From NCBI GenBank assembly GCA_017615795.1, contig JAFZZK010000046.1, positions 1 through 52,598 of the forward strand: a stretch of 52,598 nt of DNA. The letters run 5' to 3'. Source of the DNA: Bacteroidales bacterium. Lineage in GTDB: Bacteria; Bacteroidota; Bacteroidia; Bacteroidales; WCHB1-69. Position numbers and translations under genes: made by a program. The notes below the pieces were generated by a model. The model made no database searches. It was not told the origin of the DNA and worked only from the letters and a program-made list of their open reading frames with translations. The first letter of the stretch is position 1; each line of letters begins with the position of its first letter. Below are positions 1 to 52,598 of the stretch, piece by piece.

Positions 1-48
1 ATTCAACGATTCAACAATTCAACAAATCAACAAATCAACAATTCAACA
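1..48. repeat. 8-bp tandem repeat, consensus ATTCAACA, six units
   Basis: Six consecutive 8-bp units read ATTCAACG, ATTCAACA twice, AATCAACA twice, then ATTCAACA. The array touches the left edge and may continue outside the window. It lies in the intergenic region upstream of the MscS gene. No coding sequence is visible in it. Positions 49-130 hold no further recognised element. Confidence 0.85.
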
Positions 49-130
49 CATGTGTCGTCGTCGGCAGGCATTTCCGCTGTAGGATTAAGTTTTGTTGTCG
101 GATTTTTTTCACGCATACCCAAAAAATCCG

Positions 131-138
131 TACTTTTG
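131..138 (+). promoter_or_regulatory. Bacteroidota -7 box (TACTTTTG) for the MscS gene
   Basis: TACTTTTG matches the phylum consensus TAnnTTTG and lies 46 nt before the start codon at 184. The expected upstream TTTG element is not clear; there is only a T-rich stretch. Confidence 0.6.
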
Positions 139-183
139 CCGCCGAATTGCATTCCTTTTGATTTTTAGATTATTATCACGATT

Positions 184-2826
184 ATGAAAAAGATACTTCT
201 ACTCCTGCTGCTGTCGGTGCTCACCGTTTTCCAGGCACACGCCGTCCTCAAGGAAAAAGACCTTCCCCAGACCATCGGGGTGCTGCGCGCCGAGCTGGAG
301 CAGACCTACAACGACCAGAAGGCCATTATGGCCCGGATGGAACAGCGCACCTCCTCCCAACATGCCAACTTGGTGGCTATGTTGCAGAAGAGCAATCAGA
401 TAGGATTGATGCTCTATTCCCAGAACTCTGACTTCACCTTCGATATGGCCTACGCCTGTCAGGCGGCCACCGAGCAGTACCGCACGCTCAAGAACCATCA
501 CATGCCGTACGAGAAGATGAAGGAGCGCCTCCGCTCTGAAATAGAACGTTACGACGCCCTCATCGACATCCTGCAGAACCTGCCCCCGCGCTTGCTGCCC
601 AACGGCGAAATCGCGACCCTGCCCGACTCCATTAGGGTGAAGATGCCCAAACACATGCTCGACACCTCCAAACTCGCCCCCTATTTCTTGGATGAGCAGG
701 GCCTCAAGGACCGCGAGGCTTGCGTGGACTACGCCACCGCCATCCGCGACAACTACGCCAAGATTCTGGAAAGTGTGGAGCGTGACCAGGAGTACTACGA
801 GCGCGTCAGCAAGCGGGTGGAGAAACTCAACAGCTACGCCCTCTCCCGCTACGAGAAAATGCAGAAGAACATCTTTGTCAACGGCACCGGCAGCTACTTT
901 AAGATGTTGAAAAGACTCAGGATGTCATACATCCTCGCCAAGAAGGATGTGGACGACAAGTACAAACCCCTGGGCCGCCGGTCCGAATGGCGCGGCCCCG
1001 TCATTTACGGTGTCAGCGTCTTTATGCTCTTCTACATCATATTGGCCAGCCTGCTCAGCTACGTCATCATGCGCTGGCTGCTGCCCAAGAAGTGGCGTGA
1101 GCATATCGCCGATAACAACAAGCGCCCCTTCCTCACCATTGCCTGCGGGGTGGCCATCTTCGCCCTCTCCATTTCCATTGCCCGCTTGTACGTGAAGCAG
1201 AATTTCGTGCTGATGGCCATCAGCCTGATGACTACGTTCGCCTGGCTTGTGGAGGTGATTCTCGTGTCTTTGCTTATCCGTCTGAACGACAAACAGATTC
1301 GTGCCGGTGTGCGTGCCTACACCCCGTTTATCCTTATGGCGCTCCTGGTGATTGTGTTCCGTATCGTGCTGATTCCGAACAATTTGGTAAATCTGATTTA
1401 TCCGCCTATTCTGCTGCTGTTTACCATCTGGCAGTTTATCGTGATGAAGAAGAAAATTGTAAAGCTGCCCGACAGCGACATCGTTTACACGGTCATCTCC
1501 TTGGTGGCTATGGTCGTGGCCACGGTGGCTGCCTGGAGCGGATTTGTGCTCTTGGCTGTCCAGGTGATGATCTGGTGGACCATCCAACTGGCCGCCATCC
1601 AGACCATTACCTGCATCTACGACCTCTCCAGATTCTACGAGCAGCGTCATCTGGTCCGCAAGATTGTGAAGGACCATAGCGAGGAGTTCAAGGCTTCGGT
1701 GGATCTGGTGAAGGCTTACAAAAAACTGCAGCCCAAGATGCGCAAGGGCGAGTATATCACCTATACTTGGTTCTATGACTTCATCATGAAAGCCCTGCTG
1801 CCTGTCTTGGCGATACTCTCGGTGCCTGCCAGTGTCTATTGGGCCGCCGATATCTTCGAGATGAGCTCTTTCTGCAGGAAGATTTTCGAGTATGTGTTCC
1901 TCAACAAGCCTGGTCTCATCCAGCTTTCTTTATATAAGATATGTCTGGTGCTGGTGCTCTATTTCCTGTTCCGTTATCTCAATTATGCCATCAAAGCCTT
2001 CTACAAAGTTTTGCGCAAGCGCAAAAAGAGAGACTCTTTGGTGCGTGGACAGGGCAACGCCACGCTGGCCAACAACATCATCTCCTTCATTGTGTGGGGC
2101 ATTTACGTGGCTGCATCCTTGATCATTCTGGAAGTGCCAGGCAGCGGCATCTCTGTTGTGATGGCAGGCTTGGCGACAGGTCTTGGCTTTGCCATGAAGG
2201 ATTTGCTCGAAAATTTCATCTATGGCATCTCCCTCATGACAGGGCGTCTGCGCGTGGGCGACTATATCGAGTGTGAAGGGATCCAAGGCAAGGTGGAGAG
2301 CATCAACTATCAAAGCACGCAGATCGTCACCCTCGACGGCAGCGTCATCGCTTTCCAAAACGCCGCGCTGTTCAGCAAGAATTTCAAAAACCTGACCCGC
2401 AACCATGGATATGTGCTGGTTAAGATTCCCGTTGGCGTGGCATACGGCGCCAATGTCGGGAAGGTGCGGGAAATGCTGATCAAAGGCATTCAACCGCTTT
2501 TGGTCAAAACTTCAACGGGCAAGAATATCGTCGACACGAAGCCGGGTGTCAACGTCGTCTTCAACGACTTCGGCGACAGCAGTGTCGATCTTTTTGTCAC
2601 CTGCTGGGTGTTGGTGGAGGAGAAAGCAGCATTTGTGGCTAAAGTCAAGGAAGTGATATACAACACTTTGAATGATAATCACATTGAAATTCCATTCCCG
2701 CAGCGCGATATTTACGTGCGACATATCGAGATGCCGGGCGAGCTTGTGTCTCCTGTTGAAGAAGAGGATTCAACGGATAAAAAAAAGAGGTCGGAGAGGA
2801 TTCGTTTCAAACGAAAATCCGAGTAA
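184..2826 (+). CDS. MscS-family mechanosensitive channel, large multi-helix form
   Basis: This 880-residue protein is much longer than the basic MscS (about 290 residues) and resembles the large MscK/MscM-type members. An N-terminal signal peptide ends near the Ala/His residues at about 20. A periplasmic helical and coiled-coil region runs to about residue 265. Several membrane helices follow between about 280 and 640. The conserved pore helix and beta domain start near residue 655, with the motif GLATGLGFAMKDLLENF and then GDYIECEGIQGKVESI. The C-terminus is a charged Lys/Arg/Glu tail. The family releases solutes across the inner membrane under tension. The gene has its own promoter and stands alone. 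The family is secure; subfamily and gating details are inference. Confidence 0.92.
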   Translation: MKKILLLLLLSVLTVFQAHAVLKEKDLPQTIGVLRAELEQTYNDQKAIMARMEQRTSSQHANLVAMLQKSNQIGLMLYSQNSDFTFDMAYACQAATEQYRTLKNHHMPYEKMKERLRSEIERYDALIDILQNLPPRLLPNGEIATLPDSIRVKMPKHMLDTSKLAPYFLDEQGLKDREACVDYATAIRDNYAKILESVERDQEYYERVSKRVEKLNSYALSRYEKMQKNIFVNGTGSYFKMLKRLRMSYILAKKDVDDKYKPLGRRSEWRGPVIYGVSVFMLFYIILASLLSYVIMRWLLPKKWREHIADNNKRPFLTIACGVAIFALSISIARLYVKQNFVLMAISLMTTFAWLVEVILVSLLIRLNDKQIRAGVRAYTPFILMALLVIVFRIVLIPNNLVNLIYPPILLLFTIWQFIVMKKKIVKLPDSDIVYTVISLVAMVVATVAAWSGFVLLAVQVMIWWTIQLAAIQTITCIYDLSRFYEQRHLVRKIVKDHSEEFKASVDLVKAYKKLQPKMRKGEYITYTWFYDFIMKALLPVLAILSVPASVYWAADIFEMSSFCRKIFEYVFLNKPGLIQLSLYKICLVLVLYFLFRYLNYAIKAFYKVLRKRKKRDSLVRGQGNATLANNIISFIVWGIYVAASLIILEVPGSGISVVMAGLATGLGFAMKDLLENFIYGISLMTGRLRVGDYIECEGIQGKVESINYQSTQIVTLDGSVIAFQNAALFSKNFKNLTRNHGYVLVKIPVGVAYGANVGKVREMLIKGIQPLLVKTSTGKNIVDTKPGVNVVFNDFGDSSVDLFVTCWVLVEEKAAFVAKVKEVIYNTLNDNHIEIPFPQRDIYVRHIEMPGELVSPVEEEDSTDKKKRSERIRFKRKSE

Positions 2827-2868
2827 AAAATAAATTTTCAGGATGCTTGGACGATATTAAAAAAAGTG

Positions 2869-2876
2869 TACTTTTG
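2869..2876 (+). promoter_or_regulatory. -7 box (TACTTTTG) for rpsT
   Basis: TACTTTTG lies 46 nt upstream of the rpsT start. A TTGG at 2847-2850, 18 nt upstream, can serve as the -33 element. Confidence 0.65.
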
Positions 2877-2922
2877 CAGCCCGAAAATTTTTAACGTAAC
2901 AAATTATAAATCAAAGTAAGAA

Positions 2923-3174
2923 ATGGCAAACCACAAGTCATCTATCAAAAGAATCAGAGCAAACGAGAAAAAGAGACTGGAGAATCGCTACTATTCCAAG
3001 ACCATGCGCAATGCCTTGAGAGACATCCGCGCCATCGAGGACAAGAGCGAAGCCACACAGAAGCTGTCCGCCATGACCGCCATGATTGACAAGCTTGCCA
3101 AGAAGGGCATGATTCATAAGAACAAGGCCGCTAACCTCAAGTCCGGCCTCATGAAGAAAATTAACGCCCTCTAA
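2923..3174 (+). CDS. rpsT: 30S ribosomal protein S20
   Basis: An 83-residue, highly basic protein beginning [17 protein letters not shown], the classic S20 amino terminus. S20 binds 16S rRNA early in 30S assembly. Length fits the family (83-90). A good promoter lies just upstream. The next gene starts 8 nt after the stop, so rpsT probably heads a short operon with the thioesterase and the RNA methyltransferase. The start is the first ATG and matches the family exactly. Confidence 0.97.
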
Positions 3175-3182
3175 AATCCTCA

Positions 3183-3611
3183 ATGGAGAACGAAACCTAT
3201 CAGTTTTCCGTGCCCATCCAGGTGCGGATGAGTGATTTGGACCCGTTTGTGCATGCCAACAATGGCGCACAATGTAACTATTTCGATTTCGGTCGAAGCT
3301 GTTATTTTGAACATGTCCAGCAAGCGCCCATCGACTGGCGCACCATGGACTTGGTTCTTGTACATGTGGAGCTTGATTTCAAACAAGCCGTGGAATTCCA
3401 CGATGAGATTGTTTGTGAAACCAAAATCATCTCCATCGGTCACAAAAGCGTTAAAATGATGCAACAACTGCGAGACACTCGTACCAATGTGGTCAAGACC
3501 ACTTGCTACAGTGTCCTCGCGGGCTTTGACCGGAAAAACCACACCTCCATGCCCATCCGTGAGGAGTGGAAGCGATTGTTCCTCGATTTCGAAGGACTTT
3601 CCGATGATTAG
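3183..3611 (+). CDS. acyl-CoA thioesterase, 4HBT hotdog fold
   Basis: A 142-residue hotdog-fold protein of the 4-hydroxybenzoyl-CoA thioesterase type. The N-terminal stretch VRMSDLDPFVHANNGAQ corresponds to the family's active-site region, where the Asp and the His-x-Asn signature lie (residues about 15-30). Such enzymes hydrolyse acyl-CoA thioesters; the substrate cannot be told from sequence. It lies 8 nt after rpsT, and its last 8 nt overlap the start of the TrmH-family gene, which suggests translational coupling. A second thioesterase of this fold lies at 22895-23317. Confidence 0.85.
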   Translation: MENETYQFSVPIQVRMSDLDPFVHANNGAQCNYFDFGRSCYFEHVQQAPIDWRTMDLVLVHVELDFKQAVEFHDEIVCETKIISIGHKSVKMMQQLRDTRTNVVKTTCYSVLAGFDRKNHTSMPIREEWKRLFLDFEGLSDD

Positions 3612-4350
3612 CAAAAACAGAATTTCAGAGATCCGCAAGTTGCACTTGCGCAAGTATCGCGACGAGTCGCGGCTTTTCCTTGTGGAAGGTCGCAAAAGCG
3701 TCGAGATGCTGTTGCGCTCCGACTTGCAGGTGGTGGATTTATACGCCACGGAGCGTTTCATGGAGGAGCACGCCATCCTCCTTACGGGCGTGCCGGCCAC
3801 AGAGGTCTCCACTGCCGACATGGAACGGATCAGCACCTTGAGCACGCCGCCGGAGTTGTTGGCCGTTGTGCGGCAGCCTGTCGAATGCATGATGCCCGAC
3901 GATATGCCTTTGGTTGCGCTCGACCGCATCGCGGATCCGGGTAATTTCGGCACCATCGCGCGCACCGCCAACTGGTTTGGCATCCACCACATCGTATGCT
4001 CGCCGGACACGGTGGAGTTCTGCAATCCCAAGTGCATCCAGGCCACCATGGGCTCCTTCTGCGATGTGCAGGTGCTGCGCACCGACCTTGTCTCTTTTTT
4101 GGAAAGCCGTAAAGCGCCACGTCGCGTGGTGGGCACCTTCCTTGACGGCGAGTCTGTCGACACCTTCGCTTTCCGACCCGACGACATTGTCGTCATCGGC
4201 AACGAGTCAGCCGGCATTTCCCCGCAGGTGGCCCAGTGTGTGACGCATCGGATCACCATCCCGAGAGGGGAGGGGAGCGGTTCTTCCGCCGAGTCGCTGA
4301 ACGCTGCCGTCGCCGCCGCCATTGTGATGCAACAGTGGAGGAGGGGGTAG
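3604..4350 (+). CDS. TrmH/SpoU-family RNA 2'-O-methyltransferase
   Basis: This 248-residue protein has the three SPOUT motifs: ALDRIADPGNFGTIARTA near residue 105, VVIGNESAGIS near 197, and ITIPRGEGSGSSAESLNAA near 218. The N-terminal 90 residues form a substrate-binding L30e-like domain (MISKNRISEIRKLHLRKYR start). The fold methylates the 2'-OH of a ribose in rRNA or tRNA using S-adenosylmethionine through a knotted active site. The ATG at 3604 is chosen because it fits the family N-terminus; the open frame extends upstream to 3487 without similarity. It overlaps the thioesterase by 8 nt. Confidence 0.9.
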   Translation: MISKNRISEIRKLHLRKYRDESRLFLVEGRKSVEMLLRSDLQVVDLYATERFMEEHAILLTGVPATEVSTADMERISTLSTPPELLAVVRQPVECMMPDDMPLVALDRIADPGNFGTIARTANWFGIHHIVCSPDTVEFCNPKCIQATMGSFCDVQVLRTDLVSFLESRKAPRRVVGTFLDGESVDTFAFRPDDIVVIGNESAGISPQVAQCVTHRITIPRGEGSGSSAESLNAAVAAAIVMQQWRRG

Positions 4351-4356
4351 GATTTC

Positions 4357-4458
4357 TGGTTTCAAGTTTCAGGTTTCAGGGTGCAGGGTGTGGCCTGCAT
4401 CATTCATACTATTTGTGATGAAAATCACTTGAAACTTGAAACTATAAACTTGAAACCA
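4357..4458. repeat. heptamer repeats (GTTTCAA / TTGAAAC) as an inverted pair
   Basis: Three 7-bp units of GTTTCAA/GTTTCAG type run at 4359-4379. Four units of CTTGAAA type, one degenerate, run at 4428-4455. The right block is the reverse complement of the left, so together they could form a long imperfect hairpin around 4380-4427. The block is non-coding and sits between the methyltransferase gene and the convergent tRNA. Confidence 0.7.
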
Positions 4459-4487
4459 TTAAACCGAAACCAATCCTTCAGATATTT

Positions 4488-4545
4488 CGAAGTAGCAAAA
4501 AGACAAGGAGATTCCGCAGAATCCCCTTGTCTTTTTGCTACTTCG
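4488..4545. terminator. bidirectional terminator hairpin, 26-bp stem
   Basis: Arms 4488-4513 and 4520-4545 are reverse complements with one mismatch; the loop is CCGCAG. Inside the stem, a core of about 13 bp (GACAAGG-type) is flanked by A5 on the left and T5 on the right. It can therefore act as an intrinsic terminator on both strands, for the methyltransferase operon (plus) and the tRNA (minus). Confidence 0.8.
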
Positions 4546-4546
4546 G

Positions 4547-4621
4547 TGGGACGTACTGGACTCGAACCAGTGACCTCTGCCGTGTGAAAGCAGCGCTCTA
4601 AACCGACTGGGCTAACGTCCC
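4547..4621 (-). tRNA. tRNA-Val (anticodon CAC)
   Basis: The minus strand folds into a complete 75-nt cloverleaf. The acceptor GGGACGT pairs with ACGTCCC. The D arm is GCCC/GAGC with one C-A mismatch. The anticodon stem CTGCT/GGCAG closes the loop TTCACAC, giving anticodon CAC (reads GUG, Val). The T stem is ACTGG/CCAGT with loop TTCGAGT, and the discriminator is A. CCA is not fully encoded. The anticodon assignment depends on accepting the U-G closing pair of the anticodon stem. Confidence 0.85.
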
Positions 4622-4634
4622 GTTTTTGAGGCTG

Positions 4635-4642
4635 CAAAAATA
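4635..4642 (-). promoter_or_regulatory. -7 box (TATTTTTG, minus strand) for tRNA-Val(CAC)
   Basis: The minus strand reads TATTTTTG 13 nt upstream of the tRNA 5' end, as expected for a tRNA promoter in this phylum. Confidence 0.65.
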
Positions 4643-4686
4643 CACTTTTTTTGAAATACTGCAAGCCCTGCCTGAAGAAAAAAATA

Positions 4687-5043
4687 CTACTCTTCTTGCA
4701 TGGATTTTAGCGCGCCTTTGACCTCGTCGCCGGCCTCGTCCACGGCATTGTTGAAATCTTCAAGAAGGATACGCGCCTTGGCTTGTGCAAAGTAGCGCTT
4801 GCATTCGGCCTTCAGCTCGGCGACGTGGCGTTCTTCCTCGCCGGTGAGCTCGTTGTTTTCCACCTTGGCAATGAGCTTGTTGAATTGTGTCTTCGCTTTT
4901 TCAAGGTCCGAATTGGAATAAGAGGAGTAGTTCTGCTCCACTTGAGCGGTGAATTTTTCCAAGTTTTTGATTTGCCCGCTTTTGCAGGATGCAAACAGCA
5001 ACATCATCGGGATGAGCAGTAAAAGGATGCTGATTTTTTTCAT
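4687..5043 (-). CDS. small lipoprotein, helical, possibly DUF6565-like
   Basis: A 118-residue protein with a lipoprotein signal peptide: Lys-Lys n-region, Leu/Met-rich core, and lipobox LFASC with the lipidated Cys at about 20. The mature part is all-helical and charged (LEKFTAQVEQNYSSY and KTQFNKLIAKVENNEL). This resembles small Bacteroides lipoproteins annotated as DUF6565, an assignment I make from memory of the pattern and hold loosely. No catalytic motif is visible. A minus-strand promoter box lies 44 nt upstream of the start. It is probably an outer-membrane or periplasmic lipoprotein of unknown role. Confidence 0.75.
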   Translation of the reverse strand: MKKISILLLLIPMMLLFASCKSGQIKNLEKFTAQVEQNYSSYSNSDLEKAKTQFNKLIAKVENNELTGEEERHVAELKAECKRYFAQAKARILLEDFNNAVDEAGDEVKGALKSMQEE

Positions 5044-5086
5044 GTCTATATGTTTTTTTAAGGTTATTTAAGAACAGTAAAACGCG

Positions 5087-5094
5087 CAAAAGTA
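5087..5094 (-). promoter_or_regulatory. -7 box (TACTTTTG, minus strand) for the small lipoprotein
   Basis: The minus strand reads TACTTTTG 44 nt upstream of the lipoprotein start codon. Confidence 0.55.
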
Positions 5095-5217
5095 CAAAAA
5101 ATGTCTTTATCTGTTTTCCGAAAATGGTTTTGTCCGAAATGTTTTTACATTTCCGCATTCCTGAAGGATGTGGCGGATAGATGTTTTTTGTATTTTCGCA
5201 GCCTGATTGAAAGCCCT

Positions 5218-5634
5218 ATGAAAATTACGAGCAACACTGAAAATTTCGCTATCCCGTCGGAAAAGATTTTCGACACATTAGTGAATTTTACCAAACGGGT
5301 GCAGATGCCCGACATTCCCCAAATCTCCAACTGGACGGTCACCGACGATTCCTGCAGCTTTAGCATCAATGGGTTGGTGACGTGCCAAGTGCGTTTGACA
5401 GAGCAGTTGCCATTTTCCAAAGTCAGTTACCATGTTGACACGGACAAGCGTATCTCTGCGGATGCGGTTGTGCATATCGTACCTGACGGTTCAAATTCCA
5501 ACGTCCAGGTGGAGGCTGATGCCGATGTTCCTCTTTTTTTGCAAGTTATGCTGAAGGGAACTTTGGAACAGGCCATCAACCAGGCTCTCTCCCGTATCAA
5601 GGAGATGGCGGAAAGGAGTGAAAATGGAATATAG
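5218..5634 (+). CDS. SRPBCC/START-like small protein
   Basis: A 138-residue cytoplasmic protein starting [21 protein letters not shown]. The pattern (an N-terminal strand, a helix with [10 protein letters not shown], then alternating strands, and a final long helix [11 protein letters not shown]) resembles small SRPBCC (Bet v1-like) proteins common in Bacteroidota. These bind hydrophobic ligands, but this one's ligand is unknown. The ATG at 5218 is preferred over an upstream ATG at 5101 because a degenerate -7 box (TATTTTCG, 5191-5198) lies between them. The 3' end overlaps the lptB start by 11 nt, which suggests coupling. Confidence 0.7.
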
Positions 5635-6355
5635 GATCCGCACAGAAGGGCTTGTCAAGAAGTACAAGAACAGGACTGTCGTGAATGAGGTCTCCATCAA
5701 TTTCACGCAGGGTGAGATTGTGGGACTGCTTGGTCCTAATGGCGCTGGCAAGACCACCTCTTTTTATATGATTGTCGGGCTTATCAAGCCCTTTGCCGGC
5801 AAGATATATCTCAACGACACCGACATCACGGACATGCCCATGTACCGCCGTGCACAGTTGGGACTGGCCTACCTGCCACAGGAAGCGTCTGTTTTCCGCC
5901 AGCTGACGGTGGAAGACAACATCAAGGCCATTCTTGAATTCAGCGGCAAAAGCAAGCAGGAACAGAAAGAGAAGTTGGAGAGCCTTATTGCTGAGTTCAA
6001 TATTGAGAAGGTGCGTCACAACAAGGGCAACAACCTTTCCGGCGGTGAGCGTCGGCGTGTGGAGATTGCGCGCTGTCTTGCTTCTGACCCCAAATTTATT
6101 CTGCTTGACGAACCGTTTGCCGGTGTTGACCCCATTGCTGTGGAGGATATCCAGAATATTGTGGCACAACTCAAGAATAAGAACATTGGTATCGTGATTA
6201 CGGACCACAATGTCCATGAGACACTCTCCATCACGGATCGCGCCTACCTGCTGTACGAGGGTCGTGTGCTTAAATCGGGTACTGCTGAAGAATTAGCCGC
6301 CGACCCGATGGTGAAGAAAGTCTATCTCGGCACCAACTTTGAGCTGAGAAAATAA
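5624..6355 (+). CDS. lptB: LPS export ABC transporter ATP-binding protein LptB
   Basis: A 243-residue ABC ATPase. Walker A is GPNGAGKTT near residue 37, the signature is [13 protein letters not shown] near 138, Walker B is [13 protein letters not shown] near 158, and the switch His is in ITDHNVHET near 192. The FAGVDP Walker B context and the [19 protein letters not shown]-loop region are typical of LptB. LptB energises lipopolysaccharide transport with LptF/LptG in the inner membrane. The ATG at 5624 has AGGAG 6 nt upstream; an alternative GTG start lies at 5618. The gene overlaps the SRPBCC-like gene. Another LPS-transport gene, of lptD type, is at 14649-17276. Confidence 0.93.
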
Positions 6356-6360
6356 ATCCT

Positions 6361-7593
6361 TTATGCGAAAATCAGTGCCAGTAGCACAAACAGCCAGTGG
6401 GCGGCAATGCCGGCCACGAGGCCTCCGATGGTGTGTGCACTGATGGCTTTGCCGATGAGTTTACGATAGCCTAAGGAGTCGAGCATGGCAGTGTGCGTGC
6501 TCAGGTATCCGCTCCAGCACATGCCCATGGCGGTGAAGACGGCCACGGCATTGTTGTCGATGATGCCTTCCGCGACGAAACGCGGCACCAGGCCAAGGGC
6601 GGCACCCACGGCACCTAATGCCGTGATGGGGAACGAGATGAGTTGCGGACTGGTGAAACCGAAAAGCCAACGGAAAATGAAATCAACCTTATCAGCCGCC
6701 CACGTGATGATGGGCACACCCTCGTATGCCACGCCCAGATAGACACCGTTCTCCCCGCTTGGCCCGAAAGTCATCATCATCACGATGGTGGAGATGACCA
6801 ACACGCCGGGGATGATGGCAAGCCCGATGTTGACGCCGTCCTTGCCGCCGTCCAGAATGGAGTTGAGGAAACGCATAAAGACACTTCCCTCGCTCTTGAA
6901 CGAGATCTGCTGTTCGTCACCGGACTCTTCCGAGACAGGGACATCCAGTTCTGGATAGGCCTTCAGTGTGGAACGCTGCATCAGACGAGTGGAGACGATG
7001 CTGCCTATGATGGCACCCAAGATGCCCACAAGGGCACCCTTTCCAAATCCCAAACCTGTCATGAATGCCAGGACCACCAGTCCCATGCCAAAAGCTGTGC
7101 CGAAATTGGTCAGCGACACCAGCTGGTATTTCCTGAAATAACGGCTGAAATTCCTGTCCTTGGCCAGCGTGATGATGGCGGGATTATCGCTCAGGAATGT
7201 CATCACAGCGCCCAATGCAGCCACGCCGGGGAGGTTGTAGAGCGGACGCATGAAGGGCTTCAGTATATTTTCCATCAGACGCACCACGCCGAACTCCGCC
7301 ATGAGCTTGCTGATGGCACCCATCAGCACACAGATGGCCATAATGTAGAACACCGTCTCCAACAACAAATGGTATGCCGTCTGCATGAAGGTGTTCAGCA
7401 TCATCGGCAATGACATCCGGTAAGCCAGGAAACCGAAGAACCCGATGAAAAGAACCAGAAAGAGCAGCGCCTCGATGGAACGCTTGCTCGTGAACTTGAT
7501 GGGGTTCTTCAGTTTGAGTTTGGTCTCCAGGCTTTTGAAGAGTTTCTCAATAGCCTGTGCATAGTCCAGTGTTTTTTTGCGTCTTATCTTCAT
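6361..7593 (-). CDS. nucleoside-recognition (GATE) domain membrane protein, YjiH-like
   Basis: A 410-residue polytopic inner-membrane protein. After a basic cytoplasmic N-terminus (about 50 residues) come about ten hydrophobic helices. Conserved stretches such as GAVMTFLSDNPAIITLAKD and GLVVLAFMTGLGFGKGALVG are typical of the GATE/nucleoside-recognition fold and its YjiH-like branch. Transport of a small molecule is assumed for the fold; the substrate is unknown. The gene begins 3 nt after the porin gene stop, so they form a tight two-gene unit. Its stop lies only 5 nt from the convergent lptB stop. Confidence 0.8.
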   Translation of the reverse strand: MKIRRKKTLDYAQAIEKLFKSLETKLKLKNPIKFTSKRSIEALLFLVLFIGFFGFLAYRMSLPMMLNTFMQTAYHLLLETVFYIMAICVLMGAISKLMAEFGVVRLMENILKPFMRPLYNLPGVAALGAVMTFLSDNPAIITLAKDRNFSRYFRKYQLVSLTNFGTAFGMGLVVLAFMTGLGFGKGALVGILGAIIGSIVSTRLMQRSTLKAYPELDVPVSEESGDEQQISFKSEGSVFMRFLNSILDGGKDGVNIGLAIIPGVLVISTIVMMMTFGPSGENGVYLGVAYEGVPIITWAADKVDFIFRWLFGFTSPQLISFPITALGAVGAALGLVPRFVAEGIIDNNAVAVFTAMGMCWSGYLSTHTAMLDSLGYRKLIGKAISAHTIGGLVAGIAAHWLFVLLALIFA

Positions 7594-7596
7594 GTC

Positions 7597-8730
7597 TTAT
7601 CTGTTTCTAAAATAATTGGCAATATCTATTTTCCATGTCAAACCGATATTTGCGTAGATATTGTGCTCGCTTTCCACCTCGGGGGCTTGGAGTGCGGGAG
7701 CGTAGTCGTTGATGATGGCCACGTCGGTAACGAAGCCGTGCAGTCGCACATCGGGTGCTTTCTTGGGACGCCATTCAAAGCCTATACCATAATATGTATA
7801 TTGTTGGCCGGGCAATGCGAGGCAATCCCAGGTCTCGCCCGTGGCATTGAAGTGCGCGATTTCGTCTTGGTCAAGGTTCTGCTCGTAACCGGCCTTGATG
7901 AACAGGTTTGCGAGGGGGGTGAATTTGACGTCCGCGCGGCTGATGATGGCGAAATTGCGCATCAGTTGCCGCGTGGAGGTGGCATGGTGTATCAGATCGA
8001 GGTAGATGCTGAAATGTTCGTAGTCGAGTTTGTTGCCCAAGGCGACATAATTCATGAAAGTGCCTTTCTTGCGCTCGAACATGTTGATGGAATAGAGGGC
8101 CTTGAAGTGCCCGAAGTTGCCGGACCAGAAGAGGTTGTAGCTGAACAGGGAGTTCTTGAAAGCGGAACCATAATGGATGTAGGGCGAGTTGCCGGCTTGC
8201 AGTGTGATGGTGTTCCTTTCGTCGTTGGAGTGAAACGACACGCTTGCGGCGAGTTGGAAGCAATAGAAGTTGTCCCAGTAATAGGACCAGTAGAGCACGT
8301 CGATGGGCGGGGCGTCGTACTCGAAGCCGCCGACGGCTAAAGCCTCCTTGCCCACGCGCAGCGACCAGTTCTTGTGGAACCGGTAGTTGAGGTAGAGGAA
8401 GTCCGTGTTGTCGAAGAAGGAGCTGCTGCCGGGATTGGCCACAATGCGTTGGCGGAAATAGTAGGAGAGATCTTTGGTGAGATGGCCGCCCAGGTGCAGG
8501 TTGAAATAACGCCCCACGAAGCCGTAGGAGTTCTCCCCGTACTGTATGTCGCCAAGGTCGCCGACGGTGATGGGTTGGTTGAAGGTCAGGTCGGCACGCG
8601 CCTCAAGGATAAGCTTGTCGATGAGGTTGAAGTCGCGTTTGTTACCATGGATTGTGTCTTGAGCCAGGGACGGGGCGGCAAGTGCAGCCACGATGGCACA
8701 GCAGAGGATGGTTCTTCTTAAGAGCGTCAT
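7597..8730 (-). CDS. outer-membrane porin, OprO/OprP-like beta-barrel
   Basis: A 377-residue secreted protein with a signal peptide ending near AAPSLAQ (about residue 24). The rest is rich in alternating aromatic beta strands, for example RYFNLHLGGHLTKDLSYYF and FLYLNYRFHKNWSLRVGKEA, and ends with an amphipathic strand (WKIDIANYFRNR). The pattern fits the phosphate-selective porin O/P family; specificity is not shown. It lies 3 nt upstream of the GATE-domain gene, suggesting paired outer- and inner-membrane passage of a solute. An intrinsic terminator separates it from the preceding PD40-OmpA gene. Confidence 0.75.
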   Translation of the reverse strand: MTLLRRTILCCAIVAALAAPSLAQDTIHGNKRDFNLIDKLILEARADLTFNQPITVGDLGDIQYGENSYGFVGRYFNLHLGGHLTKDLSYYFRQRIVANPGSSSFFDNTDFLYLNYRFHKNWSLRVGKEALAVGGFEYDAPPIDVLYWSYYWDNFYCFQLAASVSFHSNDERNTITLQAGNSPYIHYGSAFKNSLFSYNLFWSGNFGHFKALYSINMFERKKGTFMNYVALGNKLDYEHFSIYLDLIHHATSTRQLMRNFAIISRADVKFTPLANLFIKAGYEQNLDQDEIAHFNATGETWDCLALPGQQYTYYGIGFEWRPKKAPDVRLHGFVTDVAIINDYAPALQAPEVESEHNIYANIGLTWKIDIANYFRNR

Positions 8731-8735
8731 TGTTG

Positions 8736-8766
8736 CAAAAAAAAGAGCAACCCTTAGATTGCCCTT
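8736..8766 (-). terminator. intrinsic terminator after the PorE-like gene
   Basis: On the minus strand AAAGGGCAA (8758-8766) pairs with TTGCTCTTT (8741-8749) in a 9-bp stem with one G-U pair. It runs into a T-run from the A-run at 8736-8743. It lies just after the PorE-like gene and before the porin start. Confidence 0.65.
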
Positions 8767-8787
8767 TGAATCTATTTTGAATTATGA

Positions 8788-11307
8788 TTATTTGTACTTC
8801 AATTGATTGGCGGCCTTGTCTATGGTAAAGGCACCCCATTCGTTCTCGATGAAGTTTTCACCAATGACAATAGCGGCGGGCAGGTTCTTCTTCACGGTGA
8901 CCTTGACGTTTTCGGAGTAGTCGTCGCCGATACGCAGTTCTTCGAGATAGAGAACAGCGCCCTCGATGATGCTGCCGTCTTCTTGCTTGATGGCGCCTGA
9001 TTTCTCCTCAAAGTCGTTCAGTGTGATGAAGGACTCTTTCAGGAATCGGGTGGCATCGGCGTAGTTCATCTGGACTTCTTCAGTGCCGTTGGCGATTTGG
9101 AATCCGAGGGATTTGCTGTTGGCGAAGCAGGTGCCCTTGACCTTGTCGCCATCGATGGTGACGGGCACGGTGCGTTGTTGCACGAGGGCGATGCCACCGC
9201 CGCGACGTATGCTGTCGATGTTGTCGTTGCTCGGCACATAGTCGTCACGCAGGATGATGAATTCGGTACGACGGTTGAGCTGGTGGGCGGCCTCACGCTC
9301 GGGTTTGGTGGGCAGCGATTCGCAATAGCTCTCTGTCAGGTAAGTGCCTTTCGGGAAAAAGTATTTCTTGCCGTTATAGACGGAGTACATATCTTTCTCC
9401 AGACGACGCGGCACGCGCTCGCCGTAGCCCTTGGCCACGATACGGTCGGCTGCGATACCCTTCTCGTTCACCAGGAAGTCCACACAAGACTGTGCACGGT
9501 TCTGGGAAAGGATGTCGTTCTTCTCTTCGGTGTCACGCGAGTCGGTGTGGGAACGCAACTCGATGACAATGGTCGGGTTCTTGACCATGATGTTGTACAA
9601 ATACATCAGGGAGTCTTTGTATTGGGGCTTGAGGTCCCATTTCGCCAGGTCATACAGTATTTCAGGCAAAAGGATAGGCTCCTTTGGAATGGGTTCCAAG
9701 GCAAAATCCTGTTTGAGGTCGGTGTTCTCTTCGAGGCCGACGGTCGTGGCCTTGGCTGTGTTGCCGTTCTCCCAATAGCCTTTTTTGGCGACCTTGATGT
9801 CGTAGGTGGTGGCGCCAAGGATCTTGGTCTTGTCGAAGTGGTAGTAACCCTTGACGTCGGTGGTGGTCTTGTAGGAAGTGCCGTCGGAGCCTACGATTTC
9901 GACATCCACGCCGTCCATGTATTGGCCATTGTTCTTGTCGCGGATATAGCCGGAAAGGGTATAGACGAGGGGACGGAGAAGGAAGTAGTAGATGTCGTCG
10001 CCGCCGCGGCCACCAGGACGGTTGGAGGAGAAGAATCCTTTGGCGAGATAGGGGGATTTGGATTTCGGGTCGATGGCTTCGTTCTCGTCGAAGATGATGC
10101 CGATTTCGTCGTAGGAGGAGTTGATGGGCACCATGAGGTTCTCGGCGGGCTGGTATTGGCCGTCCTTGATGCGGGAAACGAAGATGTCGAGGCCGCCGAG
10201 GCCGGGCCATCCGTCAGAGGAGAAATAAAGCTCGTTTTCGTTCCTGAGGATGGGGAACACTTCTTGGCCTTTGGTGTTGACGTTGGTGCCGAGGTTGGTG
10301 ATGTTGCCGAACTTGCCGGACTTCTTGGTGCGGGTGGCCATGTAGATGTCATAGCCGCCGTGGCCGCCGGGCATGTTGGAGGCGAAGTAGATGGTCAATT
10401 CGTCGCCGGAAATGTAGGGGTGTACATAGTTGTAGGCGGAGTCTCCCAGGTACACCAGTTCGGGTTCGCCCCAGGACTTGCCTTTTTTCATGGACTTGTA
10501 GATATAGCAGCCTTGCACTTTTTTCTTGTCTTGGGGACATTTGGAGAAATAGTAGACGGAGCCTTTGCGGTTGGAGCAGGCCTCGCCTTCGTTAACGCCG
10601 GAGTTGAGGATGCCGCCTTCGTCGAGGGTGGTGACTGGGGACCATTCGCCGGGCCAGTCGGTGTTCTTGCTTTTGGGCTTGTTGGAGATGTAGATGTCAG
10701 AGAAGGAGACGCCGGTCCACTGGTCGGTGCCTTTGCCGGTGGAGCCTTCACGGTTGGAGGTGAAGATGATGGAGTTGCGCTTCTCGTCATTGCCCCATCT
10801 CGGAGCCCATTCGTCTTCGCGGGTGTTGAATTTCTTCAGGTTTTCAACCTCGTAGCGGGTGGGGTTCTCGTTCCACATCTTGGCGTTGTTGCAGCCCTCG
10901 ATGCGCACATCGGCGCGAGGGTCGTCAGGAACACGTTTCTTATAGTTCTGGTAATATTTGAGTGCCATGTCGTACTCGCCGCGCAGGTTGTAGATGCTGC
11001 CGAGATGGAAAAGGATCATGGGGTTGTCCTTCTGGTAGTTTTTCTTTTCCAATCTGAGATATTGCTGCTCGGCCTTTTTGAGGTCGCCCATGATACGGTA
11101 GCACTCCGCAATCTGGAATGTGGCGCGTTGAATCTCGACCCTGTTGGAGGATAGTTTCTTGATACCTTTCTTATATTGTTCCAAAGCGTTCTCGTACTGA
11201 CAATCGCGGAAAAGGTTGTCAGCATCGCGCAAGACTTGCGCATACAATGTGCAAGTGGTTAACATAAAAACAGTTGCAAGAACTGTGGCAAGTTTTTGTA
11301 TCTTCAT
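8788..11307 (-). CDS. PorE-like protein: TPR, PD40 propeller, carboxypeptidase-regulatory and OmpA domains
   Basis: An 839-residue secreted protein. Domains in order: signal peptide (1-23), TPR-like helices (about 28-130), a beta-propeller of PD40/WD40 repeats (about 165-445, with FTSNREG, YFASNMPGGHGGYDIY, YFSSDGWPGLGGLDIF, FFSSNRPGGRGGDDIY), a carboxypeptidase-regulatory-like domain (about 450-540), and an OmpA peptidoglycan-binding domain (about 545-715, with ELRSHTDSRDTEEKNDILS and GYGERVPRR). This order matches PorE (PG1058) of Porphyromonas gingivalis, which anchors the T9SS to peptidoglycan. It carries about 120 further C-terminal residues. The window also encodes T9SS cargo, so a role in T9SS is plausible but unproven; Bacteroidota often have several such paralogues. 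Confidence 0.85.
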   Translation of the reverse strand: MKIQKLATVLATVFMLTTCTLYAQVLRDADNLFRDCQYENALEQYKKGIKKLSSNRVEIQRATFQIAECYRIMGDLKKAEQQYLRLEKKNYQKDNPMILFHLGSIYNLRGEYDMALKYYQNYKKRVPDDPRADVRIEGCNNAKMWNENPTRYEVENLKKFNTREDEWAPRWGNDEKRNSIIFTSNREGSTGKGTDQWTGVSFSDIYISNKPKSKNTDWPGEWSPVTTLDEGGILNSGVNEGEACSNRKGSVYYFSKCPQDKKKVQGCYIYKSMKKGKSWGEPELVYLGDSAYNYVHPYISGDELTIYFASNMPGGHGGYDIYMATRTKKSGKFGNITNLGTNVNTKGQEVFPILRNENELYFSSDGWPGLGGLDIFVSRIKDGQYQPAENLMVPINSSYDEIGIIFDENEAIDPKSKSPYLAKGFFSSNRPGGRGGDDIYYFLLRPLVYTLSGYIRDKNNGQYMDGVDVEIVGSDGTSYKTTTDVKGYYHFDKTKILGATTYDIKVAKKGYWENGNTAKATTVGLEENTDLKQDFALEPIPKEPILLPEILYDLAKWDLKPQYKDSLMYLYNIMVKNPTIVIELRSHTDSRDTEEKNDILSQNRAQSCVDFLVNEKGIAADRIVAKGYGERVPRRLEKDMYSVYNGKKYFFPKGTYLTESYCESLPTKPEREAAHQLNRRTEFIILRDDYVPSNDNIDSIRRGGGIALVQQRTVPVTIDGDKVKGTCFANSKSLGFQIANGTEEVQMNYADATRFLKESFITLNDFEEKSGAIKQEDGSIIEGAVLYLEELRIGDDYSENVKVTVKKNLPAAIVIGENFIENEWGAFTIDKAANQLKYK

Positions 11308-11351
11308 ATTGATGATAATTTACCTTATAAAAATTGCGGGTGCTAAAATAC

Positions 11352-11390
11352 AAAAAAAAACGGGACGATGTACGTCGTCCCGTTTTTTTT
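11352..11390. terminator. terminator hairpin after secDF (bidirectional form)
   Basis: CGGGACGA (11361-11368) pairs with TCGTCCCG (11375-11382), loop TGTACG. A9 precedes and T8 follows, so it works on both strands. On the minus strand it ends the secDF transcript and isolates it from the PorE-like gene. Confidence 0.85.
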
Positions 11391-11406
11391 ATGATGAAGA
11401 AAAATC

Positions 11407-14400
11407 TTATTTCGAGATCTCGGCTTTGGCACGCTTGACATCGCCGCCTTTGAGACGGATGAGGTCGTATGCCAGCGGGTTGGCCACGAGGATGCCGGAG
11501 TAAGTACCGAACAAAATACCGATGAACATGGCGAACACGAAACCGCGAATCACTTCGCCGCCGAACAGGAAGATCACCAACAGGGTGACCAATGTGGTGA
11601 GGGCAGTGTTGATGCTACGGCCCATGGTGCTGTTGATGGCGGTGTTGAAGTTGTCGTAGTTGCTGCGTTTCGGATAGAGGGCCAAGTTCTCACGGACACG
11701 GTCCATGATGACCACGACGTTGTTGATGGAGTAACCAATCACCGTCAGGATGGCAGCGATGAAGTTCTGGTCGATTTCCATGGAGAACGGCATGATCTTG
11801 TAGAAGAGGGAGAACATACCGATGGTCAGGAAGGAGTCGTGGAACAAGGCTGCGACACCGGCCAAACCGAACTGCCAGTTGCGGAAACGGATGGCGATGT
11901 AGATGAAGATCAACACCAGGGAGGCCAGCACGGCAAGAGCGGCGTTTCTCAACAGCTCGCGGGCCACGGTGGGCTGGATCTTCTGGGAGGACTGCACGCC
12001 ACGGACATCGTTGGTGAGGTGGGTGAAGTCATACTCGGTGAGGTCTTGTTTCTCATAGAAGCCTTTCAAGCAGTTGTAGAGCTTCTTCTCGCAGAGTTGG
12101 TCGTCTTTCGGATCGTTGCTGTCGATGCGGAAGTTGGTGATGATACGGATCTGGTTGTTGCTGCCGAAAGTCTTGACTTCGGGGTTGCCGCCAAATTCTT
12201 TGGATACAGCTTCACGTACATCTTTTGTTGTGACATCCTTGTCGAAACGGACCACATAGCAACGGCCTCCGGTGAAGTCGATGCCGGGTTGCAGTTTCAG
12301 AGTGCAGAAGGAGATGATGGAAATGACGATCAGGGAGAGAGAAAGGGTGTAGAATATTTTTCTCTTGCTGAGGAAGTCGATGTGCAGGTTGGTGAAGGCG
12401 TTCATCGTCAGCTTGTTGCCCACGGAGAAATCTTTGCCCTTCTTGAGTCGGGCTTCGATGATGAGACGGGATACGAGGATGGCGGTGAAGAGGGAGGAGA
12501 GGATACCGATGATCAACGTGGTGGCAAAGCCTTGGATCGGACCGGAACCGAAGATATAAAGGACGATAGCGGTGATCAAGGTGGTCACGTTACCGTCGAT
12601 GATAGCGGAGTAGGAGTGCTTGAAACCTTCGTCGATAGCGACGCGGATGCCCTTGCCGGCGCGGACCTCTTCGCGGACGCGCTCGTAGATGATCACGTTG
12701 GCGTCGACTGCCATACCCAAGGTGAGGACGATACCGGCGATACCCGGCAGTGTCAGGACTGCGCCCATGGAGGCGAGCACGCCGATGATGAAGAAGACGT
12801 TCGTGAACAGGGCGAGGTCAGCGACCAAACCGGCACGGTTGTAATAGAAGAACATGTACAACACCACGAGAATGAAGGCGGCGAGGAAGGAGAGCAAACC
12901 GGAACGGATGGACTCCTTACCAAGGGTCGGACCGACGACTTCGGATTGGACGATGTTGACGCGGGCCTCGAGGTTACCGGAGTTCAGCACGGTGGCAAGG
13001 TCCTTGGCCTCTTCAATGGTGAAGTTGCCGGAGATCTCGGAGTTACCGTTGGGGATTTCGCTGCGCACGGTCGGCGCGGAGTATACGAACTCGTCAAGCA
13101 CGATGGCGATGGCGGTCGGGTTCTGGGTGTTTTCAGCGGCCTCGCGGGTGATTTTGCGCCACTCGTCGGCGGCCTGGCTTTCCATGGACATGTTGACAAC
13201 CACGCGGTTGTTCTGGTCAACGTCCTGGCGGGCGGTGCGCACCACGCGGGCGCCGCCGATGGTCTCGGAGCTCAAGAGCGGTCCGATGCGGTCGTTTTTC
13301 TTCTTGAGGGGATAGAGCGGGTAGGCGTTGTTGTATTCTCTTTCAGGAGAACCCCAGTAGAAGACGATGCTGTTGTCGCCCAACAGACGCTGCAGTTGCG
13401 GCAGCATGTTGTTGATGGCCGGCATGTCGGATTCCTTGAAATAGCCGATCACGTAGCTGCCGGGGATGGCGACAGCCTTGCTGAGGATGGCGCCGCCTGC
13501 GGCGTCGAGGTCTTCATCCTCCTCATCCTCGTCGATGTCTGCAGCGGCCAGCGCATTGTTGACGGCGCTGTCTGCAGCGGCCATGGCAGAGTCAAGGGCG
13601 TTGGGAGTGGCGGCTTCTTTGTTCTTCAGCATCTCGGCCAACTGTGCGTCGGCTTCCATGAAGCGTTGAATGATGGGCTTGCCGCCCACGATGTCATGGT
13701 AGACTTCCCAGAACTCCAGTTTTGCGGTGCTCTTCAACAACTCGGTGACACGCTCGGGTTCCTTGATGCCCGGCAGTTCAACCAAGATGCGTCCGCCTTG
13801 CAACATCTGCAAGTTGGGCTGAGCCACACCAAAACGGTCGATACGGGTGCGCAGGATCTTGAAGGTGCGCTCCACGATCTCGGAGGACTCTTTCTTTATC
13901 CAGTTGATGATTTGTTGGTCGGAGGCGTTCTTGATGCCGGAACGCTCGCCGAAATAGGTGCGCAGATTGGCGTTGTTCATCTTCAACGCGCTCTTCTGCT
14001 TGTTGAAATTGTTGACGAAAATGTCAATGAAGTCGCCGTTGGTGGTCTTGGCAAACTCTTTCTCGGCGTTCTCGAACGCAGTCTTGAAAAGCTGGTCTTC
14101 CTTGTTGCTGGCCAAGCTTTGCACCACATCGGGCATGGAGATTTCAAGGGTGACGTTCATACCGCCCTTCAAGTCCAGACCGAGGTTCAACTCTTTGTAC
14201 TTGCATTGTTTGTACGTGTTGCCCAAGAAGACGGTGGAGTCGTTCTTGTTGGTCAGGTACTGGCGCGTTCTGGCTTCGATGAGGGAGTCGGTCAAATGCT
14301 TCTCCAGCATGATGTCGCCATGCGCTTCCTTTTTCACGCTCTCGATGGCTGCCGGATCGTTGGCGAAACGATCAGCGTTCTTCTCCACCCGCCATGTGGC

Positions 14401-14478
14401 AAAGGTGAAAGAGAGGCAATAAAGGCAGACTAACGCCAGGAGAATGGTGAAAAATAAAATAAGTCCTTTGTTTTTCAT
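11407..14478 (-). CDS. secDF: fused protein translocase subunit SecDF
   Basis: A 1023-residue fusion of SecD (about 1-650) and SecF (about 690-1023). This is the usual form in Bacteroidota. An N-terminal membrane helix is followed by the SecD periplasmic P1 region (LNLGLDLKGGMNVTLEI near 92, then KILRTRIDRFGVAQPNLQ). The RND-type membrane core contains TLPGIAGIVLTLGMAVDAN. The SecF half begins after the linker with LQPGIDFTGGRCYVVRF. SecDF uses proton motive force to pull secreted proteins from SecYEG. Residues 300-330 hold an unusual acidic/Ala-rich insert (DIDEDEEDEDLDAAGG). It has its own promoter box at 14542-14549 and a strong terminator. Confidence 0.95.
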   Translation of the reverse strand: MKNKGLILFFTILLALVCLYCLSFTFATWRVEKNADRFANDPAAIESVKKEAHGDIMLEKHLTDSLIEARTRQYLTNKNDSTVFLGNTYKQCKYKELNLGLDLKGGMNVTLEISMPDVVQSLASNKEDQLFKTAFENAEKEFAKTTNGDFIDIFVNNFNKQKSALKMNNANLRTYFGERSGIKNASDQQIINWIKKESSEIVERTFKILRTRIDRFGVAQPNLQMLQGGRILVELPGIKEPERVTELLKSTAKLEFWEVYHDIVGGKPIIQRFMEADAQLAEMLKNKEAATPNALDSAMAAADSAVNNALAAADIDEDEEDEDLDAAGGAILSKAVAIPGSYVIGYFKESDMPAINNMLPQLQRLLGDNSIVFYWGSPEREYNNAYPLYPLKKKNDRIGPLLSSETIGGARVVRTARQDVDQNNRVVVNMSMESQAADEWRKITREAAENTQNPTAIAIVLDEFVYSAPTVRSEIPNGNSEISGNFTIEEAKDLATVLNSGNLEARVNIVQSEVVGPTLGKESIRSGLLSFLAAFILVVLYMFFYYNRAGLVADLALFTNVFFIIGVLASMGAVLTLPGIAGIVLTLGMAVDANVIIYERVREEVRAGKGIRVAIDEGFKHSYSAIIDGNVTTLITAIVLYIFGSGPIQGFATTLIIGILSSLFTAILVSRLIIEARLKKGKDFSVGNKLTMNAFTNLHIDFLSKRKIFYTLSLSLIVISIISFCTLKLQPGIDFTGGRCYVVRFDKDVTTKDVREAVSKEFGGNPEVKTFGSNNQIRIITNFRIDSNDPKDDQLCEKKLYNCLKGFYEKQDLTEYDFTHLTNDVRGVQSSQKIQPTVARELLRNAALAVLASLVLIFIYIAIRFRNWQFGLAGVAALFHDSFLTIGMFSLFYKIMPFSMEIDQNFIAAILTVIGYSINNVVVIMDRVRENLALYPKRSNYDNFNTAINSTMGRSINTALTTLVTLLVIFLFGGEVIRGFVFAMFIGILFGTYSGILVANPLAYDLIRLKGGDVKRAKAEISK

Positions 14479-14541
14479 CTTTTTTATTTACTTGATTATT
14501 AATTGTTTATATTATTTTCGGCCTATAATTTTTCAAGGGTG

Positions 14542-14549
14542 CAAATATA
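14542..14549 (-). promoter_or_regulatory. -7 box (TATATTTG, minus strand) for secDF
   Basis: The minus strand reads TATATTTG 64 nt upstream of the secDF start codon. It fits the TAnnTTTG consensus. Confidence 0.6.
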
Positions 14550-14648
14550 CACTTTTTATGATAAGGTTGAGTCGCTTGTGTAGAATATTTTTGCGAGGCC
14601 TTTCCTGAAGGTCGCAAATGTGTTGTTGGCAATGTGTTATTGATTGTT

Positions 14649-17276
14649 TTACAGGTTGTTCCGATAGTCGTTCGGCCTGCTGTACTTCAACACGTCTTTC
14701 AGCACGGCAGCCTTGACGTTGATAGTGAAACCCCATCCCTTGCGGTAGCCGAAGGGGATCCAGTTGAAACTCATCTCCCAACAGTGCATGTCGCGGTAGA
14801 TGTCAATGGAGGTGTATGACATGGATTTCTGGATGAAGTCGTACCCTGTGGTGAAGCCGATTTTCCATTTCTTGGTGACATGAATTTCGCCCATCACGTT
14901 GATGGTGTGGACCATGTTGTTGACATATCGGTTGGTGTCGCGCAGCATATAGTAATATATGTTGTCGTTGATGCCGTATGAGAAGGTGTAGTTGAAAGTG
15001 ATGTACCAGGGCAGACGATCCTTGTTTTTCTCCTGCTCTTTTTTGTCGGGGTTCTTCTTTTTGAAGGTGTTCTGGTCGAGTCGCAGGTTGACGGCGACGC
15101 TGAGGTTGGTGGAGGAGAAACGGAGCAGACGCCGGTTCTCCTTCCATTCGAACTGGTTGATGTTGCGGCCGTTGGTCCCGATTATGTAGGGGTCGAAGGC
15201 GAAGCTGTATGTGAGGTAGAGCTGGCGGAATATGGTGCTTCGCCCGTTGAGGGTGAGCTTGGAGAGGCGCAGGGAGTCGGCGGCGAAGTTGTAACTCATC
15301 GAGACGTTGAGGTTATCGATGAGTGGGATTTTCTTGAACCCGTTGATGGTGTCGCGGCGCGATCGCACCTTGATTTCCAGGTTGTTGCCGAAAGAGATTT
15401 GTGCGAGGGCTTGCGTTTGGGCGTTTGTCGTGCCGAAGATGGCGTTGTCGAAATAGGAGTATTCCACCATCTCCCCGGTGATGGGGTTGAAATATTTCCC
15501 TTGTGTGTTGCCGGCGAGGTTGGGGCGGTAGGTGAAGTTTAAAACGGGGGTGACAACGTGGCGGATCGCCTGCAGGCCTCCCTTCTTAAAGGAATACATG
15601 AGGTATACCTTTGTGGTGAGCGAAGTGGACACGCTCACGTCGTGCAGGGCGTAGAAACCGCGCCGGAAGTTGCGGTTGACCATGGCGGTGGGCACGTCGG
15701 CCAGCGTGTCGATGGTCATCTCCCGGGTGTACGACTGGAGATACCATTTTTCGATAAGCGTGGCCGTGGTGTTCCAGTTGATGAGTTTGGCAATCTTGAT
15801 GGGTATGGTCAGGGGTATGGTGTGCTGCATGCCCACGTTGTACTGTTCCCACGTCTGCGGCTTGAAGAAAAGGGAATCGTATGTGTCAATTTGGCCTGTC
15901 AGTTGCGACGACCATTTCATCGAAATGTTGTCATACCACTTCAAGGCACCGGCCTTGTTCTTCTTGCGGAAGGGGTAGAATTGGATGACGGACATGCTGA
16001 TGTCGGGCAACTTGAAGTTGATGGTGTGCTGCCCTGTGTTTTGGGAGTAGGAGAGGGTGGCGTCGAGATAGAAGATGTCTGCGGCGGAGGTGGAGACGTT
16101 GACCGAAGACGTGAACTGGTTGGAGAGGTAGTCGTTGGCCGAGGTGAGATTGTATTTGGAATAGTTTGAGCTGACGATGTTGATGTGGGCGTTGAATCGT
16201 GTCCTGGGATGAGACTTGATATCCTGCTTGTGGTCCCAATAGATTTTGAAATCGTTGGAGACGCGGTAGGTGGAGTCGAGCTTGTCGCCTACGCGGGTCT
16301 GGTAGAATCCGAGTTCGGCATTGCCCGCGCATTTGTAGCGGAACACGTAGTTGGACTTGGCCTTGACGGCCCAGCTGCCGCGGGTGTAGATGTCACCCCC
16401 GAGCAACAGGTCGATGTTGTCGCTGATGGCGAAATAAAAGCCGAAATCCTTGATGTAAAAACCTAAACTGTTGGATTCTCCGAAGGTGGGCATCACCAGT
16501 CCTGACTTGCGCCCTTTTTCCAAAGGGAAGAATCCGAACGGGATGGCTAAGGGTGTGGGAATGCCCGTGAAGCTCAGGTAAGCCGGCCCGATGACGATTT
16601 TGTCATGCTGGATGAGCTTGGCCTTGGTAAAGGAGATTTCGTAGTGGGGGTCTTCTAGTTCGCAGGTGGTGTATTTGCCCTTTTTCATGAAGGCCACGTC
16701 GTCGCCCATCTTCTTGACTTGTTCGCCGTGGACATAGCCTTCGTCCTGGGTGGTGATGACATGCGTGATCTTGCCTTTGTGGGTGGAGAAGTTGTATTTG
16801 ATCTCGCGCGCCCGATATTGGTCGGAACCTTGGACGAACACCGGATTTCCGCGGATATTGCCGTTGGAGTCCGCTACCCCCGAAGCGTATAATTGGTTGT
16901 TCTTGAAGTCAATCTCGATGTAGTCGGCATACAATTCCATGTCCTCGTACTTCACCATGGCATCTCCGAAAAGATAAGTGTAACGTTGTTCCAAGTCATT
17001 AACCGTGGAGTCCTTGGCACTGTAGGTGACAATAGATTGTATGGCGTTGGGGGAGATGACCTTGACGGAACGGCGGATCTTGGGCGTGGTGTCGGATTGT
17101 ACAATATATACGCGGTCCGTGTCGTTTCTGTAATACGCCGCTGAGTCCACGGATGGTCGACGAGATCTCGTCTTTCGGTTTTGTGCATGCGACGATAGAC
17201 ACAAGCAACTGACTATAAATAAGATAATCAGCTTCAAAAAATATGAAGAACGGGATGTGTATATCTTTTCCGACAA
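14649..17276 (-). CDS. lptD: LptD-type LPS-assembly outer-membrane protein
   Basis: About 875 residues. A signal peptide (core FLKLIILFIVSCLCLSSHAQ) precedes an OstA-like domain (about 60-260, with YLFGDAMVKYEDMELYADYI and DEGYVHGEQV). A large C-terminal beta-barrel then follows (with ATLSYSQNTGQHTINF, YNFAADSLRLSKLTL). Bacteroidota LptD-like proteins insert LPS into the outer leaflet. The only in-frame ATG (17426) lies upstream of the predicted minus-strand promoter at 17330-17337 and inside the divergent amidase gene. A TTG start is therefore inferred: 17276 gives a basic n-region, 17237 is a shorter choice. The family call is good; the start is uncertain. Confidence 0.82.
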   Translation of the reverse strand: MSEKIYTSRSSYFLKLIILFIVSCLCLSSHAQNRKTRSRRPSVDSAAYYRNDTDRVYIVQSDTTPKIRRSVKVISPNAIQSIVTYSAKDSTVNDLEQRYTYLFGDAMVKYEDMELYADYIEIDFKNNQLYASGVADSNGNIRGNPVFVQGSDQYRAREIKYNFSTHKGKITHVITTQDEGYVHGEQVKKMGDDVAFMKKGKYTTCELEDPHYEISFTKAKLIQHDKIVIGPAYLSFTGIPTPLAIPFGFFPLEKGRKSGLVMPTFGESNSLGFYIKDFGFYFAISDNIDLLLGGDIYTRGSWAVKAKSNYVFRYKCAGNAELGFYQTRVGDKLDSTYRVSNDFKIYWDHKQDIKSHPRTRFNAHINIVSSNYSKYNLTSANDYLSNQFTSSVNVSTSAADIFYLDATLSYSQNTGQHTINFKLPDISMSVIQFYPFRKKNKAGALKWYDNISMKWSSQLTGQIDTYDSLFFKPQTWEQYNVGMQHTIPLTIPIKIAKLINWNTTATLIEKWYLQSYTREMTIDTLADVPTAMVNRNFRRGFYALHDVSVSTSLTTKVYLMYSFKKGGLQAIRHVVTPVLNFTYRPNLAGNTQGKYFNPITGEMVEYSYFDNAIFGTTNAQTQALAQISFGNNLEIKVRSRRDTINGFKKIPLIDNLNVSMSYNFAADSLRLSKLTLNGRSTIFRQLYLTYSFAFDPYIIGTNGRNINQFEWKENRRLLRFSSTNLSVAVNLRLDQNTFKKKNPDKKEQEKNKDRLPWYITFNYTFSYGINDNIYYYMLRDTNRYVNNMVHTINVMGEIHVTKKWKIGFTTGYDFIQKSMSYTSIDIYRDMHCWEMSFNWIPFGYRKGWGFTINVKAAVLKDVLKYSRPNDYRNNL

Positions 17277-17302
17277 GGTTTTAAGAATGGCTAATAATAC
17301 GC

Positions 17303-17337
17303 TATTTTTGCATAGTTTAAATAAAACGGCAAAAATA
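17303..17337. promoter_or_regulatory. divergent promoter pair, lptD-type gene / amidase
   Basis: On the plus strand TATTTTTG at 17303-17310 serves the amidase start at 17356. On the minus strand TATTTTTG at 17330-17337 serves the LptD-type gene. The two boxes face apart with 19 nt between them, so both genes start from one compact region. Confidence 0.65.
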
Positions 17338-17355
17338 CCAAAAAGTTTTGAAGAG

Positions 17356-18528
17356 ATGAACTTGAAAAAAAGAATCTTATTATATCTCCTGATATTTTTT
17401 GTCGGGAGTGTTGTGGGACAAGGCACTCAAAAGACGTTCAAGGTGGTTTTGGACGCGGGACACGGGGCGCACGACCCGGGCTGTATAGGCACGAAAGTCA
17501 ATGAAAAGACCGTGAATCTGAGCATGGCCCTCAAGGTGGGGAAACTCATTGAAGAACACTGCCCCGACGTGAAGGTGATTTACACCCGCAAGACGGATGT
17601 CTTCGTGGAGCTGTACCGCCGCGCCGAGATCGCCAACAAGGAACACGCCGACCTCTTCATCTCTTTTCACTGCAATTCGTCGGAGAACCCCAACGGCAAT
17701 GGCGTGGAGACCTACCTGATGGGCCTCTCCAAGAGCGAGGCCAACCAGGCTGTGGCGCGACGCGAGAACTCGGCCATCTTAAAGGAGAAGAATTACCAGG
17801 AGAACTACGGCGGCTTCGACCCCAATGCGCCCGAGTCCAACATCATCTTTTCCTTGTACTCTTCCGCTTACATGAACAAATCCATCATTCTGGCCGACAT
17901 GGTGCAGAAGAACCTGGTCTCCATCTCCCATCTCACCGACCGCGGGGTCAAGCAGGCCAATTACTGGGTGCTTTACCGTGTGGCCATGCCCAGCATCCTT
18001 ATCGAAATGGGATTCCTCTCCAATCCGGGTGACCAGGCTTTCCTCAACAATCAGGAGAACCAGAACAAGATTGCTGCCGGCATATACAATGCCTTTGTGG
18101 ACTATATCGACAAAATCAACAACACGAAGCATGTTCACCTGCCGGTCAGCGGTGCGGTGGCCCCCAAGACCGAGACACCACCTGCAATCCAGGTGGAAGG
18201 GCCCGATACAGTTGCCGCCGCCACTGCGGAACCCTCTCAAAATGTGACTCCTGTGGAAAAATCCAACGAGATACGCTTTAAGGTGCAGATATTGGCCTCT
18301 CCTGTGAAACTGGAGGTCACGGACAGCCGTATCTGGAACATCCCCCAGTTGGGATGCTACCAGGAAAACGGCCTGTGGAAGTACACGGCGGGCGACGAAA
18401 CCACCTACGAAGCTGCCAACACGTTGCTCGCGGAAATGAAAAAAACGCATAAGGACGCGTTTATGATAGCTTTCCAGGGCGATAAAAAAATATCTGTCTC
18501 CGAGGCACGAAAATTGACGAAAAAATAA
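17356..18528 (+). CDS. N-acetylmuramoyl-L-alanine amidase (Amidase_3) with SPOR-like C-terminus
   Basis: A 390-residue periplasmic enzyme. The signal peptide MNLKKRILLYLLIFFVGSV places the start at the ATG 17356 rather than at 17257. The catalytic domain (about 27-250) has the zinc-site motif VVLDAGHGAHDPG with His36, YRRAEIANKEHADLFISF with FHCNSS following, and the late glutamate in ILIEMGFLSNPGD. A Pro/Thr-rich linker (about 265-305) leads to a short SPOR-like repeat (EIRFKVQILASPVKL...) at about 310-390. SPOR domains bind denuded septal glycan. The enzyme cleaves the stem peptide from N-acetylmuramic acid and likely acts in daughter-cell separation. Confidence 0.92.
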   Translation: MNLKKRILLYLLIFFVGSVVGQGTQKTFKVVLDAGHGAHDPGCIGTKVNEKTVNLSMALKVGKLIEEHCPDVKVIYTRKTDVFVELYRRAEIANKEHADLFISFHCNSSENPNGNGVETYLMGLSKSEANQAVARRENSAILKEKNYQENYGGFDPNAPESNIIFSLYSSAYMNKSIILADMVQKNLVSISHLTDRGVKQANYWVLYRVAMPSILIEMGFLSNPGDQAFLNNQENQNKIAAGIYNAFVDYIDKINNTKHVHLPVSGAVAPKTETPPAIQVEGPDTVAAATAEPSQNVTPVEKSNEIRFKVQILASPVKLEVTDSRIWNIPQLGCYQENGLWKYTAGDETTYEAANTLLAEMKKTHKDAFMIAFQGDKKISVSEARKLTKK

Positions 18529-18536
18529 TATCTTTG
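18529..18536 (+). promoter_or_regulatory. -7 box (TATCTTTG) for the MlaD-family gene
   Basis: TATCTTTG begins directly after the amidase stop codon and lies 20 nt before the MCE gene start. The MCE gene can therefore be transcribed apart from the amidase. Confidence 0.7.
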
Positions 18537-18555
18537 CCGCTCATTTTGAATCCCG

Positions 18556-19548
18556 ATGAGCAACAGCAAAGACAACAAACAACATTATTCTGAAAAGAAC
18601 ATCAAGAGCATGAAGGTCGCGATTTTTTGCATCGCCGCCCTCGTGATCTTCTATTTCGGTTGCAATTTTCTCAAAGGACTCAACGTCTTCAATCGCAAGA
18701 CCCATCTGTATGCCGTTTTTGAAAATGTCGGGGACCTGCACGAGAGCACCAATGTGGTGTTCAACGGCTTCCCCATTGGGAAGGTCAACGATATCAAGTT
18801 GCTAAGCACGAACCCGCCGCGCATTTGTGCCGAGATTCTGCTGACGGAGGATATCAACATCCCGGTTGACAGTCGCTTCGAGGTCGCCCAAAAGGATGTG
18901 CTCGGTGGCATGATTGTGAACCTTGTGTTGGGAAATTCAAAGACTTTTGCCAAAGAGAAAGACACTTTGGGCAGTGCGCTCGCGCCCGGCATGTTCGATG
19001 GCATTGATGAGATCAAGGCGCAATTAGCCAGCGTCATCGCCTCGGTCGACACCCTGGGGCTCTCCCTCAAGAGCGCCTTCCATCCGTTTGACTCCGCCAA
19101 CAGCGCTTTCATGCTCAAGGCAACCCTCACCAACCTCGAGGCCTCGACCCGCCATCTCAACCAACTTCTTGCCAACAACGAAGGCAAAGTGGGACGGGTA
19201 GTATCTCAGCTTGAACAACTGACCGCCACACTGAGCGACGCCACCCCGCAAATCAACACCATCGTGGCCAATTTGGATAATATCTCTGATTCACTTGCGC
19301 AGAGTAACATCAGGGCTCTGCTTAACGACGCACAAGCCACAGTGGCCAATCTCAATGGTGTAACCGCCAAGATAGAAAATGGAGAAGGCTCTGTAGGTAA
19401 ACTCGTCAATAATGAACAACTTTACCAAAATGTCACGCAAACCCTCGAAAGCCTCAATAATCTCATCACGGATCTGAAGGCTAATCCTTCGAAATATATC
19501 AACGTGACTGTTTTTGGGAAAAAAGAGAAAAAGAAAAGTTCCAATTAA
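18556..19548 (+). CDS. MlaD family (MCE domain) lipid-transport protein
   Basis: A 330-residue protein with one N-terminal membrane anchor (about 20-40, VAIFCIAALVIFYFGCNFL) and an MCE domain (about 45-125, with YAVFENVGDLHESTNVVFNG and GKVNDIKL). A long helical periplasmic region follows, rich in Asn/Leu/Thr, with repeated segments such as LDNISDSLAQSN. MCE proteins form hexamers that carry phospholipids between membranes. The usual ABC partners (MlaE, MlaF) are not beside it here. It has its own promoter, and DUF3127 and wall-enzyme genes follow it in the same direction. Confidence 0.88.
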   Translation: MSNSKDNKQHYSEKNIKSMKVAIFCIAALVIFYFGCNFLKGLNVFNRKTHLYAVFENVGDLHESTNVVFNGFPIGKVNDIKLLSTNPPRICAEILLTEDINIPVDSRFEVAQKDVLGGMIVNLVLGNSKTFAKEKDTLGSALAPGMFDGIDEIKAQLASVIASVDTLGLSLKSAFHPFDSANSAFMLKATLTNLEASTRHLNQLLANNEGKVGRVVSQLEQLTATLSDATPQINTIVANLDNISDSLAQSNIRALLNDAQATVANLNGVTAKIENGEGSVGKLVNNEQLYQNVTQTLESLNNLITDLKANPSKYINVTVFGKKEKKKSSN

Positions 19549-19577
19549 ATAATAATTGTAAAAAATTCAAACCAACT

Positions 19578-20024
19578 ATGTCATTAGAAATAACAGGAAG
19601 ACTGATACAGAAGCTCCCGATGCAATCGGGCACCAGCGCCAGAACGGGTTCCACCTGGCAGAAACAGGAATTTGTCATCGAAACCAATGACCAATTCCCG
19701 AAAAAAATATGCGCCAACCTGTGGGGCGACCGTGCCGACCAGCTCAACGAATACAACATCGGTGACCAGATGAAGGTCTCCTTCGACTTGGAATCCCGCG
19801 AGTTCAATGGCAAGTGGTACACTGACGTGAAAGCATGGAAGATTGAACATGTGCAGGAGGGCGCTCCCCAACAGGGGGCATATAATCCGGCAGCTGTAAC
19901 ACCCCAACACACCGCCTATACTCCTCCGGCCGGCACTCCCCAACCTGCCAGCGACCTGCCCGGTGCAGCATTCGCTTCCGACACCTTCGTGGACAACGGC
20001 ACGCCCGACGACTTGCCCTTCTAA
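19578..20024 (+). CDS. DUF3127 domain protein, SSB-like
   Basis: A 148-residue protein whose first 100 residues match the DUF3127 pattern (SLEITGRLIQKLPMQSG, STWQKQEFVIETNDQFPKK, KVSFDLESREFNGKWYTDV). The predicted fold is a small OB-like barrel; its function is not established. The C-terminal 45 residues are Pro/Thr/Ala-rich and end in an acidic DDLPF tip, similar to the acidic tail of single-stranded DNA-binding proteins. The start ATG follows the MCE gene stop by 29 nt. A role in nucleic-acid binding is inference from the tail and fold. Confidence 0.85.
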   Translation: MSLEITGRLIQKLPMQSGTSARTGSTWQKQEFVIETNDQFPKKICANLWGDRADQLNEYNIGDQMKVSFDLESREFNGKWYTDVKAWKIEHVQEGAPQQGAYNPAAVTPQHTAYTPPAGTPQPASDLPGAAFASDTFVDNGTPDDLPF

Positions 20025-20100
20025 ATTTGTAAAATCATAATCTTCGTCTGTTCGATACCCTCAAATTTCCTGCGGACGTAGATGTATATTTCCATAGCCC

Positions 20101-20895
20101 ATGACGCACGGAATCTGTCTTTGGATGGCCGCCTCCCTTCGCGCTGCGCCGTCACACACCGCCGAAATGGTGTCCCAACTCCTGTTCGGGGAAACCTATG
20201 AAATTCTGGAGTCACAACCCGAGTGGCTCAAGGTCTGCACGGACGACTGCGGCTACGAGGCATGGCTTCAGCGCAAGCAGCACACCCCTGTCTCGGAAGA
20301 GGAGTTGACCACACTGCACCAGACACAGGTGTGTCGGGTGGAGACTCTCTTTCAGTACATTCGAGACAAGGCTTTTCATATTCCAACGCTTCTTTGTGCC
20401 GGGGCTCGATACCCCAAACCCGTTGATAATGCATTTACGATAGCGGGAAGAAAATTTGTGTTGGAGACAACCACTCCATTGCATGTTGTGCGACATGAAG
20501 GGTTGACCGAGCAGCAGGACCGTTTGCTCTCCTTTGCGCTGCAATACCTGAACGCCCCTTACATGTGGGGCGGTCGCACGCCCGCAGGCATCGACTGCTC
20601 CGGCTTTACCCAGCTGGTTTACGCCAGCATCGGCATATCCCTGCCGCGCGACGCCTCACAACAGGTGCAAATGGGGACGCCCGTCGACTTTGTGGATGAG
20701 GCCTGCATCGGCGACCTTGCCTTTTTCGGCAATGAGGAAGGAAAAATCATCCATGTGGGCATGGTCTGTGGACGCCGTCAGATTCTGCACGCCTCGGGAC
20801 ATGTGCAAATCAACACCCTTGATGAGACCGGGATATTCCGTGACGACGTGGGACAATACACCCACACTCTTCGTGTTATCAAACGCATCCTTTAA
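20101..20895 (+). CDS. C40-family peptidase (SH3 plus NlpC/P60)
   Basis: A 264-residue protein. An SH3-like region (about 1-130, with LLFGETYEILESQPEWLKV) precedes an NlpC/P60 domain (about 140-255). The catalytic Cys166 lies in GIDCSGFTQLVY, the His218 in KIIHVGMV, and a third polar residue His230 in ILHASGH. Such enzymes cut gamma-D-glutamyl-diaminopimelate links in muropeptides. No signal peptide is visible, so it may act on imported muropeptides in the cytoplasm, as the Bacteroides relatives with this two-domain layout are thought to do. It lies 5 nt before mltG. Confidence 0.9.
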   Translation: MTHGICLWMAASLRAAPSHTAEMVSQLLFGETYEILESQPEWLKVCTDDCGYEAWLQRKQHTPVSEEELTTLHQTQVCRVETLFQYIRDKAFHIPTLLCAGARYPKPVDNAFTIAGRKFVLETTTPLHVVRHEGLTEQQDRLLSFALQYLNAPYMWGGRTPAGIDCSGFTQLVYASIGISLPRDASQQVQMGTPVDFVDEACIGDLAFFGNEEGKIIHVGMVCGRRQILHASGHVQINTLDETGIFRDDVGQYTHTLRVIKRIL

Positions 20896-20900
20896 TCCTT

Positions 20901-21923
20901 ATGAAAAAAAGTATTCTTTGGGGACTGTTGGTCTTGTTCTGCGTGCTGGTAGCCGCTGCCGCTATCGTTGCCTGTTCTCTTTTTGGAGGTAGTACGGGCA
21001 ATGCGGAAGAGGTCGTTGTTACGGTGCCGCATCAGGCCACATACGAGCAGATGAAGGACTCTTTGCGCGCCAAGCATGTGCTTGTCCGTGAGAGCGGGTT
21101 CGACCGCGCCGCTCGCCTGATGCGCTTCAAGACCATCCGCCCGGGACACTACACCATCCAGCCTAACACGAGCAATGTCACATTGGTGCGTATCCTGCGC
21201 CGCGGGCAGCATTATCCCGTGAAATTCGCCTTCAACAACGTGCGCACCGTCGACCAGTTTGTGGACAAGGTGGGCAGCAAGTTTTTCTTTGCGCCGTCAG
21301 AATTGGCTGCATTGCTGGCGGATAGCGGTTTTATTGGCAAGTATGGCTTTGATAAATGGACTCTGCCGGCCCTGTTTATTCCCAACAGTTACGAGATTTT
21401 CTACGACATCACCGCCGAGGATTTCGTGGCTAAGATGTACGATTTCTACAACCAGTTTTGGAACGACAAACGTCGCGCGCAGGCCGATGCCATCGGATTG
21501 ACACCTGTTGAAGTGGCCACATTGGCCTCCATCGTCGAGGAAGAAAACCACCGCCCCGCTGAAAAGGCCATAATCGCGGGACTATACATGAACCGCATTC
21601 ACAAGGGCATGTTGCTGCAGGCCGACCCGACCGTCAAGTTCGCGCTTGGCGATTTTGCCCGCAAGCGCATCCTCAATGCCGACTTGCAGGTGGATTCCCC
21701 CTATAATACCTATAAGTACAAAGGCTTGCCGCCAGGCCCGATTCGTATGCCCGAAGGCTCCACGATAGATTCCGTGCTGCACTATGCGCATCATGATTAT
21801 CTGTATATGTGTGCCAAAGAGGATTTGTCGGGTTATCACAATTTCACATCGAGCGCGGCACAACATGCAGCCAATGCCGCCCGCTATCGCGCAGCCCTCA
21901 ATCGTCAGAATATCAAACGCTAA
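20901..21923 (+). CDS. mltG: endolytic murein transglycosylase MltG
   Basis: A 340-residue protein with an N-terminal membrane helix (about 4-27), a LysM-like region and a YceG catalytic domain (about 130-335). The signature VATLASIVEEENHRPAEKAI holds the catalytic glutamate (about 210-216). LQADPTVKFALG and YNTYKYKGLPPGPIRMPEG are also typical. MltG cuts nascent glycan strands in the inner membrane and sets their length. It follows the C40 peptidase by 5 nt and precedes a ROK kinase by 12 nt, so co-transcription is likely. Confidence 0.95.
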   Translation: MKKSILWGLLVLFCVLVAAAAIVACSLFGGSTGNAEEVVVTVPHQATYEQMKDSLRAKHVLVRESGFDRAARLMRFKTIRPGHYTIQPNTSNVTLVRILRRGQHYPVKFAFNNVRTVDQFVDKVGSKFFFAPSELAALLADSGFIGKYGFDKWTLPALFIPNSYEIFYDITAEDFVAKMYDFYNQFWNDKRRAQADAIGLTPVEVATLASIVEEENHRPAEKAIIAGLYMNRIHKGMLLQADPTVKFALGDFARKRILNADLQVDSPYNTYKYKGLPPGPIRMPEGSTIDSVLHYAHHDYLYMCAKEDLSGYHNFTSSAAQHAANAARYRAALNRQNIKR

Positions 21924-21935
21924 ATTCATATCCCC

Positions 21936-22877
21936 ATGAATACATACTCTATAGGCATCGATATCGGCGGCACCAATACCGACATTGGCATCGTGCGTGA
22001 CGATGGTTTTATCGTGCGTCGCGACAGCTTGCCTACCGACTCATACGATACGGCAGAAGAGTTTATGGCTGCCATCACGCGGCAGATTCGCATAATGTTG
22101 AATGATTGTAATTTATACAATCTGAGGGGCATTGGTATCGGGGCACCCAACGGCAATTACCGCACAGTCCGAATCGAGGCGGACACTGCCAACTTGCGCA
22201 TCAAGACCCCCATTCCGTTAGGGGAATATCTGGGTGCTCATTTTGAGGTGCCTGTACGTCTGGACAACGATGCGAATGCGGCGGCGGTGGGCGAGATGAT
22301 ATACGGCGGTGCCCGTGGCATGCAGCATTTCATCATGCTCACTTTGGGCACGGGCGTGGGTAGCGGCATTGTCGTCGATGGACGGTTGTTGCACGGCGCG
22401 CATGGCATGGCCGGCGAGATAGGCCATACCACAGTCTTGCCCGGCGGGCGTGCCTGTAGCTGTGGCCGCAGCGGCTGTCTGGAGATGTACGCCTCCGCAC
22501 GGGGCATCTGCCAGAACTATCGCGAGGCACTGCATCAGAGCAACCCCTCGGCTGCGGAACCTGCGGGCTTGACTTGCCAGTTCGTGGGAGAGTCGGCCCA
22601 AAAGGGCGATCTTGTCGCCTTGCAGGCGTATGATGTCACCGCCCGTTGGCTGGGGGTTGCCTTGGCCAATGCTGTTGCCTTCTCCGAGCCGGAGGCCGTG
22701 TTCCTCATGGGCGGGCCTACGCGCGCCGGCGAAGTGCTCATGAAACCGCTTCGCGACTATTTCGAAGAGAACTTGCTCTTCCTTTATAAGGGTAAAGTCA
22801 AAGTGCTCTTGTCACAACTGCCCCAGAATGACGTTGCGATTCTTGGCGCTGCCGCGCTTGGCATGTTAAATGATTAA
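21936..22877 (+). CDS. ROK-family sugar kinase (glucokinase-like)
   Basis: A 313-residue ROK protein. The N-terminal phosphate-binding motif is GIDIGGTNTDIGIV. The catalytic Asp lies in RLDNDANAAAVGE, and LTLGTGVGSGIVVDG follows. The zinc-binding ROK signature is ACSCGRSGCLEMYAS. No helix-turn-helix precedes the kinase fold, so it is an enzyme rather than a repressor. It probably phosphorylates glucose or an amino sugar. Its position among peptidoglycan genes makes a recycled wall sugar a reasonable guess, but the substrate is not shown by sequence. Confidence 0.9.
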   Translation: MNTYSIGIDIGGTNTDIGIVRDDGFIVRRDSLPTDSYDTAEEFMAAITRQIRIMLNDCNLYNLRGIGIGAPNGNYRTVRIEADTANLRIKTPIPLGEYLGAHFEVPVRLDNDANAAAVGEMIYGGARGMQHFIMLTLGTGVGSGIVVDGRLLHGAHGMAGEIGHTTVLPGGRACSCGRSGCLEMYASARGICQNYREALHQSNPSAAEPAGLTCQFVGESAQKGDLVALQAYDVTARWLGVALANAVAFSEPEAVFLMGGPTRAGEVLMKPLRDYFEENLLFLYKGKVKVLLSQLPQNDVAILGAAALGMLND

Positions 22878-22894
22878 TATTCATTAACCTTATT

Positions 22895-23317
22895 ATGAAA
22901 GTTGATAAATATATCCACAAGGTCCAGTATTATGAGACGGACAAAATGGGCGTAACGCACCACTCTAATTATGTCCGTTGGATGGAGGAGGCTCGCGTCA
23001 ATTTCCTCGACAAGATTGGTTTTGGGTATCGGAAGTTGGAGGAAGACGGCATCATCTCGCCCGTGCTCGCCGTGGAATGTGAGTTTAAGAATCCCACGGT
23101 TTTTGCTGATGAGGTGGAAATAGAGACGAGGGTCGCGGAGTTTCGGGGTGTTCGCCTTGTAATGGAGTATGTGATGCGCAAACTGCCGGGCGGTGAACCG
23201 GTGCTCACGGGACGGACCAAGCACTGCTTCGTTACGCCCGCAGGTCGCCCCATCATTCTCGAACACAGCTTTCCTGAATTTGCCAATAAGTTGAAGGAAC
23301 TGCTGGAGAATTCATAA
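22895..23317 (+). CDS. acyl-CoA thioesterase, YbgC-like hotdog fold
   Basis: A 140-residue hotdog protein. The motif YYETDKMGVTHHSNYVRWME (residues about 11-30) contains the Asp and His-x-x-x-Tyr pattern of the YbgC/4HBT branch, more canonical than in the paralogue at 3183. It is likely a short-chain acyl-CoA thioesterase. It starts 17 nt after the ROK gene and may belong to the same transcript. Confidence 0.88.
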   Translation: MKVDKYIHKVQYYETDKMGVTHHSNYVRWMEEARVNFLDKIGFGYRKLEEDGIISPVLAVECEFKNPTVFADEVEIETRVAEFRGVRLVMEYVMRKLPGGEPVLTGRTKHCFVTPAGRPIILEHSFPEFANKLKELLENS

Positions 23318-23351
23318 TCGCGTTTTTAATCGTATCATAATATAGACAGAC

Positions 23352-24431
23352 ATGAAAAACATCCTTTATCTTCATGGCTATGGGAGCAACAAAGACTCCT
23401 ATACAGGCAATTTGCTTAAAGAACTCTTCCCCGAACACCATTGGGTGCTGGAAACTTTTGACCTTGTGCATGTTCAGGATTGCGTGGATTTTGTCCGCAA
23501 AATTGTAAAGGATGAGCAAATCGACATTGTGATTTCGTCTTCATTGGGTTCTGTCTATAATTTGTTTATCAAGAAGGACAGGGAAACCAATCGTATGGTG
23601 GATAAGATTTTTATCAATCCCTGCTGTATCCCGTCAGAGGCCATTCCTCAGATTACACCCGTCCCGCAAGAACTGGTGACGAACTTCCGTGCGCTCGAAT
23701 ACAATATATATAATATACACCAGGACAATTCTCCCGACAAGGTCTTTGGCATCTTTGCCAAGCATGATGAATTGTTGCAATACCATGATTTCTTTGCTGG
23801 AAGATATGGAAATTGGGGCGAGGGCGGGTCGGTCTCGGCCACCAACTGCATTTGGGTGGAAGGGGGGCATAGCCATTTGGAACGTGATGTGTTGCGCGAT
23901 GCGGTTGGACAGGCGCTAGCTTATTTTGACCACGCTCCGGCCAAGAAGAGCGTGATGGCCCCGTCAGAGTCCAAGGAGATCCTTTATGTGGATATGGATG
24001 GCACGTTGGTGGATTGGGACAGTGGTGTAAGCAAGTTGTCCGCATTGGAACGTTTGCAGTACGATGGCTACGAAGACGAGATACCCAATGTGTTTAGCCG
24101 TATGGATCCGATGCCGGGTGCCGTGACCGCTTTTGAACAGTTGTCGCGCAAGTATGATATTTACATTTTGTCAACATCTCCGTGGCGCAACGAGAGTGCC
24201 CCGAGCGACAAGTTGCGCTGGGTGCAGCATTATTTTGGCAAGGGACCGGGCATGCCAGCTTACAAGCGCCTTATCTTGTCGCATCACAAAGAACTGCAGA
24301 AAAAGGGGATTTTGATTGACGACCGTCCCGGCTCGAATGGTGCCCAGTCTTTCGAAGGCATGGTTATCCCATTTGGTGTTGAACCGTATGAGACGTGGGA
24401 CAAGGTGGTTGATTTCCTGATGAAACGTTGA
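23352..24431 (+). CDS. fusion of a YqiA-like esterase and a HAD 5'-nucleotidase-like domain
   Basis: A 359-residue protein with two enzyme domains. Residues 1-200 form a small alpha/beta hydrolase of the YqiA/UPF0227 type: the N-terminal ILYLHGYGSNKDSYTG, the nucleophile region VISSSLGSVYNL (Ser near 63-66) and a late GGHSHLER with the catalytic His. Residues about 208-359 form a HAD phosphatase: YVDMDGTLVDWD (Asp214 and Asp216), ILSTSPWRN and GILIDDRPGSNG. The HAD part resembles 5'(3')-deoxyribonucleotidases. The two parts are joined by a short Lys/Ser linker. The combined function is unknown. It ends the plus-strand series that starts near 17356. Confidence 0.82.
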   Translation: MKNILYLHGYGSNKDSYTGNLLKELFPEHHWVLETFDLVHVQDCVDFVRKIVKDEQIDIVISSSLGSVYNLFIKKDRETNRMVDKIFINPCCIPSEAIPQITPVPQELVTNFRALEYNIYNIHQDNSPDKVFGIFAKHDELLQYHDFFAGRYGNWGEGGSVSATNCIWVEGGHSHLERDVLRDAVGQALAYFDHAPAKKSVMAPSESKEILYVDMDGTLVDWDSGVSKLSALERLQYDGYEDEIPNVFSRMDPMPGAVTAFEQLSRKYDIYILSTSPWRNESAPSDKLRWVQHYFGKGPGMPAYKRLILSHHKELQKKGILIDDRPGSNGAQSFEGMVIPFGVEPYETWDKVVDFLMKR

Positions 24432-24492
24432 TTTTTCAGGTCTTCTGCTTGGTTGCAAGCGATGCTTGCCCTTCGTGTTTATTCTGGAAACA

Positions 24493-26817
24493 TCAGAAGC
24501 CGCGAGTGGGTCGGGAGCTGGTGGAGATTACGCTGCTGCGTGGGCGTCCGGTGCTGCCTGCGGAGGGTCGTGACGGAGTGGGGGAAGGCTTTGCACCCGT
24601 TGAGGCGTGCGACGTGCCTGACGGCCTGCTCGTGCTGGAGGGTTGCGTGCTGCCTGACGGCTTGCTGGTTCCCGACGGCTTGCTGGTTCCCGATGGTTGG
24701 CTCGTGCCTGGGGTGCTGGCCTTGGGTGTGGAGGCTATGGGAGCGCTCCCGCCGCCACTGGTTCGCTTGTAGTTTGTGGTGCTCCCTACGCGGCTGATGC
24801 CGGAGGAGATGTTGTGACCGCCAGTGGTGATGAAGTCGTTGTACGTGATGATGACCGACGGAGTCTTCAGGTAGCGTCCGCCGCTCTTGCTCAGATTTCC
24901 CACGAAATAGTCGCGTACCTTGGCAAGGTCCAATCCCACCAACGTGAGGTTGTTCTTGCCGATGTGTCGCAGCAAGTTGTTGACTTTTTGTGCTTTCAGC
25001 ATGCGGTTGTAGCTTTCTTGGCTGTTGATGGTCGTGCCGCGGGGATAGGCGAGATAGCGTACCAGCTTGTTGTATTCCTCCTCCGACAGCCCCTTGAGCA
25101 TGCTGCGCACGCTCCGCAATTCTTCAGCCATCGCGTCGCGCTCCTGCTTGTTTACGTTTTTGAAGATTTCCTTTTCATGCTCCTCGGTGTAGGTGAAATT
25201 GTACTCGCGCTCGTTTTGTCGCAGTTGTTTGTTGATCTGCTTCTCGCCGTAGGCATCGAAGTGGATGCGCGACAGTGTGTCGGCGAGTTGCTCGATTTGG
25301 ATGTCGGGCATGTTCTTGAACACGTCCAATAGCGAGCGGCAGGGTTTGGCCAGCAGGTAAGGCTTGTTGCCGGGGAAAGCGGGATGGAGCAGTTTGCCCT
25401 TGTAGTGGACACCGTTGTCCATGAACAGTTGGTAAAGGGCCGTGTATTGCACCACGCGCGCGAGGTCGGTGTTGCCCGTGTGGGCGAAGTAGTTGCCGGC
25501 CTGGCGCTCATATTGCGCGCCCACGCTGGTGCTGCGTTCCTGCGAGTGGAAATAGGAGACAGGGAGCGCGCCCGTACGGTTGAGGGTGTAGATGGTGTGT
25601 TCCGGCAGATCGATGGCGTACATCGTGTTGGCAGTGTTCCAGTTATAAACCAACTCGCTGAGACCTAATTTCTTGAATAGCGGTTTGTCGAAGGGGAAAT
25701 AGCCGGGGGAAGGGTAGTTGTAGCTGGCCTCTTGGATGGTGCCGCTCTCCGACCAGTCCTTGAGCAGGATGTCGGTGATGGTGAGCAGGTGGCCCAGCTC
25801 GGTGTTTTCCAGCTCTCGGCTGAGGTAGGTGGGACACCAGTCGCGGCCGTTGGCCATCTTGCCAGCCATGCAGTCGTTGATGTCGAGGCTTTGCGACAGC
25901 TCTTTGCTGCTGATGGAGGCGACGAGCAGTACGGTCTCCACGCGCAAGGGAGGCAGCACCTCCAAGGGCACTGCACGCTCGCGCCCGATAATGACCAATG
26001 TGGTGGAATCGCGCAGGGCACCCAGAATAAGGTCTGCATCAAGGGCGAAGCGGCGGATGTCGCCCGCCTGCTTGCCAAGGTCGCTGTCACGGCGGATGCT
26101 CCAGGCTACGAGTCCGGGTGCGCGGCTGAAAAACACCCCCCGCCGCTTCTCGTGAAACATGTCTTCGACCGTGATGTCATGGGCTGTGTCTTTCTCGTCG
26201 ATGAACGTCTCGCCCTGTGTGAAGAACCAGTCGTCGAATTCACCCAGCGTGATCTGGTAGTCTAAGTCGTCTTGGGCAAAATAGTGACGTTTGGTATTCT
26301 CCAGGAGATTGTGGGCACGGGGCTTGTAGTCGGAGAGATATTGCTGCTTGGAGAGACGGGTTACGATGTTGTCGAGATTCTCTGTGGTGGCGTTGCCCAG
26401 CACGATGGTTATGTCGGTGATGCGGCCATCGTAACCTGTCTTGAAGTGGCGTTGCGAGGTTTGGTGGGTGAACTGGCTGCAGGTAGCCTCCACACTGTCA
26501 GGCTCCAAAAAGGGGGCCGGTTCGGCGATGAGGATGATACGGCTGCTGTCAGGAAAGGTGGCCGTGCCGATAGTCTGGTAATGCATTCGGAAGTTTTTGC
26601 GGAAAAGACTGTACACGGAGTCCAATTTCTGGTAAGCCATCGTGGTGGCGACATCTACATGCTGGTCGGGGATGTACTCTTTCTTCAGGATGGCGGCGGT
26701 CTGTTGCTTGATGCTCTCCGCAACTTTGGTGTGTCGTCCGAAAATGGCGATGGCAGCCATGGCGACCACAAGCGCCGAGGCGATGATGAGGGCTGATTTT
26801 CGGGATTTGGATGTCAT
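24493..26817 (-). CDS. unrecognised large membrane-anchored protein with Ser/Thr/Pro/Gly tail
   Basis: A 774-residue protein I do not recognise. The ATG at 26817 gives a clean membrane anchor or uncleaved signal (residues about 9-28, SALIIASALVVAMAAIAIF); the frame opens upstream to 26865. Residues 30-690 look like a folded extracytoplasmic protein with mixed structure, including a Lys/Glu-rich helical part near 540-620 (EEHEKEIFKNVNKQERDAM). The last 90 residues are low-complexity Ser/Thr/Pro/Gly with PSGTSK-type six-residue repeats, and the protein ends in SRPTRGF. No enzyme motif is visible. It is convergent with the esterase-HAD gene and divergent from enolase. Confidence 0.75.
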   Translation of the reverse strand: MTSKSRKSALIIASALVVAMAAIAIFGRHTKVAESIKQQTAAILKKEYIPDQHVDVATTMAYQKLDSVYSLFRKNFRMHYQTIGTATFPDSSRIILIAEPAPFLEPDSVEATCSQFTHQTSQRHFKTGYDGRITDITIVLGNATTENLDNIVTRLSKQQYLSDYKPRAHNLLENTKRHYFAQDDLDYQITLGEFDDWFFTQGETFIDEKDTAHDITVEDMFHEKRRGVFFSRAPGLVAWSIRRDSDLGKQAGDIRRFALDADLILGALRDSTTLVIIGRERAVPLEVLPPLRVETVLLVASISSKELSQSLDINDCMAGKMANGRDWCPTYLSRELENTELGHLLTITDILLKDWSESGTIQEASYNYPSPGYFPFDKPLFKKLGLSELVYNWNTANTMYAIDLPEHTIYTLNRTGALPVSYFHSQERSTSVGAQYERQAGNYFAHTGNTDLARVVQYTALYQLFMDNGVHYKGKLLHPAFPGNKPYLLAKPCRSLLDVFKNMPDIQIEQLADTLSRIHFDAYGEKQINKQLRQNEREYNFTYTEEHEKEIFKNVNKQERDAMAEELRSVRSMLKGLSEEEYNKLVRYLAYPRGTTINSQESYNRMLKAQKVNNLLRHIGKNNLTLVGLDLAKVRDYFVGNLSKSGGRYLKTPSVIITYNDFITTGGHNISSGISRVGSTTNYKRTSGGGSAPIASTPKASTPGTSQPSGTSKPSGTSKPSGSTQPSSTSRPSGTSHASTGAKPSPTPSRPSAGSTGRPRSSVISTSSRPTRGF
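24643..24714. repeat. 18-bp coding tandem repeat in the Ser/Thr/Pro/Gly tail
   Basis: About four 18-bp units lie in frame. The two central ones (24661-24678 and 24679-24696) are identical; the outer two are degenerate. They encode PSGTSK-like hexapeptides near the C-terminus of the unrecognised protein. Length change by slippage would keep the frame. Confidence 0.75.
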
Positions 26818-26845
26818 GACTGTATTCCGTTGATTTCGTTGATAG

Positions 26846-28345
<1,500 letters not shown>

Positions 28346-28369
28346 AACACTTTTTTGTTGCAATGTGAT

Positions 28370-28396
28370 AAAGGAGCGGAGAAAACCGCTCCTTTA
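28370..28396 (+). terminator. intrinsic terminator after enolase
   Basis: AAAGGAGCGG (28370-28379) pairs perfectly with CCGCTCCTTT (28386-28395), loop AGAAAA. The T-tract is short. The hairpin can also stop the convergent gene on the minus strand. Confidence 0.8.
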
Positions 28397-28425
28397 TTGT
28401 ATAAATACGAAAGGATTTCTTTCGG

Positions 28426-28986
28426 TTATGGGTAAACGATGGTACGATTGGTTACGTTGAGGATATGATCGTCTTCGTAATGCTTGCACTGCACCCAGTT
28501 TCCTCTCTCATCATACTTGTATTCCCAGGCCAGTCGGTACAGCATCATTTCTCCCCCCGTATAATAGCATTTCTCAGTTAAGGCCCCGTGGTCATCGTAC
28601 CGAAAGGTAACCTTTTTGATGGTGCTGCTGATGCTGCAACACCGTTGGGGGTAGGCGTTGTAGTATCCCAAATGTTCACCTTCCACCATCTGCAACCTCC
28701 CTTCGGAATCGTACTGGGATGTGAATCGGCGACAGGCAGTGGAGGGACTTGTTAAACTATCCCTCAGGAGGTCAATGACTTGGGTTGAATTCAGGAGGTC
28801 GTCGTAAGAATATTGCTTGTGAAGGGTGGGGGAGTCTTTTATGTTGATGGTGAAAGGGACTTTCTTTTCCGTCACTATCCGATTCTGGTCGTCATAGGTG
28901 TAGGTGGTGATTTCCTCTAAACGATTGTTTTCGTAGTGATAAACTGATTTGATCCGCAGGAGAGAATCGTAGCGGAGGGCCTCCAT
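28426..28986 (-). CDS. YD-repeat-like protein lacking a signal peptide, possibly 5'-truncated
   Basis: A 186-residue protein from the ATG at 28986. It is made of degenerate Tyr-Asp strands such as TTYTYDDQNRIVTEKK, VTFRYDDHGALTEK and YKYDERGNWVQCKHY, a pattern shared with RHS/YD-repeat proteins and with many secreted Bacteroidota hypotheticals. Relatives usually carry a signal peptide; none is visible, and no -7 box is seen upstream on the minus strand. A frame extension to a TTG at 29031 adds no signal. It may be a 5'-truncated remnant. No function can be given. Confidence 0.6.
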   Translation of the reverse strand: MEALRYDSLLRIKSVYHYENNRLEEITTYTYDDQNRIVTEKKVPFTINIKDSPTLHKQYSYDDLLNSTQVIDLLRDSLTSPSTACRRFTSQYDSEGRLQMVEGEHLGYYNAYPQRCCSISSTIKKVTFRYDDHGALTEKCYYTGGEMMLYRLAWEYKYDERGNWVQCKHYEDDHILNVTNRTIVYP

Positions 28987-29024
28987 TTTCACTATGTGAA
29001 CATTTTGTGAATATTGTTCCTGTC

Positions 29025-29058
29025 TTTGCAAGAGGGAATCTAAAAAACTGTACTTTTG
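29025..29058 (+). promoter_or_regulatory. TTTG / TACTTTTG promoter for the nucleosidase-fucosidase pair
   Basis: TTTG at 29025-29028 and TACTTTTG at 29051-29058 are spaced by 22 nt, close to the phylum consensus. The predicted leader to the start at 29206 is about 140 nt, longer than usual here. I see no riboswitch motif in it. Confidence 0.6.
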
Positions 29059-29205
29059 CGGCGCAATTGCCGTTGTCTGACAATCTCTGCATATTTACAT
29101 GTAGTGTGCATGTCGCGCCGTCTTTCCGGCAGGGGCATCGCCACGCAGAAGGAGGTTGCAGCCGATGTGTTCAGATAGTGGAATGATTCAAAAAGTAAAA
29201 ATAAA

Positions 29206-29769
29206 ATGAAAGACAACATCTACCTTTTTGCTGCGGTGCCAGATGAGGTGGGCACGCTGGCTGACATCACTCATTTTACCGGCATCGGGCGCGAGAATGC
29301 CACACGCACCATGGTGCAATTCATGGAACAACATCGTGGTGAACCGATGCACATCCTCAACATCGGCACGGCCGGTTCGCACGACAAGCCTGTGGGAACA
29401 CTTCTGCGTATCAAGGAGATCATCTCCGCCGGCGAGTCCTTCAACGAGCAACGCATGCTTACCGCGCCGCTGCCCTTCGAGTGCCCCCGCTTGGAGGAGG
29501 CCGTGCTGTACTCCTCCGACTGCTTCGTCTCCCCGCAAGTGTTCACCTCACAATATCTTGACGGCATCAAGGCAAAGGCCGACTGTTTCGACATGGAGTC
29601 TGCGGCCCTCTTTACGGTGGCACAATGCTACGGGGTGCCGTACTCCTCAATCAAGATTGTTTCCGACAACCTCGATGTCACCATCGACGTGTGGCGGGAA
29701 AGGGTAGTGGAGCTGTCGAAGAAACTCGTGGAGACTATCGAGAATTTGGACATTGGCATAAAATATTAG
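29206..29769 (+). CDS. nucleoside phosphorylase-like protein (MTAN/PNP fold)
   Basis: A 187-residue protein of the PNP_UDP fold. ILNIGTAGSHDKPVGTL is the phosphate or water-site glycine motif. ADCFDMESAALFTVAQ is the substrate-binding Met-Glu signature. VPYSSIKIVSDNLD holds the catalytic Asp region of the nucleosidase branch (SDxxD). It is shorter than typical MTA/SAH nucleosidase (about 230), with a compact N-terminus. It probably cleaves or phosphorolyses a purine nucleoside or thio-nucleoside. It lies 22 nt before the fucosidase gene. Confidence 0.82.
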   Translation: MKDNIYLFAAVPDEVGTLADITHFTGIGRENATRTMVQFMEQHRGEPMHILNIGTAGSHDKPVGTLLRIKEIISAGESFNEQRMLTAPLPFECPRLEEAVLYSSDCFVSPQVFTSQYLDGIKAKADCFDMESAALFTVAQCYGVPYSSIKIVSDNLDVTIDVWRERVVELSKKLVETIENLDIGIKY

Positions 29770-29791
29770 GAATCAGTGTTCTGAATGTAAT

Positions 29792-31273
29792 ATGACCCGC
29801 ATTCCGTTTCTCCTGCTGTTTTGTTTGGCGCTATCCTGCATGTTTGCGCAAACTGTGCCCGCACCTTATGGACCGGTGCCGACGCCGGCGCAGATTCAGT
29901 GGCAGCGGATGGAGATGAACATGTTTGTCCATTTCGGCCCCAATACTTTCACGGGCAAGGAATGGGGCGAAGGCACGGAGACGGAAGACATTTTCCAGCC
30001 GACCCAGCTCGATTGCGAGCAATGGGTCAGGGTCGCGAAGGAGGCTGGCTTCCAGGGCATCATTGTCACGGCCAAGCATCACGACGGTTTTTGCCTGTGG
30101 CCTAACCCTGCAAGCACACATACAGTGCGGCAAAGTGCCTGGCGCAACGGCCAAGGCGACGTGCTGAGGGAATTGTCCGAAGCCTGCAGTCGTGCGGGGC
30201 TGAAGTTCGGCATCTATGTCTCCCCATGGGACCGCAACGCGCCCACGTATGGTACCCGTGCCTACAACCGGACCTATTGCCGCACGTTGCGCAGTGCCTT
30301 GTCGAAATATGGACCTGTTTTCGAGTTGTGGTTTGATGGTGCTTGTGGGGAGGGACCCAACGGCAAACGGCAGGTTTACGACTGGGAACGGTTCCGTCGC
30401 ACGGTGCGGCGGCTGCAGCCGCAGGCGGTGATGTTCAGCGACGTGGGACCCGGTTGCCGCTGGGTGGGCAACGAGGAGGGGAGGGCCGGCCTCACCAACT
30501 GGTCACGTCTCGACGTGGAGGGCTTTGCGCCCGGCGCGCAGGCCCCTCCGCAGGACACGCTCACGCACGGCAATCGCGACGGCGCCTGCTGGGTGCCCGC
30601 CGAGACGGACGTCTCCATTCGGCCGGGCTGGTTCTATCGCGACAGCGAGCACCCCAGGTCTCTGCAGGAACTGCTGCGCATCTTCTATACCAGTGTGGGG
30701 CGAAACTCGCTGCTCCTCTTGAATGTGCCGCCTGATAGCCGCGGCCTCATTGCAGAGGAGGATGCTGCACGGCTTCGCGAGTTCCGGACCGCCTTGGACT
30801 CTATCTTCGCCCGCGACCTGGCACACCATGCCGTTTGCGTCAACGCCTCGAACATTCGGGACGCAAAAAAAGAAGACGACCATGGAACAAAAACGGTGCC
30901 GTTCGGGCCGTTGAATCTCATTGACGACGATTACGACACTTTTTGGGCTACAGAAGACTCCGTGACTGCTGCCGAGGTGCTTTTCGAGTTTGAGAAACCG
31001 CAGACCTTCAACCGCGTGGCACTGCAGGAATATATCCCCTTGGGACAGCGTGTGGAGCGATTTCATGTGGAGGTTCTGGAACCTGACGGAATATGGCGCA
31101 CGGTGGCGGAAGGAACAACTGTCGGTTATAAGAGAATTGTGCTTTTTGACAAGGTTACTGCCCAATCTGTCCGAATTGTGGTGGACAAGAGCCGCGCCAA
31201 CCCGCTGCTCAACAAAGTTGGATTCTATCTGGATGAAATTTATCAATCTGATTGTCAAATAGATGTAAAATAA
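29792..31273 (+). CDS. alpha-L-fucosidase, GH29
   Basis: A 493-residue secreted glycosidase. The signal peptide ends near SCMFAQ (about residue 20). The GH29 catalytic domain (about 25-340) contains MNMFVHFGPNTFTGKEWG, GIIVTAKHHDGFCLWP and the nucleophile Asp182 in FELWFDGACGEGPNG. The C-terminal 140 residues form a discoidin-like beta domain (about 350-490, with FNRVALQEYIPLGQRVERF). The enzyme removes terminal alpha-L-fucose, for example from mucin or milk glycans. No signal anchors it to the surface and no SusCD genes are near. It shares a transcript with the nucleosidase-like gene. Confidence 0.92.
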   Translation: MTRIPFLLLFCLALSCMFAQTVPAPYGPVPTPAQIQWQRMEMNMFVHFGPNTFTGKEWGEGTETEDIFQPTQLDCEQWVRVAKEAGFQGIIVTAKHHDGFCLWPNPASTHTVRQSAWRNGQGDVLRELSEACSRAGLKFGIYVSPWDRNAPTYGTRAYNRTYCRTLRSALSKYGPVFELWFDGACGEGPNGKRQVYDWERFRRTVRRLQPQAVMFSDVGPGCRWVGNEEGRAGLTNWSRLDVEGFAPGAQAPPQDTLTHGNRDGACWVPAETDVSIRPGWFYRDSEHPRSLQELLRIFYTSVGRNSLLLLNVPPDSRGLIAEEDAARLREFRTALDSIFARDLAHHAVCVNASNIRDAKKEDDHGTKTVPFGPLNLIDDDYDTFWATEDSVTAAEVLFEFEKPQTFNRVALQEYIPLGQRVERFHVEVLEPDGIWRTVAEGTTVGYKRIVLFDKVTAQSVRIVVDKSRANPLLNKVGFYLDEIYQSDCQIDVK

Positions 31274-31318
31274 AAACATAGAAAACGTTTTTAGACTTGG
31301 TCATATTGAAAAAAAGTG

Positions 31319-31326
31319 TATTTTTG
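31319..31326 (+). promoter_or_regulatory. -7 box (TATTTTTG) for the tRNA-Ser/tRNA-Val pair
   Basis: TATTTTTG lies 19 nt upstream of the tRNA-Ser 5' end. A TTGG about 20 nt further upstream can serve as -33 element. Confidence 0.65.
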
Positions 31327-31345
31327 CACCCTCTTTGAAAGAAGA

Positions 31346-31433
31346 GGAGAGATGGCCGAGTGGTCGAAGGCGCACGCCTGGAGAGCGTGTAGGCGCCAAA
31401 AGCGCCTCCTGGGTTCGAATCCCAGTCTCTCCG
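31346..31433 (+). tRNA. tRNA-Ser (anticodon GGA)
   Basis: An 88-nt class II tRNA with a long variable arm. The acceptor GGAGAGA pairs with TCTCTCC. The anticodon stem CACGC/GCGTG closes loop CTGGAGA, giving anticodon GGA (Ser, UCC/UCU). The variable arm GGCGCC/AGCGCC region and T loop TTCGAAT are standard. The discriminator is G. Confidence 0.95.
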
Positions 31434-31448
31434 CAGAGAGACAGAATT

Positions 31449-31523
31449 GATCTGTTAGCTCAGTTGGTTTAGAGCGCTTGCTTGACAGGCAAGAGGTCAC
31501 AAGTTCAAATCTTGTACAGATCA
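31449..31523 (+). tRNA. tRNA-Val (anticodon GAC)
   Basis: A 75-nt cloverleaf. The acceptor GATCTGT pairs with ACAGATC. The D arm is GCTC/GAGC. The anticodon stem CTTGC/GCAAG closes loop TTGACAG, anticodon GAC (Val, GUC/GUU). The T arm is ACAAG/CTTGT with loop TTCAAAT. It follows tRNA-Ser by 15 nt on one transcript. Confidence 0.95.
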
Positions 31524-31535
31524 CATGGAACAAGA

Positions 31536-31565
31536 GGGGTTGCACAATCAGTGCGGCCCCTTTTT
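31536..31565 (+). terminator. intrinsic terminator after the tRNA pair
   Basis: GGGGTTGCAC (31536-31545) pairs with GTGCGGCCCC (31551-31560), including two U-G pairs, loop AATCA. It is followed by TTTTT. Confidence 0.85.
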
Positions 31566-31599
31566 CTGTTCATCGGAATTATAAACGGATAATAAAGGG

Positions 31600-33219
31600 A
31601 TGAAAAGACTCTACTTACTGACGCTTGCCTTTCTGGCAGGCTTTGCCACGAACATGTTTGCCCAGGACAATGGTGTGAACGAAAACGGTTCTCTGGGGAA
31701 ATCCGCGTATCGCTATGCCCCTAACGGCTTCAAGCTGAGCACCCGCGACCACACGGATCTCACCAACCTTGTCATCTTCTTACGCTTCGCCGATGACCCT
31801 GAAATAGACCACAGTTTTGCCGATATCGACACGATGTTCAATGGCAAGGCTCAGGATTATTACAGTGTCTACAACTACTATAAACAGGCAACATACGGCC
31901 AGATATATTATAACACGGTCTATGCCGACCAGATACAACAAGGGCAGATTGTCTCGTATGCAACTCAGCATCCACGAGGCTATTACCAGCCCTATAGCGC
32001 CGCCAATCCCATTGGCTATCAAGGCGAACTGCCCTTGATGGGGGTTTCCATGCGCGAGGCCGAACTGCTTGCCGAAGTCTTGACGTACGTCAACGACCAT
32101 GGCTTGGTGAACGCAAATGTCAACCTCGACGGCAATGACGACGGCGACATCGACAACATCAGTTTCATTGTCAAGGGCGGCGTCGGCGCTTGGGCCTCCT
32201 TGTTGTGGCCGCACATGGAGTTCTTCCCGCATGATTCCATTGACTATCCCGTCAGGGTCAACGGCAAACGACCCAACACCTTCAACTTTGAGTTTGAAGG
32301 CGCTCCGGGCTATTTCACGGCGACGGTGTTCTGCCACGAGATGGGCCACTCACTGGGACTGCCCGACTTGTACCATTACATGAACTACGGGTATGTGAGT
32401 CCGGCGGGTTCGTGGGATCTGATGTGCTCCAGCATGTCGCACCAACAGATTAGCACGATACTGAAATCCAAGTATTTGGGGCTTGTTGACGAACCTGTGC
32501 AGATTACAGAGGACGGTACCTACACGCTGTTGAGCAATGCCTCGGGAACCGCCCAGAATTGTTACTATATCAAGTCTGCCATCGACTCGACACAATGGTT
32601 CACGTTTGAATACCGCAACAAAAACGACCTCTTCGACGAGATTATCCCTGGAACCGGAATGTTAATCGGTCGCTGGTGCGACACGATAGGAACAGACTAT
32701 TGGGGCATGTATGCCAACGGTTTCTTTGACTTCCACACGAAGGCGCATCAATATTGGATTTTCCGCCCCTATAGTGAAATCGATACGATCAATGGCGATG
32801 TGTCTTCTGCCAATTTCAGTGCGGCCAACGGGCGAACATCCTTTGGCCCCACCACGAACCCCCATCCCTATCTCACGGATGGAACACCAGAGGTGAGTTT
32901 TGAGATTACGGACATTCAGGAGCAAGGCGATCGACTTACCTTCCATGTACATTTCTTGCCTGTGGTGGGCGTCGATGAATATGAATCGGAATCTGTGACG
33001 GTATATCCTAATCCTGCCACTGATCAACTGACTGTAAAGGGTGCGGATTTGCAACGGGTTGAATTATACAATATTATGGGGCAAATGGTGCATGTTGAAA
33101 CTCCCGGCGGCCATGATTCCTGTGTGATTCCTATTGATAATCTCCCCAATGGCCTGTATGTCTTGAAGATAATGGGACAGAACGGGAATTACGCGGTCAA
33201 AAAAGTGGTGAAAAGGTAA
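31600..33219 (+). CDS. secreted M6-like zinc metalloprotease with T9SS type A sorting domain
   Basis: A 539-residue secreted protein. The signal peptide ends at about MFAQ (residue 22). The catalytic domain carries the zinc-binding HExxH in VFCHEMGHSLGLPDLYHY (His246, Glu247, His250, then GLPD), with the later Met-turn-like GSWDLMCSSMS. This fits the M6 (immune inhibitor A-like) family. The last 80 residues form a type A T9SS sorting domain: VTVYPNPATDQLTVKG, VELYNIMGQMV, and the end NGLYVLKIMGQNG followed by KKVVKR. It should be exported by T9SS and attached or released at the surface. It follows the tRNA terminator; no clear promoter box is seen. Confidence 0.9.
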   Translation: MKRLYLLTLAFLAGFATNMFAQDNGVNENGSLGKSAYRYAPNGFKLSTRDHTDLTNLVIFLRFADDPEIDHSFADIDTMFNGKAQDYYSVYNYYKQATYGQIYYNTVYADQIQQGQIVSYATQHPRGYYQPYSAANPIGYQGELPLMGVSMREAELLAEVLTYVNDHGLVNANVNLDGNDDGDIDNISFIVKGGVGAWASLLWPHMEFFPHDSIDYPVRVNGKRPNTFNFEFEGAPGYFTATVFCHEMGHSLGLPDLYHYMNYGYVSPAGSWDLMCSSMSHQQISTILKSKYLGLVDEPVQITEDGTYTLLSNASGTAQNCYYIKSAIDSTQWFTFEYRNKNDLFDEIIPGTGMLIGRWCDTIGTDYWGMYANGFFDFHTKAHQYWIFRPYSEIDTINGDVSSANFSAANGRTSFGPTTNPHPYLTDGTPEVSFEITDIQEQGDRLTFHVHFLPVVGVDEYESESVTVYPNPATDQLTVKGADLQRVELYNIMGQMVHVETPGGHDSCVIPIDNLPNGLYVLKIMGQNGNYAVKKVVKR

Positions 33220-33371
33220 ACGCCTTGAACCTTTTGACGTAATTTGTCGGGAATCATGAATTCTAAACAGCTGTTTTACAGCTTGTTGTAACACATTCTT
33301 TTTTTTGAATTTTTTTTGTAGCGAAATCGTCCATTTTTGCATCTATATGTTGAAAAAAAAAGACGAAGACA

Positions 33372-33402
33372 TTTGATTGTAAAGATATAAATGTTATCTT
33401 TG
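33372..33402 (+). promoter_or_regulatory. consensus promoter TTTG-N19-TATCTTTG
   Basis: TTTG at 33372-33375 and TATCTTTG at 33395-33402 are exactly 19 nt apart, the best consensus promoter of the window. It precedes the small secreted protein gene by 47 nt and likely drives the large type B cargo gene too. Confidence 0.8.
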
Positions 33403-33449
33403 CAAGCTTAAAAAATTGATACAGAATATTAACTTGAAAAAACTTGAAT

Positions 33450-33905
33450 ATGAAAAGAATCGCCTTATTCTTCGCCTTGATGGTTTTTGCAGCCGGCTTG
33501 CATGCGCAGCAACAACGGACGGAAATTTACGTCGACCCGATGTTGAATGAAGTGTTGACCGAAGCCCAGATCAACGACCTCAGGGTTAACAATCCAGCCC
33601 AATTGGTGCGGGAGAACTGCCAATTAGTTCACTATTGCTACTTTGCCTCAAAATTGACGGAAGAGGAGGGCACCTACCAAATGAAAGGTGACTTGAGGAA
33701 CTACGTCAAGACTGGCAAGACATGCGACTACCAGGCCATTATCTCGCGTGGTTGCATTAACCGCTACGACTACAACTTGGAGCAGGATCCCGTCAAGCAG
33801 AACGTCTATCGTCTGGGCAACACGGGAACGTACATCATCGTGCTCTCAAAGCAGAACTTTGAGCGAAACCAAGACGCTTACCTGAAACAATACGGTCTTC
33901 AATAA
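33450..33905 (+). CDS. small secreted protein with four cysteines, unknown function
   Basis: About 151 residues from the ATG at 33450 (a TTG at 33444 is in frame but unnecessary). A signal peptide ends near GLHAQ (about residue 20). The mature protein is polar with four cysteines (ENCQ, HYCYF, KTCDY, RGCIN), enough for two disulfides. It has no T9SS tail, lipobox or known motif. The strong promoter and the 30-nt gap to the 937-residue T9SS protein suggest co-expression with it. I do not recognise the family. Confidence 0.75.
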   Translation: MKRIALFFALMVFAAGLHAQQQRTEIYVDPMLNEVLTEAQINDLRVNNPAQLVRENCQLVHYCYFASKLTEEEGTYQMKGDLRNYVKTGKTCDYQAIISRGCINRYDYNLEQDPVKQNVYRLGNTGTYIIVLSKQNFERNQDAYLKQYGLQ

Positions 33906-33935
33906 TTTCTCACCTCGCTAAAAACAATCTCCAAT

Positions 33936-36749
33936 ATGAAAAAAATACTCTTGATTTTGACGCTCTTTTGTGCTGTGATGGGCATGAAAGCGCAGACAGT
34001 CGTCACGATGGTGGACTCAATGGATCGCACAGGATGCGACTTTGTGATCTACGACTGTGGCGGACTGCAAGGCGACTATACCGCGAACCGTCACGACAAG
34101 CTCACGCTCCACTCCAACAATACCAGTGCGGCATGTGTGCAGGTCAGCATCGTGATGGCCGACTTTGACGTCGACCCGTCAGACACCCTGTTCATTTACG
34201 ACGGCCTTAACGAGCAGGCACCTTTGCTGGCAGCGCTCAACAATGACTTGGTGGCCAACATCTCCGCCACCAATATCGTGCTGGCGGCCACGGTCACCAA
34301 CACTTCCGGTGCTGTCACTATCAAATTCGTGTCCGACGGCGCGGGCCACGGCTCGGGCTTTGTGATCCAAGCCGGTTGCGTGGCACCTTGCCAGCGCGTG
34401 GAAGTGGGCCTTGACTCCTTGTTGTCCTCGCATTTCCCCGTGCAGGATGACGACGGTTTCTTCTACATTGACCTGTGCCCGTATGACACGGCACACCTGG
34501 TCGTGTACGGCATCTATCCGGATAACAACTTCAGTTACAACCAGAACGACCAGTCGTCCGTGTTTACGTGGGATATGTCCCTCGAAACGCTTCACGGCAC
34601 GGGCATGTCCACCGTGGACTACTATTTCACCCCCGGTCGCGGATACGATGTCTCCATCACCATAGAGGACAGCGCGGGCTGCAAGGCGATGATGCCCTAC
34701 ATTTTCCGTGTGCGCACCTCGCAGAACCCGATTCGTGGACTGAGTCCACTGCCGGAAGTCTGTGCAGGATCGGTGCTCAACATCTCCACGGGTTACGACA
34801 ATATCTCGACCGTGCAGGTGGATACCGTGGGCAGCGAACAGATCACCACCCTCAAGGTGTGTGACACCATCTTCCTCCCTGACGGTGTGGACTGCGGACA
34901 CGGTTGCGCCTATCAGTCTCCCGTGACCTTCACCGCTTTCGCCCCCTCTGCCACTATCCAGAGCGCCGCCGACATTCTCTATGTGCGCATCAAACTGGAA
35001 CACTCCTATATCGGTGATATCTTCATCGGACTTACCTGTCCCAATGGGCAGATGGCTAAGATTATGAGAAAATATGGATCCTCGGGTTCCGCCAACTGCG
35101 CCGGTTCCATTCCGTTGCCATGGGGATGGGTGGTGACAACGGGCGTGTCAGCCAGCGCTTATTTCGGAATCCCCGTGGATGACACCGGTGGCGGCTGCAC
35201 CCCGACTCCGATGGGTACACCTTGGAACTACTGCTGGTCCGACAATGCGGTCAACGGCTACCAATATGCCGCTGGACAAGGCCATGTGTACGAAAGCGTG
35301 AACATCCATAACAACCGTGTCGACTCCACCAATGTGGCTGCCATGACACAGGTCTATCACCCCGACGAGACATTCTCTTCCTTGATCGGCTGTCCGATGA
35401 ACGGAACCTGGGCTGTCACGGTGATTGACGGATGGAGCATAGACAACGGCTTCGTGACGGAATGGGAAATGGCTCTCGACCCCTCTCTGCTGCCGCAGGA
35501 TTGGTCATATCAGGTATTGGTTGACTCCACCGCTTTGATTGGCCCCGGAGCCGACGGAGACTATGTGGTGCCAGACACGACGGGTGTGCTCAATTACATC
35601 GTGCGTGTGTTTGATGAATACGGTTGCCACTACGACACCACAACGACTCTCGTGGTGACTCCCGCCCCGAAACCCGACCTCGGTCCCGATTTCGACATCT
35701 GCCATGGCGACATGATCACGCTGACGGCCGACTATAATGAACCCAATACTATCTATCAATGGAATACGGGCGACGAGACCGAGGAAATCCTGGTGCTTAC
35801 TGAAGGCACGTATATCCTGAACGTGGAGACAACTAATGCCGACGGCACCTTGACCTGCCGCGGTGGCGACACCATCCATATCGGCGTGTTCGAGTCCCCG
35901 GTCATTGACTTTGACATTAGCGATACCGTGGGCTGCTCACCCGTGACCATCCGATTCACAAACAACTCCACGCCTGCCGGCGCGCAGTATGAATGGATGA
36001 TCCTCCGGCTTGACGGCAGCTTAGCCTATAGCTCTCTGTTGAACGAGCCTTCATTCGTAATCGATGAGCCGGGCACCTACCATGTGTTCCTGAAATCGAC
36101 CACGGTGGACGGCTGTGTAGACTCCATTATCAAATGGAATTACTTTGTGGTGAATTCCCAACCGATTGCAGAGTTTGTGGCTACTCCTGACATATCGCTG
36201 ATGAGCGAGACCGGCGGCGTGGTGGATTTCCATAGCTACACGGACGCTGCGGTGATGAGCGAGCCGGGAACATCGTTCTTCTGGAATTTCGATGATGGTA
36301 CTGTCGACTCCAGTGCTATCCATCCGCAGCACACCTTCGGCAGCTGGGGCGACTATAATGTGACATTCCGTGTGGAAACGGAGGCTGGATGCTTCAGCGA
36401 GATTACCCATACGGTGGTGATAGAACAGGATCTTGTGTTCCCGAATGTGATCACGCCGAATGGTGACAACATCAACGACGTGTTTGCCATCGAGAATTTG
36501 AATACAAGCATCAACGCAGAGGACCCGGATCGTTACCGCAACAACAAGCTGCTCATCTATGACCGCTGGGGCAAAAAGGTGTACGAGGCTCTGAACTACG
36601 ACACCTTCGCCAAGGAGGGCCAAGTCATTCGCGGCCAGCAGGTGTTCGATGGCAGCGGCCTCTCCGACGGTGTCTACTACTACAGCTTCTACTACAAAGG
36701 AAAGGCCAAGACCGTGAACTATAACGGCTCCCTGACCATCATCAGGTAG
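33936..36749 (+). CDS. giant secreted CUB/P-domain/PKD protein with T9SS type B sorting domain (copy 1)
   Basis: A 937-residue secreted protein. Order: signal peptide (1-20), CUB-like domain (about 25-150, with GCDFVIYDCGGLQGDY and DPSDTLFIYDGL), strand-rich region, proprotein convertase P-like domain (about 340-530, with RIKLEHSYIGDIFIGLTCPNG and WAVTVIDGWSIDNG), Ig-like segments, PKD domain (about 755-835, FFWNFDDGTVDSS), and a CHU_C-type/type B sorting domain (about 840-937, VFPNVITPNGDNINDVF, YDRWGKKVYE, GVYYYSFYYKG). Type B cargo is usually surface-attached. No catalytic residues are recognised, so adhesion is a reasonable guess. A close paralogue follows at 36971. Confidence 0.88.
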   Translation: MKKILLILTLFCAVMGMKAQTVVTMVDSMDRTGCDFVIYDCGGLQGDYTANRHDKLTLHSNNTSAACVQVSIVMADFDVDPSDTLFIYDGLNEQAPLLAALNNDLVANISATNIVLAATVTNTSGAVTIKFVSDGAGHGSGFVIQAGCVAPCQRVEVGLDSLLSSHFPVQDDDGFFYIDLCPYDTAHLVVYGIYPDNNFSYNQNDQSSVFTWDMSLETLHGTGMSTVDYYFTPGRGYDVSITIEDSAGCKAMMPYIFRVRTSQNPIRGLSPLPEVCAGSVLNISTGYDNISTVQVDTVGSEQITTLKVCDTIFLPDGVDCGHGCAYQSPVTFTAFAPSATIQSAADILYVRIKLEHSYIGDIFIGLTCPNGQMAKIMRKYGSSGSANCAGSIPLPWGWVVTTGVSASAYFGIPVDDTGGGCTPTPMGTPWNYCWSDNAVNGYQYAAGQGHVYESVNIHNNRVDSTNVAAMTQVYHPDETFSSLIGCPMNGTWAVTVIDGWSIDNGFVTEWEMALDPSLLPQDWSYQVLVDSTALIGPGADGDYVVPDTTGVLNYIVRVFDEYGCHYDTTTTLVVTPAPKPDLGPDFDICHGDMITLTADYNEPNTIYQWNTGDETEEILVLTEGTYILNVETTNADGTLTCRGGDTIHIGVFESPVIDFDISDTVGCSPVTIRFTNNSTPAGAQYEWMILRLDGSLAYSSLLNEPSFVIDEPGTYHVFLKSTTVDGCVDSIIKWNYFVVNSQPIAEFVATPDISLMSETGGVVDFHSYTDAAVMSEPGTSFFWNFDDGTVDSSAIHPQHTFGSWGDYNVTFRVETEAGCFSEITHTVVIEQDLVFPNVITPNGDNINDVFAIENLNTSINAEDPDRYRNNKLLIYDRWGKKVYEALNYDTFAKEGQVIRGQQVFDGSGLSDGVYYYSFYYKGKAKTVNYNGSLTIIR

Positions 36750-36768
36750 AACGGAATCAAAATAAAGG

Positions 36769-36812
36769 AATTGGCTGTTGCAAGTTTTGTATTTGTGACA
36801 GCCAATTTTTTT
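36769..36812 (+). terminator. probable terminator between the two giant paralogues
   Basis: AATTGGCTGT (36769-36778) pairs with ACAGCCAATT (36798-36807) over a 19-nt loop, and a T-run continues to 36812. This separates the two type B genes. Confidence 0.65.
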
Positions 36813-36842
36813 GGAAAACAGACTGCGATTTGAAAATTTATG

Positions 36843-36850
36843 TATATTTG
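36843..36850 (+). promoter_or_regulatory. -7 box (TATATTTG) for the second giant paralogue
   Basis: TATATTTG fits the consensus and lies 120 nt upstream of the start at 36971. A well-spaced TTTG is not seen. Confidence 0.5.
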
Positions 36851-36970
36851 CAGGCTTGAAATATTTGATGTCAAAAGACGATGTTTTCAAGGATGGAAGA
36901 TTTGAACCAGCCTGACCATGCGGTTCGTAAGCGAGGGGTGTGATTGTTTAACGAACAAAACCATTTGAGA

Positions 36971-39805
36971 ATGAAAAGAGTTTTTATCATTTTGTGGATG
37001 ATATTTGCGCTGGCGAGTGTCATATCGGCGCAAACTCCCGTGAACATGGGGTCGACGAGTTCCGTGACGGGATGCAATTTCATTGTGTACGACAATGGTG
37101 GTGCAAATGGTAGCTATGGGGCTAACCGCAACGACGTCCTTACCATCTATTCTGACAACCCGTCCGCCGGCTGCGTTTCCGTCGCCCTCCTCCTGTCCGG
37201 CTTCAGTGTCGACCCGTCTGACACTCTTTTCATCTATGATGGACCCAATACCAGCTCTCCCATGCTGGGTATGATTAACAATGCCATGACAACGCCGTAC
37301 GCCAGTACCAGCATTATCTATACGGCTACGATTTCCAATACGTCTGGAGCCATAACCCTTAGGTTTGTCTCCGATGGTTCTGCACAAAGCAGCGGTTTTT
37401 TGATCGAGACGGATTGCGTGGCTCCGTGCCAGCGCGTGCAGGTGGTGCTCGATTCTGCGAACTGTTCTCAAATTCCCGCACTTGAATCTGATGGATTCTA
37501 CTACATCAATGTTTGCTCGTATGACACGGTGCACCTCGCGGTCCGCGGTGTTTATCCCGATAATAATTTCAGTTATTACCAGTCTGATGCCACGTCGCGT
37601 TTCCGGTGGGATATGGGGTTGGAACAGATTGACAGTCTGGCGTTAAATGCGTTGGACTATCATTTTGTGCCAGGACGCGGCTATGATGTGATGATCAACG
37701 CCTCTGATGTGGGTGGATGTATGTCCACCATGCCATTAGCCTTCCGCGTGCGCACCTCGCGCAGCCCTATAGAGTCTTTTAAAAATCCATCGCCCGTGTG
37801 CCGTGGATCGGAAATGGATATGCCCTTCAGCTATTTCTCCGATGGCGTCATCAAGTTGGACTCTGTGTTCAGTGAGCAGCTGGCCATCCTGAACGTGTCC
37901 GACACCATTTTCTTGCCCGATGGTGTGAACTGCGGCGGCGGCTGCGCCTACCAATCTCCCGTGACCTTCAATGCTTTCGCGCCCACCGCCACCATCCAAA
38001 GCGCGGACGACATCCTTTATCTTCGTGTGAAGATAGAACATTCTTACATTGGCGATATCTATATTGCCTTGACTTGTCCCAACGGGCAGTCTGTCAAGAT
38101 TATGAACAAGTATGGCACGTCGGGCTCCGCTTCATGCGCTGGCTCCATTCCGTTGCCTTGGGGCTGGCTGCAGACCACCAATGTCTATCCGGCAGCGCAT
38201 TTCGGTGTGATTGGATATGCCAATAACGCCGACTACAAGTGCGACCCCGCGCGGAATGAGATTGGCAATACGTGGAACTACTGCTGGTCTAACAATACCG
38301 ACCCTTCGTATGGCTATACATACGCCCCTGGCGGCGGACGCGTCTACGACATGTCGAATATACACAATGGCATCGTGGACTCCACCAATACCGTCAATAT
38401 GACGCACCTTTACCATCCCGACCAACCCTTCTCAAATCTGATTGGATGCCCGCTGAATGGTGTGTGGGCCATCACGGTGCTGGATGGATGGAGCGGCGAC
38501 AACGGCTATATCACGGAGTGGGAGATGGCTTTGGATTCTTCTCTCCTGCCGGAAACGTGGTATTATGAAGTGCATACCACCCATCAGGAGATAATAGGTC
38601 CGGGTGCCCAAGGCACCCATGTGCACTTCACCGATTTCGGGTTGATAGATTATACGGTTAGGGTCGTCGATGAATACGGATGCGTGTACGATTCTGTCAT
38701 GAAGGTGCGCGTCCTGGAGTCGCCTATCCCCGATTTGGGCGACGACATCCATCTCTGCTATGGCGACATGGTGGAGCTTACGGTGGATTCCGTGCCTTCG
38801 TATGCCAACATCTATTGGAACACGGGCGATACTACCCGCACTATCCTTGCCCTTGCGGAAGGCGAATATTATGTGGATGTGTCTGTCTTTAACGAAATCG
38901 ACAATGCCTTGTGCCATGGCTACGACACCATCCATATCATCTCGGTGGAAGCTCCCGTGGTGGACTTCGATGTTGAGCCCATGAAAGGCTGTGTGCCGTT
39001 GGTGATGAACGTGCAGAATAGAACCACACCTGCTGACGCGCAGCACGAATGGATGATTTTCGACCACCAGGGAATCATTGCGGCAGCTTCGTCCTTGGCG
39101 GAACCGCAGTTCACGATCCTCAATCCTGGCATATATACATTATATTATAGAGTGACCTCCCCGTATGGTTGTGTCGACTCTGTGTTCTATTGGGATGGCG
39201 TAGAGGCGGATATGCAGCCTGTGGCAGAATTTGCAGCCAATCCTGAAATATCTCTGATCTCCGAGAGCGGTGGTGTCGTGCAATTCCACAACTATGCGGA
39301 CTCCTCCCTTTTGAATGATCCCAACAATCACATATACTGGGATTTTGACGATGGCGAGGTCGACAGCGCGAGCCTTTCTCCCGAGCATACCTACGGGCAG
39401 TGGGGCGACTACGATGTGACCTTGCGTGTTGTGACGGGCGCCGGATGTGCCAGTGAAATCACCCATACGGTGGTGATAGAGCAGGACCTTGTGTTCCCCA
39501 ACGTCATCACACCCAACGGAGACAATATCAACGATGTGTTTGCCATCGAAAACCTCAACACCAATGTCAATCTTGAGGATCCTGACGGCTTCAGAAACAA
39601 CAAGTTGTTTATCTATGACCGTTGGGGCAAGAAGGTGTACGAGGCGCACAACTACGACACATTCGCCAAGAACGGCATGATTGAGCGTGGTGCGCAGGCA
39701 TTTGACGGGACGGGTTTGTCGGACGGTGTGTACTACTACAGTTTCTATTACAAGGGGAAGGCTAAAACTGTGAACTACAATGGTTCGCTGACCATCATCC
39801 GATAG
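36971..39805 (+). CDS. giant secreted CUB/P-domain/PKD protein with T9SS type B sorting domain (copy 2)
   Basis: A 944-residue paralogue of the preceding gene with the same order: signal peptide (MKRVFIILWMIFALASVIS), CUB-like domain (GCNFIVYDNGGANGSYG, DPSDTLFIYDGP), P-like domain (RVKIEHSYIGDIYIALTCPNG, WAITVLDGWSGDNG), PKD (IYWDFDDGEVDSA) and type B sorting domain. The start is the ATG at 36971, which gives a proper signal; a TTG at 36944 also lies in frame. The last 110 residues are nearly the same as in copy 1, while N-terminal and middle regions have diverged more. It has its own promoter box. A surface adhesin or matrix role is inference. Confidence 0.88.
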   Translation: MKRVFIILWMIFALASVISAQTPVNMGSTSSVTGCNFIVYDNGGANGSYGANRNDVLTIYSDNPSAGCVSVALLLSGFSVDPSDTLFIYDGPNTSSPMLGMINNAMTTPYASTSIIYTATISNTSGAITLRFVSDGSAQSSGFLIETDCVAPCQRVQVVLDSANCSQIPALESDGFYYINVCSYDTVHLAVRGVYPDNNFSYYQSDATSRFRWDMGLEQIDSLALNALDYHFVPGRGYDVMINASDVGGCMSTMPLAFRVRTSRSPIESFKNPSPVCRGSEMDMPFSYFSDGVIKLDSVFSEQLAILNVSDTIFLPDGVNCGGGCAYQSPVTFNAFAPTATIQSADDILYLRVKIEHSYIGDIYIALTCPNGQSVKIMNKYGTSGSASCAGSIPLPWGWLQTTNVYPAAHFGVIGYANNADYKCDPARNEIGNTWNYCWSNNTDPSYGYTYAPGGGRVYDMSNIHNGIVDSTNTVNMTHLYHPDQPFSNLIGCPLNGVWAITVLDGWSGDNGYITEWEMALDSSLLPETWYYEVHTTHQEIIGPGAQGTHVHFTDFGLIDYTVRVVDEYGCVYDSVMKVRVLESPIPDLGDDIHLCYGDMVELTVDSVPSYANIYWNTGDTTRTILALAEGEYYVDVSVFNEIDNALCHGYDTIHIISVEAPVVDFDVEPMKGCVPLVMNVQNRTTPADAQHEWMIFDHQGIIAAASSLAEPQFTILNPGIYTLYYRVTSPYGCVDSVFYWDGVEADMQPVAEFAANPEISLISESGGVVQFHNYADSSLLNDPNNHIYWDFDDGEVDSASLSPEHTYGQWGDYDVTLRVVTGAGCASEITHTVVIEQDLVFPNVITPNGDNINDVFAIENLNTNVNLEDPDGFRNNKLFIYDRWGKKVYEAHNYDTFAKNGMIERGAQAFDGTGLSDGVYYYSFYYKGKAKTVNYNGSLTIIR

Positions 39806-39871
39806 GATATCCAAATATTGGATTGTTTAAAGATTTATTTCTGCAAATAGTGTTTTTAAGAAAAAAAATAC

Positions 39872-39879
39872 TATTTTTG
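39872..39879 (+). promoter_or_regulatory. -7 box (TATTTTTG) immediately before a start codon
   Basis: TATTTTTG ends 4 nt before the ATG at 39884. If the box works at its usual distance, the transcript would begin at or very near the start codon. Confidence 0.6.
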
Positions 39880-39883
39880 CGGC

Positions 39884-40567
39884 ATGAACAAAAATATAAA
39901 CTTTACAAGAGGAGAATGGGTTGCCGCGTTGACACTGTTGTTGATGATAGTGTCCGGTTATCTGTTTTATGGTTTGTACGACGGGAAGCGCACTTGTCGT
40001 GTGGATATGTCGCTTTATGCAGCTCAATTAGAAGATTTTAACATGCGTCAGGCTGCCCTGCGGGATTCTGTGGAGGCGGCTCGTGCCAACCGTTGGCGCG
40101 AGGGGCCTGTGAATGCTCGCGATACCAATCCAAGAAATCGCGTGCAAAAAAAACCGATGTATGAGATTGTCAAGTTGGACATCAATCATTGCGACACGGG
40201 GGACATTGTGGTGGTGCCGTTGTTCGGCAGCAAGCGTGCCGCGCGCCTTGTGGAGTACCGCGATCGTTTGGGAGGCTTCTATTCGTTGTCGCAGGTGCGC
40301 GAGGTGTTTGTGCTGCAAGACATGGATATGGAACACCTGCAAAAGTATTTCACCCTGCATCCGGAGGATGTGCGTAAAATAAATATTAACAATTCAACTT
40401 ATAAGGAGTTGGTCTCGCATCCATATTTTGATGCCTATCTTGCCAAAACAATTCTGAACCATCGCGCAAAGCATGGTGACATCGCTTCATTTGAGGAGTT
40501 GCAGCAGGTTACGCATGCCTATCCCGAGCTGATGGAGAAACTGAAACACTATGTGGTGTTTCAATAG
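39884..40567 (+). CDS. membrane-anchored helix-hairpin-helix protein (ComEA-like)
   Basis: A 227-residue protein with one N-terminal membrane helix (about 12-31, WVAALTLLLMIVSGYLFYGL), a charged linker and two helix-hairpin-helix units. The first is KLDINHCDTGDIVVVPLFGS with RAARLVEYRDRLGGFYSLSQV (about 97-145). The second is KININNSTYKELVSHPYFD with FEELQQV (about 163-210). In other bacteria ComEA binds DNA for uptake; in Bacteroidota such proteins are common and their role is uncertain. The first hairpin's usual Pro-Gly-Ile-Gly reads PLFGS, a milder variant. Confidence 0.85.
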   Translation: MNKNINFTRGEWVAALTLLLMIVSGYLFYGLYDGKRTCRVDMSLYAAQLEDFNMRQAALRDSVEAARANRWREGPVNARDTNPRNRVQKKPMYEIVKLDINHCDTGDIVVVPLFGSKRAARLVEYRDRLGGFYSLSQVREVFVLQDMDMEHLQKYFTLHPEDVRKININNSTYKELVSHPYFDAYLAKTILNHRAKHGDIASFEELQQVTHAYPELMEKLKHYVVFQ

Positions 40568-40612
40568 AATGGAAATAAGGAGGGGCAGAGGTGAGGAAAA
40601 TGGAATTTTTGA

Positions 40613-40620
40613 TACTTTTG
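40613..40620 (+). promoter_or_regulatory. -7 box (TACTTTTG) for the nitroreductase
   Basis: TACTTTTG lies 26 nt upstream of the nitroreductase start codon. Confidence 0.7.
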
Positions 40621-40646
40621 CCGTCCCATTTTAAAACGATAAAGAT

Positions 40647-41396
40647 ATGAACGACATTTTGCAAGCTCTTTATAATCATGTCAGTATCCGTCGGTATACA
40701 GACAAGCCCGTTGCGGAGGAAACGTTGCAGCTGATTTTGAAGGCGGCCTGCAGCGGCTCGACGATGGGCAACATGCAGCTCTTTAGTGTTATTGTGACGC
40801 AGGACGATGCTATGAAGCGCAAGTTGGCGCCGTTTCACTTCAACCAACCCATGGCAACCGAGGCCCCGCTGATCTTGACTTTCTGTGCTGATTTCCGCAG
40901 GTTCAATCGTTATTGCGAGTTCCGCCAGGCGGATACGGAGGCATACAGCAACCGTCAGAGCTATCAGTGGGCGGTGACGGATGCGCTGATTGCAGCGCAG
41001 AATGCGTGCGTGGCTGCCGAGTCCTTAGGCTTGGGATTTTGCTGGTTGGGCACCATTACCTACAATGTGGACAAATTTGTGGAGGTGCTGGAACTGCCGC
41101 GTCATGTCATCCCCGTCTCCTGTGTTACGATGGGTTATCCTGCAGAGCATCCCGCACTGACACAGAAATTGCCCGTTGAGGCGTTTGTGCATCGCGAAAC
41201 CTATCATGATTACGACAAGGAGACCATTGACCGCCTGTATGCGGAGAAGGAGAATTCGGAAGAAACCCGGCAGATTTTGGAGGAGAACCAATTGGACAAT
41301 TTGGCGCAGGTGTTCACCCAGCGCCGCTACACGCGTCAGGACAACGAGCATTTCGCTCAGGTGTTGGAGGATACTTTGAGAAGGCAGGGCTTTTAG
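40647..41396 (+). CDS. nitroreductase-family NAD(P)H-dependent flavin oxidoreductase
   Basis: A 249-residue FMN protein of the nitroreductase fold, closest in layout to NfsA/FRP-type enzymes. The N-terminal FMN-phosphate motif is HVSIRRYTDKPV. CSGSTMGNMQLFSVIV follows. The central helix DALIAAQNACVAAESLGLG and loop CWLGTI are typical, and the C-terminal third carries the extra helical excursion (YTRQDNEHFAQVLED). It may reduce quinones, flavins or nitro compounds using NAD(P)H. It has its own promoter and stands alone; its 3' end faces the convergent unknown gene 14 nt away. Confidence 0.9.
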   Translation: MNDILQALYNHVSIRRYTDKPVAEETLQLILKAACSGSTMGNMQLFSVIVTQDDAMKRKLAPFHFNQPMATEAPLILTFCADFRRFNRYCEFRQADTEAYSNRQSYQWAVTDALIAAQNACVAAESLGLGFCWLGTITYNVDKFVEVLELPRHVIPVSCVTMGYPAEHPALTQKLPVEAFVHRETYHDYDKETIDRLYAEKENSEETRQILEENQLDNLAQVFTQRRYTRQDNEHFAQVLEDTLRRQGF

Positions 41397-41410
41397 CGGG
41401 AGCTTGCCGG

Positions 41411-41962
41411 CTATTTCTTGCTGGGCACGCGCAGACGGTTCATCATCTCGACATGCTTCTTCAGCAGGGTGCCGGCCTTGAGTGACTCGACTTTCAGGAA
41501 CAGCTTGATTTTCTCCGTTGAGGTCATGTAGACCTTCTCTTCGTTGTGGGACCACCATTTGTAGAACTTGGCCGGCTCGTAGTTGTAAAGGCAGCGGGCG
41601 GCGACCTGCTGGGCGTTGCCGTTGATGTCCACGAGGATGTCCAGTCCGACGGCGCGGCGGTAGTAGTCGATATGGTTGGCGCGCAGCGTGCTCATCAGGA
41701 TGCGGAAATCATCGCGCGCGATGACGAACGGCACTTTGTTCATTGCAATGTGCAAGGAGACGGGGTCGTAGCGGATCCAGTCGTTCATGCGGCGGGTGAC
41801 GGGCTGCCCCTCAACCTCGAGCGTGATAGTGTCCTTGTGGGAGTATGCCTCATTCGGTTGGGGAATGCTTTCCGTCAGGACGGTCTCTTCTTCCGCGGAG
41901 GCTTCCATGGCTGCTAAAATATCGGGATCTTGCACGGTGTTTATGTCGTTTTTGTTGGTCAT
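41411..41962 (-). CDS. uncharacterised cytoplasmic protein
   Basis: A 183-residue soluble protein with no signal or membrane segment. The ATG at 41962 (MTNKNDINTV) is preferred to an upstream ATG at 42031 because a minus-strand -7 box at 42029-42036 covers that position. The N-terminal 45 residues are acidic and probably disordered. The rest contains conserved-looking blocks (RRMNDWIRYDPVSLHIAMNK, DDFRILMSTLRANHIDYYRR, and NEEKVYMTSTEKIKLFLKV). I do not recognise a family and propose no function. Confidence 0.7.
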   Translation of the reverse strand: MTNKNDINTVQDPDILAAMEASAEEETVLTESIPQPNEAYSHKDTITLEVEGQPVTRRMNDWIRYDPVSLHIAMNKVPFVIARDDFRILMSTLRANHIDYYRRAVGLDILVDINGNAQQVAARCLYNYEPAKFYKWWSHNEEKVYMTSTEKIKLFLKVESLKAGTLLKKHVEMMNRLRVPSKK

Positions 41963-42028
41963 AGTCGGCTTTAAAGGTTTGGTTTGTAAATTCTTGGACC
42001 GGTATGGCATTTGCCGTTCAACTTTATG

Positions 42029-42036
42029 CAAAGGTA
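42029..42036 (-). promoter_or_regulatory. -7 box (TACCTTTG, minus strand) for the unknown protein
   Basis: The minus strand reads TACCTTTG 66 nt upstream of the ATG at 41962. Confidence 0.6.
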
Positions 42037-42239
42037 CGGCTCTTTTTTGGAATTAGTCTTGGGACCGCGATTTTTTTTCAACCAATGCAATGTGAATATC
42101 GATGTCAGGGAGAATCTGCCAGATTCCAAGCATCTTTGTCCAGCCGAATTATGATGACTTTTTTCTTTTAAAGAGGGACAATAAAAACATCCAATCGGAG
42201 TTTTATACAAATTATGCGGAAAAAGCCCATTGACGATTG

Positions 42240-44123
42240 ATGAAATCCATTGACTCCCTGCAAAAACAGCTTCAGCTTATCTCTTGGGAGAAAGCATACG
42301 ACAGACAAGCCCTGGAAGAGTCTTTCCAGGCTGCTCTGCAGCACAGCCATCTTAATAGCAGCTGTTGGTTTCCCATACGTTTTGGCAAGTCTTTTTACAA
42401 TGCTCTGAACCAATATGTCATGGAGGTGGAGTATGCCGCCGGCTACGCAGTCAGTCCTGATAGTGAGTTTGAGCCGGGCAAGTGTGTTTCCTTCTTTTAT
42501 AGAGACAAAGAGGGTAAGCATCCTGTGCAAACGCTTGCTTCCGGCGGGACGGTGCAGCGTATCGAGGGCCGTTTGATGCAGATTTCCCTTGATGTGGCCG
42601 ACACGGCGTTCCAGCTGCATCGTATCGCGGAGCATGGCGAGGTGGGTGTGCGCATCGCCTTCGACGATACCACATATCAAGTGATGACGGAGGCCTTGCA
42701 GAAGGCCATAAATTTGGAAAGTGATAAGATGATCCACCTGCGGGATACGCTCATCGGCGCGTTAGAGCCGCAGTTCAGGACGTTGCCTCGCATGGTGTTC
42801 GGCAATCTCAACGAGAGCCAGAACGAGGCTGTGCAGCGTATTTTGGAAGCCCGGGAAGTCGCTGTGGTGCATGGCCCGCCCGGCACAGGCAAGACCACCA
42901 CACTGGTGGAGGCCATCATCGAGACCACCCGCCGCGAGCCGCAGATCTTGGTATGCGCCCCGAGTAATGCCGCTGTGGACTGGATCAGCGAGAAGCTCAT
43001 CGAACGGGGTGTGCGCGTGGTGCGCATCGGCAACCCCCTGCGCATCAATCGTCAGCTGATGGAGCACACCTACGAGCGGCAATACGCCGCCCATCCCGAC
43101 TATCCTGAGCTGTGGGGCATCCGCAAGCTCATCCGTGACATCCATGCGGGCGAGACGCCCTCGCGTCAACGCGCCAACCGCCTGCACCGGCTTTTGCAGC
43201 GTCGCGACGAATTGGAGGTGAAAATCCACGAGGAGGTCTTGCAAGATTCCGAAGTGATCACCTGCACTCTTGTCGGCAGTGCGCACCGGCTGCTCGGAGG
43301 ACGCCATTTTGGCACGCTCTTCATTGACGAGGCCACGCAATCCTTGGAGGCTGCCTGCTGGGCCGCCATCCTGAAAGCCGACCGCGTGGTGTTTGCCGGC
43401 GACCACCACCAGCTGCCGCCCACCATCCAATGCCCGGAGGCGGCCCGTGGCGGGTTGTCCGACACCCTTATGCAGAAAGTCGTGCAAGCCAAACCCGCCT
43501 GCGTCACGTTGCTGGATACTCAATATCGCATGAATCGGCTTATTATGGACTTCTCATCGCATTGGTTCTACGAAGGGCGCCTGAAGGCCGCCCCGGAGGT
43601 GGCGCATCGCACGTTGGCCTCCTGGGATGCGCCGTTGGTGTGGGTTGATACTGCCGCCAGTGACTTTGCCGAACGCCTCACAGCCTCGCAAAGTCGTGCC
43701 AACCGTAAAGAGGCTGCCTTGGTCGTGGACATTCTCCGGGATTACGTCCACCAGACTACCGTTGATGCGGAATTGTACGAGAGAACCACATACGGGGTTA
43801 TATCGCCGTACAAGGCGCAAGTCGCGCTGCTGCGCAAACTTGTGGGACGCAGTCGCACCCTTGCTCCTATACACAGACACATAACGGTCAATACCGTGGA
43901 CGGCTTTCAGGGACAGGAACGGGATGTCATCATTATCAGTATGGTGCGCGACAACGAGCGTGGCGCCATCGGATTTCTCAAGGACCTACGCCGCATGAAT
44001 GTGGCCATGACCCGTGCCCGCATGAAGCTCATTATCGTTGGCAGCAGCGACACCCTTTGCCAAACCGACTTCTACGCGCAATTGTGGGCGTACGTCAGCG
44101 AGAACGGGGTTGTGAAGGGTTGA
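42240..44123 (+). CDS. superfamily 1 helicase, UPF1/IGHMBP2-like
   Basis: A 627-residue helicase. Motif I is VVHGPPGTGKTTTLVEAI (about 210-226), motif II is LFIDEATQSLE (about 361-371), motif III is VVFAGDHHQLPPT, then LLDTQYRMNRLIMDFSSH, motif V is NTVDGFQGQERDVIIISM, and motif VI is RRMNVAMTRARMKLIIVG. This is the SF1B UPF1-like layout with an N-terminal beta-barrel region (about 1-180). Such proteins unwind RNA or DNA 5' to 3'; the bacterial role is poorly known. The ATG at 42240 is used; the TTG just before it is not needed. No clear -7 box was found immediately upstream. Confidence 0.9.
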   Translation: MKSIDSLQKQLQLISWEKAYDRQALEESFQAALQHSHLNSSCWFPIRFGKSFYNALNQYVMEVEYAAGYAVSPDSEFEPGKCVSFFYRDKEGKHPVQTLASGGTVQRIEGRLMQISLDVADTAFQLHRIAEHGEVGVRIAFDDTTYQVMTEALQKAINLESDKMIHLRDTLIGALEPQFRTLPRMVFGNLNESQNEAVQRILEAREVAVVHGPPGTGKTTTLVEAIIETTRREPQILVCAPSNAAVDWISEKLIERGVRVVRIGNPLRINRQLMEHTYERQYAAHPDYPELWGIRKLIRDIHAGETPSRQRANRLHRLLQRRDELEVKIHEEVLQDSEVITCTLVGSAHRLLGGRHFGTLFIDEATQSLEAACWAAILKADRVVFAGDHHQLPPTIQCPEAARGGLSDTLMQKVVQAKPACVTLLDTQYRMNRLIMDFSSHWFYEGRLKAAPEVAHRTLASWDAPLVWVDTAASDFAERLTASQSRANRKEAALVVDILRDYVHQTTVDAELYERTTYGVISPYKAQVALLRKLVGRSRTLAPIHRHITVNTVDGFQGQERDVIIISMVRDNERGAIGFLKDLRRMNVAMTRARMKLIIVGSSDTLCQTDFYAQLWAYVSENGVVKG

Positions 44124-44198
44124 CCATAGGCTATTAGCTGTTGGTGGTTGGTCGCTGGGAACAGTGAGATGTAGTGTTTCGACGCAATAATTATTCTT

Positions 44199-44206
44199 TA
44201 TCTTTG
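44199..44206 (+). promoter_or_regulatory. -7 box (TATCTTTG) for the sigma-factor operon
   Basis: TATCTTTG lies 37 nt upstream of the ATG at 44244. This excludes the longer frame that would begin at a TTG at 44211, close to the expected transcript start. Confidence 0.75.
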
Positions 44207-44243
44207 CCCTTTGGGGAATTTCTGCATCGTACTTAAAGAGCGT

Positions 44244-45290
44244 ATGAAAAACACACAGGAATTTTGGACAAAAAAATACCGCAGGAATATCGGCAGGATG
44301 ATCGGATTGTGCCGGCGGTACGTGCCCGCCCCGCAGGAAGCCGAAGACTTGGCACACGAAGCCTTCCTGTCGGCCATCGAAAAGTCGCACACATTCAAGG
44401 GAATCGGAGATTTTGACGGCTGGATGATGCGCATCACGGTGAACACCGCATTGCAGCATCTTCGGAAAGCAAAATGCCTCGTCAGTCTTGACAGCGCAGA
44501 ACCTGAGATAGAATCCATACAGGATGACGAAGCCGAAGACCTGGGACGCACCGACTTCTCCAAAGAGGAAATACTGGGCGCCATCGTGGCATTGCCAGCA
44601 CCTCAACGCACGGTGTTCAACCTCTTTGTCTTCGAGAAATACAGTCACCGCCAAATCGCCGACACGCTCCACATCGCAGTACGCACCTCCAAGTTGCATC
44701 TCGCACAAGCCCGATTGCAACTGCAACAACATCTGAAACAGATAAAGAACGAAAAAAGATTGCTTATGATTCCATTTTTAACCATTTTCAAAAAAGGATC
44801 TGCCGTGGACGACGTATGCCGACGCACTTTGAAGGATTTTGAGGTGGAGCCGACAGTCGAGTTTGACACTGCAGCCCTGTCGTGGGGCAGCTTGCCCTCG
44901 GCTACTATCGCTATGTACCTGTCGGGCATCCTCAGGAAGCTGCTGGTTTGCCTGCTGCTGTGCACCGCTGCAGGAGCGGCATCCTACCTTACGCTATCTT
45001 CCCGCACACCTGCCACCCCGTCGCCGGCACCGACGACAACACCTATTCCCGTTGCCGCGGCCATCGACACCATTCTTTCCACGGAAACAGACGCCACACA
45101 AAGCGAGCCCGTTATGGCGACTACCGTCACGGATAATGTCCAAAGGGAGCGCTTGGCACCGACAGTCGGCTCCACCGACACCAGCCGCGAGAAAGAGTAC
45201 ATCATCATTCACGACACCGTATTTAAAACCGTGGTAAAAGTGGTTCACGACACGGTATATGCCCCTGCACCTCAAGACCATCAACAATGA
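44244..45290 (+). CDS. ECF sigma factor fused to an anti-sigma-like segment, TM helix and periplasmic tail
   Basis: A 348-residue protein. Residues 15-80 form sigma-70 region 2 (EAEDLAHEAFLSAIEKSHTF, FDGWMMRITVNTALQHLRK). Residues about 105-160 form region 4 (ILGAIVALPAPQRTVFNLFV, KYSHRQIADTLHIAVRTSK). An ordinary ECF factor would end near 170. Here the frame continues through a cytosolic segment with the anti-sigma-like pattern LKDFEVEPTVEFDTAALSWG (197-216), one membrane helix (about 231-250), a Pro/Thr-rich periplasmic stretch, and HDTVFKTVVKVVHDTVY near the end. It looks like a sigma factor and its membrane anti-sigma factor in one chain. The stop overlaps the next ATG (ATGA). Confidence 0.85.
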   Translation: MKNTQEFWTKKYRRNIGRMIGLCRRYVPAPQEAEDLAHEAFLSAIEKSHTFKGIGDFDGWMMRITVNTALQHLRKAKCLVSLDSAEPEIESIQDDEAEDLGRTDFSKEEILGAIVALPAPQRTVFNLFVFEKYSHRQIADTLHIAVRTSKLHLAQARLQLQQHLKQIKNEKRLLMIPFLTIFKKGSAVDDVCRRTLKDFEVEPTVEFDTAALSWGSLPSATIAMYLSGILRKLLVCLLLCTAAGAASYLTLSSRTPATPSPAPTTTPIPVAAAIDTILSTETDATQSEPVMATTVTDNVQRERLAPTVGSTDTSREKEYIIIHDTVFKTVVKVVHDTVYAPAPQDHQQ

Positions 45291-46882
45291 AAAAGACCAT
45301 CGCTATGCATAAGACCACATTTTTTCTTTTCTCCCTGCTTTTGTGTACCGGTTTGTACGGGCAGGCGCGCGACACCATCTACCTCCACGAGGAGCGGATT
45401 GTCTATGACACCGTCTATTTACACGACACCATCTACCAATTTGCGGTCGCACAACTGGACACGCCCATAGTGTCCAAACCTGCGGCAAAATATGTACCCG
45501 ATGTCTTCAAAGGGTTTCATTTTGGCTACACGGTCCAATACAATATGACGCAAGCAGCCGTTTTCACCGCTGCCGACGGCACCCCCGGGTCCCCCACAAC
45601 CAAAATGGGCAGCGGGTTTGCAGGAGGTTTCGAGTTCTCCTACCATTTCGCCAAGTATTTCGGTGTGGCCGTAGGGGTGGGCTTTGGCTCCCACTATGTA
45701 CTGCAGGTAAACTCCCCCTGTACAGACCTGTATTAGGGACACAACCCCAACCATCACAGGTTCAGCCAAGGCGCCATGTTGTTTCCCATCAAATTTGAAT
45801 TCCATATACCTTTCAACGACAATTTCTTTTTTCTGGCGGACGCCGGCATCCGATTCAACTATTACAATTTAACGGCAGATGACTATTTCGGCACCACTAT
45901 GAGCAATTGGGACAACAATGACGTAAACGACAGCTACACCAGATGTCACATAGAATTCAGACGTCCTTTTGCCAAGCCTGTTCAGTCGGAACTGCTCTTT
46001 GATTTGGGATTCTACTATCGTCTGCCCAACGATGGCCTGCTGCGGTTTTCCATTGGCGCCAACCTGTCGCTGTCGAAACCTTGGCAGGGCCGCTATGAAA
46101 TTTACACCGAAAACGAGGTCTTGGAGAACGGCACCATCTCCTTGAAAAACCACTATTTCTATCCTCAAATAACTTACGTCAACACCTTCCAACGCTACAA
46201 AGAGAAAGAATTTCATAAGGCGCCTTGGTTTGACGAGGTTTATCCCAGCTGGTCCAACCAGAAGCGATATCCCCGTCACGAATTCCAGTTGAACTTCGGA
46301 ATACCGAATATGCAAAGCTGTCATTCCTTAATGGTGGATGGGATGTTGCTTTACGAATGGTTTCCTAATCTATTCAAAAACATCAGTTTCGGATCTAACA
46401 ATCTAAATTCTTCAGACAGATTCTATACCAAGGTGTATTTCACGCCGGTCATTTCGTTGAGTTACCATTATCGCTTTCAAAAATGGTTATGGTTCGGCGC
46501 CACCGCCAATTTCTCGGAATTACACAATCATTATTATGACCGCACAACTAATGAGAGAATACAGGATATGTCGATACGATTCACAGCTTTCAACTTGTTG
46601 GCGGACATTAGATTTGCCTACCTCACTTTGCCACACATCACGCTCTACTCCGAAATATCCGGAGGAATACAGCTCGGTCAGGAAGCTGTAAACTTGACGA
46701 ATGACGAATACGACGTGCCACATCCCTATAATCAACCAAGGAAGTTGTCTGCTTGTACATTCCCAACCTACCACCTCACCGCATTGGGCATCAAAGCGGG
46801 ATCCAAGGGATGGTTCGGCAATGTGGAGTTTGGCACTGGATACAAAGGTTTTATCAACGCTGGCGTGGGGTACGAATTTTAG
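45287..46882 (+). pseudogene. outer-membrane beta-barrel protein gene interrupted by one in-frame TAG
   Basis: A signal peptide (FFLFSLLLCTGLYGQ, about residues 11-25), an HDTIY-rich periplasmic linker and an outer-membrane barrel are encoded in one reading frame. The frame is cut by a TAG at 45734-45736, after 149 residues. It continues without a shift (GHNPNHHRFSQGA) into a 368-residue open stretch at 45776-46882 that is rich in aromatic beta strands and ends in a Phe (YKGFINAGVGYEF), a typical barrel end. Without the stop the product would be 531 residues. The 5' ATG overlaps the sigma-factor stop by 4 nt. Either a recent nonsense mutation or a sequencing error explains this; TAG is used as a normal stop elsewhere here. 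Confidence 0.82.
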
Positions 46883-46935
46883 CGAGGTCAACCTCGACCG
46901 CGGCAGCATCCACTCCTGCCACGAGTTCACAAATC

Positions 46936-47003
46936 CTAGGGGACGAGAGTCGAACTGTTGTGTCAGACGAAGTGCTGTAATACAACAATTGTGCTACAAA
47001 TAG
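46936..47003 (-). pseudogene. degenerate tRNA relic (Val-like)
   Basis: The minus strand keeps tRNA landmarks: TAGC after a 7-nt acceptor-like end, a loop-like CTGACAC consistent with anticodon GAC, and TTCGACTC like a T arm. The acceptor pairs only at four of seven positions, the T stem at three of five, and the total is about 68 nt. It is not functional as drawn. The remaining space 46883-47140 holds only this relic and small palindromes. Confidence 0.35.
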
Positions 47004-47065
47004 CTGAAAAATGGGGGTTGATAATTCGGGGGTGAAGACACGAAATTATTGGGACTGTCGCCTGT

Positions 47066-47088
47066 CGAGACGCGAAATTTCGCCTCTC
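47066..47088. repeat. small palindrome around GCGAAATTTCGC
   Basis: A perfect 12-bp palindrome GCGAAATTTCGC (47072-47083) sits inside a degenerate extension with GAGA on the left and TCTC on the right. It resembles short REP-like elements. A second weak inverted repeat (ACGAGA/TCTCGT) lies near 47103-47121. Confidence 0.55.
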
Positions 47089-47140
47089 ACCCTGTCTCCA
47101 GACGAGATGCGTCGTCTCGTTGTCCACACGCAAATTGCAA

Positions 47141-47198
47141 ACTTCCGGGCTATAACTCGAAAAAAAATTGAGTTTTAGCCCGAAAGTATGTAATTTTT
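47141..47198. repeat. 58-bp palindromic repeat, left copy
   Basis: The element is identical over 58 bp to 48732-48789 and has the same orientation. It is a near-palindrome: the left arm ACTTCCGGGCTATAACTC pairs with the right arm GAGTTTTAGCCCGAAAGT with two mismatches around an A8-containing loop. It ends 13 nt before the -7 box of the ATPase gene. Confidence 0.9.
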
Positions 47199-47210
47199 GA
47201 AATTATTGTG

Positions 47211-47218
47211 TATCTTTG
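47211..47218 (+). promoter_or_regulatory. -7 box (TATCTTTG) for the ATPase gene
   Basis: TATCTTTG lies 23 nt upstream of the ATG at 47242. The -33 region would fall in the right arm of the palindromic repeat, so the repeat may supply part of the promoter. Confidence 0.7.
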
Positions 47219-47241
47219 CGGGCGGAAAAAACTTGCAGAAT

Positions 47242-48678
47242 ATGTCACAGAATACTGATGTTTTAGTGGGTCGCGAAGTGGAGATGAAGTCTTTGAATCA
47301 GATTGTTATGTCAAAAGAAGCTGAGTTTGTGGTGGTGTATGGACGAAGGAGAGTCGGCAAGACCTTCTTGGTGAACTCCTTTTTCAACGACCACTATGAT
47401 TTTAAACTGACTGGTCTCGCCAAAAAGAGCAAACGTGAACAACTGGCGAACTTCACCGCAGCCCTCAACCGGTATGGAGGTGGCAGAAAATATACGAAAC
47501 CTAGGACTTGGTATGAAGCCTTCGACAAATTGAGGGATTTGCTGGAATCCAAGAAAACGAAAGGCAAAAGGGTGGTGTTCATCGACGAATTGCCCTGGAT
47601 GGATTCCCGAGGCGGCAATCTGATTTCCGCACTTGAGCATTTTTGGAACGACTGGGCCGGAACACAATCTAACATACTGCTGATCGTCTGTGGCTCGGCC
47701 ACATCCTGGATTACGAAAAAGATTCTTAAAAACAAAGGCGGACTGCACAACCGGATCACCCAAAAGATATACTTGCACCCGTTTACCTTGGCCGAGTGTA
47801 AGGAATATATCCAAAGTCGTGGGCTTGCGATGGAAGACAAAGAGATTGCCGAATGTTATATGATTATGGGGGGCATACCGTTCTATCTGAAGAACCTGCG
47901 GCGTGGGGCAAGCTTGTCGCAGAACGTGGACGAGATGTTTTTTGCGGAAAAAGGGCGGCTGGCTGATGAGTTCGACGCCCTCTATGCTTCACTTTTCGAC
48001 AATTCGGAAATCTATATTAAGGTGGTGGAAGTACTGAGCAAGAAAAACAAAGGGATGACACGGGAAGAGATATTGGAAGCCAGCCATCTGAACAACAACG
48101 GTCATTTTTCCAAAATCTTGAACGACCTGACAAATTGCGACTTCATACGATGCTATAAAGGCTATGGGGACAAGAAACGGAAATCTATCTATCAACTAAC
48201 CGACCCATTCACGCTTTTTTATTACAAATTCATCAGAAAAAATGCCCCAAGCGATAAACCGTTTTGGCAATACCAGCTGGGTACACATCAGCATGATACG
48301 TGGGCTGGGTTGGCCTTTGAGCAGCTTTGCCTGAATCATCATCGCCAAATTGAGCAAGCACTTGGCATAGCGGGTATTTCCACCAAAGTCTATTCTTGGA
48401 ACAACCAGCCCAATGCCACAGAGAAGGCGCAGATAGATTTAATCATCAAGCGTGCCGACAAAGTGGTGAATGTTTGCGAGATGAAATTCTATGATGGTGA
48501 CTTTACAATGAAAAAGCGCGATGCCGACGACATTGAACGTCGTGTGAGGGCATTCCGCTCGGCAGAGCATGTCAGAATGGCTATCCACCCTGTTTTGGTC
48601 ACCACCTACGGACTGTCTGATAATACGTACAGCCATATCTTTCAAAATGTGGTCGTTTTGAAGGATTTGTTTAGATAA
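47242..48678 (+). CDS. AAA ATPase with DUF234/PD-(D/E)XK-like C-terminus
   Basis: A 478-residue protein of the archaeal-ATPase-like family widespread in Bacteroidota. Walker A is GRRRVGKT (residues 34-41) and Walker B is VVFIDELPWMDS (about 110-121). A sensor-like VCGSATSWITKK follows. A winged-helix-like middle part (about 260-330, MTREEILEASHLNNNG) precedes the C-terminal DUF234-type domain with QIDLIIKRADKVVNVCEMKF (about 396-416), which matches a PD-(D/E)XK nuclease core (Asp, then Glu-x-Lys). The ATG at 47242 follows the promoter; an in-frame TTG at 47197 is inside the repeat. The cellular role of the family is not established. It is bracketed by two 58-bp palindromic repeats. Confidence 0.88.
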   Translation: MSQNTDVLVGREVEMKSLNQIVMSKEAEFVVVYGRRRVGKTFLVNSFFNDHYDFKLTGLAKKSKREQLANFTAALNRYGGGRKYTKPRTWYEAFDKLRDLLESKKTKGKRVVFIDELPWMDSRGGNLISALEHFWNDWAGTQSNILLIVCGSATSWITKKILKNKGGLHNRITQKIYLHPFTLAECKEYIQSRGLAMEDKEIAECYMIMGGIPFYLKNLRRGASLSQNVDEMFFAEKGRLADEFDALYASLFDNSEIYIKVVEVLSKKNKGMTREEILEASHLNNNGHFSKILNDLTNCDFIRCYKGYGDKKRKSIYQLTDPFTLFYYKFIRKNAPSDKPFWQYQLGTHQHDTWAGLAFEQLCLNHHRQIEQALGIAGISTKVYSWNNQPNATEKAQIDLIIKRADKVVNVCEMKFYDGDFTMKKRDADDIERRVRAFRSAEHVRMAIHPVLVTTYGLSDNTYSHIFQNVVVLKDLFR

Positions 48679-48731
48679 ACAAGCTGTAGAACAAGTAGAT
48701 ACAAAAATATCAATATCTTCCTTCTCTGCAT

Positions 48732-48789
48732 ACTTCCGGGCTATAACTCGAAAAAAAATTGAGTTTTAGCCCGAAAGTATGTAATTTTT
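48732..48789. repeat. 58-bp palindromic repeat, right copy
   Basis: Same 58 bp and same orientation as 47141-47198. It begins 54 nt after the ATPase stop and could also serve as a hairpin terminator for that gene, though no T-run directly follows the stem other than TTTTT in the repeat itself. Confidence 0.9.
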
Positions 48790-48834
48790 CAGCAAAACAT
48801 TCAGTTATATAAACGTTCACCCCCCGAAACAAAG

Positions 48835-48862
48835 GTAGGGGCGAGTCATCATTCGCCCCTAC
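48835..48862. repeat. REP-like palindrome, GTAGGGGCGA arms
   Basis: GTAGGGGCGA (48835-48844) pairs perfectly with TCGCCCCTAC (48853-48862), loop GTCATCAT. A related GTAGGGACGGG palindrome ends the window at 52560-52587. Confidence 0.75.
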
Positions 48863-48874
48863 ACCGTCAATATA

Positions 48875-49550
48875 TTAAAAATAAACTGTATGGCTGCCAG
48901 GGTTGGGATAAAGTTTCACGCCCATAGCCGTTTCCGTGTATTGCGGCAACCCGACATTATAGGGAACGGCGAACTCGTTGCGGTGATAGGCACCGAAAAC
49001 CGCCCGACTGGTGGACCCGGTCAACCTGGAGCGGTATGGTGTCAATAAAAGTGCCGTCAATGCCCCATACTCCGATAAAAATCTTGTTCAGCACCTGACC
49101 GTCCAAGTCAAGCGTGACAATAAAATCGTATATCTGGCCATCGCGCAACTCCATAGCCGCAGGATAGAGACGATTATAGCCATTTAGGCTGATAATGCGG
49201 TGCCAAACCTGATTTCCGAGAGTGTCGAACTTGGCTATCAGGAGATTATATGTGCCTAACGACACCACCTGGGAGCCCAGTTCTTCCGCTACACAGCCTT
49301 CGGAGGGGGAATTTCCCCAACAGGCATCGCTTCCAAAAAAGCCGAAACAATAGACATTACCCTCATCATCCGTCTCCATCGTGATAATCCTGTTTTTATA
49401 GGTTGGGGTATTCTGGTCGTGGCCCATATAGGAACGGAACCACTTCCAATATCCTGCAGTATCCTGCGCCACGGCAGTAAACATCAGGCTAACAAAACAT
49501 AAAATGGCATTGGCGCGCAAGGCAAAAGATCGGATTAGCTTTCTTTTCAT
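48875..49550 (-). pseudogene. degraded T9SS type A cargo gene
   Basis: The 5' part (49550 down to about 49005) encodes a signal peptide (LCFVSLMFTAVAQ) and a beta-propeller-like start (ITMETDDEGNVYCFGFFGS, LIAKFDTLGNQVWHRI). Near 49000-49015 the frame shifts, and the sense continues in a second frame (RAVFGAYHRNEFAVPYNVG) into GVKLYPNPGSHTVYF, then a stop. YPNP is the beginning of a type A sorting domain, which is cut off after a few residues. The protein is thus frameshifted and lacks most of its sorting domain and probably its middle. It is a remnant of a secreted protein gene. Confidence 0.75.
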
Positions 49551-49650
49551 AACATTAAGGTATTATGTGACATAGCGTATGGCATTGCATACATTCCCAT
49601 AACGAAAAACAATGGGGTAACGCTGCAGTTGTCGGAAAGAAAAAAGGTTG

Positions 49651-49658
49651 TATCTTTG
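49651..49658 (+). promoter_or_regulatory. -7 box (TATCTTTG) for the EF-G gene
   Basis: TATCTTTG lies 49 nt upstream of the EF-G start codon. Confidence 0.7.
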
Positions 49659-49707
49659 CCCGTTCTTTTTACATAGGGCAAATTATTACATAAAAAACTG
49701 ATTCACA

Positions 49708-51768
49708 ATGCAAATATCCAAACTTCGCAACATAGGCATCGCGGCGCACATCGACGCCGGCAAGACCACCGTTTCCGAACGGATTCTCTTCTTCACGGGC
49801 GTGAACCGCAAGGTGGGTGAGACCCACGATGGCCAGGCCACGATGGATTTCATGAAACAGGAGCAGGAGCGTGGCATCACCATCGCCTCCGCCGCCATCA
49901 CCGCCAATTGGAACGGGCATCAGATCAATCTCATCGATACGCCGGGCCACGTGGACTTCACCATAGAGGTGGAGCGCTCGCTGCGCGTTATCGACGGCAT
50001 GGTGGCAGTGTTCTGCGCCGTGGGCGGCGTGGAGCCCCAGAGCGAAACTGTCTGGAACCAGGCCGACAAATACCGCGTGCCGCGCATCGCCTTCGTCAAC
50101 AAGATGGACCGCACGGGCGCCGACTTCAACGAGGTGGTGGTCCAGATGAACAAGTACCTCGGCGCCAACGCCATGCCCATCCACCTGCCCATCGGGGCGG
50201 AGAACGACTTCCTGGGGATGATTGACCTCGTGACGATGCAGGCCATCACCTTCACGGACAAGGAGCGCTTGGTGGGCGACATTCCCGCCGAGCTGTTGCC
50301 TGCCGCACAGGAGGCGCGCCGCGTCATGATTGAGAAATTGGCCGACGTGGACGACGAGATTGCCGAGCTGTACCTCGAAGACGCGGAGATAGGGGAGGAG
50401 TTGCTTAAGAAATCCATTCGCATGGCTACCATTAAATTGATGGTTACTCCTGTGTTGTGTGGTGCTGCGTACAAGAACAAGGGTGTCCAATTGCTATTGG
50501 ATGCTGTGGTTGATTTTCTGCCTTCCCCGACGGATCTTGGTGCTGTCATTGCACATGATCCCGCCGACGAGGAACGCACCATCCAGCGCAACCCGTCCGC
50601 GAACGAGAAGTTCTCGGCATTGGCCTTCAAGCTTATCAACGACCCATACGTGGGGCAGCAGACTTTCATCCGCATCTTCAGTGGCAAACTGGTCAGCGGC
50701 ATGAGTGTATACAATACCAATAAAGGCAAGAATGAGCGTGTGGGGCGCATTTTCCGCATCAAGGCCAAGGAGCGCGAAGAGATCAGCGAGGCCGGCTGTG
50801 GCGAGATTGTGGCCTTGGTTGGCATGAAATACACGCGCACGGGTGACACGCTATGCGACGAGAACCAGCCCATCCTGCTGGAATCCATCAAGGTGCCGCC
50901 TGCCGTCATCGAGATGAAGGTGGAACTGGAAGACAAGAAGAGCCGCGACAAATTGGGCGAGGCATTGGCCAAGCTCTGCAACGAAGACCCCTCCTTCCAC
51001 GCCCACTTCGACGAGGAGACGGAGGAGACCATCATTGCCGGTATGGGCGAGTTGCATCTTGAGATATTGGTGGAGCGCTTGCGCGACGAGTTCAAGGTGC
51101 CGGTCACGGTCGGCGAGCCTTCGGTGTCGTTCCGTGAGACCATCACCACCGCGGTGGAGAACAATTACCGCCACGTCAAGCAGACTGGCGGCAAGGGACA
51201 GTTCGCCCACACGGTCATCCGTTTCGAGCCGAACCCGGGCAAGGGCTTCGAGTTTGTGGATGTCACCAAGGGCGGCGTCATCCCCAAGGAGTATATTCCT
51301 TCTGTGGAGAAGGGGTTGCGCAACGCAATGGAGAAGAGTCCTGTGGCGGGTTATCCTGTTGTGGATGTGAAATGCGTGTTGGTGGACGGTGGCTTCCATC
51401 CCGTCGATTCAAGCGATATGGCCTTCCAGCTGTGCGCCGCACAGTGCTTCAAGCAGGCCTTCAAGAAGGCGAACCCCATCATCATGGAGCCGGTGATGAA
51501 GATCGAGGTGAACACGCCTGACGACTACATCGGCAATGTGACCCGCGACCTCACCAAGCGCCGCGGCCGCATCGAGAACATGCGCCGTTTCCGCAAAGGC
51601 TCGCAAAAGTTGGACGGTTTCTGTCCGCTGATGGAGATGTTCGGCTACGCCACCGCGTTGCGCAACGTCACCTCCGGCAGGGCTAACTATTCGATGGAGT
51701 TCTACCAATATATGCCAATGCCCGCGGCAAAGCAGGAGGAAGTGATAAAGGAGAGAATTAAGAATTGA
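49708..51768 (+). CDS. fusA: elongation factor G paralogue
   Basis: A 686-residue translational GTPase. G1 is [10 protein letters not shown] (about 12-21), the switch I region is [10 protein letters not shown]3 is DTPGHVDF and G4 is [10 protein letters not shown]. Domains II-V follow in standard order, with [16 protein letters not shown] in domain IV and [20 protein letters not shown] in domain V. EF-G moves tRNA and mRNA on the ribosome. It is shorter than the usual Bacteroidota FusA (about 700-720) and stands alone, away from rpsL/rpsG, so it may be a second EF-G; this last point is inference. The gene end lies inside a heptamer repeat. Confidence 0.92.
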
Positions 51769-51789
51769 GAATTAAGAATTGAGAATTAA
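51755..51789. repeat. heptamer tandem repeat GAATTRA, five units
   Basis: Five 7-bp units alternate GAATTAA and GAATTGA from 51755 to 51789. The first two units encode the last residues and stop codon of EF-G (Arg-Ile-Lys-Asn-stop). The rest is intergenic and lies directly before the truncated AraC gene. Confidence 0.85.
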
Positions 51790-51818
51790 AGCACACTGTC
51801 AAACGCCAGTCGTTCTCG

Positions 51819-52244
51819 ATGAAATCAATCCGGGGCCTGCAGACTGCCCTGATGTGCGAACTTCGCAACATCATCAAGAAGGAAGAGGCTGACGATTCCC
51901 ATCCAACCATTGGCCGGAAGGAATTCATCTTCCAAGAATTTTTGACATTGGTCAACCGGTATGCGGACAAAGAGCACAACATCGCATTCTACGCCGACAG
52001 GCTGTGCCTGACGCCAAACCATCTGGGCACCTCTATCCGCGAGGCCAGTGGGGTGACCGTGCTGGACTGGATTCACCGTCGCATCATCCAACAAGCTAAA
52101 CTGCTCCTGATGTACAGCGATCTGCCCGTCGGGGAAATTGCCGACCAGTTGAACTTCTCCTCCGCATCCTCCTTCTGCAAGTTCTTCAAAAAAAAGACCG
52201 ACATCACACCCCTACAATACCGTGAAGAAAGCGAGAGGCGATAA
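51819..52244 (+). CDS. AraC-family regulator, 5'-truncated (DNA-binding half only)
   Basis: A 141-residue protein consisting of a linker helix and the AraC/XylS double helix-turn-helix. The first HTH lies near 60-85 (SFYADRLCLTPNHLGTSIRE-like in relatives; here IAFYADRLCLTPNHLGTS). The second lies near 105-130 (VGEIADQLNFSSASSFCKFF), followed by the family signature KKTDITPLQYRE. Full-length relatives are 280-300 residues with an N-terminal cupin sensor, which is missing. The start follows a microsatellite by about 30 nt, so an upstream deletion is likely. It may still bind DNA, but ligand control would be lost. No -7 box was seen. Confidence 0.8.
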   Translation: MKSIRGLQTALMCELRNIIKKEEADDSHPTIGRKEFIFQEFLTLVNRYADKEHNIAFYADRLCLTPNHLGTSIREASGVTVLDWIHRRIIQQAKLLLMYSDLPVGEIADQLNFSSASSFCKFFKKKTDITPLQYREESERR

Positions 52245-52559
52245 ATATGGCATTTTAAATAGGGTTGGAAAAAGGGGGAGAAGAAGTGTGTGACTTTTAT
52301 AGTTTCCTTATAGGAAGATGCTGCTGTGACGTTTTGTATTTTCCAATTACAATCTTTCTCGGTGAGCTTGCCAAGTGCCATGTGGAGCGTCTTTTCCGCG
52401 GCGTGGGAGAACGTGGAGACGAGAAAGCACGATGTTCGCCGCGAAACGGGTGAAGGGTCCGACGAGCATGCGTGAGGGATTGCAGCGGAAATGGCTGGCT
52501 TGCCGGCCATTGCAGCGGAAAGCCCGACGGCGCGGCGGCAGTTGGTTGCATGCACGATG
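52245..52559. other. non-coding tail, no gene recognised
   Basis: No reading frame on either strand resembles a protein. The minus-strand frame that runs through this stretch overlaps the AraC gene antisense and has no family features. I see no RNA gene here. Confidence 0.5.
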
Positions 52560-52587
52560 GTAGGGACGGGGCGCGTCCCGTCCCTAC
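52560..52587. repeat. REP-like palindrome, GTAGGGACGGG arms
   Basis: The 28 bp read the same on both strands except for one G-U-type pair of positions (52571 and 52576). It is of the same style as the GTAGGGGCGA palindrome at 48835-48862 and may continue as a cluster past the window edge. Confidence 0.7.
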
Positions 52588-52598
52588 GACCGTACGTG

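Follow-up and report, generated by a model that had tools for sequence, protein, structure and literature searches.

Palindromes associated with PDC-S27 ATPase-nuclease genes in Bacteroidales and their possible role as operators and ends of a compact mobile gene

Organization of the palindrome-flanked locus

Can a single ATPase gene and the two palindromes that bracket it constitute a small mobile unit? This question is raised by a locus on a 52,598-bp contig of a Bacteroidales bacterium, the whole of which is hereafter referred to as the window. The original prediction held that two identical palindromes of the same orientation flank the gene, and this was confirmed: the 58-nt near-palindromes at 47141-47198 and 48732-48789 are identical, lie in equal orientation and enclose a gene for a 478-aa protein (47242-48678, plus strand). 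The full copies, each of 63 bp (47136-47198 and 48727-48789, both on the plus strand), are alike at 62 of 63 positions. The upstream copy, which has homologous copies 5' of the ATPase gene in other genomes, ends 43 nt before the ATG codon (47242), and 54 nt separate the stop codon (48678) from the 58-nt part of the downstream copy. Both copies are predicted to form hairpins as single-stranded DNA, with folding energies of -13.2 and -16.0 kcal/mol, and none of 200 shuffled sequences was as stable. The segment between the upstream copy and the gene (47199-47241, plus strand) is a putative promoter and leader, in which TATCTTTG at 47211-47218 fits TAnnTTTG, the -7 promoter motif of Bacteroidota. 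In the host assembly, which spans 51 contigs and 2.04 Mb and is approximately 87% complete, the palindrome is present only in these two copies at E <= 0.001, and the ATPase-nuclease gene is single-copy. A further palindrome, GTAGGGGCGAGTCATCATTCGCCCCTAC, is located at 48835-48862; it has near matches in genomes G007, G027 and G030 and received a terminator-like call on the minus strand.

Features of the encoded protein

The window protein is an AAA ATPase (PF01637 in Pfam, E = 3.4e-18) and matches the PADLOC profile of PDC-S27 (PDLC04984) almost from end to end (E = 1.7e-199; residues 8-477 to profile positions 4-473 of 474); all ten relatives tested also match the PDC-S27 profile. The protein (AF2 model, pLDDT 91) comprises a STAND-type ATPase, a possible winged helix and a PD-(D/E)XK-like nuclease. 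The AAA+/STAND ATPase domain covers residues 9-219 (47266-47898, plus strand), with Walker A at G34-T41 and Walker B at D115-E116. The winged helix, at about residues 260-321 (48019-48204, plus strand), is suggested by weak Pfam matches that all fall below the cut-offs, namely HTH_34 in the window protein (E = 0.028) and MarR_2 (E = 0.0018) and HTH_24 (E = 0.0023) in L084. In the nuclease-like domain (residues 330-478; 48229-48675, plus strand), E360, Q397, D399, E413 and K415 are invariant in 45 aligned sequences, as are both Walker motifs, and the model of this region matches restriction-endonuclease-like folds with modest scores. The nuclease-like C-terminus that had been predicted together with the AAA ATPase is therefore supported.

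The assignment to the DUF234 group did not hold for the window protein: PF03008 was not found at E <= 1, a threshold at which HMMER filters can drop weak matches, and it was seen in three of four relatives under its cut-off (E = 0.0005 to 0.087). No sequence relative in the PDB at E <= 0.1 and no NCBIfam match at E <= 0.001 were obtained. Alignments of the model with archaeal ATPases of the PABY2304/SSO1545 kind (PDB 2qen and 2fna) end at residues 329-330 and therefore do not cover the nuclease domain.

In databases, PDC-S27 is an unvalidated candidate phage-defence gene, and it is counted among the abundant defence systems of archaea and of the rumen. It has been described as an ATPase fused to PD-(D/E)XK and placed among defence genes by guilt-by-embedding, with 3503 archaeal and 4562 bacterial instances; most PDCs of the core defensome are stated to await validation (PMC12988326). 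A further 2865 instances have been reported from the rumen (PMC13356809).

Association of palindromes with PDC-S27 genes

When the window element was used as a blastn query, it was found at 20 loci among 80 fetched relatives, mostly directly 5' or 3' of the ATPase gene. A sequence-independent scan revealed palindromes of different sequence around more distant members of the family, and the upstream and downstream copies match each other in L063, L064 and L074. In the window's clade, defined as the 30 genes with at least 64% identity, palindromes were called with an iterated profile. They accompany 28 of the 30 genes (33 upstream and 14 downstream copies) and are present on both sides of 14, which agrees with the expectation of the original prediction that they repeatedly flank this ATPase family. 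The two genes without a palindrome are L055 and L058, the latter of which has only 2 nt of upstream sequence. The stems covary: minor Watson-Crick pairs occupy 85 cells, whereas 2000 shuffles gave a mean of 54 and never more than 69, but counts of this kind are raised by relatedness among the sequences. Palindrome identity is 0.89 between the upstream and downstream copies within a locus and 0.70 between loci, and at 10 of the 14 loci the downstream copy is nearest to its own upstream copy.

To cover the whole family, a non-redundant set of 77 members was built on 170 of the 177 genes by retaining one gene per 80% identity group. Upstream palindromes scoring at least 12 were detected in 36 of these members; the window's clade contributes 9 (of 12 members) and the rest of the family 27 (of 65). 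Among the controls, the numbers were 12 of 129 for intergenic upstream regions and 0 of 385 for dinucleotide-shuffled sequences. The other 41 of the 77 members, which have no upstream palindrome of this score, count against the view that gene and palindromes form a unit. The two flanks were compared in the 166 of 177 genes with full 250-nt flanks. Direct repeats between the upstream and downstream sides, scoring at least 20, occur in 51 of 166 family genes and in 8 of 181 control ORFs; this control is contaminated, because several of its eight repeats are the same as those listed for the ATPases. Strict two-sided palindromes are few (16 of 166 genes, and 10 of 140 when the window's clade is left aside), which also counts against a unit. 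Palindromes scoring at least 12 lie upstream of 77 of 166 genes and downstream of 23 of 166, versus 24 of 181 controls. Upstream palindromes were likewise found in Segatella, in Butyrivibrio (Bacillota) and on Emticicia plasmids; a Phocaeicola locus (L420), the gene ends of which are unsure, was left out of these claims. We regard the association of palindromes with PDC-S27 genes as strong.

Some upstream palindromes enclose the promoter. TAnnTTTG is present within the last 120 nt upstream in 69 of the 77 non-redundant members, and 7-bp arms surround it in 17 of these 69; the corresponding numbers are 5 of 70 for controls and 0 of 37 for shuffled sequences. Reading by eye, we found that the innermost upstream palindrome encloses a promoter-like TAnnTTTG in L061, L084, L139, L242 and the L095 group. 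Such an arrangement fits an autoregulated gene and, equally, an insertion sequence with the promoter inside its left end.

Relocation of the gene and boundaries of the unit

The gene is patchy and multicopy in the genus, with matches at E <= 1e-20 in 26 of 40 genomes and up to 14 in a single genome; most of the genomes compared are MAGs. Among 88 gene pairs with at least 90% nucleotide identity, which are not independent of each other, neither flank is common in 30. The control pairs that share neither flank amount to 4 of 50 for nadD, 0 of 5 for rsmE (used as a relocation control only) and 0 of 7 for fusA, or 4 of 62 together. One-sided flank changes are frequent for nadD too (34 of 50 pairs, both flanks being common in only 12), and therefore the genus rearranges a lot.

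Pairwise comparisons define where the shared sequence begins and ends. L153 and L138 have the unit in common but not the flanks, and on the left they become alike where the first of two tandem palindromes starts; a looser alignment places the boundary 15 nt further out, and this was not counted as a palindrome edge. L134 shares the unit with L205, L137 and L132, and left homology starts at the outer palindrome, with no shared flank between L134 and L137; L205, L137 and L132 have approximately 100 nt in common beyond the palindrome among themselves. Overall, 39 of 90 non-syntenic left boundaries with a palindrome, in 10 of 20 clusters and from pairs that are not independent, are situated at most 12 nt from the outer edge of a palindrome. 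A null built from other clusters has a mean of 24.9, and 2 of 2000 draws attained 39. Right boundaries lie between -2 and +5 nt from the stop codon in 44 of 117 cases (14 of 25 clusters, from interdependent pairs); where the two members of a pair are less similar, divergence alone may account for an end of homology at the stop. Between the window and the 92%-identical unit of G016 (L126), right homology stops 110 nt past the stop codon and 7 nt beyond the scored palindrome. A compact relocating gene unit is likely.

In G016, the ATPase of which is the closest to that of the window, one contig (G016:C30; L125 1-38) begins within the palindrome, as if the assembly broke there.

Sites without the gene and solo palindromes

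Genome G019, from a close relative, provides a view of the window's site without the unit. In a blastn comparison of window positions 46000-50000 with the G019 locus (L185), the flanks are approximately 90% alike, left homology (90%) extends to 46887 and right homology (89%) resumes at 48874. A stretch of 1986 bp in the window (46888-48873) stands where G019 has 216 bp; no clean empty site was thus obtained, and the window locus is not a clean palindrome-gene-palindrome insertion. The 216 bp of G019 are absent from the window and include the 3' end of a 682-aa ORF, the shortened remnant of which in the window is a 197-aa ORF (48957-49550, minus strand) with its 3' end missing at the right side of the unit. 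Extra DNA lies outside both palindromes, and the stretch from 46888 to the first of them holds a repeat and a fragment with matches in other genomes; either the unit therefore arrived together with other DNA, or the site underwent more than one rearrangement. The tRNA relic that had been proposed nearby was recovered by neither ARAGORN nor Rfam (E <= 1), and positions 46889-46925 match places in other genomes that we read by eye as coding 3' ends. The idea of a mobile palindrome-gene-palindrome block thus stood in part: near-identical units in unrelated contexts and the G019 flanks without the unit speak for it, whereas the insertion in the window is not clean.

Relative to L185 4438-6486, the remnant at 48957-49550 has further internal deletions besides the lost 3' end. 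The Rfam scan gave two matches only, both at chance level.

In the genus, the element was detected at E <= 0.01 in 15 of 40 genomes and adjoins the ATPase gene in 4 of them. The remaining 11 carry solo copies (7 full, 3 half and 1 short, with a 21-nt match), meaning that no such ATPase is encoded in the adjacent 1.5 kb or, on shorter contigs, in what remains of the contig. The original prediction had taken a wide occurrence without any link to ATPase genes as evidence against it; the copies in these 11 genomes speak against it in part, although most full solo copies share one gene neighbourhood, which contains cupin, aldo-keto reductase, HepT-like and ABC-type genes (Pfam). Next to six of the seven full copies is a promoter-like stretch that, by eye, resembles that of the ATPase. 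In this neighbourhood, G030 has an aldo-keto reductase gene, the palindrome and the next gene, and G004, 95% identical to G030 there, has two palindromes, the ATPase gene and a cupin-like fragment in between. Solo palindromes may have been left behind by units that were lost, or they may be targets that were there beforehand.

At L112 and L113-L119 (G004, G007, G019, G024, G027, G030, G037 and G038), solo palindromes, most of which precede the same promoter-like stretch, have differing genes on both sides. Those on the 3' side are cupin, thioredoxin-like and DUF362-like genes, as if the neighbourhood had been reshuffled at the palindrome. Here and elsewhere, the gene names FtsX, thioredoxin-like, DUF362-like, UvrA-like and ADP-ribosylglycohydrolase were assigned by eye. 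At the nadD site, G028 and the occupied sequence, as read by eye, are alike from the stop codon of the ATPase gene on. Other genomes carry other DNA there, which obscures the state before insertion, and nadD was dropped as a pair of occupied and empty sites.

Wolbachia phages show a comparable junction. In MN180249, two repeats of the ACCGCGG..CCGCGGT type precede the PDC-S27 gene, and an automatic palindrome scan of this phage found none. One palindrome and no gene are present at the junction in WOVitA1, WOVitA2, WOcauB1 and MN180251, and MN180250 has two palindromes without the gene and an annotated mobile-element gene nearby. The junction palindrome of WOVitA1 is the only one of its type in 45 kb. 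The exact palindrome core was not found in viral contigs. The PDC-S27 gene of MN180249.1 (L422) adjoins phage head genes and is annotated as an archaeal ATPase fused to DUF234.

Direct duplications around PDC-S27 genes

Direct duplications of neighbouring sequence, 30-118 nt in length, bracket 14 hand-picked genes of 13 loci, four of which represent one FtsX-type group. In L104 (885-4120), a PDC-S27 gene lies between genes for a type I specificity subunit (Methylase_S) and a restriction subunit (ResIII; both Pfam), and 106 nt of the 5' end of the restriction gene are repeated before the unit. The duplication in L149 is at a PLD-like gene, with palindromes, read by eye, at the left end of the unit. 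In L051, a member of the window's clade, a 47-nt direct duplication (around 534-1955) ends 4 nt before the palindrome, and its right copy starts 109 nt past the stop. L049 and L056 have longer duplications apart from the palindrome, and the duplication in L042 is itself palindromic. Such duplications may be long target-site duplications, products of one-sided recombination or repeats of the genus.

PLD-like genes were considered as a target and rejected: six of seven loci with at least 84% identity adjoin an ATPase-nuclease gene (two sharing one), but so do 2 of 23 more distant ones. PLD-like genes with at least 84% identity are located near PDC-S27 or DUF4143 ATPase genes at L388-L391, L411 and L412, and several of these loci contain partial gene copies.

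Possible mechanism and alternative explanations

We consider it somewhat probable that the PDC-S27 gene is a compact mobile gene whose protein recognises the cognate palindromes, which would serve as operator and probably also form the unit end. The unit would consist of one or more cognate palindromes, the promoter and the ATPase-nuclease gene, joined in about half of the window's clade by a second palindrome after the stop. The protein, probably via its winged helix, would bind its palindromes and thereby repress its own promoter. The palindromes would also mark the ends of the unit, which the ATPase-nuclease, alone or with host repair, may help to copy or insert. At the target, adjacent DNA would be lost, as in the window, or a fragment would be duplicated, as at other loci. 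Loss of the gene would leave a solo palindrome. We infer both the action of the protein on the palindromes and their role as element ends; the use of the palindromes as recognition sites for the encoded protein, proposed in the original prediction, fits an operator role as well. The unclean insertion in the window, the solo palindromes and the unstable gene order in the genus count against a unit.

In another account, in our view rather unlikely, the palindromes are operators only: the ATPase or a partner would control its own expression through them, and the gene would move only by ordinary recombination and horizontal transfer, as many accessory genes do. The clustering of palindromes upstream and not downstream of the gene, the promoter inside the innermost palindrome in several clades, tandem upstream copies that resemble operator arrays and the general instability of gene order all agree with this account, whereas the presence of a matching copy behind the stop codon of 14 of the 30 genes in the clade, relocation in excess of three control genes and left boundaries that meet palindrome edges more often than the null argue against it. 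Transcription alone would also explain the arrangement if the palindromes were bidirectional terminators or insulators around an accessory gene. Several stems have A and T runs on both sides and the downstream copy is close behind the stop, but terminators need neither sequence-specific conservation nor locus-specific matching of the two copies, and we consider this explanation very improbable. A terminator scan calls neither of the palindromes that flank the gene, and its loop limit of 8 would miss both anyway.

The palindromes could instead be REP- or MITE-like sequences moved in trans by a transposase such as a Y1 enzyme (IS200/RAYT), with the ATPase gene as a passenger. IS200/IS605, TnpB-only (IS1341) and RAYT-REP elements are small, mostly single-gene units with end hairpins. 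The PDC-S27 unit is likewise small and single-gene, and its one-strand hairpins at both ends resemble the ends of IS200/IS605 and RAYT-REP elements. Moreover, Y1_Tnp is present in 36 of 40 genomes of the genus, including one copy in the window's own, and three Y1 matches (G019:C51, G010:C21 and G027:C14) have a PDC-S27 gene within 4 kb, at distances of approximately 0.7, 2.3 and 3.8 kb. Unlike those elements, however, the unit contains no Y1 gene, and the host's only Y1 match is on another contig with no palindrome scoring at least 12 (L281). The palindrome tracks the ATPase clade rather than being one genome-wide repeat, and the host genome has only two copies. Among the 17 of 87 Y1 matches fetched with flanks, ATPase-type palindromes (L282 and L284) sit at the ATPase gene and not at Y1; one other short palindrome was seen beside Y1 (L294). 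Movement in trans thus appears improbable. As regards a DDE insertion sequence or MITE, which would have terminal inverted repeats and a short target-site duplication, the palindromes of the window are direct and its site gave no clean empty counterpart, and direct duplications were seen at other loci (30-118 nt at the 14 hand-picked genes and 47 nt at L051).

Comparison with related ATPase-nuclease families and implications

An expansion of DUF1703 AAA-ATPase/PDDEXK_9 genes in Cardinium cCpun resembles PDC-S27 in combining an ATPase with a PD-(D/E)XK nuclease; many divergent paralogues are present in one genome, and horizontal transfer and recombination have been reported (PMC6387759). It differs in belonging to other Pfam families, and palindromes are unreported in the accessible part of that source (PMC6387759). 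The accessible part of the account of PDC-S27 as a defence gene mentions neither palindromes nor unit-like mobility (PMC12988326). A literature search, which excluded most subscription papers and all bioRxiv preprints, found no description of palindromes or mobility of the PDC-S27 family.

It is a tentative and rather doubtful proposal that PDC-S27, and perhaps PDC-S01, represent a new class of autonomous one-gene mobile elements, in which a STAND ATPase-nuclease recognises clade-specific palindromes of its own as operator and ends and inserts with target loss or long duplication. If this is true, the embedding of PDC-S27 in defence operons, as in L104, would reflect insertion, and part of the defence-candidate count would therefore consist of mobile genes. 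The occurrence of this widespread bacterial gene within defence loci may thus owe something to mobility as well as to defence; if the gene is mobile, position by itself is weak evidence of defence and abundance counts should be re-examined. For many family members, the cognate palindromes are a predicted ligand and a direct biochemical handle.

PDC-S01, or DUF4143 AAA ATPases, have the same ATPase-nuclease architecture as PDC-S27 (for PDC-S01, PMC12988326). They are abundant in the genus, with several hundred matches, and upstream palindromes, found in 6 of 29 loci examined (one of 30 had no readable gene), are rarer than for PDC-S27. Some copies are within direct duplications: at L359, L360 and L363, DUF4143 ATPase genes are located between 47-78 nt direct repeats of adjacent sequence.
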